Shown here: one piece after another, positions 1 through 64,000 of the stretch
Layout of the letters: each line of letters begins with the position of its first letter
Numbering within the stretch: the stretch's first letter is position 1
Source of the DNA: Marchantia polymorpha subsp. ruderalis
Taxonomy: Eukaryota > Streptophyta > Marchantiopsida > Marchantiales > Marchantiaceae
Reading direction: 5' to 3'
NCBI GenBank assembly: GCA_037833965.1
Contig: AP031356.1
Location: 6,966,501-7,030,500, forward strand
DNA: 64,000 nt
Translations under genes and position numbers: made by a program
Notes under the pieces: model-generated
Database searches by the model: none
Told to the model about the DNA's origin: nothing
Seen by the model: the letters and a program-made list of their open reading frames with translations, nothing else

Positions 1-720
1 TTTCCAACTTTTTGCAGTTCAATGTCATTAAGAAAGAAAGAATGTCATGTGTTCCCTATGAACAAGATGTGGACAATTTTATGTATTTGATAGTATGCAT
101 GAGGTCTTATATTGCTCTAGTGATGGCAAGGTGAGCATGAACATGTCAAATCCAGCAAAGATTCATTGAAAAGTAGTGAAATGTATTCTCATATATTTGA
201 AGAGTATTATGGATTATGGTTTATTGTTTGATGGTTTATTGTACAATGTCAAATCCTTGTTGGGCTACGTTGATACTGACTACGTACAAGAGCTGGACAA
301 AAGTAGATATACAATTAGGTACACGTTTAGATTTAGTGATGAAAGCATTAATTGGAGATTTATCTTGCCGAAGTGCATAGCTCAATCTACACAAGAAGTT
401 GAATATGTGGCGCCAGAAGCAACGAAGAAAACTACTCCATTAGACAAACTTATCATAGAGATGGGATTGAAATAAGGCATGGTCAACTTTCATAGCCAGA
501 ATGATCTACATTTGGATGCGAATCAGGTTATGGACAGAAAAGTGAAGCATGTCGATTTCATGTATCATTTTATCAGATAAAGAGTTTTTGATAAAAGTAT
601 TGAGCTTGTCAAGATAGAGAGTAAACTCAATCTAGTTGATGTGTTGATCAAAGTTATTCTTTTGAAGAGTTTCATGAGACATTGTGCTACTATGCAGGTT
701 TTGCAAGAGTATTAGCAAAA
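1..720 (+). mobile_element. Decayed Ty1/Copia polyprotein fragment (3' end of pol)
   Basis: Translated pieces resemble the end of a Copia polyprotein. A segment ending in NPAKIHW-like residues followed by YLKSIMDYGL matches the linker before RNase H, GYVDTDYVQELDK matches the Copia RNase H start, and KVKHVDFMYHFIR followed by NLVDVLIK matches its C-terminal part. The element continues off the left edge of the window. It is a fossil with several breaks and no intact reading frame. I could not define its 3' LTR in the AT-rich DNA that follows. Confidence 0.75.
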
Positions 721-1976
721 ACATTTGCTAGCTACAATTTTGAGTTATCTCTTTATATTATTGTACCATCAAATTCAGTTAAGGGAAAGAATTATGAGTT
801 TCACTCCTTTTTTGAGTAACCTCTAGCTAGTTAAACTTAGCTTATAACTGTATGAACATGTGATATTTAACTCCAATAACTTTTATACCACTAGATTAGT
901 TTCAATATATAGTTGCATGTATTTGGCCATGGATTTATTACAATGCAACGTAAAGCGAACACAATGATATATCCACGTTGTGTTTTACTGTCAATTGTGT
1001 TTTATTGTTTGTATGAGTCTTAGATAATTGTCTAATATTTTAATGAAATAAAATATAACGTTTTAAAAAAATTCCATCAATCTTATGTATCATCATACAA
1101 CAAAATATTTTTATAATTGATTTATTTTTCATGTGAAATTGAAATAGAATTTTTTTATGAATTAAATAAAATTATTTCAAGTTAATTTTCCATACCACAT
1201 TACAATATTTAGGGATATTGATTGTGTAGAAGTCTTTCCATTCAATATAATAGACTTAATACAAAAATTCTTTAGCACATATCTAAATTCATACATTGGA
1301 CGAATATAAATATAAAGACACAGGGTCAAATTTAATTTCATGAGAAACGGATAGTACTCAGGATATATGTGTATGAACCATGATTTTTTACCGTATATAT
1401 ATATATATATATATATCATCTCATATTTATAATATGATTCATCGGTTTTTAACCCATAATAACTTTTGTAAGAGAGGAATTTTTGGATACATTTTTAATA
1501 TATAATATAATGAATAATATAATATTATTCAACTATTTTTTACTTGTGTAAACAAGACATGGATGATCTTCAGTTGGATTGCTTAAAGTCCTAAATGTTT
1601 TCAAATTCAAATCACATTCAATTGTAAGAGTGTTTTCCATCCATTTAATAGTCAGCTAGGTAACAAATTTGTGTTTGTTCCAAACGAAAAAGTAAGAATT
1701 TCAAAATATATGCAACAATATTCGAGTAGACAAACATATTCTATGAAATCATTGAATTGCATTTTTGTAAACTAATAGAGAAATTTTCATTTAATACTTG
1801 CAACCAATTCAAATGATGCACAGTATAATGGGTAAGTTCTTTATGATGTATTTCTCTTAGAGCAAATTCTAAGTGAACTGTTTCTAAATTGTGTTTCAAG
1901 ATTTTAGCCCTCCCAGTTGGGAATACTTTTCATTGGCCCTTCGAGCAAAACGTCATCAAATAGGACGGAGGCGTGG
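721..1976. other. AT-rich spacer
   Basis: No coding signal. The DNA is strongly AT-rich up to about 1890, then turns abruptly GC-rich where the last exon of the minus-strand Dpy-30 gene ends. The first part may hold the 3' flank or LTR of the Copia fragment, but I see no paired repeat to prove it. Confidence 0.5.
1394..1416. repeat. (TA)n microsatellite
   Basis: About eleven uninterrupted TA units in the AT-rich spacer. Confidence 0.9.
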
Positions 1977-4900
1977 TCAAGCAGCCGCAGGTTTAACGCT
2001 GGCAGCTCTGGTTGCCGCAGGAGGGGCGGGGGTCGCAGGTTTGATGCTGGCCGCGCGACTCGCAGCGGCACCCAGAACAGCGTCGGCAGCGGGCTTCACG
2101 CTGGCGGCTCGGGTCGCGGCAGGGGCTGCTGCCGGGGCCTCGCCCGCGGGCTTCACGCTGGCAGCCCTCATCGGAGCCGCGGGCTTCATGCTCGGGGCTC
2201 GAGTCGCAGCCCCCGGCGGGGGGGCTGGATCTGCCGCGACCGGCCTTACGCTTGCCGCTCTCGTCGCGACCGGGATCGGATCTGCCGCGACCGGCCTGAC
2301 GCTTGCAGCTCGCGTCGCGGCCGGGGCTGGATCTGCCGCGAACGGCCTGACGCTTGCAGCTCTCGTCGCGGACGGGGCTGGATCTGCCGCGACCGGCCTG
2401 ACGCTTGCCGCTCTCGTCGCGGCGGCAGGAGCTGGCGCCCCTGCGGTCGCAGGCCTGAAGCTGGCGGCTCTCGCCGGCGGCGGAGGAGGCGGCAGCAGCT
2501 CTGCCTCCAAGTCGCGCCACAGGATCTCGTCCGTAACGTCTTCCACCTGCACCTCCTCCACGGGAGGAGGCAGGGGCTGCGGATTCTTCAGTATCAAATA
2601 TTGCGCAAGATAGTCCACTGGATTTTCCGGCCTGTTCGAGCACCTCGCCGGACAAATCGACCTACGCATTAGCATTAACATTTGACGACTCTTCTGTGAT
2701 TCAGGGAGTGTGCGTCAGACCTCGATGACCACAATCGGTCATCGAGGTTCGAATGCATCCTAGCGCTGCAGGAAGTGCATTCTAAACTCTGATGCAGATT
2801 TTGCAGAGTACTAATATTCCAGATGGCCCAAAGATTGTGTGTGCAGCGATGAGATTAGAATATTGCGATGAGAAACGATCAGAGCAGCGTGAGCATGGAG
2901 CGAGTTTCCGTGGCCTGGCCGTGAATTTGGCAGGCCGTTCTGATCTTTCGATCTCCCTACGAGAAGAATGCAGCGAAGGTGAATCTGGTGAGACATTCTT
3001 CAGTGCAGTTTTCAGAGTCGTGGCGAGTTATTAATTTGGAAGGAAGGTGATTGGTGATCTGGCCGTACCTCTCAACGGCCAGGATCTGCAAGCCTTTCAG
3101 CAGCAATGGAACGACTGTCGAATCCTGCAGCACAGAAGCAGATTAGTATCTCTGGGATTCTTCAGCTCGAGACTCAGAAACGGCGAATGCACTCGGTTCA
3201 GGGTGCATTCACTTCTACACAGATGTCACTTGGGAGCTCTTAATACAGCACAGCAATCACTTCAGGCGAGTCAATATAGATAGTAATATGCTCTATGGCT
3301 GGAGGTTTTGATTCAGATATCGAATGCTTTACTTTCCAATCATTTCAAAAATATTGCCAGCATAGAATTGCAAGTTAGCTCTTGTTTCTATTCCTTGGTT
3401 TCTCTTGTGAAGTTTGATTTAAATTTTTCGTGCCGAGCAATTTCATTTTTATTATTACGTTCGTCACGAGCTGGAAAGCCTCGTAATAACAGTCTAATAT
3501 GGATGGCTCAGTGGAAAGATCTGAGTAGGCAGTCGTCAATCAAAGGAAGTGTAGGAACTGGGGACTACCCTGAGGCATAGTACCACGTACCAGATATTCC
3601 CGAATCGGAGCTGCTTTCAGCTCGAGCCTTGCCGCCTCCTCTTCAGCGATTCTAGCTGCTTCCAGTTCCTGCGAAGCAAGAGCCACAATTGAAATACCAG
3701 TTGCGCCCATCGTAATTGTGAAGCAGAAGCGTGTAATCACAAGAGGGACTCGAACATCAAGAGCCTTAGGATGCAGACATCCTCTCTATGATAGTGACTT
3801 GCAAATCGTATCCCATTGCTTTGCAGATGACAGAACGATCCCATGATTCTGGACCTGCGTTCCAATTGCGTTTTTTGTGAGCATTATCAACGATGCCTAG
3901 AGCTGCACTGCAGTGTCTCTCTCGTTCGCCTCTAATTTATTACTAGCATAGAAGCTCGTCCACGAATGTTTCTATTTCCTCTCTTGAACTATTGCGAAAG
4001 GATCATCTGCTGAGATTGGCTTTCGTTGTCAGCATCTTCATCATCATCATCGGCTGAGATGTTCAAATTGACAGTCGGTCATTTCTACACGTCATATCGG
4101 CCTCGTCCAGTCCCTAACACTCCTCGCATGCAGATGTCTGCCTTCGCGGCAAGAGCTAATGCTGGTATTGTCAGAACCTGCACTGAACATTGAATTCTAG
4201 TGCTCTGAAGTACACGACTCCCTCGTTGTGGAATTCAAACTGCAACCGGAACTCCATAGCTGGCCCGCTACAAAACGTGCTGCATCTGCCGAGAGAGAGG
4301 ATGTCGAGAGAAATCTCTTGCAGGAGCCACGATCCGACACTGGCGGCAGCTGAAACAAGTCCAGATCCTAGACATTGAACGGACGGCATAGCACAGCATA
4401 GCACGGCAGGGCATGGTGGGCTCTGACCACAAAAGGAAATCGGATTTGAGCACAAGCGATCCTTTAAATACCTCTTCGTGCACGTCAAACCAGAATTCCC
4501 TCGGCTGCCAACCGATCCTGGGCTTCTTGTACACGATCTGATTCCACGGTAGGAACGCCTGTGGAGAGGTCGGGTGGTGGGGGGAGTGCATGCACGCAGA
4601 ATGGGCAGCGTTGCAGCAGAATCAGGGGCAAGTCTAGAAGAAACCTCGGGGGCCGTCAAATTCAGCAGCAGTCCATCGAGCATGCCAAGACAAAGAGCCT
4701 AGCGAAGCAAAGATTGGGCACGAGAGAACCGATTGAACGAGCAGAGCAGAGGGCGAAGAAACCTCAGGAGTCGGGCCCGCGGGGGGCTCGGGCGGGGCTT
4801 CGGGAGCCGCCGCCGTAGCCCCAGCCCCAGCCCCAGCCCCCGGAGCCGCCGGGGCTCCTCCTTTCAGCAACGACGCCCTCGGCACGCCCGCGGGGGCTGC

Positions 4901-4981
4901 GGCTCCTCCCTTCAGCGACGCCCTGGACCCGGTCTCCGCACCCGTGCTCGGCCCCGACGACGACCCTTTGGACGACGCCAT
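1977..4981 (-). CDS. Dpy-30/RIIa-motif protein with C-terminal RAASxKP repeats (probable flagellar protein)
   Basis: Seven exons (4763-4981, 4472-4558, 4178-4239, 3799-3907, 3591-3668, 3069-3124, 1977-2631) give 421 residues, with every intron GT-AG and phase-consistent. The ATG at 4981 follows an in-frame stop. Residues 1-73 are low-complexity with SRASLKGG and PRASLLKGG. Residues 74-159 are a conserved-looking globular part (PWNQIVYKKPRIGW, FRALEFNVQC). Residues 160-178 are an acidic/basic helix (ELEAARIAEEEAA). Residues 180-222 form a Dpy-30 motif: PIREYL, then STVVPLLLKGLQ, then RPENPVDYLAQYL. After a proline run, residues 258-421 carry ten R-A-(A/P)-S-x-(K/R)-P repeats. Dpy-30 motifs dimerise like PKA regulatory subunits and occur in adenylate kinase 7, radial-spoke proteins and COMPASS. 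The pattern here resembles the ciliary proteins more than the short COMPASS subunit. A role in sperm flagella is inference. Exons 3 and 4 are the least certain. Confidence 0.78.
1980..2471 (-). repeat. Coding minisatellite, about 51-bp units (RAASxKP array)
   Basis: Inside the last exon of the Dpy-30 gene, units of about 51 bp encode R-A-A-S-V-R-P-V-A-A-D-P-A-P with spacers of variable length. Five copies read RAAS(V/F)RP and five read RA(A/P)S(V/M/I)KP. The upstream, more regular block differs by single substitutions per unit; the downstream block is more diverged. Confidence 0.9.
4819..4841 (-). repeat. GGGGCT hexamer run in exon 1 of the Dpy-30 gene
   Basis: Four G-runs separated by CT on the minus strand, encoding a Gly-Ala run. 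The run fits a G-quadruplex pattern. The same hexamer recurs at 21449-21464, 23290-23312 and 24068-24100. Confidence 0.8.
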
Positions 4982-7661
4982 TCCCTTCCGCTTGCCCCCG
5001 GCCAACGGTCATTCCGCTCACGCCAGTCTGAGCAGCAGCCAGCAGATTGCAACGCTGTGTCAGTACCCTCGTGGGCTCAAATCGTGTCCAGATTCTCGAT
5101 TCTCACTCGGCTCACTGCGCCGATTCATTCATTTGATCCGAAAGAATTCTCCGATGGCAACGTATCTTCGATTCGATTCTGTGCGAATCGAAGATCCGTT
5201 GCCATCGAAGAATTCTTTCGAATCAAAATTCGGCCGATTAAATCCTCTCGTTCGGAAAATTCACCAGTCGCAATGGACATCAGTTGCTTTCGTCGAGGCG
5301 GACCTTCTGACGACGGAGGTCGAGAGATGCGAGGGACTGGCTCTTGTGCGCTACGTTAGAAACAATTCTATGCATCCCACGGCCACTGGTTCCGATGGAC
5401 TCGATGAATTCGTTCGTTTCAATGCAGGATCGGAAGACGAAGGGGTTGATTGGAAAGCTTGCAGCATCGTACCTCACGCGGCGTCTCAGCTTGTCGAGGA
5501 GTTCTGAAGAGATTCGACCTACGACTACGGAGAACATCGGAGACTTGGCTTCGACCATGAGGAAGAAAGAGCTTTCGGTCAAGTCGCAATTATTTCTCTC
5601 GATCGCTGCCATGCACGTGAACCGTTCGCACCGTTTCCATGCCCCCGAACGAGGCCCGTACCTCTCCAGCCTTCATGAATGTAATAATACAGCACATGTG
5701 AAGGAGTTCGAAGTTCGAACCTTGCACCGGGTTCTGCTTCATATCTTGCCCATCTTCCGCCTGGACTCGCGTGAGAGCTGGACGTCCATTCAGTCTCAAT
5801 GTCCTGAGAAAGAGCGCAGTGTAAAATAAAACCAAATGCTGTCTAAAATCTGCTCTTCTGTGTGGGTACGATCCCATTCCCATTCCACGACGGCTGATGG
5901 ACGTATTTCAGAGGTCTGTACATGAGTGTATAGATGTGTTCAGATCAAGGGATAATCAAATCGATGCGCTCCTTTTATCCACCGAATGCTCCATCCGGCC
6001 TTTCTTCATCATCATCCGGGTGCAATGAGCCTGATTCGATCGTCATTATCACAAATTGGACATTTAATCATGATGGTATGGCAGTTTCCGGCTCGCGCGC
6101 ATCGAACGAGCTCTCATCGTTCTTCAGCTCTTGCGGTGACTCACTCAGACAATCTGATTTTATGTTCCTTTAGTCTCTCATCCGTTGGAATGATTACAGC
6201 ATGAATTCAGCTCGTCATATGGACAGGAAGACGATCACTCGAGCTTCGAATGCGAGATGAACCCCCGGATCTCCCTCCGAAGCATCGAGTGGAGCTTCTT
6301 CAGGTATCCGCAAGAGCTGCAAGTGTGGTCTCGCCTCGCCAGCTCTGGGACAGTCCTGACCAATTCATCGTCCTTCAACTCAAGCTCTTGTGAGAGAGAG
6401 GGTGAGGATCAGACACTGACTGCAAAAGTCAAGATCTAAATGCTGTGATAGTCAACTTTCCAGCTTTTCAGGAAGGTACATAACCAGCTCGTTTTGACCA
6501 TATCCGTTGTTGTTTATTAATCTCTGTCGTTCGTTGATGATGAGAGCCTCACTCACTCCACGTGAGATTGGAATGTGAGGCTTGTACATTGTGAGCGCTT
6601 GACGGGGGGTAATGTCAAAGGCACCGGACAAGCGGGTCATGAAGGAATATGAGAAAAAAATGGTTATGGATGCTGACATATTATCTAATTCAGAATAAAA
6701 TAATGTCCAGAATAGTATACTGCAGTAGTAGTAGCAGGCAGAGGTGGCAGCTGTGTGCTAGTATAGCGAAGTGGATCCCTTCCTTCTTTTAATTTCTATT
6801 TATGTACGAAGTGGTCATGGTGGAATATCGCATACTATAATGCATCAGCCTAAATGAAAAGAGCCCGCTGCGTATATTATCCTGGGAATTTTTTATGTTA
6901 AATGCTTTTGATATTGATAAATAACGACTTTTTATATTGGCCCTAAAATCAAGCACCCTATCTCTCTCTAATGAAACGAACATACACTAGTTCCAAATGA
7001 CGACTCACTATTGTAGACACTTTTTGATTACCTTTTGGTTAAGAGTGATCATTAGAATGGTACTACTTCATTAAGTATTACGAGGATGAAACCATAGGGT
7101 TAACATGGAAGTATGGGAAATAGCATAACGATTGCAACAATACTTTGAAACTATCTAGATTACGAAGTCTCCAAGCAATTTTGGCTTGGAAAAAAGATTG
7201 ACATGTTCATATATTCGTATGCTTAGCACTACCAAGAAATGTTCGCGGAGAAATAAACATGTTGACTAAACTAATTCATACATCTAGCAAAGAAAGTTGA
7301 TAATAAAAAGAGTTGAGTTCTCTCTGCACATCATTATTCGGAGAGACCTTGATTGATGCTCTCCATCCTATTACTTGTACGGTCATGTTTACCATGCCAC
7401 ATTAAATTTCACCTACTTAATATCTATTTTTATTTTAATAATCCTCAAGCCAAACCAACGTTGGAATTCCACTTTCTTACAGCATAGCAAACACTACATC
7501 CTTCTCATAATGATTGCATGCCTAACTATTTTCGTATAAATACACTAAGCATTGAAATGCTGTCATACTCTAACATGATAAACAAAGATTCAGATTATGA
7601 AATAAAAATTATTCATTGATGTACAAAATAAAATTGAAAAATATGAGTCAAAAGGCCTTGA
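4982..7661. other. Intergenic region upstream of the Dpy-30 gene
   Basis: The first kilobase is GC-balanced and probably holds the promoter and leader of the minus-strand gene. Several open frames of 80-190 codons overlap on both strands between 4730 and 5890, but none shows a recognisable domain or codon pattern. From about 6700 the DNA becomes AT-rich. Apart from the foldback at 5133-5226 I see no defined feature. Confidence 0.5.
5133..5226. repeat. Long foldback (43-bp arms, 8-nt loop)
   Basis: The segment 5133-5175 and the reverse complement of 5184-5226 agree at 40 of 43 positions, leaving an 8-nt loop at 5176-5183. The arms are mixed-sequence, not simple repeat. It lies about 150 bp upstream of the Dpy-30 start codon. 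It could be a microRNA-like precursor or the remnant of a small inverted-repeat element. Confidence 0.85.
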
Positions 7662-8160
7662 TGCATTGTTGAAACAAGTTTTGGAGATAATTATTAACGG
7701 TAAAACTCAATGAGACAATCAAGCCAAGCCATCAACACAAGAGACAGAAATAACATGGTTCACAATCAAAAGGAGTGCTACGTCCACCAAGAACAAGCAA
7801 TGTTTTACTCCATATCTTCTCAAGAAAATATTTCGGTTACATGGCAAAAGGCGATAGTACTATCTACAAATATCTATGATCCAAGGTTACTCCTTAACTG
7901 GAGTTAACCTCAACAATCTTCCCCTTAACTCGCGTTCAGGAATCAATAAACTCTATAACTTATATTATTACTCTATGAAAAGTTCTAGACAAAAACCTCA
8001 CACAACACAAGACTTCTCTTTACACAAAAATCTACTAAAATCTACATGAGTACTCCACATGAAATTGTAGACATAAACCTCACACAACACAATAGTGCTC
8101 TTTACACAAAAGAACTAAGCCGTTGCATATTAACAAATAAAGAATATTTTTGAATATTAA

Positions 8161-8690
8161 CATAAAGAGATAATTAAAAACCTACTAGCATAGAGGAAAC
8201 AAAAATCTCATAATCTATATGATTACTCCATAGAAAGTTCTAAACAGAAACCTAATAAATAGACATAAAGAGTCAACTATAAACCTGCTAGCAGAGAGGG
8301 AATAGAATTTTGTAACCTATATTACACTGCGGGAAGTTTTAGAAAGAAATCTAATACAAGATTACTCTTTACACAAGAGTTAATTAGAATTAAGTCGCAG
8401 TTATCACATGATAGAATATTAACATAAAGAGATAATTAAAAATCTACTAGCATAGAGGAAACAAAAATCTCATAATCTATATGATTATTCCACAGAAAGT
8501 TCTAGAAAGAAACCTAATAAATAAACATAAATAGTCAACAAAATACCTGCTAGCAGAGAGGGATAGAATTTTTGTAACCTATATTACACTACGGGAAGTT
8601 TTAGAAAGAAACCTAATACAAGACTACTCTTTACATGAGAGTTAATTAGAACTAAGTCGCAGTCATCACATGATAGAGTAAATATATAAA
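8161..8690. repeat. Tandem duplication, about 262-bp unit
   Basis: The block starting at 8161 is repeated from 8423 with high similarity, and a third copy begins near 8684 before the match fades. Shorter, more diverged relatives lie at 7960-8160. The array sits inside the LTR element and has no coding capacity. Confidence 0.85.
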
Positions 8691-8823
8691 GAGATAATTG
8701 AAAATACTATGTAAGCAAACTCTACTTGTACTTTCCATGCACAACCTGCATGATAGCACAATGTCGTCTGAAACTCTTCAAAGAAATAACTTTGACCAAT
8801 TCATCAGCTGGTTTAAGTATACT

Positions 8824-9058
8824 GTCAATCTTGACTAGCTCAATCATAAAAATTTATCATCAATCTTAACTAGCTCAATCATCAAAGTTTATTTTCAATC
8901 TTAACAGGCTCAATCATCAGTATTTATCGTCAATCTTGGCTAACTCAATCACCAGAGTTTATCGTCAATCTTGACTAGCTTAATCACTAGAGTTTATTGT
9001 CAAAATAAACTAGCTCAATCATCAGAGTCTAACGTTAATCTTGATAATCTCAATCATA
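8824..9058. repeat. Degenerate tandem array, 35-bp unit
   Basis: About seven units of the type GTCAATCTTGACTAGCTCAA followed by 15 more bases, with several mismatches between copies. The array lies inside the LTR element. Confidence 0.85.
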
Positions 9059-9800
9059 TGTTTAGAAACTCCACCAATAGAGGTGTTTTTTTTTATCATT
9101 AACCATATAATGATGAAACTCAACCATGAATGAGATTTTCTCTTGTCTGTACAGAAAGCTTGATGACTCTACTCCTCTTAAAATGATCTAGGACTTATTG
9201 AAAAAAACATCACGTTGACAAGAAACTTACAAGCTACTAGATCTCATAGCATGTAACTCATAAGAATCATAGGTCGTCATCTAGGAGATCGTTCTTCTCG
9301 GTTCAGATCCTCCGACCTATCATGTTATCCGTCAGCACGTCAATAAACTTAGATACAAAATCAACTTTTGCGGCAATTTCTTTCTCATGAATCATCTATC
9401 AGCTCTTGAAAATGATCTAGATGCACTCATGGCGTCGAAAGCTTTTTAACAATGTCCAATGTGCCTATATTACAACAAAGATTCTTGTGGTCAACATATT
9501 TATGAATAAAATATTTTTTACGGATAAAATCTTTGTTAGTCCGATAATAATTGGAAACGGTAAAACTCAGTGAGATCAATCAAGTCAAGCCACTAACAAA
9601 AAAGACAAAAATAACGTGGTTCAAAAGTAGGTCAATGTTCACCAAAAACAAGCAATGCTTTATTCTAGATCTACTCAAGAAAATACTTCATATACAGGGC
9701 AAAAGCAAGGGTATTTAATTCCATTCTAGGCGACTGTCCTAGCTTTAAATAGCAATGATCCGAGATTTCTCAATTGGAATTAAACTCAACAATCATGCAT

Positions 9801-11840
9801 CTTGCCAAAAAAAAAACATAGTGAACTGCAGTAAAAAAATGGTCAAATCCAGTAGGATTAAATGTCCAGCATGTTCATATTATAATTGTATCAAGGCGAA
9901 TACTATATTTAAGCTATCATAAGGGAGAAAAGTTAAAAGAGTAAAGCTAATGTTGAAACTCTAGCAAAATTTTACTCTTGTTTTTATAATGATAAAAACA
10001 TAGATTAATTGACTACATTCTATCCATCTATCAATCCTTGTAAGAATGTGATTGATCTATAGAAAACCAAATTCCATGCAAGTTGTCCAAATTTGCAAGT
10101 CCACAATTCTAGTTTAATCACATGTCATTTAATATAGCTATCGATACGGCATTCAACCCCCTAAAAGCTAAATATAAAGAAAAATGTACAATATATAACA
10201 AGATTTACACTCCAAAAAATCAGCAAGATGAAGTTTTGATTCTTATCATATATATAACCAACGTGATCTGAATGACACAATATGTATATCATGAAAAAGA
10301 TCACACAAACTAGTACAATCAGATTACTAATATCTGATCTTTATAAATTGCCATAACAAATAGGGGTATTTTGTAAAAATCTGTTCATTTAGTATCAAAC
10401 CTATAAATTTAAACTTAATCGTGTGAAATGTCATGTTGAAAGAAACACAAGAAGTTGAAAAAAATTTAAAAAAATTTGTATTCTTCAATAAAGATTCGAC
10501 TAAACTCAAAAGATGGATTCATGCAATAATCAATTAGAAAAAGTACTTCAACTTTCACTTGCAAGACAAGACAAGATGAATGGATATTCTTTCATAACTA
10601 TGGATATTGCTTCACAACTTTATCATATGGATACATCAAGCCAATATGCTATTTGAGGTATGAATGATGCAAAAACACTAGATAACTAAGAAAATGTAAT
10701 AAAACCTCATAATGAAAATGAATATAATACATTACAATATTTTTTATTAAAAAAGCCTAATAGCTCCAACATATGACAACTTGTTATAAACAAAATTCTT
10801 TTTTGAGAATCAATGTGATCATTAGGCTATTATGCACATGAAATAGATTACAAAGATGCTTGTACTACAAGTTCAAAACTCTAAAAGAAGAATGTGCAGA
10901 ATCCTCTATCAAGACAGAATAGCAACTCTAGCTTATACAGTAAAAGCTTCTATGATATCTTCTTGTACTTGATCTAGATTGCGTAAAGATTAAAAAATCT
11001 CCTCACTATGACAAACTATAGAATAATGAATGAAGGCATTCATACTTGTACACATGAGAGAATATCATGATTAAATATACTTTTTCTATGTAAGCCCATC
11101 TCATGCTCATAAACTTCAAACTTCAAACAAGGCGACTATTTTCATATGTCAAGCATGCTGTACTTGTTTGAAGAGGACATCTTTTTGGATATCAAAGAAA
11201 AAAAAAGATTTTACTTGTCCACGATATCAAGTATTATTGAATATGCTTGTATAAGCAAGTCTGATCTTATCATGAGGTGCACGAGAGACTCCAAAGAATG
11301 GTCATGGACTTGGAAACTTGCTTCTCACACGAGCTCATATACAACGTACATGGTATGCTAGCACCTCTCACTACCCTTAGTATGCAAACTGACCAAATAA
11401 TACAACAGGTGTAACCTTTGAAAAGTTAGCTTTATGATCAACTCATCATGTGCGCAACCAAAGTGTTACAGTCATGCTTAACTATTAAGGTACTATAATA
11501 CACCAAAACTGATGTATCAAGTTCCTTCATGAGTAAAAGTGACACTAAAGCTAGAAAATATAACCCAATCTACACATATTATCTGTAAGTAGTCAATACC
11601 ACATGCATGATCACAACTCGCTTGCGGCAATTAATGCGAAATTGTGTTTGACTTTGAAAATGACTTATGACGTTCTAATTAAACTACAAAAATTTCCAAC
11701 TAGGTAATCAATCACAGAGCCAACGATGTTCAAGGTGTGAGATTTAGGTACTTAAGGGATCGTGTAGTAACTAAGAGAACAATCCATTTAGTCTCCCTCT
11801 AATTAAAAACGATCCAACATGAAAACGACGCATTAATAAT
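9801..11840. other. AT-rich spacer
   Basis: Strongly AT-rich, with no open frame showing a recognisable product. It is probably further decayed mobile-element DNA, but I found no terminal repeats or protein match to name a family. Confidence 0.45.
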
Positions 11841-13994
11841 CCGCATCGTGATTCAAGGAAAGTGTCACCAGGGGGAGGAAAAGATGGAGCACCGTACTCC
11901 TCCAGTGTCAGCCGCAGAAAGGATTACTGGACGCCACGTATGCACGCTCTGCACGAATGGCATGGACGGATGCTTCTCATCCGGACGTTCATGGACCAAT
12001 CCGGAGCCCCGAGCCCGGAAAGCAAGGCCAGGCCGCGAGTTCGAGTCCTGCGTGGACAGTCCAGTCAGCGCGCGGCTCCGTGAGGGAACAGCTCCGTTCG
12101 GGAACTGGGGCCGGCCACTGGATGAGCGCCGCTCGCGAGATCGCAGCTGTCGATGCCGCATATTCTCTGGCCGAAATGCGGATGCGGATGCGGCAGCCCT
12201 TTCGAGGGCCCGAAAGCACGAGAGAGTCGGGGGCCCGCGTGCGCAGATGACGCCCGGAGCAGCAGAGCAGAGCAGAGGAGCAGCAGGAGCAGCAGAAGGC
12301 AGGTACCCTAATCGATTCATGCTCGACGGAACGGGGAAGCAGATTCTGGTTCTCGTCCATGGCACGCGCTGATCGCCGTCGCGAAATTCGGAATCCGTCG
12401 AATCCCTCAGTGCAGGTGGGTCCTCTGTTTCCGCAGGAGCTGATCGTTCCTCGATCGGGGGACAATTGATATACGAGCGACGCGCTGCACTTCGCTGGCC
12501 GCTGTGTCCTCTTGGGGATGGGGTGGGGTGGGGTGGGATTGCCTCGCCTCGTCTTGCCTCGTCTTGACTGCCTTGCCTTGCCTTTGCGAGAGTGAATTGG
12601 CCGGGGGGAATTTCGCTGTAGCGATGGTCGGGTGCTCGTTTGAGGCAGAAGCCGCTGAGGTTGTGTTGGGCGGCTTGTGAGACCTTCAAAGTGCGGAAAA
12701 TTGAAGATCTTGTCTTCTTTGAGTTGTTGGTGTTAGAGTAGGGTGTGGGGTTGTGTGGTGGCGAGTGAGGGAGAGCTTCTCCGTCTGAGGAAAAATTCGA
12801 TGTCGGGACCGATTAGAGATTGCTGAGATGGGTATTGGAGAGATTATCTGCGGCGCCCTGTTGTTAAGGGCGTGTTTGGAAAAATCGTTCTGGATGCAAT
12901 TAATTTACCCCGCTTGCGTTGTCAATAATTTCAGTGAATTTCCGTGGTACAGATTTCTGTCGGCGGTTGAGGAAGTGACAACCTTCGTTTTCGCGGAGGC
13001 GGAAAACTATCAGTTCAGCTGAGTGCATTGGTTAGAATTGTCCGGACCGTATTGAGTTGAGTGCGGTTGATGAGTGGTACCGCGTGCATGAACCTCATAA
13101 TTGCATGTAATGGAGAGCTCGTCTAGCTTCTTGTTTCACCGGGCTGAAGATCGGCATACCTGCTCGGGCCCAGCGGGTTATGTTTGCAAAGTGCACCTCT
13201 GCGCGATGGACTTTCCATGATCTGACAGGGACCGCAACTCATCCGCAATAAATGAAGGACTTGGTAAGTTTCGCATGTTTGTCTCTCTGGTTGATTTATA
13301 GAAGTAGGACTTAGACAATTATGCTTTGAATGTCTGAACATTCATGTATTCTTCACATTCCTGAGAAATACACGTGACTGTTTTCCACTTTTAGTGAGTT
13401 CGAAGCTTGTAGGTGCTTGCTTTCAAGCACCACTTTGGGTTTAGGACTTGCTTCTAGAAGTTACGTATATGAGTTACTGCTTCAAAGCACCTATCGACAG
13501 CCATATGTTGGAGCTGATTTTTCTTTTGTAGATGCCTTTGTGGTTGGTTGCTGAGGAGTGTTGGTGAGCTTACATATCGTAAATACAACTTGATCATCCA
13601 TTACCGACTTGTTTCGTATGTCTACAGACTACTTATCTGCATACCAACCAGCATGCATGGGGTTCTGGTTACCTTCAATTAGTGATTTCTCTAATCTATT
13701 CATTTGTTTTCAGTTCAGTCGTCTTTGTTTTGTGCGCCACATTTTTTTGGATTTTGGATTTTTTACTAGATCAAAGAGAAACCAAGTCAATTCCCACGTG
13801 CAATTGACTTGGTTTCGGACCTAAGAGCCTCATTGTTCTCTCCTGTATGTTCCATCCTCGTCGTTGTTCCTGCTTCTTTTTTTCTTATTTCATACTCCTG
13901 TGATCTCTTATCACATATTTTAAAGTCGACCGTACTGGAAGAGACAAACATATCGTTAAGTGTCCAAGCATAGTACGAAATACAGATTCCTAAA
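11841..13994 (+). promoter_or_regulatory. GC-rich promoter/leader region of the CxxCxGxG gene
   Basis: Composition changes sharply from AT-rich to GC- and CpG-rich at about 11,840 and falls back near 12,700. Long open frames on both strands here lack ATG starts or overlap each other and look like by-products of the GC content. The distance to the start codon at 13995 suggests a transcription start in the island and an intron in the 5' untranslated region. Confidence 0.45.
12514..12537 (+). promoter_or_regulatory. G-quadruplex-type G-tract
   Basis: Five runs of three or four G separated by one or two bases, inside the GC-rich island upstream of the gene at 13995. Confidence 0.7.
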
Positions 13995-15558
13995 ATGTCA
14001 TCAAGTTTAGTGGAGTCACACTGTTATGTTGCAATGCAGTTCGAGAAAGGACTTGATTTTGCAAGAGATGTCACGAGTCTTCTCGAGAAAGCCGATGGAG
14101 AACGACGTAACTGTCCCAGGTGCAGAGGTTCAGGCCTGCTCAATCCTAGAAGACTATGGGATTGGAGTAGAAAATCAGGGGCCAATAATCCCTGCTGGTT
14201 TTGTGAAGGGTAAGCTTTTTTGTTTTTGTTTATTTGCGACCGCCCAACACTTTTCTAGGTCCAAAACAACGTTCACGCCTACATCTAATGGCTCTGGTGT
14301 CTATTACATTTGCATTTCATGCCCCTGAATGTAGTGATGCATGTGTTGGACTAATTTGGTTCATGGTTTCACATCGACAGGGTCGGTGTTATGCCACTTT
14401 TTGGACTCAGTGGGTTCATGCTGGGACGAGCCTCAGCAGCGATTAGTACGGAGAAGTTGAGAGAAACAGTTGTTCCGCCTGTCCAATCTCACCTGTATCT
14501 GGGCAAGTACCCATGTACCAGACCCAAGTTCGGTTCCTATAATCCCACGCAGGATTTTGCCTCGTTGCTTCACAAGCCTAATCACGTACCTATATGGACA
14601 ACTGAGGCAGCAGAGGAATTCGCTCTACAAAAGCTAGACGAATCTGAAGGTGGGGCTGTTGGGAAACTAAGTACGCCTGTTCTTTCCCAAGAATCCAAAA
14701 CCCTTGAAATCACCAGTGGGCATTCAGCAAAGTCAGCTCCTCTTAAATTGTCTTCAGCTAATGCACGTCGTGTAGAGTCCCGGATTAAGAGGCTTAATTT
14801 AAAGGGCTCTGATGCTCTTCTACAGGAAGATTCATCTTCTACGTTAGACACGAAAGCACAAAACACAGCTAGAAAGCACCAGGATTTGGCAGTTGGAAGT
14901 TACGGAAATAGAATTACAGGGAAACCTTACGAGTCATCAAATACTACAATGATCTTAAGTTTCAGGGAGAGGATTTTTGAGAAATCCAGAAAATCAGAAC
15001 CTAAACAGGTGCATAGACCTGATAAAATGTTTCTGAGCATGCCTTCCGGAGCTCAGGCTATTCCATGCTTATTGACCAACAGTGGCACGAAACGAGTTAG
15101 GGGTGCGAGACGAAGGAGAAATCACATACGAGAGAAGATGGAGAAAGAGACCGTCGAGAATTCTTGGCGATTTCAGAGGATGCTGTATACGAAGCCTGAG
15201 CAGGCAACTCCACAGGAATCTTCACAGGAGCCTTCAGGTATGATCCTGCTTGAATTATTCGATTTTACACGTGTACATTTCAATCTTTTAAGTGCATGGC
15301 TTGAATGCCGAACGTTCGTAGCTGACGCGCAATTTTTGTGGATCAGATGCTTTACAAGCTTTCAACGGGAACTGGAAAGACCTATCTCAAAAGTGCCTGG
15401 CAGAGCTTACAGCATCCAGCCGTCCATCTAACAAATCTCGTCTCCCACAAGTGGGATCAACAGCTGCCTATCCTCCTCTAGTCAGTCAACCGTTTTATGG
15501 AAAACTGGTTGGTAAAGTTAAGTTGCTTCCCAGTGTTTCCAAGGCACTGAAGTTGTAG
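13995..15558 (+). CDS. Uncharacterised protein with two CxxCxGxG zinc-finger motifs
   Basis: Three exons (13995-14209, 14381-15237, 15347-15558) give 427 residues, with GT-AG introns and matching phases. An in-frame TAG lies just upstream of the ATG, although an AG at 13984 leaves open an upstream exon spliced in at that point. Residues about 39-46 read CPRCRGSG and about 67-74 read CWFCEGVG. These two halves of a DnaJ-type cysteine-rich zinc site are split by the first intron. The middle is serine-rich and charged, and a basic stretch (RGARRRRNHIREK) near residue 310 could be a nuclear signal. In plants, DnaJ-type cysteine-rich proteins without a J domain include plastid chaperones such as BSD2 and ORANGE, but those carry four repeats. 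No transit peptide is obvious. I do not recognise the family. Confidence 0.75.
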
Positions 15559-18500
15559 TTAAGACAGTCCAATTGTACAGATGAACAAGAGTAATTCTTC
15601 GAATGTCTTATGTTGTCGAGTAAGAACTTTCAAGCCGTTTTTTCCGTACGAGCACAGGGTTCTAGAGACGACTGAATCAAGGTCTCAAGAGTGTAAATAG
15701 TTGTAGGGGAGGGCCATTGCCACCCTTGGTAGACCTATTTCACTTCGAAATTCTGGATCATAGCAGCACCTGCCAAGCTTGAATAGAACTGCTACAACAA
15801 TATGTCTACTTGGTAGTACAGTACTGTGTATTCAGGAAGTGGGCCCTAAGTTACCAACTCGAGATATGACAGATGTGTATGAGAAGAGATTTTGAGAACG
15901 CTTTTTGAGGGCTGAAATAGTATCTAAGTCATTTTGAGATAAGGGACCCTCCTTGCGACGTTTCTGGTCACATGTTACGGGCTGCTGTATCTCAGCGTGG
16001 CGTGTATTTTATGCTTTTACGACATCCTTCGAGAGGTGACAATTTTGTTGAGAACGAGCGCAAGTTCTTCTTATCTGAACGTTAAAGTGGTTGGCAGTTT
16101 ACACTCTTTTCGTATTTCGACTTGTAAAGTTTTGATCTGTCATTTACGACGATAGGAAATCTTTCACCAGACTAAAAATAAAAAGGTATGCGTTTATTGA
16201 TGAAGTCGTCATCCTGGCACAGTATTCGGTCGTGATTATGGACTGAATCACTGAGTCGAAGTCCCTACCGAGACAAAATTTTGGCAAGATGATGATCTCG
16301 TCTGTCTATCACCACCACCCTAAAAAAGGCAACATGGTTTTTTACCGCACACGTATATGAGGTCCAGCTGTGTTGATGAGAACCGGAGAAATCCCGAGGC
16401 TTGAATGTATGACATGGGAGGACACTTTCTGTCCTGCCATGTACAGTAATCAAAATGACTTGATCATGGCAATGGTTAACTGATGGCTGCAAGAGCTTCT
16501 AGCACTTTTGGTTGCTGGCGGTCAACCCACGCACACTGTACAGGCACATCTTTTTGCTGAGTCCAGTGCGAGCGCAAGCTGACAGCAAAAAACGGAGAGC
16601 ATCATTTGCACTAACAGAAAAACAATCATCATGGCGGAGAATGTTTCGATGCCATAACACAGATCTTTGATCATGTCTATCTTCCCTGCTACTAACTTGA
16701 AGCTGATGTACAGTACTATTGTGAAGTTTTGCTGTTGTACCGTACAGCTCATGGATGTATTCTGAGAACAAGCATGGAATACAAGCGTGTTGAATCTAGT
16801 GAAGGGCGGGTAGGAAGCCCTCTTGTCACAGTGGACGGGAAGCTCACATACACAATCTTCAACGTCAAACTTGCAAGGCTCTGCTCTGCTCATGTGGCAC
16901 AACATCTGTGGATCTACAAGAATTTGTGGCTGCGTTGTATTGCATTCATTTGGTTACACTAGAAAGGAGGAGCTAAGCTTGAAACATCGAGGAATTCCAG
17001 ATCATGTCAACTGTTTGTGTACTTGCATCGAATAATTTTGCCCCGCTCTGTTTCCTTTCGAGCAAAATCGCATGATTCACGCATGATGCACGAGCAGTAT
17101 GGGCCTGAAAACTTTACACTGTCTAGTCATCATCAAGAGTCCCAAAATCGCCAGATCTCCGACTAGTTTCAACTTCTCGACAAGGATCATTGTCTAGACC
17201 GTCGCTCGGAAGTCAAGCTGCCACTGCTCGTTGGAGTTTCAGCTCGCAAATTCGATCAAAGCTTTTCTTCTTCTTCTTCTTCTCTCTCTCTCGGCTTGAG
17301 CTCAGGTGGCGGAAGTTGGAGATGGGGACAACTCTCCGCTCCAATGGCAGAATAAAGTACACTCTCATAATCACAGATTTCAACGGACCCGACAGCCCGC
17401 AACGTCATGTCGTAATCATCTGCAGCAAGTCGGTGGATTTCGCCCAATGACGTCTCGTATTGTCCCTGCCTGGGCTCCTCTCATTGACTCTGCAACCTCG
17501 TTGACGTCAGAGTGAATCTATTCAGTAAGTGCCACGTCGTCTCCCGAACTCGTCGCTCGATGCCAAATAAAAGTCCAAGAGCCAAATGATAAATTAGTGG
17601 CAGGGGCAGTGGGCACCAGGTGATATAGTAAAATTGTGGGACATATATAGCTCGGATCTATGCGGACTCAAGTGAATCCAAACGATCAGCATGGATCAAT
17701 AAGGAAAAATGCGTTTTTCTGCTCTCTACTATATATTCCCAGGGCAAACTATTTACTATCAATATAGCAACCGAAGAAAAATACTAGTGATATATAAAGA
17801 AAATGAAAGATGAATTAAAACATAATTTTTAAATGATAATTTTCACACTGCTTAGTATGTGGTCTCTTTCGCACACAGTCTGTCATATGTTGAAGTACTT
17901 CTTGATATTTCTACATGACTTCCAGGCTAGAATAACAAATAGATTACTCTTCACATCCCTATATCTGTTCAATTCTCAATGAATCCAAGAGTTTATGCAT
18001 TAAAATTGTATCATGCGTAAGATTGCGAATCACACATGCAAAATTATAATGATTATCACATACCAAGTAAATATATAATTTATTTCTAGTCTACTATACA
18101 AGTCATTCTCCACCCACGATATGTATCTAACTTCAACAAATTATCTCTAATCAAACAATCATTAAATGTTATCATGAATAGAAAACCTCTATGTCTAAAA
18201 GATCATGTGGCAACCTACCAAACAGTAAGAAAAATGCTTGCATCAAGGACCTTATGGAATAAACATGCATCATGAAAATCTAGTCTCAAAGAATCATAAA
18301 ATACACCACTAGATGATAACTTTGACTTTCGTATATGTATCTGTGGAAATATGAACAAAGGTATTGATGTACTTAGAGCGATTCGTTACAAAATTTGCAG
18401 TGATAGAGGAAAGTATTTGTGCGTCATTTCCAAATAGGTTCGTACACAGGTTTCCATATGTGGTATATCACACCCAGCTCTAATGAAGGGCTAGATGTGG

Positions 18501-20994
18501 GCATTCGAAACTTCTTCATCGATTTCCTCCCTTTATCTTCAAACTCAACCTCACTATAAATTCTCATGAAATAATTCTCATGGGAGGTAGATTCGCTCGA
18601 GCAAAAATCTGGATGGATGGCATCACCAGTACAAGCACTAATAGGACCAACATGGTCAATCGAAAGACCTCTAACAGTCGTCAACTTGACCACCTTCTGA
18701 ATGTTTCCAGCAAAGTAAACACGAACTCACTGAGCACCATAGAAATTGAAGAAGAGAGCCTACACCGCATCTTAAAAAAACCCAAAAAATCCACGTGTCG
18801 TCATGTCAAACTACAGAAAGGTCCGACTTGTCCGAATTAAAAGCCAGGAAAACGACCGGCTCTGTGCGGAGGCGACAACTCTAGCCGGTGACCATAGGAC
18901 GAGGACTCCCTACTGTAGGTATTCCGGTCTCCGAGTGAAAGATCGTGGGGAGTTGGTAACCAGGTACAGACGAGGAGAGGAAGCAAGCGGACGTACTGTG
19001 TCGTCGATCGAAACAAGAAAGCGAGGAGATCGTGATCCGTGAGACGTCAGTACGTGGCACGTATGGTTACTTGGTACTGTGGGTTACGTGGTTCGCTTGG
19101 CTCGAGGCCATCAGTCTTCAGTCACAAGCAACGACGCTGGCCCAAATCTCTCTCTCTCTCTCGCTGAACCACCTTCTCGTGCCTTGTAAAGCGATTCCTT
19201 GTTTGTTTATTGCAGCTCTCCCGAGCTTCAGATAATCGTCCATCTTTTAATTCTGCCCTCTGTGCACCACCAGCGAGTGAGTGAGGGAGAGGGTTCCACC
19301 TTTTCCGTCTGTTGTAAATTGGAATCTGTGGCGGGGCAGGGATTGAATCGACATCGACATCGAGAGACAGAGTGAGAGAAAGAGAGTGAGAGAGTGAGAA
19401 AGTAAGTGTGGAATTGGGACAGTACTGTACCATCATAGTGTGCACTGGAAGATTCTCGTCACTGAGCTCCCCACTGGCTGGCTGGCTGCCTGCTCGAGCA
19501 TGCTCTGCAATGTAATGATGGCTCCACATTCCGTGCCTGTCCATATGCAGGGGCATAGGTCTGGGCATAGCAGACATATCCAGACTGTGTTTCGTTTGAA
19601 GACGAGCTCCTCCTCATGGGGGCGGGCCATGACACTGTCCCTCTGGAGGACAGCGGAGTGGCCTGATGAGGGACAACACTCGCGCACTCCTTCTGGACCT
19701 CATTATCCGATGAACGTGTCCTAGATCTTCTCGTCGCCTCATTTATTGCAGTTTGCGTTCAGGCTACGTTTGGTTGGGTTGGGTTGGGTTAGTTTAAGTC
19801 AGTTTCTCTATCGTAAGGTAGTCCCGTGCGTCCCGGCGGCGATTAAATTACTCGACGCAATAAGTATAATATATTCTGGAAATACGTTTACGATTTATAC
19901 AAGGCATCTTACACGTCCATTGCATGAGCTATACTCCGGAGGAATGATACCAACAAGCCCCAATGAACAAAGGAGAGGCTAGTGTTTTTTCCAGCATTTA
20001 GCATGAATATGTGTATATATATATTTTTCTATTGAACATGAAAAGTGAAAAGATATTACTATTATTTTCCGATCTCAACTCGAGTGAAACTGATTATGAA
20101 GACTGTAGATTTTCAATAATAAATCTTTTGGGAAAAATTATACGCATAATTCAAGTTTTTTTCTTTACACATTTCTTTATTTTTATTGGGTTTATTGGAA
20201 ACTAGCTGAAAAATCAGGGAGACTAATTTTATGAGTAGTAAGTGCTATCGTATTATAAGGTTTCGCATTTACACTTGGCAGATTTCAATCCGAGGATTCG
20301 GTTATATTGTGAGATTTAGTCACATTCTCGATGGCAACGTTGTGTGATCTTGGAGCATATAAAGGTAGCGTAGTGCAGTGCAGTCCCCCATTGTCTTCTT
20401 CAACCTTTATCTATTGTAAATTGATAATAAATATAGTGTTTGGAGTATCATTCAAAAGAGCCTTTATGTCTAAATCATTCTCTACTCACAGCTTATCTTA
20501 ATTACATTCTAAGTTTGGCTTATGTGTGAAAATTTCATTTTCAGATACCCAAATGTTGGATTGCAATATAATCCTTGCAATAGAGTACCCTGTAACATTC
20601 TGCCAAGTTTTAATTTAAAGATACGTTTTCTCGTAGATATCTCTGCTTGAAGTGTCACATCCGAAGATCTAGAATCTGGATAATTCACTTCTCCAGTGTT
20701 TTGGTTTTAAATTCACATGGGGGATATATAATTTTGAGATAATGTCAGTTTTCAAAGAAAAAAATGTCATAGTTTTCTCCGCATATAGTAGATACTGTAG
20801 TTATGATAATGATAAACCATGGACCGGAGAGTCGAGACATCTGGAGTTGAATGAATTACACGTCACTTGAGCAAGGCATCGGGCAGTAACACCACAAGAC
20901 CCAGACTTTGCTTCGGCACCCGAGCTAATGCCAAGAGGTATTATCATATTAAATACGAGATTAGGCCACATGTCGAATAGATCACGCGTAATGA
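15559..20994. other. Intergenic region
   Basis: 15559-16100 is probably 3' untranslated region of the preceding gene. 16200-17560 and 18780-19740 have mixed composition and contain several 60-150-codon open frames on both strands, none with a recognisable domain. 17600-18780 and 19990-20990 are AT-rich. A TTGGG run lies at 19770-19790. I cannot support a gene here; a non-coding RNA or a small unrecognised gene cannot be excluded. Confidence 0.4.
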
Positions 20995-22533
20995 ATGCGG
21001 AAGCTGCCGGTTACGTGGTTAGTCAGCAAGGCCGAGCGTGAACTGGCCCTCCGTCCTCGCACTCCGTTCGTGCAGAAGGTGCACGGCGAGAACGGCGCTC
21101 CCCTTCCGCTGACTCGACCGGAGGCCCAAGGACGAGAAACCAAGTTGCGTCCCAAGAAGGGTCCGGTCCGGACTCAGCTAAACCTCAACCAAGTGTAAGG
21201 AACTCACCCTACATCCACGAAGCGAGATCAGAGGCGAAACCGCTGCTCTCACCGAGCCGGGGGCGGACTGGAAAAATTGACAAGTCTTCCCGACCACTTC
21301 CGGTAAGCCCATTATTTGAATGGGCGATGGTGGGCCCATGACGTCCAAATCGATGCGTTGCGTTCCGTGGTCCCCGGGTCCTTCGAATTGGGGCCTCGAC
21401 CGCAGTGCGAATATGCTCGGTAGCCACGGTATTGCCCGTCCCCTGCCTGGGGCTGGGGCTGGGGCCCGGAAGCGAAGGTAAATATTAGCTCGGCTCGGCC
21501 CCACTCCTATTGCCGGCGGCCGGTCACCCCCACGACTAGAGCGGCCCAAAGACTAGGCCCCGTGCGTTTTCGGGGACCGTGCCCCGGGCCGTGCGGGTGG
21601 ACTCTGCTCGGGGAGAGCTCGGGTCTCGGGCGTCGGGGCTAGCGTTTACCGGCCCGGTCCGGTGCGGTGTGGTTGGAGCTGCTTGTGTTCGATTCGGGGG
21701 CTGGGGGTAGCGGTGCAGGGGGGCGATGGGGGGTTTGCAGCCTGCCCTGCCCCGCTGGCAGGCTGGAGCGACTTTGCTGCCCTTCTTTGGGGCGACATCG
21801 AGCGCAAGCCCGAGGGGGGAGAGGGGGAGAGGAGGGGGGGTTGGGACCTATCTGTCGAGAAAGTGACAGGAGCGCGAGGGAGAAGCTTGCGCATGTGAGC
21901 TGGGCTCAGATCGGACCGTGAAAGCAGCACGAATGAACCGAAGGCCCGTTGGAGGACAATGTGCAATGAGGGTCCGTGGCAGTTGACGAGCAGCTGATTC
22001 CCCCGCTCGGTCAGACACGAGAGCACGGGAAGTACGAGCTCCCGTCACGTCGCTGGTGATGGTGATGGTGATGGAATCGGAAATCCACTGCCCTCCTCTC
22101 TTGCGCGGTCGGTGTCTGCCCCCTCTGGCAGCAACGCCGATCGCCGTCGTGATTACTCGCGCTCTTATTAGTCCTGCGCTCTGGTATTAATTAGATCGAT
22201 CCATCGATCGATGGCGGGCTGGCTGGCTGGCCGCCTGGCTCGATGCTTAGATAGGCGCTCGGTCGGTCGCTCCGATGGACGAATGCGCAATTTAATGTAG
22301 AAGTTAGTAGCGGCAACGGCACGCTTTGAACGATTAAGGTAACGATAAATTAGACGGCAGTATCGGCCGAGGCAGCGACGGAGCGGATTTGCGTACATAG
22401 TACGAATTGAAATTGGGATCACGAGTACGACCATTTAGGAGCGGTTTGGACACGGCCAAAGCGTGACGAGCAGGAGCAGGAGCAGGACGAGTTTTAGGTT
22501 TAGGATAAAGTGGAGAAGAAGAGGAAGAAGAGG
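20995..22533 (+). promoter_or_regulatory. GC-rich promoter and leader of the CCCH gene
   Basis: High GC with overlapping open frames on both strands and no protein match. The island ends at the start codon of the CCCH protein at 22534, which an in-frame TAG precedes by about 30 bp. Confidence 0.5.
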
Positions 22534-25500
22534 ATGGCGATGCCGCGGGGGATTATGGTGCTCAGGGACAGGAGGGACCGAATTTTAATCCAGCAGCAGC
22601 AGCAGCAGGGTCTTGGGCTGCCGCCGGGCCCCGGGTGCCCGCCTCTGCACCCCGGCCTCTTCAACCGCCCGCCCAATCGCTTCGACGGCGAGGACGACGA
22701 GTTCGCCCGAATTCTGCCTCTCCCCGGGGCCGTAGTCTGGGACGGGCTCCAGCAGCTCCAGCATCAACATCAACATCAGCAGCAGCAGCAAGCGCTGGCT
22801 GGTGTGATGCTGCGGCGGAGGATGAATGCGCAGCACATGCAGCAGCAACAGCAGCAGCAGCACCTGATCCCTGCGGCCATGCTGCACGCGCAGCAGCGGG
22901 CCTGCCAGGTCCAGGTGCAGGTCCAGGTCCAGCCGCAGGAGTGGGACGGAGGGCCATCGCATCCCGCGCAGGTGGTGCACGAGGCCATGAGGCGCAGGAC
23001 GGCGGGCCTCGTGGTCGATGGCGACTTCCTCGCCGGGCTGCGGCACCGAGAGGAGATGAGCGATCTGCGCAACGCCGAGCAGCAGCAACAGCAGCACCTC
23101 AAGCTCGCGTCTAGGGTATCGCACGAGAAAATGATGGCAGAGAGCGAGTACCTGCGCATCGCCTCGCGCGCCTCGCACGAGAAGCTCATCGAGCGCGACC
23201 ACCAACTGAAGAACGCGTATCGTGCTTCCCACGAGAAGATCATCGCCGAGAAAGAGTATTTGAAGAAGGTGGTGGTGCGCGCGCCTCTGCCCCAGCCCCA
23301 GCCCCAGCCCCCGCCTCTGCCCCTGCCCCTGCCGCTCGCCCATTCTTCGCTCGGCGAGAAGCCCCTCGAAGGCGAGCCCCGCCCCTCTCCCGTGGCGGAC
23401 ATGGCTAGGCCCTTCCGCAACCCCCCGCTGCAAGCCCTCGATCCCCACTTCGCCTGCTGGGACGAGGGCGCCATGCGGGACTCGGATCTGGTGATCCGCT
23501 ACGGAGCCCGGCAGTCAGCAGCCGCGCGGGCGCAAGAGGGCGCGGCCGATGCGTCCATCCCCCCGGGGTTCCAGTCCGTCATCATGTCGTGCAAGCGCCC
23601 CAGGGACGAGGACGGCGAGTTCGATCGGCCCCAACGGCTGCAGCACCAGCGCCCGCGCCGGCCCCCCGACCCCGATCTGCAGCCCCAGCCGCAGCCCCAG
23701 CAGCAGCCCCAAGCGCTCTACGGCAGCTCGCGCTTCGTCGACGAGGACCACGAGGAGGGGCAGGTTACCCCTCCGCAATCGAGCATCCCCGCGTACCACC
23801 GCGCGGAACCCCTCGGGCCGCCGGGATTCTATCGACCCGAGCTCGAAGCCGCCTCTCGTCGCCTTACCCCTACCCCTGCCCCTGCCCCTCCGTCTCAGGA
23901 GCCCCCGTCCGCCATCGCTCCTCCGTTCCAGGACGGGCGAGATCCGTTGCTGCTGCGACCGCGGTCGAGCGCCTCCAGACCTCCAGGGGCTTCGAGAGCA
24001 TCGTCGGCAGGAGGAGGAGCGGGCGGAGGGAGCGATGCGGGGCTCCCGTCGAGGCCGTGCTCGAGCAGGGGGGTTGGGGTTGGGGCTGGGGCTGCAGGGG
24101 CTAGAATTCTGGTCGTCGAATCTCCTCCTCCGTCCCGCAGAGCGCTACCGCCACCTCCGCCCCCGCCCCTGCCCCTGCCCCCGGCCCCGCTCTCTTCCAG
24201 ACTCCTATCGAGCCTCGACTCTCCCACGCGACGGCCTCCTTCGCCGACGAGCTCATCGAGACCGGGACGGGATCTCGAGTCGTTCCTGGGCGCAGGGCCA
24301 TTCAAGGGCGAGATTCTCGTTCCCAAGCGAGAACGCAAGGACGATCGATCGATCGATCAGCAGCAGCAGCAGCAGCAGCAGCAGAGATTGTCTTTCGGCG
24401 GGGTGGAAGCCAATGCATCCGATGCGTCGCATGTGCGGCGGAGAGCGGGCAAGGATTCGGACCCTCGCAGCAGCAGCAGCAGCAGGCATGCGGAAGCGAG
24501 AGCGCTGGAGAGAGCCGAGCGGGCGGACAGGGATTATGAAGTCAGCGAACGCAGGAAGAGGCCTCACCGCCACCACCACCACCACCATCATCACGACGAG
24601 GAGCAACTGCAGGAGAGGGCTGTTAGGCATCACTTTTCTACGAGGAAGTCGAGGATTCTCCCCGATCCGGACGGGCGACCATCGAAAGGCTCGAGGTTGG
24701 ACGATGGCCTCAAGCTCAAGTCCGCAAGACATGCCGCAAGCACGGCCAAGGACGGCCGCGAGGCCCGCGAGATGACCATTTCTGTGCATAAACACGGCCA
24801 GCGCACCGTGAAAGTCGAGGATTCTTCCAAATCGCGAGCCCATGTCGGTCGCCATTCGCACCATCATTATCATGAACGAGCAGGGCTCAGAGACGGAGGA
24901 TCGGACTCCGCGATTAAGGACATAGAGCGTTTGAGTGAGAACAGGAGTAAGGAGTGTGATCAATTGTTGTTGTCGTCGTCGTCGTCGTCGTTAGCAGGCC
25001 AGGATAGAGGTTTAGTCGGGTCTCAATTGTCCAAGGAGCCCGGCAATTCTCGGCACTCTCGTGGCTCTTCTCCGTCGCCTCAGGAGCGGCAGGCTCTGCT
25101 GCCCCCGCACCAAATCAAAAAAGAAATCATTCCTCTGAGCGACGCCCATGGAGAGCCCGAATTGCGCCCGCGCGCTCCAGTTTTATCTCGGCTGAGCACT
25201 CCCAAGCCCCCCGATTCTTCTTTGGCCCCCAAGCCTCGACTCAGGGCGGAGATGCTCGGCCACGACAAGAATAATAGCAAAGCTGTATTAGCGAGCGCCA
25301 GCAGTGGTGCGCCTCCTCCTCACACGACCAAAAGTGTCGGTGGGAAGGTGAAATCCGATCGTCTTGTTGTCGTGGACGGCGGCTCCGAGAGGCCTCTCGT
25401 CTCGAAGCAAGTTGTTGCCAGTTTAGGGGCAGTCGTCGTCGTCGAAGAAAAGACCTCGACCACGCCCACAAGTTTACGAACTCTTTCAGGAAAGGCCGGC

Positions 25501-28500
25501 AAGGTTCAAGCGACGAGGGAGGAGCTAAATTCCCAGCTCAGTGCACGATTGTTAAAGCTTCAGATCCCCGACGGCTCCAAAGGGGACTCGGACGAGGCTG
25601 TGCAGACGAGGTATCCCTCGATTAGCATTTCTCCAAATGGTATCAAGAATGTGTATTCGCCCCTTCAGAAAGTGGGGCCTTCGGACAATCTGCTGCGAGA
25701 CTCCAGGAACATCATGATGCACAAAGCTGCTGACAATCTGCAGCTGCGCCTGGAGGGGCCTGGAGGTCTGTCCACGGCCGATCTGTTGGCTCCCTCTGCT
25801 CCTGTGACAGCCACTGATCTCTCTATTGAAGTTACCGAGCAGTCTCCTGGTTGCAGACCCGCACCGAAATTGATCTTCACTGGGCACAAGTCCGACCAAA
25901 GCTCTAAGGAAGCTTCTTCTCCTCAGGCCGACCTTCAATTGAAGGAGTTTCCTGGGCTGGTAGGGCCGAGAATTTCAGAATCAGCGAAAATGTCTTTGGA
26001 AAAGCCCGATTGCAGGAAATGTATTGCACCTATGTTGTCGAAAGTGCCCCTAGCTGACACTGCACGGAGGCTTGAACTCACAGAGGCAAGGAACCGGACG
26101 TCTCAGTTCATCGTTGCTCCCGAGGGGTCGCCCGGTTCTCCTCAATGGAACGTGTTCGAGAATAAGATGAGAAGCTTTGCCAAACATTGTGAAACTCTTA
26201 GAAAGCCGAGCGCCGGCCCAAGTATTCTGTCTATGTGCTTACCTTCTGTACAACCTGTCATCAAGTCTTTACGTGAGCCGGCTGAGCTCGCCGAGTTTAG
26301 TCAAGCGCTCTCATTATCTACTACTTCTGATGTATCTGGAGTTTTCGAAAAAGAAAAGGAAGTTCGAAACCTTGCGATCGTAAATCACTTCCGAGGGCAC
26401 GAGGAGGAGAAAGCAGAATTGACCCTGGTCACACCATCCGCACCGAAGGAAGTTCGACTTTTTGGAGCAAATTTGGTTGCGCCAGTATTGGAACGGGTTG
26501 AGCCTTCATCAAAGACCATGGATGCTGTTGTGAAGCCTGTGAAGCCTGCTGAGCCTGAAATTCGCACGGTTTTAGCCGTGGCAGCCGCAGCAGCTGAGGA
26601 TGTGCAGCCTGCCGATCCTTCACAGCGGATAAAGGAACCAGCTGCGCCTCAAGACACGGCCGTGGCTCAGGCTGCCGAGGCAGTTTCATGTATGGGAACT
26701 ATTGAGGAAGCAGTGCACGCAAAAAATTTAGCGGAAACTAAAGAACAATCATCTCTCTCACTTGAGGATCCACAATTAGCCGATCCGATTGCACCTCAAG
26801 ATGCTTCCGAGGTGCAAGCTCAGTCTAGTGAAGTAAATTTACAGCAGGAAAAACAGGTTGTGACAGCAGCACCTCTACCAAAGGGTGCGCCTCCTATAGT
26901 TCGACAGCAAAGCTCATCCCGTGTAGCTGGAGCTCATACATGGCTGCGATGTGGTGGTACCTCTAGCGCTACGCCAGCCAACTCAGTGATGGGATTCAGG
27001 AGCACCCCTTCAGCCACTGGCGGAGTCCCTCAACCTGCTGTTGCTAGAGGCAGAGGTACTCAGGGAGCTGCGTATGTCCGTAAAGGTAACAGCCTTGTAA
27101 GAGCGCCAGGAGCTGTCACTTTGCCTTCGGGAGCTCCTCCTCCCAGTATGCTTGGACAGATGAGGCCTACGATGGTCAATCAGGGTCCATCCCAAAAGCC
27201 TCCTATTTTCAGGAATACTTTTTTTCCAACTCATGACAATGCGAAGAGTTTGCAGCCAGCTCTCAGAAAATCCTTGGTTCCTTCATCTGAGAGTGCTGGC
27301 GCTATTGCACCTGTGCCCAGGTCTGCCATTGTACCCAGTGGTGGCCTTTCCCAGGGCAACAATGGGCCTGTCTCAGAAACAGGCATTTCTTCGGGTAGGC
27401 CCAAAACTCCACCTCAAGGTGCGTTAGGGGTCGGATCTCTTATGAAAACAGGTTTTGTATTATCAGCATCTACATTGCCGCAAATTGGAACAGGCTCAAG
27501 ACTTCAAATACCTGTCGGTGACGACTTCGGTGATAATATAGCAGAAGCGAGTAACACGTCCCCCGGCGCTAAGACGCTTCCCGTGGTTATACCGAGCAAT
27601 TCTGTTAATCTCCTTCCTGGACCGAACAATATGGTGTACGTCCGTAGGAAAGCAAATCAACTTGTTGTCGCTCCGTGTCCACAACCTGTTGACATGTCGC
27701 TTGCAGAAAATCAAGCTGCCAACAAGCAGCTCATGCCAGACTTATACATCAAGAGAAAAACCAATCAACTGGTCCGAAACAGTGTTCTCAAAGGAAATGG
27801 AAATTCAAGTTTCGTACAGGCTCTTCTTGGGAATGGGCCGCCAAAGGATCTCACAGAGCAAGGGAGCCGTAATTCCATTCTTTACAAGAAAATGAGGCTG
27901 GGCAGAGGTCATTATTTCCTCTTTAACTGCCCGATCAGAATCTTTGTTCCAACTGACGAGCATGTCCAGTCGGTCTCTTGCTTACCTTCTATGAAACGAA
28001 CTAACTTTGCTTCGAGTCCTAGATGCACATTTTATTTGACTGCTTGATGGGAACACATTCCGTTTTTCCGGCCTGATGGTGCATTTCATTTGACTCTTTG
28101 TGTGCCTTATTTGATTCTGTCAATTGACAACACCTCTTTGTCATAGCAGTGTTGAGACAAAAAAAAGGGCTTACAGGGCGTTCATCCTGGGTATGGACAT
28201 TAAGCGGTGCAACCGTAAGTCATGACTTGGATACTAGTAGTGGGCATGTGCGGAAACCAGCACCATCGTTGTTTCCTTGGAAGAGGCACAGCCTCACGAC
28301 CAGTATCAGGTCACGCAGAAACAGAACTCTGCCTGAGGGAAAGAAAGGCTCTCTGCTGTTTGTCATGAGGTATTGACAACAGAACCCTCTGGTCAAGTTG
28401 CACTGCTCCAGTGGGGCTCTTTCACAAATTTTATTTCCTGTAATGTTAATCAATCTCGAAGCCCTCTCCACATTGCTGGTCTATGCAAGTGACTACCGAA

Positions 28501-31437
28501 GATGCTTCTTATTGTATATTCCTAACGTGTAGTGTGTGACCATGAATTGGGTCCTCAGCGAAAGATTGCGCAGAGTGCGTCCAGTTCAGCCTGTATATAC
28601 GCGCTCAGCGGATGGGTTCTCATTACATCGATCAGGTGTTATGAGTCTCGGTGGTGGCAACTTGAAATGGACAAAATCTCTGGAAAAACGTGCGAAGCTT
28701 GCTAGCGAGGTCAGTTCTAAATATTGCACCTTCATTGTCAACGTTGTAATCATAAGTATGCAGATGCCTCTCGTGTTGCTTTCGTAGTGATCCTCTGAAC
28801 ATGGAAATTTTAAATATTGTGAGCTGCTTCACGTTTCTCGATTTGTGCGATGCTTTTCAGTAGTCAGATCGTGCATGGAATTTTGTGACGCAAGTATATG
28901 AGACCACTTGAAGATATTAGTTCCTCTTTCGCTTACGCTTTTAGTTCTTATCATCCAGGCAGCGACAAAGGCCGTCGCAGCAGCGGAGAGTAGGAAAAGA
29001 GAGAAGAAAGATGCTGTCGTTGACGCCGTGGTTAAAGCGAAAAGCGATAGAAGGGTCACCCGCAAGGCTGCTAAAGGTATGTCTATGCACTACATGCAGC
29101 GTGTTACAGCTGTCCATGTTACAAACACTGGGCTTTTGATGAGTGATACTGGTTTTGAAAAATTGTGAGAGCAAAAGTTTTTCGAAGAACTCCCTTTTCA
29201 CATGTTGGAACGGCATAGAGGGACTAGAGAGGTCATAGTTGACCATAAGCAAGACCTTTATTACTGACTGAGCACATGGAAGCGTTAAGTTCCAGAGACA
29301 ACTGTCTCCACTAATTCAAAGACTTAATATATTGTGCCACTGCAGTTCCCTATACAAAGATTGTCTAATCTGCAGACGTTACTATCTCTTGGATCATCAG
29401 ACAATCTGGTTGATAGATGGACTAGCTATATATCCGACGTAAAGGTTTTGCCAACCGCTATGTTCTTTTGTCAAGAAGGCCTGAACTACAGACTGAATGA
29501 GGGCGTTCTCTAATTCTTTCAGGCAATTTACATCTGAAGAATTTCAGCACAAACAAAGCCCAGCTTTCTAATCCGGATGTTGCTTATCCTTCAAACTTCT
29601 TCAGCCAAACTTTTCAACTTACCTGCATGCTCATTTCTTACTTTCAACCTCTCGTAAGACGATCCTTCCCTACTTTTCAGAAGGCATGTCTTACTTTGTC
29701 TGTCTCCTTCACAGCTTTCACAGTGGACTCACAAAGGTTCACTGTTTTAACCACAAACTCTGAAATTGGATCTCGCATTTCAGTGGTGGAAGTGATCTAT
29801 ACTTCTTTCCAAACCAGCTTACATGGACAGCGTTATATGCCGTTCTCTGACTCAGCTGCATGCTTGGGAGACGTCAAACTCCTCTGGTCTTTAATTCGGC
29901 TCCGTTGTGACTGTCAATTTTATAGCTTTTACTCGTCTTTTTTCCTTTCTAGTAGATTGGACTTCTTGTTCTTGGGTCTATCGTTACATCCTAGACCCAA
30001 GAATGCATCAGTTTTTAAATGATTTAGGATGGTCATTACCATAGCTCTCGTACATTAAACTGGAAATCATGTGGTTTCACAGGTGCCGGGGAGCGTATTG
30101 TATGGGTTGGACTAGTAAGATACAAGATGGATGCGTCTTCCAAAACGCTGCAGCGAATACCTGGTACATAGTGAATTCATTTTGCTTTCATGTTCTTTGC
30201 CCGCAACATGGTACTCTCCTTCCAGTTTACTTACTGATCGTCAATGTGATATAACGCAGATACTAAAGAAGAATCTGAAACAGCTATGTCATCTGGACCC
30301 ACGAAAACTTTACCCCTCTTGACTCCAAGACGGTCTTACATCGGAGGGACTGTGTGAGTATACGATGAGCTGTTTTGTTATTTCTAGAGTCTTTCTTTGG
30401 AAGGTTTTAGTTCGTACTTTGATTCAGTTTTGACTCGGTGAACCTTATGAAACCAATCATTAAAGCATTTTGAACCATGATGCAGCTACTTGAGAGTTGG
30501 GAATGGCAATCAGCTTGTTAGAGATCCAAAAGCTGCCAGTCAAGCTCTGGCTAGTGAGAAAGTGCGGTGGAGTCTGCATCATGCAAGGTCTCGGGGTGCC
30601 AAGAAACAACAGTATTGTCAGTTTTTCACTAGATTTGGTAAATGCAACAAGGAGAATGGCAAGTGCATTTACATTCATGATCCAGACAAAGTCGCCGTGT
30701 GCACGAAATTTCTCAAAGGAAATTGCACTGATGAACAGTGTCTGTTGACTCACAAGGTATTATCCTGCCAATGTCACGAGATCAGACTTACTTTTCATTC
30801 ATGTGAGAAGGAAAATGTTTGAGTACCAGGTTTCGAAAGTTCTATCTCGAAAAGTCTACCTTTAGCTAGTTTTAGTGTGCAGCGTATCTCAGCTTCTGTT
30901 TCAAAAGCTCATGTACGCCTTGTTTATTAAGTTTTTCAATAACTCGCCTCTATACTTTCATCTCTACCTACTCTTTCTCCTCTTCTTAACCCTAGTTCTC
31001 CTTTTTCAAGAGTATGTAAGTTCCTATGATGTGTTTTGCATGTTTTTCTTCACATTTGCGGTTTGGAACAAGCCTTGATCACGGTTGCTTCTTCCGTTGC
31101 AGGTAATACCAGAACGTATGCCAGATTGTTCCTTCTTTCTTGAAGGTACTATCTTCTTATCTTGTGCACCAATAGAGAGTATGATTTCAGTTGAAGATGA
31201 ACTTTGAAACAAGCCGCCTAAGCTAAGAAATGATCTTGACGAGAGCCACGTACGTTTGGCAGGTCTATGTACAAATGAGAGCTGTCCTTACAGACATGTG
31301 AACGTCAATCCCAAGGCTCCTTACTGTGATGGTTTTCTTCGAGGTTACTGCAAAGACGGGGAGAAGGTACTGTCATTTGGGTCATCATTTGTGGTTCTAA
31401 AATCAGGTTTTATCGTTCAACTTGCATTGTTACTCGT

Positions 31438-31470
<33 letters not shown>

Positions 31471-32087
31471 CATTTCAATATTACGATCATCGGACACAAA
31501 ACTTAGTTCGTCTATGAATAGCTTGTAGATTTTTCATCCAATGTTTTGGCGGTGATAAATATTCCGCTTGTTTATGTGTTTTGTCCTGGATGATTCAGTG
31601 CAACAAGAAACACACGTATGTGTGTCCCACTCATGCAGCTACAGGAGAGTGCTCTGATCAGGCTACTTGCAAGTTTCATCATCCCAAGAAGAAAGGGAAG
31701 GTCGAAATAGCAATAACTCGAAAACTAGGCCTTAAGCGCAAGAGAAGATATTTTTGTTCCACTGACTCAGAAACTGGTGGAAAGTCAGTTAATGAAAATT
31801 GTGCTGCTGCTAGTTCGGTACCTGAAGACGACCTTCCTGTCAAGGAAGAGAAAGTTGTCGACGAGGAACTCGCAGAGTTTATTAGCCTTGCCAATACAGA
31901 AGAACAAGACGGTGACACGAAGGTGTCTCCTGAAACACAGAAGCCATGGTCTTCTTTCACGAGGCCAGGAGTTCCTTCGTTTATCAGAAAAGAAACTGTC
32001 GAAGAGGAATCAGGATCGGCAGAAGAAGTCGAGCGGTGGATCAAACCAACTTTCTTGTTCAAGGTGACATCACCCGCCGCTAGCTGA
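22534..32087 (+). CDS. ZC3H3: ZC3H3/AtC3H7-type protein with five CCCH zinc fingers
   Basis: Ten exons: 22534-27907, 28177-28369, 28559-28709, 28959-29076, 30083-30163, 30260-30353, 30486-30756, 31103-31145, 31263-31366, 31599-32087, giving about 2305 residues. The C-terminal part has five tandem C-x7/8-C-x4/6-C-x3-H fingers (residues about 2048-2172), e.g. CQFFTRFGKC, CTKFLKGNC, CSFFLEGLC. They are preceded by YLRVGNGNQLVRDP and ASEKVRWSLHHAR, which match the plant protein (Arabidopsis At1g21570, C3H7) closely. Human ZC3H3 works in polyadenylation and mRNA export from the nucleus; a similar RNA-binding role is inferred. Exon 1 is unusual: 5.4 kb of mostly disordered sequence with runs of Gln, His, Ser and Pro, three RxSHEK repeats (residues about 190-245), and three earlier copies of the Y-x-R/K-x-N-x-L-V motif. 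It is far longer than the relatives I know. Confidence 0.93.
23290..23312 (+). repeat. CCCCAG hexamer run in CCCH exon 1
   Basis: Same hexamer as at 4819-4841 but in a different frame, here encoding Pro-Gln. It can form a G-quadruplex on the minus strand. Confidence 0.8.
24068..24100 (+). repeat. GGGGTT/GGGGCT run in CCCH exon 1
   Basis: Five runs of four or more G, encoding a Gly/Ala/Val stretch. Confidence 0.8.
24358..24384 (+). repeat. (CAG)9 coding microsatellite
   Basis: Nine perfect CAG codons in CCCH exon 1, encoding polyglutamine. Shorter CAG runs occur at 22591 and 22780-22860. Confidence 0.95.
31438..31472 (+). repeat. (GGTCAA)n hexamer array in CCCH intron 9
   Basis: Nearly six perfect copies of GGTCAA within the intron 31367-31598. 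Confidence 0.95.
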
Positions 32088-33942
32088 CTTGTATTAATCA
32101 TGTTTTACCATAGGCCAAGCCCTTTTTCTGCTTGGCTTGTGCCCAAGCAGCGACAGCGGCCTATGGATCGGCTTTACTAGGAGTTGTGTTATCCAATTAC
32201 TTCATACGTTGGTATCACCAACATAATGTGGGCCGCAATATGAGCTTCCTCAGATGGATCAAGCCTACATCCTGTTGAGGGTCAGTGCCCTAATTCATGG
32301 GAGAAGTGAAACCCTCGGTGTCCTCTCGATATTTCTTCCGGAGAGCTTGTGTACCATATTGTTCATGTCTTATACACGAACTTATAATCTTCACGAGAAT
32401 CCTGTTATTAGAAGGATTACAGTAGGTTCAACGGTGAGCAGAACAGGATTTGTAGCTGCTTCACCTTTCGAAGCTTTCAGGAGCCAAGTACAGTATATAT
32501 TGTGTAGAAAGAAATTGCGTAGAAAATCATTGCTTTCAAGGTGTCAAAGCCTTAAGGTCATTAGAGGACCGAGAGTTAGTTTGACTTAGTTAACTTTACA
32601 GTTGGTAGATTTTGAGAGGGATCCAACACAGGACAGTCACACGGCAAATGGCAGCTAGTAAACTTATCGGTAGTGAGGAATATGATTGTTTCGACTTCTG
32701 ATACGAAGTCATCTTATGTGCTTCATTAACTTTTTGCATCTTTGAATCTAAAAGAAATGTCGGACTTTTCACTTATCAATGATTCCGTCTTTTCAAGATT
32801 GATTACGGTGTGGTCCTTCACCCGAATGGGTTCGTGTGCAAACCTGTGTTATCCACATTGTCAGATGTGTACATGACTCACCAAGATTTGGCAATTGGCT
32901 TGACAGAATGTTTTCCGCTCTACGTTTGAATCCAAAGGGAACTCACACAAACGGTTCACTTACTGTATCTTGTAAGACATGTACTCCTTTCGCGTGCAAT
33001 CCATCAAAGTATTCGAAACCTCCACTATAAGTTATGGGCCCTAAGTCTCTTGTTGCTGATGGAATTGCGAGTTTTCGAGAGGTGTGATAGAATTAGAGCC
33101 TATATCTTCATGATGCAAGAGAGTAGACATGAATTTTCGTTGAAACAGTTTTCAACGAAAAGGAAGTATAGGAAGGGAGAAAAAGCGTGTTCCAAACGTA
33201 CACTAACTACCTTCCAGGTAAATTTCACTTTACGTGCCCTTCTAAAATTTGCTGTAAGGTTTGAACCAGACTAAAAGCGATTTCGAGTAAACGCAAACGC
33301 CACTGCAGCGGTGGATGCATCTGTCAGGGAAGCCAGCAAACCATCCGGCTGGTGCGAATACTCGAGGTGCGAGGAAAAAAGTAAATGGAAGGGCAAGCAT
33401 GTATAAGAGCATCTTAATATCTTTCACCGATAGACAGAACTTGAGAGCTTTGACAGACGAAGTGGTTACGATTGCACATTTACATTTCATTGAACTTCAA
33501 CCTCAGAGGATTGAAGGGTTCTTACAAAAGTCCAGATATAGTAGTTGTGTTTGACATGAATGAGAAGACAGAAAGGGCTCGCAGCGAATTAGAGTGCTGT
33601 ACCCAGACCTGTCGATAAGTTTGAGGGCCAATAAGAGACTGACTTCCTCCATTAATATGGTGATTTTAAGATTTTCCAGTACTTACCTCAAAGGAGACCG
33701 ACTGGCTATTTACACTAAGGGGAGGACGGGGGCAAAACTGAACGTGCAGGACTTTTTCTGCTACTCAGCTTAGATAAAAACAACCGACTCGGTCATCGAG
33801 TCTTTGTACCGAAGCACCGACCTGAAACTATCTGGATTTTTACAATTGATCAATGAATTGCCGGATGGGAAGTAGGTTTAGGGGTTCGTCAGTGAGTGTC
33901 GTCCTCGGGAAGCACGTAGTAAAAAAAATTCCTATCTGTAGT
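32088..33942. other. Convergent intergenic region
   Basis: Holds the 3' untranslated region of the CCCH gene from the left and of the minus-strand gene from the right. No open frame with coding character. Confidence 0.5.
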
Positions 33943-35850
33943 TTACAGTTTGATGGTTGATGTGTTTTCGCCAGATGGACAAATCATGCACGCTCGAATA
34001 TACCAAGTGGAATTGTGCTGCTTCCACAGCACGGTTCTCGTCCCTTCCTCTACGAGGTTTCCCTGCACACGCACAACCCAAACATCCCATCAGATAAAGC
34101 ACAATGGACGCAAGAAATTTGAAAGAATACGAGGGCAGTCAGCAGATACATTTCCCTTTTCAAACAGGTTGCGACTTAAGTGCACTGTTGGGCATTTTGC
34201 AAAGTGAATATCGGAATCTACTGATCAGAACTGAAGAATCGATAGACAGCTTGTGTTGTGATTGTTGGAATGAGACTGATTTACGGGCTGGCTGACCTTC
34301 ATGTCTCGGAGGGTGTATCGGTCCTTTTCGAGCACCATGTACGGCCCTACGTCCCTGTACCACTGATCTTCACTATAAACGTCTGTCCTGCGCATGCCCA
34401 GAAGCACGTCTAGAGAGGCTGCAGCATTTTTCAAGTCCGTGTCCTCAAGACTGACGTAGTTGCCGTCCTTGTCCACACTCAGATCTGGACAAATCATCGG
34501 AGACAGTCGGGTTATTCTGTCGATAACCACATCCAATGATAACTTGCGTTCCAGAAGTGAGCGAAGGTCCTGCGAAAGCAGCGGTGAGTTCTTTCCGCTG
34601 ATGACGATTCCGCTCGCCCCGCTCCAAGTCACGTTCTCTGTGAACCAACAAGAGGATCAGTACTCTACAGACGGACGACAAAATCATGACAGATGAAAAC
34701 TAACAAGTTCATGCAGTCTTTTAATTGATTATCCATTGTGGATAAATCTTTGATATTCTACCACAGCTTTCATTCTGTAAGCCAGAGCATCATTCTGATG
34801 ATGCTCTGCTTACAATGAAAGCTGGGCGACGTCATATGATTTGATCATGACTTAGCAGGCACTTGATCGCGTTCCTACAACTTTACCTGGATTGTGGCTT
34901 TCAAGCAATGCTTCCTACAACCGGGTACACAGACGATGCTGGAAGAGAAGTTGAATCTAACAACTTCTATGAAACATTAATTCAGGTCACACGCAATCTG
35001 GCCATTCCTCGCTTTTATCCTGAATTTGAAATTCGGATGTGAATGAGAATTTCGCTAATATTCTGATTTCCATCCGAAATTTAGATGCATTACGGTGTCG
35101 GCCTAAGGATAGTTATCATCTCCCGTAGAAGACAGATACGATTATACGCAACCATCGGCTGAATAACAAATTCATTCGATACAAAGAACTATAGATAACT
35201 ACATCGTAGTACACTGTCTAGATACTGGAGAGAGGTTTTGTACACTGTCTCGTCATTAGCAGGATACATTGACAATTTCATGCCGCTGAATGAGGCACAC
35301 CAGGGCCTCTGTGAGAATTTACAGGGAACTCTATTTCTAAAGTTCACGTGAACACGACAGGTCGTCGGACCTCATAAGCCTCACGACAATCTCGCCGCTA
35401 GTCTCTCGCGTGAAGGAAATCAGCGGACTAGGGAGCTGTTCGTGGGTAATGAGGAATCTCGCCTGAATTCCACGAATAAAGGCTGCTGAAATCAGAGAGA
35501 GAATCTCAAACTCGGCTCAAGAATATCAACGCGCTAACATCCAACAAAACAAGGACGATTCACGTAATCGCCCCCAAATCTCAGAGCCGCGCTTCCCAAC
35601 CTTCCAATCTAAGATTCCCTCCACCCCTGAACAAACATAGACTTCACGAGCACCGGCAATCGTGGTTGGCCGACCAAGTTCCAAGTCAAAATCTCTCCTA
35701 ATCGTGCAAGCTCGACGAGAACTTCCATTTCCCCAGAGAACAACGCTGCAAACGACAGAGGCTCAGCGGAGTCCGACTCCTGCGCCTAGAACATTCCCTC
35801 GATCCCCACAAGGCCGGCAGTCGGACGAGGAAGCGGACGAAGAAAAGAAA

Positions 35851-35905
<55 letters not shown>

Positions 35906-36960
35906 GTCTCTGGCAGCCAAGCTCCGTTCGACTGTGACGACGATCCACTGCCCTTCCCCCGTTCGACAGTTAACCGAGACCACTGACAAACTCTTCCCAC
36001 GTGACTCGCTCCTTCACATTCTACCGAAATCTCGTCGAGAGAACCCGACTTTCAGACTCGTTTCGGCTCGAAGCTTCTCCATTTCCAGGACCAATCTCGG
36101 CGCATTCGCGACTTGTCGCCTTCGGCGTGAATAATCAGACGATCGGGGAGAATAATGTTATTTTAAGGGCTCTGCAGAACAGGCTGGAAAGAGCAACCCT
36201 GTGAATGTAATTTAATACACCGCATTGTCTCGAGCTTTGATCGCTCGGTTCTTGAGCCGAGAACGAGTTTTGTAAACTAAGATAGATGGAGGCATGAGAA
36301 ATCATGGAGAGACAGCTAATCGTCTTCACAAATTTCAGCTCCCGGGATGTCTTCCCTTCGAATGGCGGCGTGCTTGGGTGGCAGACAACCTTGCTAGGCG
36401 AAAATAAATTCGAGTTTCTCTTTCCACAAAGGGATGACGAGAATTCGTGCCATGAACTGAATGGAGAGAGAGAACTGAAAAGAGGAGATGATACCTGTAC
36501 ATATGGCGAGCATGGCTTCGAGATCACACCACTTGGTCATAGCTTCGTTGAACAACTGCCACCTGACCTCGAGGTGCCGGAGGACGGCCTGGAGCTCCAA
36601 TTTCATGCGCATGCCTTCGGCCGTGGCCTGCTTCTTCGCTTCTTTGATCCCCACTCGGTCCACGGCCTTCTCCTCGGGGCTTCCTGGAATTGTGAGCATA
36701 GTGGTCTCTTCCACGTCGGGGCTCCGGTGGATGCGCGGCCTCGAGCACGCAATGAGGTGGCGGAACGTCCCCAGAGCACGGGCCAGTCTCAGAACGGGGC
36801 CCCTGATTATTCCTTCCAGAACTCCATCGAGCCCATCGGGGTCCTTGTGGATGGGGAATCCACAGACGTACGAAGCTCGAAAACTCGGGCATGTGTGGCA
36901 CAGATCAGCTCCCTTCGATTCGCTGTACAAAGGATACGTTCGAGCATCGGTCTCTACCAT
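33943..36960 (-). CDS. Uncharacterised protein, three exons
   Basis: Exons 36495-36960, 34297-34637 and 33943-34062 give 308 residues with GT-AG introns and consistent phases (1, then 0). The ATG at 36960 is the first in frame after an upstream TGA. Early residues include a CHTCP pair and CGFPIHKDPDG. Residues about 110-150 are a charged helical stretch (KEAKKQATAEGMRMK, LRHLEVRWQLFNEAMTKW). Exon 2 begins ENVTWSGASG and contains LSQDLRSLLERKLSLD and QWYRDVGPYMVLEKDRY. The last exon includes RTVLWKQHNSTWYI. Codon use and the lack of low complexity support a real protein, but I recognise no family, signal peptide or membrane segment. The last exon is the weakest part of the model. Intron 1 is 1.86 kb and holds a (CT)23 run and a foldback. 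Confidence 0.55.
34765..34823. repeat. Short foldback in intron 1 of the uncharacterised gene
   Basis: Arms 34765-34793 and 34798-34823 are complementary apart from small gaps, with a 4-nt loop. Confidence 0.8.
35854..35899. repeat. (CT)23 microsatellite
   Basis: Twenty-three uninterrupted CT units, continuing as CTGT variants to about 35912, inside intron 1 of the minus-strand gene. The intron sense strand is (AG)n. Confidence 0.95.
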
Positions 36961-39900
36961 TTCTACGACGAGTGATTCTCCAATTTCTCGAACCACGCCG
37001 ACCCCGAGTTTCTCTGGCCGTCCAACGAGCGATCACCTCAACAATCCATTCGCTCTCAGCCCACCAGTGTGCTCTACCATCGCACTGCAGCTCGAGCTTG
37101 TGCGTCTTCTTCCGCTGGGTGCAAAGCTTCCAGACTCTGACTTCTGATTCTTCCACATTACATCCGCTCTGAGCGACAACACGACCTCCAACGACGCCGT
37201 GACATGAGAGTACGCTCCAAGGCTTGGCAATGCAGGCGGACTGCAGCTGAGATGGCTTCCCTTACAGATTCCGGCTTTTCATAGCTCCCAGCCTTCGAGC
37301 AGTGACAACACGTATGTAAGTTTGTTCAAATTCTCTGTTCGAGGCGAATGTACAGTTCTAACTCATTCGAACATGACAATCTAGAAGCTCATTTCCTGCC
37401 TTTCTGACCGAACACTCTCAAATTCGTCCTCCTCTTCTTCCTCTCAGTGTTCCGCCTCGTTCCACTTCCGTTCATCAATCGATCCCGGAAAGCATTCAGC
37501 AGCAGAGGCTAATACATGGAACTCGCCAATCGTCAGTCGCTCTTCTGCTCTGCTCATTAACCGGAACCTGATGTCACATATGTCGCAACCCAATTCATAG
37601 CCGACTGTTCTCTCTTCACCGCGTCGTGCTCCTCCAAGTCTCGCTCGCCTTTCCTTGTCGGTGAAGCGAATGCATTCTCCTCAAGGCTAGAAATACAAGA
37701 AAGAAGCAGGAGTAGTCAGCGGTATGAAAGTCTCTGGTCTTGGGTACTGGTCGTAGTGTTTCATATGTAAATCTCAGTTGTGGGGGTTCGACGACTGCGC
37801 ACTGTCTCAGCACCGACTCATCCTTTACTCAGCGAGAGGACCAAAAGTAGCTCCTCGTCATAAAGAGTCTGAATTTGAGCACGCGCACAAACAGAACTGT
37901 AGTCCGATCGATCGGCTGCCTCCACATGCGATTCGTCTGCCATTCACTTGCCCTTCAGTCCTCTCTCTCTCTCTTGCGGAAGGTCTTCTATTTCCCTTTC
38001 TCTCTCTGCTTTGCTGCTGCCCTCCGCTCTACTACAGCACTAGTCATGGTGTACTAGTGCTTGAAGAGGAGCAGGCGTTGGAAGAAGGGACAGGGAGGGA
38101 CGAAGGAGACTCAGAGAAAGTTGCAACCATGCAATTTGAAGGGCGTGCTGCCTCTCTCCAGCCCGTCACTGAAGGGGCCCGAGACTAAACAATGACTATT
38201 GCTCCGCCCATGGTTAGCATCGGGGTCGGGTTGGGGTAGGCGTGGTGACTCTTGGTGCTGCACATGGGTCTTGAGCTCATTTAACCTCAAATCGCCACGA
38301 GTACGCATTCTACTTCAGATGCCCACAGTGTGCACAAGCCACCCCCACCACCACCATCCACCCGAGCCAGATATTTGTCTCCTGTTATGTTAAGCAGCGA
38401 TTTCTTTTATCAGGCTCCATACCCAAGTATCAAAACTAGATTTAAGGTGGGGAATCGAATATAAAATCCAACGTTGCGTTTTGGAACTTTATTGGTATAT
38501 TGGTGCAGCGAACAGTAGTATCAATCTAAAAGTGAGAGCTCTCCATTCACTTCTGTAAATAGTGATCCCTGGTACAACTCAACCTTAACCTCAAATTGAG
38601 CTACAGAATTTTGTCTCCAAGCAAGTGAAGTACGCGTAGAGCATGTTGGGGCAGTTTTCTTATTAACTGTTGTGCATGTAGTAAGATTGTGAGTTGAATC
38701 ACCAACGCTAACAAGTTGCACATGACTTGCTCGTTGGTTTTGGGTTTGGAGTCCCAGGGATGAGAAGTTTCGATCCAGAGAGATTATTATAAGGCTTTCA
38801 AGAAGACAGGGTCCTCACAGGTCTACCTATACGTCTTCCAAATCTTATCTGGCCATAATCGTGGGAGCTTCATGACCCCAGTTGTGAACATTTGATTGAT
38901 GAGCGCAGTATAAGTGCACTCGCTCCACTGAACATCAAAACGAGTGAGCACTGTGCGTATGGAGGCCGCCAACAGTGCCGATCGCCCTCAACAGCCCAGG
39001 CTTGCAAGTAGAGACAAAAATGTAAAGTGATTGAAAGCTTCCAGGATGGTCAGTGACCCAAATTGTTGGCGAAGGTAGTGGTGAAAAGTTCGGCCGCTCG
39101 ATTATTTCCTCTCCTCCATTTCACGAGCAATTTATTCCACCAATCTTAGTGGCCTCTACGCCGCTTCTGCATGCATGAAGTGATTGTAAATGTCAACAGC
39201 TTTGGCATTTTGCGGAGCATAAAGGTCTACCCATTACTTATTGCTACAGAACGAAAATTATATCATCATAATTCCAACAAAGGCAACTTATCGACCTCGA
39301 CCTGATGCTTATGAAGGGGAGCGGCAAATCATTGTGACCTCCGGAGTCCTCCATCGTACACATCTGCGGTTTACTTCTTCTCAGCCCTTGATTATCATCT
39401 TTCCATCTAAAGGTTGTGTCAAACCCAGAATAATGACCTCCTTCTCATCCAAAATCTGAATTAGACACTCAAGTACAGCTTTGAAGACGTACAGCTCCCT
39501 TTATGAATATCGTGTCCACTCTACGTGGGCATGGACGTTGTTAGATTCGTCCAGTGAGAGCTCACTAGGAACCTACTGTTGTTAGCTCGACCGAAGGTCC
39601 GACCCTGCAGTAGGTCCCATCCTTCCTCAGAAGTAGCAACAAACCTTTTCCAACCTGCTTGCCCTCCTGTAAGAATTCACGTTTAAAAGGTGAACCAGTT
39701 GTTGCCCCTCTTGGTCACAAAACAAACCTCATGATCTAGCTCTCATCGGTCCATAGTCGGCGTACATATGAGTTTGGTGGTAGATACTCTTGCCGTCATC
39801 CAGCCAGCGTCATTCTCTATCTCTTTTGTCTCAAAGCTGCTGAACTATGTCGAAAAACACCGAACAATACTTCCTCAGAGCAGAAGAGAAGTCTGTCAAC

Positions 39901-41745
39901 AGTGGATATACCGCTTGTACTCTAATGAAAATCAATTTCGTCATTTACCTTTCGTCAACGACCAAGTCCAGTCAAAACAACAATTAAATCAAAGATTCTT
40001 CGCATCTTCCCCTGTACCATCTCAACTCGCACACCACGAAAGTCACCTCCAAGTACGTGAGGGAAGGGATTGGATAAAATTCATATCAGTATCGGGCATA
40101 AGTCGGACAGAAGTTGCAATGGCATACTTTGCCAGCTACGTGATGGAGCTTTGACGTGCTCCATCTCCGTTTGGAAAGACAATGTAACGTATTGAGGTTA
40201 TGTTGAATCATCTTCCGAGAGTTTGAAGCATGTTACAACGTGGAGGCATTTGACCTCTTACAAGTATCCCTTAATCGGCACTGCCTAGCCTTGATTGGAT
40301 GCAGCCGGGTGCTCATTATGTCGATCATTCAGATTAAGGATGTACAATCAGGAGGCGCACATCTTCTGCTGCCCCCACCGCTCCACAGTTAGGCTGAAGG
40401 TCAAACGACAACATTGCGAAATCTATTGATACTGATCAGGTCGCATTGTCGAGTGGCCATCGTCCACGGGTGGACTTGCTGGTTGTCCACCCTGCAGCAG
40501 CGAGGACGGACAAGGTTGTGCTGCACTTGCCAGCAAAAGCCATTCGCACATAAGGCATGGATTGGGAAACGTTAGAGCAGGGTCAAGTGGCGAGAACATG
40601 GGGTCTTAATCTGCAACATGAAACGGGTGATGCAAGTGTAAAATCACTAGTGGGGGGTGGTGGAGGTGGCAAGAATATACAAGGGGAGCTGCACCATGAC
40701 CGTCCATTCCGCCTCCTTTGTATTCTTGTACTACTCTAAGACTGCCCTTTTCTCAGATCTGCATGTGGATGTCTTCTGTCATCCGGTATTTTCACTGCTT
40801 GCTATTATCGACAGCTTGTTTGTCACAAAGCTTGGATTCATGTGTAAGCATGAGCTTGACAGCAGCCGTTGACCACTCGCTCAGTAGATGAAGCATCTTG
40901 CAACTTTGGATGAAGCATGCCCCCTCCTGGCATTCCGTGGAAGTGACTCGGTTTCGAATCTTTCCTAAGATTCCAAACTCTTCCCAATATGCCTTTCCCA
41001 TTTCCACGTGAAGTTGAAACTCTGTTTTGCCCACAACTCATGATCCGGGTAATGAATGTTTCCATGTGTTACCTGCAAATGCATTTCATGGTGAGTATGT
41101 ATGTTTTCATTCTCACCTTATGGTCTTAATTTTGCTGTGCAAGTCCTCATGAAAAAAGCCTGATTGGGTGGGAAAAGCAGAGAAGTTAAGTCAAACACTA
41201 CCTCTGGATTGGGCAATGTGAAGTAAATCAATAAGTAGGACGCGAGAACTCCCCGATGCATCGTTTCAAGGGCAATCAAGGAGCAGATGCTGGAAAATGC
41301 TAGTGAGAGAAGCGCGCTTTATGATAAAAATCGAAGCAATGATGAACCACAAAACACACAAATCGTACTGGAACGAACCCGCAGAGTTAACTGGGTAACA
41401 ATAATTCAGATCTTTCCACGCAAGACCTTGTGCAGCATTAAAGGGAGCTACTAAAAATGACGGAGAAACGAGGCCACATCCAAGCCCAGCATAAATAAGA
41501 GTCCCCGACTTCCATAAATAACATCGACCTCCTCTTAGTCCTGAACAAATCCGTATTTGTTGCGGCCTGAAGAGCGCCCCATGTGAACGGGGGCTCGGGC
41601 TGGGGCGTCTTCTGGGCTTCCGGCATGGGGGCCCGTAATCCACTACTGTTGTTTGGAAATTTGCCGGGCCGGCATTTCGCTCCGGCCTGGCTTCTCGTGG
41701 CGGGGCCTTCCCCCGGCGGCAGGCGATGAGTTCTAGGCAACGAGA
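36961..41745. other. Intergenic region
   Basis: 36961-37260 is probably leader and promoter of the minus-strand gene. The rest has mixed composition. Open frames such as 38521-38721 (-) and 39768-40154 (+) show no recognisable domain and no flanking exons that I could join in phase. I cannot support a gene. Confidence 0.4.
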
Positions 41746-42555
41746 ATGCCGGCTCGTCAGAGGCCTGGACTTTCCACCTGGAATCAAAGCCCTTGCCTTT
41801 CCGGACGGCCCGGTCCGTCTGAGACCCTAGCTCGCATCGTCCTAACTAGGGGAGGAGAGTGCAGTGTTCACCGGATACTCACGCCCCGAGGGAAGGACCG
41901 GTGGATATCTGGCACATGGCGTGCGACGGTAGGCAGCGAGGAGGGCGTCCGGGCTCCAGTATCCAAGCCCCGTCATGGGATTGCATGCACAAGCGGAAAG
42001 GAGTTTGCAGCCATTTCCGTTTATTGCTTTTCAATTTGCTCGCGATTTCTTTCCCGTCTCCGGCTCGAGGAAGCGCATCACTTTGACTCGACTCTCTCGT
42101 CGTTGCTGCTCACCATTGTCCAGCCCATTCATCGGTTCGGAAAAGCGTATACCGACAGACCACACAAATGTACTGACAATGACATCCAGCTACATCTGGA
42201 CTCGCTGCCCCCAGTCTGGTCTACGCAGTTTGAGTGCCAGAGAACGTCGCAGTGTGACTGGGACTTCGAAATTCTACGGTACGGGGTTGGTGGATGGTGG
42301 TGTGTACAGGGAGAGGATGTCCTCACAAGTCCCAAGTTTATTAGGTCTGTCGCCCCCCAGTTATTAAATAATAGAATACAGTCCGGCATCTCTGTGGGAG
42401 TGTGTTCCAGTGCTGCGCTGATCAAATACTTATCACCGGTCCTACCAAAAGTTAGCCAAAAGCACATATCACTGGTCCAAACGCGCACCCTTGACCAACA
42501 ACAATTTAGTTACCATTCTGGAAACTCACTGGAAGACGCGAGCGAGTATGAGTGA
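41746..42555 (+). CDS. Candidate single-exon open frame, 269 residues, unknown
   Basis: ATG-initiated and longer than most chance frames in this window, starting in a GC-rich patch that lengthens open frames by itself. The product is rich in Ser, Arg and Cys, has no recognisable domain and no flanking exons I could attach. A chance frame or a non-coding transcript is at least as likely. Confidence 0.15.
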   Translation: MPARQRPGLSTWNQSPCLSGRPGPSETLARIVLTRGGECSVHRILTPRGKDRWISGTWRATVGSEEGVRAPVSKPRHGIACTSGKEFAAISVYCFSICSRFLSRLRLEEAHHFDSTLSSLLLTIVQPIHRFGKAYTDRPHKCTDNDIQLHLDSLPPVWSTQFECQRTSQCDWDFEILRYGVGGWWCVQGEDVLTSPKFIRSVAPQLLNNRIQSGISVGVCSSAALIKYLSPVLPKVSQKHISLVQTRTLDQQQFSYHSGNSLEDASEYE

Positions 42556-44480
42556 CAGAGCCTGTGATTGTATTTTCTTCTTCTCTGATCCTCAACACGC
42601 CTCAGGCTTCAACGCCATCTCAATTATTCCAGATGAAATGAAGTGAAGTGAAACTGCCTCTCGACTAATTTGTGAAATATTTCAAAATGTATGAAATTTC
42701 AAGCTTGAACCACTTTGAGCAAGTGCTCGCTACGGCGACGCCGTGCACTTGATTTTGAGGTGTGGCAAATTCAATAGCAACACACATTGTCTATGATGAC
42801 TCTGCAGTGTCTGAAATTGCAAGAAGTGGATGCAGTGAGATATTAAGGAGGCTTTATCTGCAAGTCGTCCAGGGATGGAAATGAGTGACGTAAGAACCAA
42901 CTCAGATGATTGAACGGAATATTTGCTCATGCTTTGACCCCAAACTACACCTGTATGGATGTTCTTAAAACAGGAAGAAAGGTTGGAGGGCCGGGGCGTA
43001 ATCAAGAAGGAAAAGTGTGAGAGAAGGCTGGATCGGGAAGAAGGTCCTGGTGGATGCAAGCCTATTCAGAGTCGGAACGGTCTCTACGAGAATTTCAATA
43101 AAGTAGGCCGGAGTAATCAAATCAAGGAGGTCTACCTCAGTTCGCAAGTGACCACGCAAGCTCCAAACGAGCTGAGCATCATGACTCATGGTAGGATCCC
43201 TATCTCCATCCCGATGTACTGCGAGTGAGATACACCTCAAGTTTTACCTCTTGGTATTTTTGTAAAAGTGTGATATGCCACTTTTGTACATCCCCATACT
43301 GGACCAATCGTGCAGTGCACCAGTGAATGAAATACAGTAAGTCTGCATACTAGTTCCATGTAGTTGTTGTCATCTTTTTCACACCAGAGTGTTTGAAGCT
43401 ACAGTAAGTCTGCATACTAGTTCCATGTAGTTGATGTCATTTTTTTCACACCAGAGTGTTTGAAGCTACAGTAAGTCTGCATACTAGTTCCAAGTAGTTG
43501 ATGTCATTTTTTTCACACCAGAGTGTTTGAAGCTTTCATCCCTATTGCTCCGACAATGCAACGGTGAAAGCAAGCAGACATTTGAAGGAAGGTGCATGAA
43601 TGATGTAGGTTCGATACCAGGAGATAGAGAATAACACTGCAAAGTCTGTGACGTGACCTAGTCAAGCTAAAACTCATGAGAAGAAATAAGTAGGTTTCTT
43701 ATGAGTAAGATGGCAGTAGATTGAAATCCATTCGTTGTAGGGTTCGCTCACTTGTGGAGACAACAGGTCCGTACTTATATGTACAATTTTCCAAAAAGAA
43801 CTGAAAAGACATTGAAGTGTGTGGACTGACATACGGATTTAGTACATACCCATAGACTATGGGCCATAGTGCATCACAACTCCTTTGTATTAACCAAGTA
43901 CTTCAACATTGATGCTAGTGCAGAAATTTGGACACGCGGAGGTCAGAGTGTACCTTTCTTACGTAATGTGGAGAGAGTAGAGATTTCGCAAGCTGTACAG
44001 ATTTTCGTTTGCAAACTGTGTCTTCGGGACAGGTCAATCCGTCGATAGAAAAGAAGATGGCGAAATGATTGGGAGGATGGTGGCGTTCTTGACAAGAGTC
44101 TACGAATGGTCCAGGGTGTTTAGTCCTAATTTGTACCTTTTTGCACCCAAAGGCGGGATTTATTTAGCTTCTTCTACGGTCTGGACCAGAGAACTTGGAC
44201 TTCTTTGGTCACATGATTATGGTGTGACTCCCATTCAAGCGGCCGAAGTACCTTCCACGGCCTGCATTGTCTGCCGAAGACAAACATTTGACCTTTTTCC
44301 CATTTCAGTACCATTACCTCTATGTCATCTGACTTGCAGTTCCTTGCATAGTAGGAAGAAATACCTTTTCTCCCACAACATGACCCCACTCGATGAAGAA
44401 GCGGGATCACGCTCCGCCTGTGTTTGAGACAAATTTTCGTCGAAGGATCGAAAGTGCGTCTAGACTAGACTTTCACCCCG
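42556..44480. other. Intergenic region
   Basis: No coding signal. Contains the 67-bp tandem triplication at 43334-43534. Confidence 0.45.
43334..43534 (+). repeat. Three tandem 67-bp units, each intron-like
   Basis: Three copies, nearly identical, start at 43334, 43401 and 43468. Each contains GTAAGT near its start and TTTTTTCACACCAG (CTTTTT in the first copy) 51 nt later, followed by a 13-16 nt link into the next unit. These match 5' and 3' splice-site consensus on the plus strand. Confidence 0.9.
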
Positions 44481-45480
44481 CTGATCTAGTCACTGGCTAC
44501 AAGTAAACGTCAACTCATCGAGTCTTTCTCGTTCGGTGCACCATGCGAGATGGGCCGCATGACAAGAAGACATAACACGATGCGTCAACGAGTCTGGAAG
44601 TGTGCCTCCGCAAGACCCTTCCGAAGGCGGCCAGAAAGCGTCGGACTCCATAAATGCCGACGACATGGCGACCCCCTTTCTCGAGAGAATCGTCATGTCG
44701 AGACCTAATGTAATGCCCGCCTTCCGAACTCCGATGCATCCTCTTCGTGCCGTGCAAAGACCGAGTCAGATTCAGAATCGGTCGCTCGCAGGCGGTGGAA
44801 GATACTCAGCCCTCGGGCATGCGACGCAATAGAAATAGAAGAAGAAGACGACGAAGGGAACTCACGAGGAGAGAGCCACGCCCAAAGCCGAAGGCAGCCG
44901 AGGCCCGTCAACGAGGGCGGCGCCCCAAGTTTGAGTTTCGGATTTCGAATTTCGAATTTCGATTTATGAGTTATGATTTTCAAAATTTTTAGTTTCGGTT
45001 TTCGATTTTCGATTTTCAAATTTCGAGAAGGGGACGAGGACGGAGTCCACGATCGGCGCGCGGCCGGGAGAGGAGCGCCCCAACGGCTCGAAGCACCAGG
45101 CAAAGGAGCAGAGGAGAGCAGGCAAGAAGGCGCGCCCCGCACGAAAGTCGAGAGGAGCCGAAGCCGAAGCCGAAGGGCGGCTTTTATGGCGGGGAACCGG
45201 ATCAACGGCATCTGTGGGTGACTCGGATGGCGATGCGTGTATCCTGCCGGTCGTCATGATGATGAGCCTCCGATCTGCGAGAGGGTTTGGTTTCCCGGTT
45301 TCCCGGTCGCGCGTTCCTGTGAGGGCACGGGTAGAATGTCAGCGGAGCGCAGTTGTGGCTTCCCTTCGCCTTTCGTTCTTTCGTTCCCGTCCCCGAGCCT
45401 CGCGAGTCTGTCTGTCGGGGAAATGTCGGTTCCGGGCCTCGGGGCTTTAGAGTCGTGATTCGAGGAAGTGGGATTCGACT
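44481..45480. promoter_or_regulatory. GC-rich island without an assigned gene
   Basis: High GC, with overlapping open frames on both strands and no protein match, interrupted by an AT-rich TTTCGA patch. In this genome such islands sit at gene 5' ends (compare 11841-12700 and 21000-22500), so an unrecognised or non-coding transcript may start here. Direction is unknown. Confidence 0.35.
44933..45025. repeat. Imperfect TTTCGA/TTTCGG simple repeat
   Basis: About ten units of TTTCGA, TTTCGG and TTTTCGA with interruptions, in the middle of a GC-rich island. Confidence 0.8.
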
Positions 45481-48400
45481 CCTGGACGGAGTCCGGGACC
45501 CGGCTGAGGATCATACCGACATTATAGTTGAAAAGCTCTGTCTGATGCAAGAGATTCAGCCGACAGTTCTTTATGAATGGCACATCGCGCGGGGATGATT
45601 CAGGTCCCCTGCTCCTGCTTCTGCTTCGCCGGATTCTTGTTCATGAACCGCAGTATGAGAATTGTAAACATGGCAAACACGCTAATCCTTCGCTCCACAG
45701 AGCGAGCAACGAAAGCGCCAACGTACAGTAGTCGATCCTTCTGCTTACTGCGTACTGCCTGCTGACGAGATCGAGACTCTAGGTGAATGATCTTTCACTG
45801 AAAATCTGGAATGCCGGAGAAGGGGAGAAACATCAGCATTGAGCTGCTGCAGATCTTGGAGCCGGCCACGCAGCTTCCAGCGGCGTCATAAGATCATAAG
45901 CTCCCCATCACGACTGCAGGATAAGACTGTACGTGGTGCATTAAATTCTTACATTCTCGGTCGACAATTACACTGATAGATGTGGCTCATGAGGACTCGT
46001 TGAACAGTCAGGCGACCAGGATTACAAGATTACTGCCGACCCTTGAACTCACTTCTCGGAAAATAGGTCCGGATCGGATCCGGCTTCACTTTTCTCCTGC
46101 CGTGTAAAGTTAGTTCTCCCCGAATTTACATCAGCCGATTCCTCACGATAGGGATTGAAGCTTTCTCATCTGCCGCAGCATTTGTATCGGGAGATGTAGT
46201 TCACGCTGTAGAAAGTGATCGCGGGTCTTACCCATCTGCACGAAGCTCGCACGGACCTGCACGGGGGCTCGCCTAAATTCTCCACGCTGAGCACGGTTTT
46301 ACCTTCCGTGCGCACTTCGAGAGATTCATTTCAATCATCTGCACCGGACAAAGAGAAAATCTACCGGAAGACGGGATGGCGTTTGCGTTCCGTACCGGGA
46401 TGCTAGCAATGGATTAGAGCGAGATTCATGATGGGCTCTACGTCACCTGGATTGGTTGGTGGTGCAATGAGTTGAACTGGAGTTGACCCGAGCCAGGTTT
46501 GCACACAACGCTGAGAGCGAGCGGGTGGAGCAAGCCACCTTCATGGCGGCAGTTGACCCCAGAATCGTCGGTAAAAGATGTCAGAATTATCTCAAGGACG
46601 TACATCTCCGAGTGACGGGAGGAGAAAAATGGAGAGGTAGGTAAAAACAAGGACAGCTGGCTCTTAATGGGTCGAACAGAAGACCGTATTTGCTGAGCTC
46701 AATGAAACATTCTTGTCCTGGTGTCCTGGCGCAACACATTCCAGGACAAAATCCTTGTATTGGTCCACACCGCACCCTCAGACTGACACTCCTCTTCTTG
46801 AAAAGGTGGTGTAGGAAAAGTGGTAGAGCTGCTAACTTGTTCGCCTTTCGCCAGCCTTTCCAGTGACAGAGATGATCGCCGAGTTCCAGAAACGCAGGGA
46901 CGGACGCAGTGCAGCCAACCCGCCAGCCAGCCAGCCAGCTGGTGTTTGTGATTCAAACATTACACACGTAACCTCTAAATCTCTCAAGACTCCAGGCCGA
47001 TGCTGATGGCAGTTCTTGTTCCCCAGAAAAACAAATCATTAATGATGGTTGCTTACTGAGATCTTCGCTTGCAAATCTCTCCAGACTGCTTGCGATCAAT
47101 TTGTCAGGGCCAATGGACCTGGAGGTATCACTGTCAGCCCCCAAGAGCCTGCCTCAACCCTCGCGAACGCCGTAGCAACTGGCTACTTTGGAAAAGCAAT
47201 TTCAGGTTCCATCAGCCATCGTTCACAGCATTCTGGCCCAAACAAATCGCTAATCTGCTTCTTCCCTCTTGCTCGGAAGTACGTGTCCCTGTGGACCAAG
47301 ATGAGGCAAGATTCTTTCTTGGTATCTTTTCAGAAAAGGTTTGCATCCTAGCACGTGTCGAGCTGAAGCTTGCAAAGGAACGTCCATGCAAGCACCGCAT
47401 GGTGGAGAAATTATTGGCATCAATCTCTGCTCTCCCCGGCCTGAAGCGTTTTCGATTGAGGCTCAAGCAACGCAGGGTGAAAGAATTATTGCCATCCCCT
47501 GCGCATTGCATTGCCGAGGTCTGCGTGGTGATGATTCACCGGAAAGTTGCTGATTGAGGTGCGGTCCAGTGAGGAAGATCTCACATACAGCGCAATTTTC
47601 AAAACTTCAAGTTGCGCCTTGTTTGGAACCTCTTGGGGAAACATGTCAGCTCTGAAGGGTAACTTGACACAATCATTCCGTGCCATTCCAACCGTTACGA
47701 AACCGGTTACATTGGTATTCGTGATACCAGGTAATGCACCTTCTCAAATTTCTGCAATCGAAAAGAACCCTACAAAATTTGTCGCACAAAAGTTCACCTG
47801 CCTACTCATCCCTTGGCAATAAGTTCTGCAAGAGCCACTCGGTAGTGGCCCGTTTCTAAAACACGGTTCTGTGGTCCATCTTGGAGAACTTCACATCTTA
47901 CGGTTCCACCGTTGCCATAGTATTGTACATATGCAGCAGTATTTGAAGTGAGAAATGAATGATTGGGACCATCACCTGGTTCGGAAACTAGGCACAGTGG
48001 CAAGGTGCAATCGATGGAATGGAAAAGTTTGCTCTGTAATCCTGCAGTACAATTTTTGGCCGGCTGTAACGGCCTCTGTCCTCACGAAGGTATGGACAAT
48101 CTACTATCATCTTTGCAATCTGTAGGAGTAAGACCCTTTTCGCCATCGATTCGCTACCGAGAAATAAGCAGGTGTTCCGCCAATTATGTTCCATTTTGTG
48201 CCGAGTACTAATTTCAGACTATATTTTTAGCATTAAGTCTCAGGTGGAAGACAAAGCGCTGCGATTTCTACTTTTTTCGCTAACGACTAGCAATACGATG
48301 TAGACAATATGCCCGAATCTGAAAGCTGTGCCTCCTGTACTGTACCTCATGTCCAACCTGATGCAATTGTACAAAGATGAAGCTCATCACTTTGAGCGAA

Positions 48401-49821
48401 TCACCCCTTATTGGACCTTTCTTGGAGTATTCAAATGCAAAGTGGTAGACTCCAAGGCTTATGGCATATCGCTTGCAATTGAGGAGACCCCAATTTCAGA
48501 ATGATCACACTCAAGTCCATCATTCGTGGTCAGTCTGGCCTAGGATTTGATTCTCACGTATGCAAGTCTCATCCTCTCATAGGCAGGCCCGGTGGAATGT
48601 GGATCTCGTGGAGAACTTTTGACACACCCGGGACTATGTACCCAAATTCTGACCCAAGATGTTTGGATCGGTGTGTGCCCTACACCCGGTGCACCCAGAT
48701 AGGCCAACATTTCGGCCAACAATACCTACGATGTTGAGGTCTCTGCCTTTCGAGTTATTATACTCGGAGCGTGTCCGAGACTATCTTCTCAGCACATGGA
48801 TTGCGTTAAATTAAAGCAACCTTATAAGCTTTCTGTCAAAAATGGTGCCGAAATCACGTGACTATATTCCTAAATTGAAAATTGGCAAGGTAATCAAGGG
48901 TCCCGCGTTGAGGTTCGCCTGCTAGACTAGCCAACTTAATCTCTTCCTGGGAAATGCACTCTTTCACAGCTTCGTATTTCGAGTTGGCCTTCATCCCACC
49001 AAGACCTCTCTCTCAAGGCCGTCACATCGAGGTTACCAACCTAATCAGAGATGATAAAGTTGGCCAGGAGCTGCTTTACAGTTTGTTATCATCTGCTGCC
49101 TGAACTTAAGGTGGGTCAATTAACACAGATTACAAGATGTCGGTGCCACGAGGACCCTCTTGTCCGTGTCATAGACTCTATTCCATGGGCCTCATATCAG
49201 TGCACTAACTCTTCAAACCCATCCTACGGTCAGTTCACCTCGCGTCCATCGTAACGAAAAGACGACTGTCCGACTTCCCTGTAACTTTCAGCAGAGTAGG
49301 TCCGCGACGCCTCGAATAACATGGTTCAAAGTTGCTTCAAAATCCAACTACTCATAGCTGGGGAGGAAAAACTACTCAGTCCCAGTGAATGTAACCATCA
49401 GTGAAAGAGTCTTATTAACAACATATGATCTTGAAGTCCAAAATTATGAAGTACAGCCTGTACGCAGATAAGCAAGTTGATCGCACAGACATTATTTCAT
49501 CCAGTGAAGAATAAGATTGCTTTCGTTTAACTTCAAACTATCAGTGAGCGTTTCGTTAAGACAAGCATCCCAGAGGCATTGGAATAGCTCACACAAAGAC
49601 TTTTTCGGGCTGGACACTCTACAGCCACAGATTTGAAACGAAAACCAGTCATCAATGGAACCCATAACCCATGCATAAATCTCAGCCATTCACCTTCGGC
49701 TATGTGAAGACAAGCTGCAAAATCGATCAAGTCCACTCGAGTGGACGACTATTAGCCTTACAAAATTTCAATTTGGTGACCCCACCTCTTTGCTAGAACT
49801 AACTCTTAATGGCGGTTGACA
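45481..49821. other. Intergenic region
   Basis: Many 60-160-codon frames on both strands, concentrated at 46950-48200, but no conserved domain and no set of exons in consistent phase. The last few hundred bases are probably the 3' untranslated region of eIF3m. A decayed gene or non-coding transcript remains possible. Confidence 0.4.
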
Positions 49822-52800
49822 CTAATGGGCCGCCACTGCTGCTTGCAATCCTTGAGGTACACCACTTTGTTTCGCACTCTCCAATATACGTTCGACGCTG
49901 CTGATATTCTCCTGAATTTGCGAACAAGTTGCCAAGGTAAGGATGACTTCGGGACATTAAACATCTGAGACTATAAACTCGGTGCACTTGAAAGCACATC
50001 ATCACAGAGTCCTAGCTGCCGTAGCCTATGAAAATAAGGTCATTCCAAGTATCATAAAGTACTGGCTTCCCGAGATGGACAAGCAGTTTCTTTCGTAATT
50101 CCTATAAGAAATGAACATGCGTCACACAATGCTAACCTTCCAACCGGCCAGTTTGTTGCGCAGCTCTCTCCATTGAGGAGCCCCAAACACGCGCTCTGTA
50201 CAACGGCTGTCATCCATTTCAAAGGCAAAACATCAGATTCGATTGAGAGTGGCTGAAAGGATTCCACCGGGCCCTTAACATGCAGAAGAGTACATGCAGA
50301 TGCTCTCTGTTTGGGCCTTTTACAAAAGTTTAGCTCCCTGTAGCCTATTTCGCCAACGACGATAACCACGTGCAGAAATGACGGCAAGCGAAACTTTTCG
50401 CATGCTTCACCTCCTTGAGGCCAGGGAAAGAAGATGAGAATTACGGAGAGGACATCATTGGCCTATGAAACTAGCTTCGTTCACGCAGTGGTGAAAGGGA
50501 AGGTCACAGAAGAATCACTGTTTGGTTCCTCTACAAGCACCACATAAGCAATAAGAAACACTTTCTAACCTTCAACGTGTTAGGACAACCGAAGGTTCTT
50601 TATCGTAAAATAGGCCTTGTCACAGTGTCTAATTTCTACACGCAAAAACCTTCAACAGCATCCTGTAAGAAGGTAGTAAAACGTGCTCGACTTTTTTTTC
50701 CAAGAGTTACCTGATGACGACCACTTGTCGCATCTGATCCATTTTCGCCTCGACTAGCTTGGAGCCAATGGCCCTTACGATCCAGTACTCCACCTCATCG
50801 TCTGCAACCTGGACAGAGAGAGAAGTGATTGAGATCTCATAAGTACCTGTATGGTAAGAGAAACAAAGACATGCCTAGTGCCTCTGGAAACTTCCGGAGT
50901 TACGATTATATTACTCTGGCAGGATCGTAACCGACGCTCCACCTGCCACAAAAATGTGACTATTTCACCCACCTTTAGAGTCTCTCTTACAACTGAGTAC
51001 GGTATCTCTCCCGAACCCTTCGATGCCAGGCCAGCCAGTGACATTAAACGCATCTTGGTCATGGCCTCCTCGTGTACAAGCCCTGCAGGTAAGGAGAACA
51101 AAAGCATTTGTTACAAATTTTGGAATGAGACATCAATAACCTACTGAAGCATTACCAACATACAGCGACTCCACCACAGACGAAAACTAGCACGGAAGAC
51201 AAGCATTGTCAAGTCCCTTAGATCGCAAAATCTTTCATCTCAACTTTTACCAACTATTCTGATTTTTTTTCCATTTTTTTTATTGTCCAACTTACCGTAG
51301 GTCTTGATAGTGGCAGAGTTCGAGTTCTGAAATTCAAGATAGGCGTCTAGTTGTGATGTAAGGAATATTTCAAGTAGCCGATAGACGGGAGCATATTTGG
51401 CATCCCTCTCCAGTTGTCGAACGGGAAGCATTTCCAGCAAATCACACTGCACGGATACCAACACCGAGAAGCAATTAGAAAGGAAAGACCAAAAAACAAG
51501 CATGACTTTTCCAGCGCTCGTAGAGATCGGATTGAGCGAACTGATCGCTTCCTGTTCGAGGAGCCCTTTTGTTACCCACCCCATGCGTCATCACAATTAC
51601 GAGCTCTCTCGGGCTACTCAAAAGTACACGCCGAATTCTCTTAATGTTATTGGCGAACCTCTAAGAAGAATAAAATATGTTGGCCACAAGAAACTTCTTC
51701 GACAAAAAACGTCAGTGCACCCAAACGGTGATCTGTCCGAATGGAGCGGTCATTGTAGTTGAGAAGAAAATAGTACCTGGAACATGTCAGGTGCCTTCAC
51801 AAATTCAATTATGGCCCTAACAGCATCTTCTTTGGCCTCGCTTGCTGTCGCAGCGTCCTCACCAGCAAAGCTCGCAAGGTACTTAACCAGGAACACAAAA
51901 GACTCTTTTCCTGAACTGTATCCACAGAAAAGACATAAATTAATCGGGTCATTGGTCACAGATTAACTGATGACAACTCAAGCTACATATCGTGATCGCA
52001 ACACACGGGGATGAGAAGGCAACCAAGAAAATATCCAGCGAAGTTGAATCTGAGAGTTACCCTTTAGTTTCCTTCAAAACATTTGTGGCAGTAAGGTAAA
52101 GCTCGCGCTTCTCGCTGTTGCCAATGTTCCATTCCTTGATAAACGTATCCAATCGCTTCAACGAAGGGACAATTAGCTCGGTGACCTTCCCTAGAATGGC
52201 CAATTTAAGTGCCCTCTTGAAGATCACAAATCGACCATAAGGGGTTGCCAGCATGTTGTACAGGTGAAAAAGGCTGAGGAACAAAAAGACCAATGATAAA
52301 ATTTGGTTCATCAGTTTCAAAATGCACAATATCCCAGCTGTAAGTCCTGTTTCAATTGAGTCCAGCATTACAGCAACTGAAACGCCTTCTAGATAAGTAC
52401 TGTAGGAAGCCTTGAACGGAGTACCTCCGCCTATAGGAAGTTCAAACCTTACATTTTTAAGCGAAGGGCTGGCTTGTCAATAGGCTGAACGATCAGCTTA
52501 TTCCCTATTTGATCAGCCATTTCCAGGGCCTCATCTGGACTTTGAGCCTTATTCACCAAATTACAGATGACGGTGAAAATGCATTCCAAATCTGGGACAA
52601 AAAACATGAAATAAGTCAGATGGAGAACAGTCTAAATAATATAATAGTTAAAGCCAGCGGTGAAAGGTGAGGGTGCCCTGAGGGACTTCATGTGGAATTT
52701 GCTTTAAGATACCCATGCCTCCATATAGAATGCTCCAGATAACCCCGAAATACTCATCGCCAGGCACTGAAAATGAGCGAATCCGTATCTCCGATAAGGT

Positions 52801-54030
52801 ATCTCCAATTTAAATCAGGAGAAGCTTGTACAAGGGTCATAATTCTTCTACCACGAGAACCTTCCGTGTCCTATAAGTCGCTGGAAAATCGCGTCCAATA
52901 CCTAAGCTAGGCCACTCCTGATCAGAGATGATTTTCGGCGCGATCCAAAAAGTGTCAAACTCTCCCAAGACATACGGCGCAATCCTAAGGCCTTCAAACT
53001 ACCTGCGATTCCCCTGTGATCCTCAATAACCACATACGGTCCACTGGCTCTTAACATACCCTGCAATAGTGATCCACCACCAATGTATTCTACAATTTCG
53101 ACGTGGAAGGCCCTCCAGACTGAGTTTCATTCTTGAAAACCTACTACCTCCATACAAAGCCGAATAGCATCGCCCGCGAATTTCTCAGCTTCTCCTGATG
53201 TTCTCCTCTGTTCCGATGCGGTTCCTTTGATCCATAATATTTAACTGTCGGCTGCTTAAGAAACAAGACAGTAGACATCCAAAACGACCGCTACTACTCC
53301 GAATTCCGGGACTGCAGAGATGAACCTCACCTTTCTCGGGTGCGTTTGCAAGAACCACATCGGCTGAGGTGAGCAAAAGAGAGGCCAGGTCCGAAAATCG
53401 TCCTGACACCAATAGCGCCTCCGCTTCCGAAACGTACTGTGCGACCGCTGGTTCCGCTATCTGCAATGTGCAATCGCTTTAGTTAATGCAGGATCCGGGA
53501 ATCCAACGAGACGAAAGTGTCTTCAAATACTTTATGACAGGACCATAATCTCCAGCTGGAGAAATTCCGTTACAACCTGCCAGCGGCTACATATGTCCTA
53601 AAGCTTGCCAAACAAAATGAAGAAAGCAGGAAAACGATACTCTTTACAACAATCGAATTAGGTAAAGTGTGCAAATTTAAAACACACGGTGGAAAATCCT
53701 CAGCTGCATTTGGCTTATCAGCGCACTAGGGAGCCAAGACATGGAAGGAGACAAAACCCAACCAAATTATAACAGGGAAGAAAGAGGTGACACCCAGGCA
53801 AAAGGACAGGGGCAACGAACGGATGAACAAAAAGTTTTGCAAACCACAATCAAGATCCCAAGCCACCGATCAACAAATCTGAACATCGCAAAAACGATGA
53901 CAATTCCCGCGAGATTCAAACCAAAACATATACGTACATCGGCGCCGCCTTGAGACCAAGCAAGCTCGGCGATGGTTCGGGCTACGGCCATCGTCGGCTC
54001 CTCATCAGAAGTCTCGACCAGGGTCGTCAT
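49822..54030 (-). CDS. EIF3M: Translation initiation factor eIF3 subunit M
   Basis: Ten exons: 53938-54030, 53331-53460, 52453-52591, 52061-52273, 51777-51915, 51296-51446, 50973-51082, 50711-50808, 50137-50206, 49822-49911, all GT-AG and phase-consistent, total 410 residues. Arabidopsis eIF3m has a similar length. The start MTTLVETSDEEP, then ELAWSQGGAD, matches the plant N terminus. Other landmarks are EWNIGNSEKRELYL, EAKEDAVRAIIEFVKAP, KMRLMSLAGLASKGSGEIPY and KLVEAKMDQMRQVVVI. The latter half forms the PCI domain (about 200-350), ending in a winged helix that docks to the other PCI/MPN subunits of eIF3. The protein acts in the cytoplasm in 43S complex assembly. No residue of the conserved core looks lost. 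The gene is adjacent to and co-oriented with the RecQ helicase gene, separated by 2.3 kb. Confidence 0.95.
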
Positions 54031-56291
54031 AGCTGTGGCTCGGCAGATCAGTCGATGAAACGCTACGCCTACAAATGTAGTGCACAAAGATTTGGATTCG
54101 AGATTGTGCCTGGACTGCTTCGCTTCGAGGAGCGGGAGCAGGAGCAGGAGCAGGGGCAGAGCTCGGTCGACGCAGTCAGTCAGTGAACGCAGCGAGCGCC
54201 AAAAGGATAACCCTAAAACTGGCGCTCCCACTTACCCTTCACGAAAGGGCCACTTCCGCTCCAGACCCCGCGGCTAACACATCGCTCCTCTGGTCAGGCC
54301 TCTTTAAACGTTATAACTCCAGCTACAGACCTTCTCTTAATACTCTATAAATGTTATCTTCAACATTGTGCTTCCAAAAGGTCCATTCTCCAGGTGATCA
54401 TAATTGGGGGCACCGATTAAAAATTCAGAAAGGGCTTTCTGCACTCTTTGCTGTTCAATTTCAGTTCCATGAATCCCCCTTTATAGTAATGCATCGCACT
54501 TTTACAAGATGCGAGTCGAAGAAGTGGTGACCATTGGTAGCATTTTCTGGACTACATAAAAATTCCAGTTTCGATCATTTCAAGCTCCGTGATATCTTCC
54601 CATATACGGTGGTGATGATCGCATGACTTACAAACTTGCAAGACCACTCCGAATAATGTTTTGAAGCTGCCCTCTCAGAATCTTGTAGGCGTGTGTTCAT
54701 CTCAAGAATGATGTCTCTTCTGTCCTGGGTGCAAAGATGTGTTGTATCAGACACTGAAGTGTGGACTTACTGTCCATTGCGTTGTAAAGGCAAACCCATC
54801 CAACGAGTTTATAGCGGCATTACCGTTTGCCGTTTGCCGTTTGTTTGTTTACTGGCGCAGTTGAGGTACTTTACATCGATGGCTCCAGAGTGCAGTGAAG
54901 GCGACGATAGCTAGAGATATACCATAAATATGTGAATATCTCGAATAGCATTGCAACGGAAAGTGCTTGTTATTGATCCTAATCTATGTACATCAAATAG
55001 TCTTCATGTTATTGGAGCATGTTCAAGTGGAAAAAAACAGTCCAGTGTAAATGATCATCTACTAACTGCACAGGCTAGTGTTCAGAATTTCAGAGCAATT
55101 AACCTGTTTTGTACCAGATGACTAGAACTATCTGTGCTGGGTAAGCACTTAATCACTGATATGTCAAAGTCTACTCGACCGGTATCGTGTAAGTTCCATG
55201 CATGCCTGAGAAGTCACAATCAGACAAACTCTCTCAATTTGTGTTAGGATGCATTGTGGTGACTGGACAAGTGCAAGGGGTGCTCGGGCGGATTACATGT
55301 TTTGCGTCGTGACCCAGTCTCACGAGATATCCAGGCACATACAGAGGGCAGTACACGCGATGTCAATGGAAGGAATTCCGAACAGTATGTAATCGAGATT
55401 CAGTATCAGATAAATAGAGAGCAGCACGCAGCTGCGCACAAGGAACGCCTTCAAGTGACATCGAGCGCCTCAGTTCAGTTAGTAGATCTCGCTTTCGTCC
55501 TTATCTCAACTCCATCGCGGGTGCGTTCTGGGCCGCCGATGTGTGTAAACAGAGATGAGGATTTGGTTGATAGTGGAAGACATGCTTGTCATTGCCACGA
55601 GTTTTAAAATAAGTGGCCTTTGCGTGTGACCACATTCTGGCAGTATCCTTCAATGAGGCCTTCGATAGTGCCCTCGTAAGAAAGTTCGAAATACCGCGAC
55701 GAAATTTGAAGCGTTAACTTTTCACCCGCGAGACACTCCTAGTGAAACTAACTACAAGTATGCGCACAGCCACTTATCGGTAGTGTAATATTTCTTCATT
55801 TTACTGCAATCTGAGTTTCGTCCTCCCCACTTAATTCAGGGGGGTTAATCTGGAGCTTTTATACACTTGCTCCTGCGTAGGATAGAGGTCCACAGCTTAG
55901 CATCTGTCAACAGTGTTACAAATTACAAGACTACTGCGTAAGATGATGGACCACTAGCTGTGTCTACTTGATCTTTTCCAGGATAACGCCTGGCTAAGAA
56001 AAACGTTCCCGTAGGTTGCTGAATGTTTAAACGAGTTGCTTAAACGAGTTTCCAGCAGTGAAAAAAATGTCACTCATTGGAAAGATAGACTACCAGTTCT
56101 GGGCTGTACAGATTAAGAAACCGCTACATTTACAAAAAGCAGACATATGCTCCTGTTTTCTCGCCTTCCTTTCGAGGAGAGAACTGTGTTACATATACCT
56201 TTTAAAACATCACGAAACTGATACCTTGAAAACAATCGTAAACGTAGAAGTCACATCTTTGACTCCAAGTTCACACCGTGCTCCGAGGATT
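54031..56291. other. Intergenic region between eIF3m and the helicase gene
   Basis: 54031-54290 is probably eIF3m leader and promoter. 55900-56291 probably includes the 3' untranslated region of the helicase gene. The open frame at 55302-55607 has no recognisable domain. Confidence 0.5.
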
Positions 56292-59200
56292 TTAGTATTC
56301 TGAGCTCTGCAGCAGTCGGGTGGCAGAATGTTGCGCCAGCAACTCTGCTGTCGCAATCTCTTTGATTGCTCCAAAATCTACTCCCTCGTATTTACCCCTG
56401 AAAGCCAAGTACTCACCAGACGTGAACAAATCCGGCCATTTAAGGATAACGATGTTAAAGCCACATACGCGAATTAAGCTAGTGAAGCTGTAGTTAGAAG
56501 AGACTGCATTCTTTTGTTTGCCTTTGACAAGAAAAGTTTCAACATCACATCGAAGGCTACGTCATCGGCAGTCAATGAGAAGAAAAAAAACTCAGACGCA
56601 CTCCTCTTACCATGAATGATTCTTACACCAGTCCGAGTAAGGATATGCTGGACTCCAGATGCCATAAAATATACGAGCAACAGCTCTTCCCGTCAGGTTG
56701 ACATGCTTGTTGGTTCGGACGAAATCCTACAAATCGAAGAGTCAAACCAAGTCAGATGCATAGGTTCGTCACGATCACAGTTTCAATTATGAAGACTGAG
56801 ACTTTTGAATAATATAAACGTGGAAGTTATTCGGATTGATGTGGAAGTTCAGATCATATTCAAATACCTTGATATCGGCCCGGAGAAAGTTTCTGCATTG
56901 AAAACAAAGCATAAGTTTAATTATCATTTGAGATATAATGAAGATGTTTATTGCTGGGCACGATGAAGATACTATACTAATAGGAGAGAGATGCAAAAGC
57001 ACCAAATAAGCCGTCGAGATCCAGCATTACAAGTTCTTGTACGTCGCTTTTGTGAGAGAAAGAATATATCTAGAGCGATATCACAACGGGCGTGTATGAA
57101 AGGGATATCAAGTTTCCTCTGACCTGTTAGGCTGGATGACACTAGGCAAGTCTGGAGAAGGAAGGGAGCCTTCGTCTTCATCGAAGTACATCTTGATGGT
57201 GTTTTGAAACGACGCCTGTTCCGAAGACAACGATGAAATGCTCTCGTCGAACGCCCCTTCACTCCTCATCCGGACTGCAGCAAGTGCGGCAGCGTACATG
57301 GCATCAACCTTCTTCACCTGCATGTTGAGGAAGAAAAGGTGAGAAGGAAAGATGCGTCGCAAATGTGAAGATACTGGCACTTGGGCAAAACACAACCAAA
57401 AATCTAGAGGTTTCTAAAAGCCAAGAGAATTCGACGAAGACCTCACCTTGCAGTTCTCAACGCCATTCAGCCGTTTTGTTATCGCGGATGTAAGGACGCG
57501 GATATCTTCAGGAAATTTCGTGACAGTGAAGCACAGAGCTGGGTCACCATACTCACAGGTAATCTCTCCAGCGCTCTGTACAGCATCCAGTCATTCAGGA
57601 CACTAGGGATCTTCGGTTGCAGGAGTAGAAAGAGACAGCCAAATTCAATACGCTGAAATTTGGGATAAAATTTTCATGCTACCTACAGACTTTTATGATT
57701 CGGAAATCCGAAGCGCATTGCCTCTAACTATGACTGCATTGCTGTTATATCCAGTTCCAAGTCATCCAATAACTGGGTCGCTTGCCTATTCAGGAAACTA
57801 GAATAGATCAGAATTTGACTCAATGAAGATCCGCAAAAATCACCTGGAGTCTTCGAAGCTCGAATTGCATATCAAAAATAGAAATTTGAAGATGAGTTGC
57901 GAGAGCCAGCAAGTCAAAACTGTATCTCCCTTGCTTTTCCTGACTCCTGGAGTTTACAGTCACAAATTTGTGAGTATATATCACCCACATGAAGAGGACT
58001 TACACCAGGTAACCTGCAGTAGAATTATCGTCTGTTCCAACTACCCATGGGAACCGAATCTAATGGGAGTGGAGACATGCCAGTGGTCATACATGATATG
58101 AACTCAAAGACACTGCACTTAACTACATGTGCATGTGCATCTTGAAGCAGGGTACCACTTGCGCTCACCTCCTCAAAATCGCAGTAACATGACTGCTCCT
58201 TTCCGCTAATGAAGCTGGAGAGCTTCGGTGGAAGCTGAGTGTACATGTTACATTCATCTTCGATACAGATTTTACGTACTGAACATCTCCAACTTCTAGA
58301 TATGATAGAACTGTCTCAAGAACCTGCGGAGGGGGGACAGAAGTACAGTTAATGACAAGCTATTCTAAGAAGGTTTGAACGAAGACTTTGGTTTAACAGT
58401 CGAGATGCAGTCACCTAAAGTTTCGCCAAGCAACTACAGAAGGCGAAATAGGATAAGGTTAGATGTCAGTATGTGAGAATCGTGAAGTTCCCTAATAAGC
58501 TGAGAGCTTCATGGCTCATAAAAATACATAATTAGAATGGTATTCATGCGTTTCTCATGAATTTGCAAGGTTTTCGCACTGAGTCCAAGTACTAGTCTGA
58601 TGCATTTCATGCACGTAGACGACAGCGCATATGCCATGAAGCTACTAAGATCCAAGCGGGAAAAAATGACATGATTATACATTTTCACTATTTCGATGAG
58701 TCTGGTTGGGATGATAGCAAAGCAGTCAAAATCTAAGCCATTCGTAATCATTCAATACCTCTTCTTTGATGTCAAATTCTTTGGTAGCTGTCTCGATGAT
58801 AATTGAAGACGGATTGCCGACTTTTGATGACTCCTGTTTACCACTGAAAATTCGAGACAAAACTTTGCCGACAGCATATTCATCCACTCCCTCACTGCGT
58901 ACGAGAAAACAGATATTTCATGGATGTTAAACTAGGTGTCTCTCTTAGTTCACAGAGAGAACCTCCACCTTACATTCCGTAAGCTCGGGGTAGAGCAATT
59001 CTCTTCGCTTACTGAACCGGACGTTGTTACGCAAAAGTTAGGCTTTCGGAATCCTCAGGGCATCAAATAATCCTTGAACGTAACTTTTGAGCAAAAATTG
59101 GTTGGTTATTCCCATCCTGGACAAACGAATTCGTGTACCTATCCCGATGGGCAAGCAAATGCGGCATTGTATCTAACACAAACCTGTGGGCGAGACTCCG

Positions 59201-62200
59201 GAGCTTTAAGAAGTCGTTATCATCTAGGAAGAGATGGCAATTTGCTGCTTTTCCATCACGACCAGCCCGGCCTGTCTCCTACATTGTTCCCAAGAAATAG
59301 GTATTTAGCAACAAAACATTGTACATATTTGGGTGGTACGGAGCACAGGTTTAGACTCGGTTGGAATCAGTAATGAGTAATGCCAGTGTACATATATTTT
59401 GGAGGTTTCAATCAGAAGCTGAGATTGGCATACGAAGGCCAGTTGTGGACTAACCTGGACATAATGTTCCAAACTGCGAGGCATATTGTAATGGATGACC
59501 TGCACCCAGACATTCGCGACGTGATTTTAAAGCAAGTAACATCGTGGTTAGGACGTGCAGAATTGCCCGTCTCGTTTCAAACAAAAGTAATCAAGGTAAA
59601 TCTGTCTACAATACGTTAAGAGGAACTTTCCAGAAGTCTCAAGCAACTAAGTAGACACGTAAAGTGATTAGGAGAAAAGCAGAGGTTTGGCCACATCCTA
59701 CTTCCCAGAAAGTAACTCGGCAATAAGAGCAGTGTGATGTGTAGACGCCGAAAACTAACAATGATGTTAACAATAACAATAATGACTTCTTGAACTTCTA
59801 AAACTAGGCAACTGAAATGAGCACATAACTAAGAGGGCTATATGACTTACTGCCCTAACGTCGCTTTTGTCGAGGCCCATTCCAAAAGCAACGGTTGCCA
59901 CCACCTGCAAAGAACATTAAGGAACTAGTGAGCATATCTAAGCAAGAAAAAAATGAAAATTATTTCGAGCACATATATTAGGACGCCAAGGGCTTACCAC
60001 TCTTAGCCTGTTACTGCAAAACTGGTCAAAAATACGGCTGCGTTCTTGGCTTGTCTTCTTCGCGTGGTAGCTCTGAAATTTAAACATCACCAAGTCAGTG
60101 ACACTCAATAAGCGAACCTGAAAAATCGAATCATCTATGCCGGGTAGTGGAAAAAGAGAGCCAATCTGTACCTTTGCTTGAATCCCATTCTGCTGCAAAA
60201 AATCGCTAATGTTGTCAGCTTCCACCTGTCCAATTTGCACTGAATTAGATCATACACCTACATCGCAAGCTTCACAGTTACCGAACCTCATTTAAAACAC
60301 CCTTTATCCAGTGGCAATTACTGAAAGGTAGAGATAGGTTACCCATAGCTGTACTTTACTGCAAAATGTTAAATGTATGACGTAGCAGCGAGCTAAAGAA
60401 TCTAATTTTGTTAGGAATGGACAAACTTATTCCAAGCAATTACTTGGAGCCTTACTGCGGAGGAGATGCATGTACTAGTACATACGTGACATATTGATGC
60501 ACTTTGAATACCTGAAAAGTGCAGTAGATTATTATACTTCGAGCCTCAGAGTATGGCTTTTCTTGCAGCATTGATAGGAGAGCTCTGAGCCTGAGGAACA
60601 GATGACAAGATCACGTGAGCTCTCTAAAACAAGATGAGCGATAGACTGACTTTTTGACAGACTAAGGGGCGAATGAAGCTCAAGAAGAGAGACCTTCGTA
60701 TACAACCTAAGTGCGTCCTCTGTTCTTCACTCCTGTCGAAGTGAAGAGCACGCTTGAATTGTAAGCTTCAGCAGTAATTATCAAGGTTGGCTTTGATCTA
60801 CTAGCCTGTTTGATTCCTGAGAAACCGTAAGTACAAGATTGTCGCGCACACGAGGAGCTTGCACTACACCCGCATCGGGTATACGCAAAGCTTCCATTAT
60901 TGAGCGTTCAGCTTTCTTCGTGGCGGTAGCAGTCATAGCAAGAACGCACGGAACCTTCATTTGCTCCATTAATATACTTCCCAGCCTAAAGTATGATGGC
61001 CTAAAGTTGTGAGACCTGCTTGACACAGAACGAATAATCACTGGGTATACAACCAGGACGCAACATAGATTGAATAGAAACAAAGGCCTTGCTGAATACA
61101 GTGAATACGCCTCATTCATTCTACATATGATTCTGAGTCAGCAAACGAATGAGCGTTGATCTGCGCAGAGTATAATACCGGCATTCCAATAGGACTGCGA
61201 GGCACAGCACTTCCATGACGTGTAAGGACAGAGAAATGGCACATACCATTCTGACAGACAATGCGCTTCATCGACGACTGCCAGGCTTATTTTGGGAATT
61301 TCCGCCAAAATACGTTGAAAGCTTTCACTGCACAGTCTCTCGGGGGATATGAAAAGCACCTACAACGAAAGCAAAACAGAACAACGGATTGATGCTTTCC
61401 GGAATAGAGTCGAATACAATCTTATTTTCCTCACGAAAGAGCTAAAATCCCCTGCATGTGGTGGCTTCACAGTAAGAACCTCGAAGTCTTGAAGTTGTAG
61501 ACCAGGTGTAATTTGATAGCATTCTTGTTTCTCATGACTTATGGTGGCTTGATAGTGAGAACTTCAACTCAAGCAAGAGTTTTTTTCACTGATGAACAAA
61601 GCTGGACGTAGCTCCACAACACAAGTAGCAGTATATAGTAGGTAGTTCAAACCAGTTTACTGACCAGCTCAAAGAGCTTTACCTTGACTAGACCGGCTCG
61701 AAGACGAGCAACTGTGCTGCTGCTTTCCTGCGATGTCTGCCAATAATGGTGGTAAAATTGTTAGATTTGAACACGAGATGGCATAAGACAACGTGTTGAG
61801 ATCCGCTTGGTTAGTGTCCATACATTTACCCTCGAGAGCCTGCTACATGGAGATTTTCAAGATGCCATAATAAGCTCTTGATTTTACAGTGGCATGCAGA
61901 CAGGCTCAGAAGCAGTGTGACTGCAAGGTTTACATGCAAGTTATGTAGTGTGTCAAATTACAGGTCAGCTGTGAGCAAACGTCCAACAACACAACAATAA
62001 AAACTTGCAGATATCTAGACCTGCACCACGCAGTATCCCTGCCTAGAGTCAAATCTGCCTACAACTGGGATTTACCTGCGCACTGCTCATTAAAGCTCCT
62101 GGCAATGATGGTGGAAGGTGACGGAGCTGATCAGTCATAAGTGCTATCAAGGGACTGATAACCAGTGTCACGCCAGGCAAAATGAGTGCTGGGAGCTGGA

Positions 62201-64000
62201 ACCAAGAAAAGAAAGCCAGATGGTTAGCCTTTCGCCTTCTGGTCGGCAACAACAAGCATGCTCGGAGCTCTGCTCATTGTGTGAAGTGAGGGTCAAGGGT
62301 TTGCCAAAATAATCAACCAACCAGGGAGGGTGTTCCTTCAAATTCTCGTATCAGATGAGTTCACACTTGTGCAAGCGAGTTAAAACGTCAGATGAAATTG
62401 AAGGCAACTCTTTGACAAGGGTAGGCACTGTAAATCTGGTGCCCACATTTAAGCACTTTCCACAACAATCAATGTGATGTTCAGGCTACTGTTATGAGTA
62501 GAAAGAGAGTAATGCAAGATTGTCCACAGTTGGCAATACAAGCTGCATAATGGAGCTATCGATACCGATGGCTCTAACCATTTTGGAAGCCACACAGAAA
62601 GTTTCAAACCTGGTAGCATAAAGACTTCCCGGCCCCAGTTGGAAGCATGACCATAGTGGACTGCAAGGCCAGGATGCGCTTGGTTGCTTCCAGCTGGCCT
62701 GCTCGAAAGGCCTTGAATCCAAACGCCATATCAAGAACTTCCAGCAAGTTCTCATTTGAAGGATTATGCAGCACCCTTTCCAACACCTCAGAAAGCCCAG
62801 GAGGCAGATCAATCTTCGAGTCTTCGACGGGGTCGGCTACAGTAAATCCAGCTTTAGCGCAAATGTCAATGTCTCTCACAGCAAATCTGGTCCTGTTAGA
62901 CCTTGAGCCCTTTTTCTCGGAGCCACCGGCATTGTCAACTTCATCTGCATGCAAGTGGTCTTGCTCCAAAGCATCATTGTCCTCATCCAAAGCAGGCTTC
63001 CGACTCTTCTTCCCGCGAAACCCTCTTCGACCATATGCTCCAGGCTTTTTAAAGCGTGTTTTGTTGACAAACTTGCGTCTTCCGCCACCCCTTCCATTCA
63101 AATTCAGTTTCACAAAGTTGTTCCTTTCACCGGGCTTCACGGCCTGGGTGTGAACTCTATTCGGATGTGAGATTCTGGTAGAAATGGTTTTGGTCTTCTG
63201 AGTGGTGGACCGTCTTTGAAGCGCCTTTGGCTTTGCCCACGAGAACTCCTCACTTGGCTTATCACATTTGGTTCTTTTACTGCTGGTCGTGGAGGGCATG
63301 TTGTTGACATCGCCAATTGAGACAACTGGCACTGACTTTGACGAATCAGTCTTCTCTCGAAACGAGAGGTCAGCCGACGGGTACTCATCACAGCTCGTAG
63401 TTGTACTCTCGCATGATGCATTCTGCAGGACGACAGGAGGAACTGCGTCTTCTCGGGACCTCTTCCTCACAGCTTTGCTTGAAGCGATTGAGCTCGGAGC
63501 ATGGTTATCACCTGGATGATGTTTGTGTTGAGTCTTCTCTGAGGAAGATAGGAGAGTTTCTTCTGACCTGACTGCAGATCTTCCACTTCTAGTTCTCGTT
63601 CTGATGGATGTTGTGGAAGTGAGAGTGACTACTTTACCACTTCTCAAATTAATGGAAGATCTCGAACAATGAGATAACTCCACATCACCTCCTTCCGCAT
63701 TGAAGTGAGATCCCTCCTCTTCTCCTTTACTCGACGTGTTCAGCTTCGTCTCCTCGACAGGTTCACACGCTCCTGCCACCTTCTCCTTTTGTTTCTTTCC
63801 ACGTATGCTCCCCTCCACGATCTCTACACGGGAGCCATTGCACGATCCTTGGCTATCTAAGGCTGCACTGAGGCGCGAAATCAGAGTTGCTTTGTTACCG
63901 ACCAAGGAAAGGCCCCGCTTGAGGAGCATCTGTTTTAGAACCACGACAGTCAACTTCTGAAGGGCTTTCCCTGACAAATCTCTGTCTAGATCTTGGACTG
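56292..64000 (-). CDS. RECQL5: RECQL5-type RecQ DNA helicase with N-terminal SAP domain (5' end outside window)
   Basis: Nineteen exons: 62610 to window end, 62076-62195, 61683-61736, 61247-61359, 60806-61015, 60512-60590, 60172-60225, 59998-60072, 59851-59904, 59455-59499, 59184-59278, 58759-58894, 58169-58323, 57844-57946, 57447-57575, 57124-57317, 56868-56892, 56611-56726, 56292-56397. At least 1076 residues are visible and exon 1 is open to the edge. Counting from 63977, residues 5-40 form a SAP DNA-binding domain (VLKQMLLKRGL, GNKATLISRL). A basic linker with NFVKLNLNGR and the helicase core follow: Walker A PTGAGKSLCYQ (446-456), DEAH (544), AMTATA, FGMGLDK, ETGRAGRDG (725). The C terminus (NFLRADIK, WGKYEGVDF) matches Arabidopsis RECQL5. 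RecQ helicases unwind DNA 3'-5' in repair and recombination. Intron 5 appears to be GC-AG. Confidence 0.94.

Follow-up and report, generated by a model that had tools for sequence, protein, structure and literature searches.

The window, a 64,000-nucleotide stretch of the Marchantia polymorpha subsp. ruderalis genome (C7:6966501-7030500), carries a multi-exon gene on its minus strand, delineated from reading frames and splice sites, with an ATG at 4981 and a stop codon ending at 1977. A sequence-only reading had placed the gene at exactly these ends (1977..4981), but with seven exons and 421 residues; the model that is probably best supported by the sequence has five exons and a product of 364 residues (Table 1). 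From N to C terminus, the product consists of a head, a tryptophan segment, a charged helix, a Dpy-30 domain and a basic tail with ten heptads. That reading had also described a charged helix ahead of the Dpy-30 motif and a repeat tail behind it, and both are present. The head encoded by exon 1 is Ala/Pro/Gly-rich, contains RASLK and RASLLK, and is probably disordered. Exon 2 is bounded by the acceptor CTCCACAG/GCG and the donor GAG/GTATTT (slash, exon boundary), and the acceptor of exon 5, GAACAG/GCCGG, gives the canonical spacing of the Dpy-30 motif (..AVERPENPVDYL.. / ...LAVERPENPVDYLAQYL...). An alternative acceptor at 2661, in place of 2631, was rejected: it puts the extra residues SICPARCSN inside the motif.

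Table 1. Features of the DPY30-type gene (window coordinates) and of related loci elsewhere in the genome (contig coordinates)
Feature	Position	Strand	Description
Exon 1	4763..4981	-	73 codons, phase 0 end, donor GAG/GTTTC
Exon 2	4472..4558	-	29 codons, AFLPWNQIVYKKPRIGWQPREFWFDVHEE, phase 0 both sides
Rejected candidate exon	4178..4251	-	FRLQFEFHNEGVVYFRALEFNVQC (FRLQFEFHNEGVVYF...), probably part of intron 2 (4471-3669)
Exon 3 (charged helix)	3591..3668	-	ELEAARIAEEEAARLELKAAPIREYL, phase 0 both sides; motif piece PIREYL
Exon 4	3069..3124	-	DSTVVPLLLKGLQILAVE and two bases of next codon; mid Dpy-30 motif, piece VVPLLLKGL
Exon 5	1977..2631	-	PENPVDYLAQYLILKNPQ..., acidic linker, heptad-repeat tail, stop; motif piece PENPVDYLAQYL from 2631
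Dpy-30 domain, residues 124-163	2583..3605	-	PF05186, across exons 3-5
Ten R[AP][AP]S[VFIM][RK]P heptads	1989..2471	-	Pattern search of product
DNA repeat array	2221-2422		Period 51, 4.0 copies
C6 paralogue (L001/L006)	C6:21774933-21775112	-	Second DPY30-type gene
ASH2 homologue (L014)	C2:8594917-8595120	-	E 1.7e-14 to human ASH2L query

Other reading frames share the window. An 1847-codon open frame (22504-28044, plus strand) is Gln/Pro/Arg-rich and matches no Pfam family up to E 0.01. A minus-strand frame (62607-63998) encodes a SAP domain (2.2e-7); the sequence after it, FRAGQLEATKRIL...LPTGAGKSLCYQV, resembles by eye the beginning of a RecQ-type helicase extending past the open frame. A CCCH zinc finger frame lies at 31518-32084 (plus strand; PF00642, E 2.1e-4), and what appears by eye to be a remnant of a copia-type polyprotein lies at 170-475 (plus strand; no Pfam match up to E 0.01). 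Elsewhere in the genome, the LOB family, to our knowledge plant-specific, gives 57 matches, some with internal stops; five of them score identically (3.9e-27), lie within about 470 kb on the minus strand of C7 (14806036-15274933) and are possibly recent copies of one gene.

Judged from its sequence, the gene is a real member of the DPY30 family. The Dpy-30 motif announced by the sequence-only reading, whose pieces lie on three exons, is borne out far above chance: PF05186 scores 59.7 bits, where the cut-off is 22 (Pfam, E about 2.2e-16 to 2.4e-16). The second of the two Pfam families found up to E 1 reaches 13.6 bits, far under its cut-off of 26, and the RIIa domain PF02197 has no match in the product up to the same E value. 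A search of the PDB yields 20 distinct sequences at E up to 0.01. The top match among those listed is the DPY30 of the Chlamydomonas central apparatus (7n6g_4I, 65.6 bits, 6.1e-17), followed by several constructs of human DPY30 (best 54.8 bits, 1.3e-13), AK7 (39.7 bits), yeast Sdc1 (30.1 bits) and NME5 (22.5 bits); a ‘Dpy-30 motif protein’ (9nw3) is also found. Stretches common to the Marchantia and Chlamydomonas proteins include KAAPIREYL/AAAPIRQYL and ERPENPV/ERPDNPV, and in both of them NPQP comes right after the domain. Human DPY30 and yeast Sdc1 belong to the same domain family and their groove leucines align with the window protein, but their scores are lower than that of Chlamydomonas DPY30. 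In the alignment, the leucines corresponding to L65, L66 and L69 of human DPY30, which we take to be the residues that dock partners, are conserved in the product. The main difference is one of size, since a typical DPY30 has ∼100 residues and a single domain (chains of 99 and 110 residues, the latter in Chlamydomonas), whereas the window protein, with its long head and its basic tail of ten heptads, has 364; the small single-domain form is common in the family and not strictly defining. Within this DPY30-type protein, the repeat tail alone stands out as unusual.

The genome (241,466,482 bases in nine contigs) contains a second DPY30-type gene on C6, with a frame that reads MSDKEEKK...FVELWFDDPVEGEAAQKLAMELRESIELKALPIRKFL... 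and aligns without gap to EFWFDVHEE/ELEAARIAEEEAARLELKAAPIREYL of the window gene when exon 2 joins exon 3 directly. The E[FL]WFD motif, the helix and the Dpy-30 domain align throughout without gap, but the paralogue differs by a Lys/Asp/Glu-rich head, the lack of a heptad tail and a matched frame without intron. Its top PDB match is also the 7n6g DPY30 (56.8 bits). When the Chlamydomonas fragment is searched against all six frames of the genome, the paralogue ranks first with 57.9 bits, and the window gene comes second with 27.9 bits over one exon only, because it is split by introns. By sequence, the C6 paralogue is thus a nearly equal candidate for the central apparatus and the two genes are not separable; it could be a heterodimer partner of the window protein or itself the true central-apparatus DPY30. 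Two more Dpy-30 matches in the genome resemble, by eye, an RSP2/DYDC-like protein (L002) and another short Dpy-30 protein (L003). Profile searches of the genome can miss intron-split genes, and PF05186 indeed missed the window gene; the RIIa family gives no match in the genome in a weak search in which the controls gave none either.

Comparison with the C6 paralogue bears on the N-terminal part of the product, where the sequence-only reading saw an unrecognized globular domain. Only one strong-looking extra reading was found for added N-terminal sequence, namely the candidate exon inside intron 2, which translates plausibly and in phase with exon 2; no convincing in-phase follow-on exon was found between it and exon 3. 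The part of the product before PIREYL was aligned with the 60 residues that precede PIRKFL in the paralogue, and scores were compared with 2000 shuffles. Without the candidate, the alignment scores 48, a value matched by 3 of 2000 shuffles; with it, a 5-residue match is left, with a score of 28 matched by 312 of 2000. The candidate has no Pfam match, and its acceptor is purine-rich and weak-looking by eye. Its GC content (0.46) is like that of intron 2 (0.48), compared with 0.54–0.78 in the exons, but GC alone is not decisive because intron 1 stands at 0.57. Given the broken alignment and the weak-looking acceptor, the candidate is probably intronic and part of intron 2, a case that leans mainly on one paralogue. 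It is therefore quite improbable that the seven-exon model is correct and that the helix follows a new N-terminal domain; the globular part is probably an artefact of intron sequence counted as an exon. Of the domain order first proposed, the succession of helix, Dpy-30 and repeat tail stands, and the unknown domain in front of it probably falls, since the paralogue alignment breaks when the candidate is included.

The tail consists of heptads of the RAASVR/KP type spaced 11–20 residues apart, and is markedly basic (20 K+R and 6 D+E in residues 200–364). Part of it probably arose by tandem duplication, as the DNA contains a 51-base array in four copies. Silent changes between copies are frequent both in the heptads (0.687 per site) and in the spacers (0.717). 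Amino acid changes amount to 0.101 per site in the heptads (10 copies) against 0.412 in the next five residues (nine copies), the heptad value being lowered by construction because the heptads were picked by pattern. The spacing of the heptads leaves no two-unit gap where a lost copy could fit. Collectively, the rarity of amino acid changes in the heptads, the similar levels of silent change and the lack of such a gap are the reasons why the heptads appear constrained at the sequence level. The tail occurs nowhere else in the genome, the gene itself being the sole match at E up to 0.001. Each heptad contains R-x-x-S, a minimal site for basophilic kinases.

In our estimate, the odds are about even (∼0.5) that the gene encodes a DPY30-family dimerization and docking protein of the sperm axoneme, most likely acting as a dimer on a helix of the PF6/SPAG17 type. 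In Chlamydomonas, each PF6 complex contains two DPY30 copies; these complexes occur in both C1a and C1e, at the outermost surface of the central apparatus, which is described there as matching the radial spokes in geometry (PMC9113940, in part). A review places DPY30 in the C1a-c-e projection (PMC7999657, in part), and in mouse sperm the heads of the C1a projection are made of SPAG17–DPY30 (PMC12297659, in part). The Marchantia genome retains a C1a component, CLAMP (C1a-32 family PF14769), with one match over positions 31–80 of 99 (E 3.2e-8). RSP3 is represented by four matches within 2 kb of C7 (the best at E 3.1e-15), of which one falls below the cut-off and one contains a stop. A flagellar role is probably the likelier one, because the central-apparatus DPY30 tops the PDB matches, RSP3 and CLAMP are present and the match to ASH2 ends early, the last being a weak test made by eye. 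The assignment to the sperm flagellum predicted in the sequence-only reading is partly supported. The male germline offers no signal at the level of promoter motifs: AACCGTY, presumably the site of a male-germline MYB, occurs five times in the window against 11.04 expected, with one site, at 5620, upstream of the gene. Searches of the available literature returned no paper linking Dpy-30/DPY30 with Marchantia flagella or with Marchantia, and the five papers listed, of 4,593 found by a broader search, did not mention DPY30.

Two other functions come into consideration, both rather unlikely. The protein might be the plant DPY30/Sdc1 subunit of COMPASS, a nuclear dimer that supports H3K4 methylation while bound to the C-terminal ASH2 helix. 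The matches to human DPY30 and yeast Sdc1 are compatible with this, the genome contains an ASH2 homologue, and, according to the part of PMC6528313 available, Arabidopsis appears to have conserved every structural component of yeast COMPASS; yet the plant components named in the accessible parts of PMC6528313 and PMC9824250 are WDR5a, RBL and ASH2R, with no plant DPY30, and the words DPY30 and Sdc1 are absent from PMC9824250. The ASH2 homologue matches the human ASH2L query over positions 20–82 of 115, short by eye of the DPY30-binding helix, and at the position of that helix in human ASH2L its frame reads on as a Lys/Pro-rich tail instead. A nuclear role of DPY30 needs an ASH2 that carries the DPY30-binding helix. 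The identity of the homologue rests on the alignment and on its upstream frame read by eye, a procedure that could miss a downstream exon; Pfam recognizes no family in the frame, and a second, weak ASH2 match on C7 (E 0.00655, query 26–75) ends even earlier. On the whole, an axonemal subunit is favoured over a COMPASS subunit, but axonemal and nuclear DPY30 are not separable by similarity and one gene may serve both.

With comparably low probability, the protein could be axonemal and belong to the radial spokes, like AK7 or DYDC2, instead of to the central apparatus. NME5 is a radial-spoke Dpy-30 protein, and its Dpy-30 domain and that of AK7 are among the PDB matches, although both score below the central-apparatus DPY30. 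RIIa or DPY30 domains are known to dock onto CFAP91 in RS3 (PMC11779644, in part). Against a spoke location, the product gives no match to an adenylate or nucleoside diphosphate kinase domain of the AK7 or NME5/RSP23 type (Pfam up to E 1), and the RSP2/DYDC-like gene, so labelled by eye, seems to be present separately.

If the protein is the docking subunit of the central apparatus, its Dpy-30 helices are expected from homology to pair into a two-fold dimer, in which the C6 paralogue may take part. By analogy with the Chlamydomonas and mouse structures, this dimer would clamp an amphipathic helix belonging to a large scaffold (PF6/SPAG17 of C1a and C1e being the most likely one), with both the head and the tail of basic repeats hanging off the dimer. 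The ten R-x-x-S heptads would most likely provide flexible basic points of contact, which phosphorylation may control. It is tempting, if highly speculative, to see in the tail a charge switch on the outer C1a/C1e face, in which phosphorylation of the heptads would shift the tail from a net charge of about +14 towards negative values. The electrostatic interaction of the central apparatus with the radial spokes, as proposed for Chlamydomonas, would thereby be tuned, providing a bryophyte-specific way to control the sperm beat. A search for a cAMP link (CAPE) to these sites gave no PF00211 match in the genome, though 5 of 14 controls matched, and the link is given no weight here; the word PKA is absent from the text of PMC8115329.

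Should the protein indeed be a central-apparatus DPY30, a docking subunit would have gained a long repeat tail with constrained-looking heptads. If the observation on ASH2 holds, it can also be tested whether flagella are the only use for which land plants retained DPY30; in that case DPY30 should be lost together with motile sperm.
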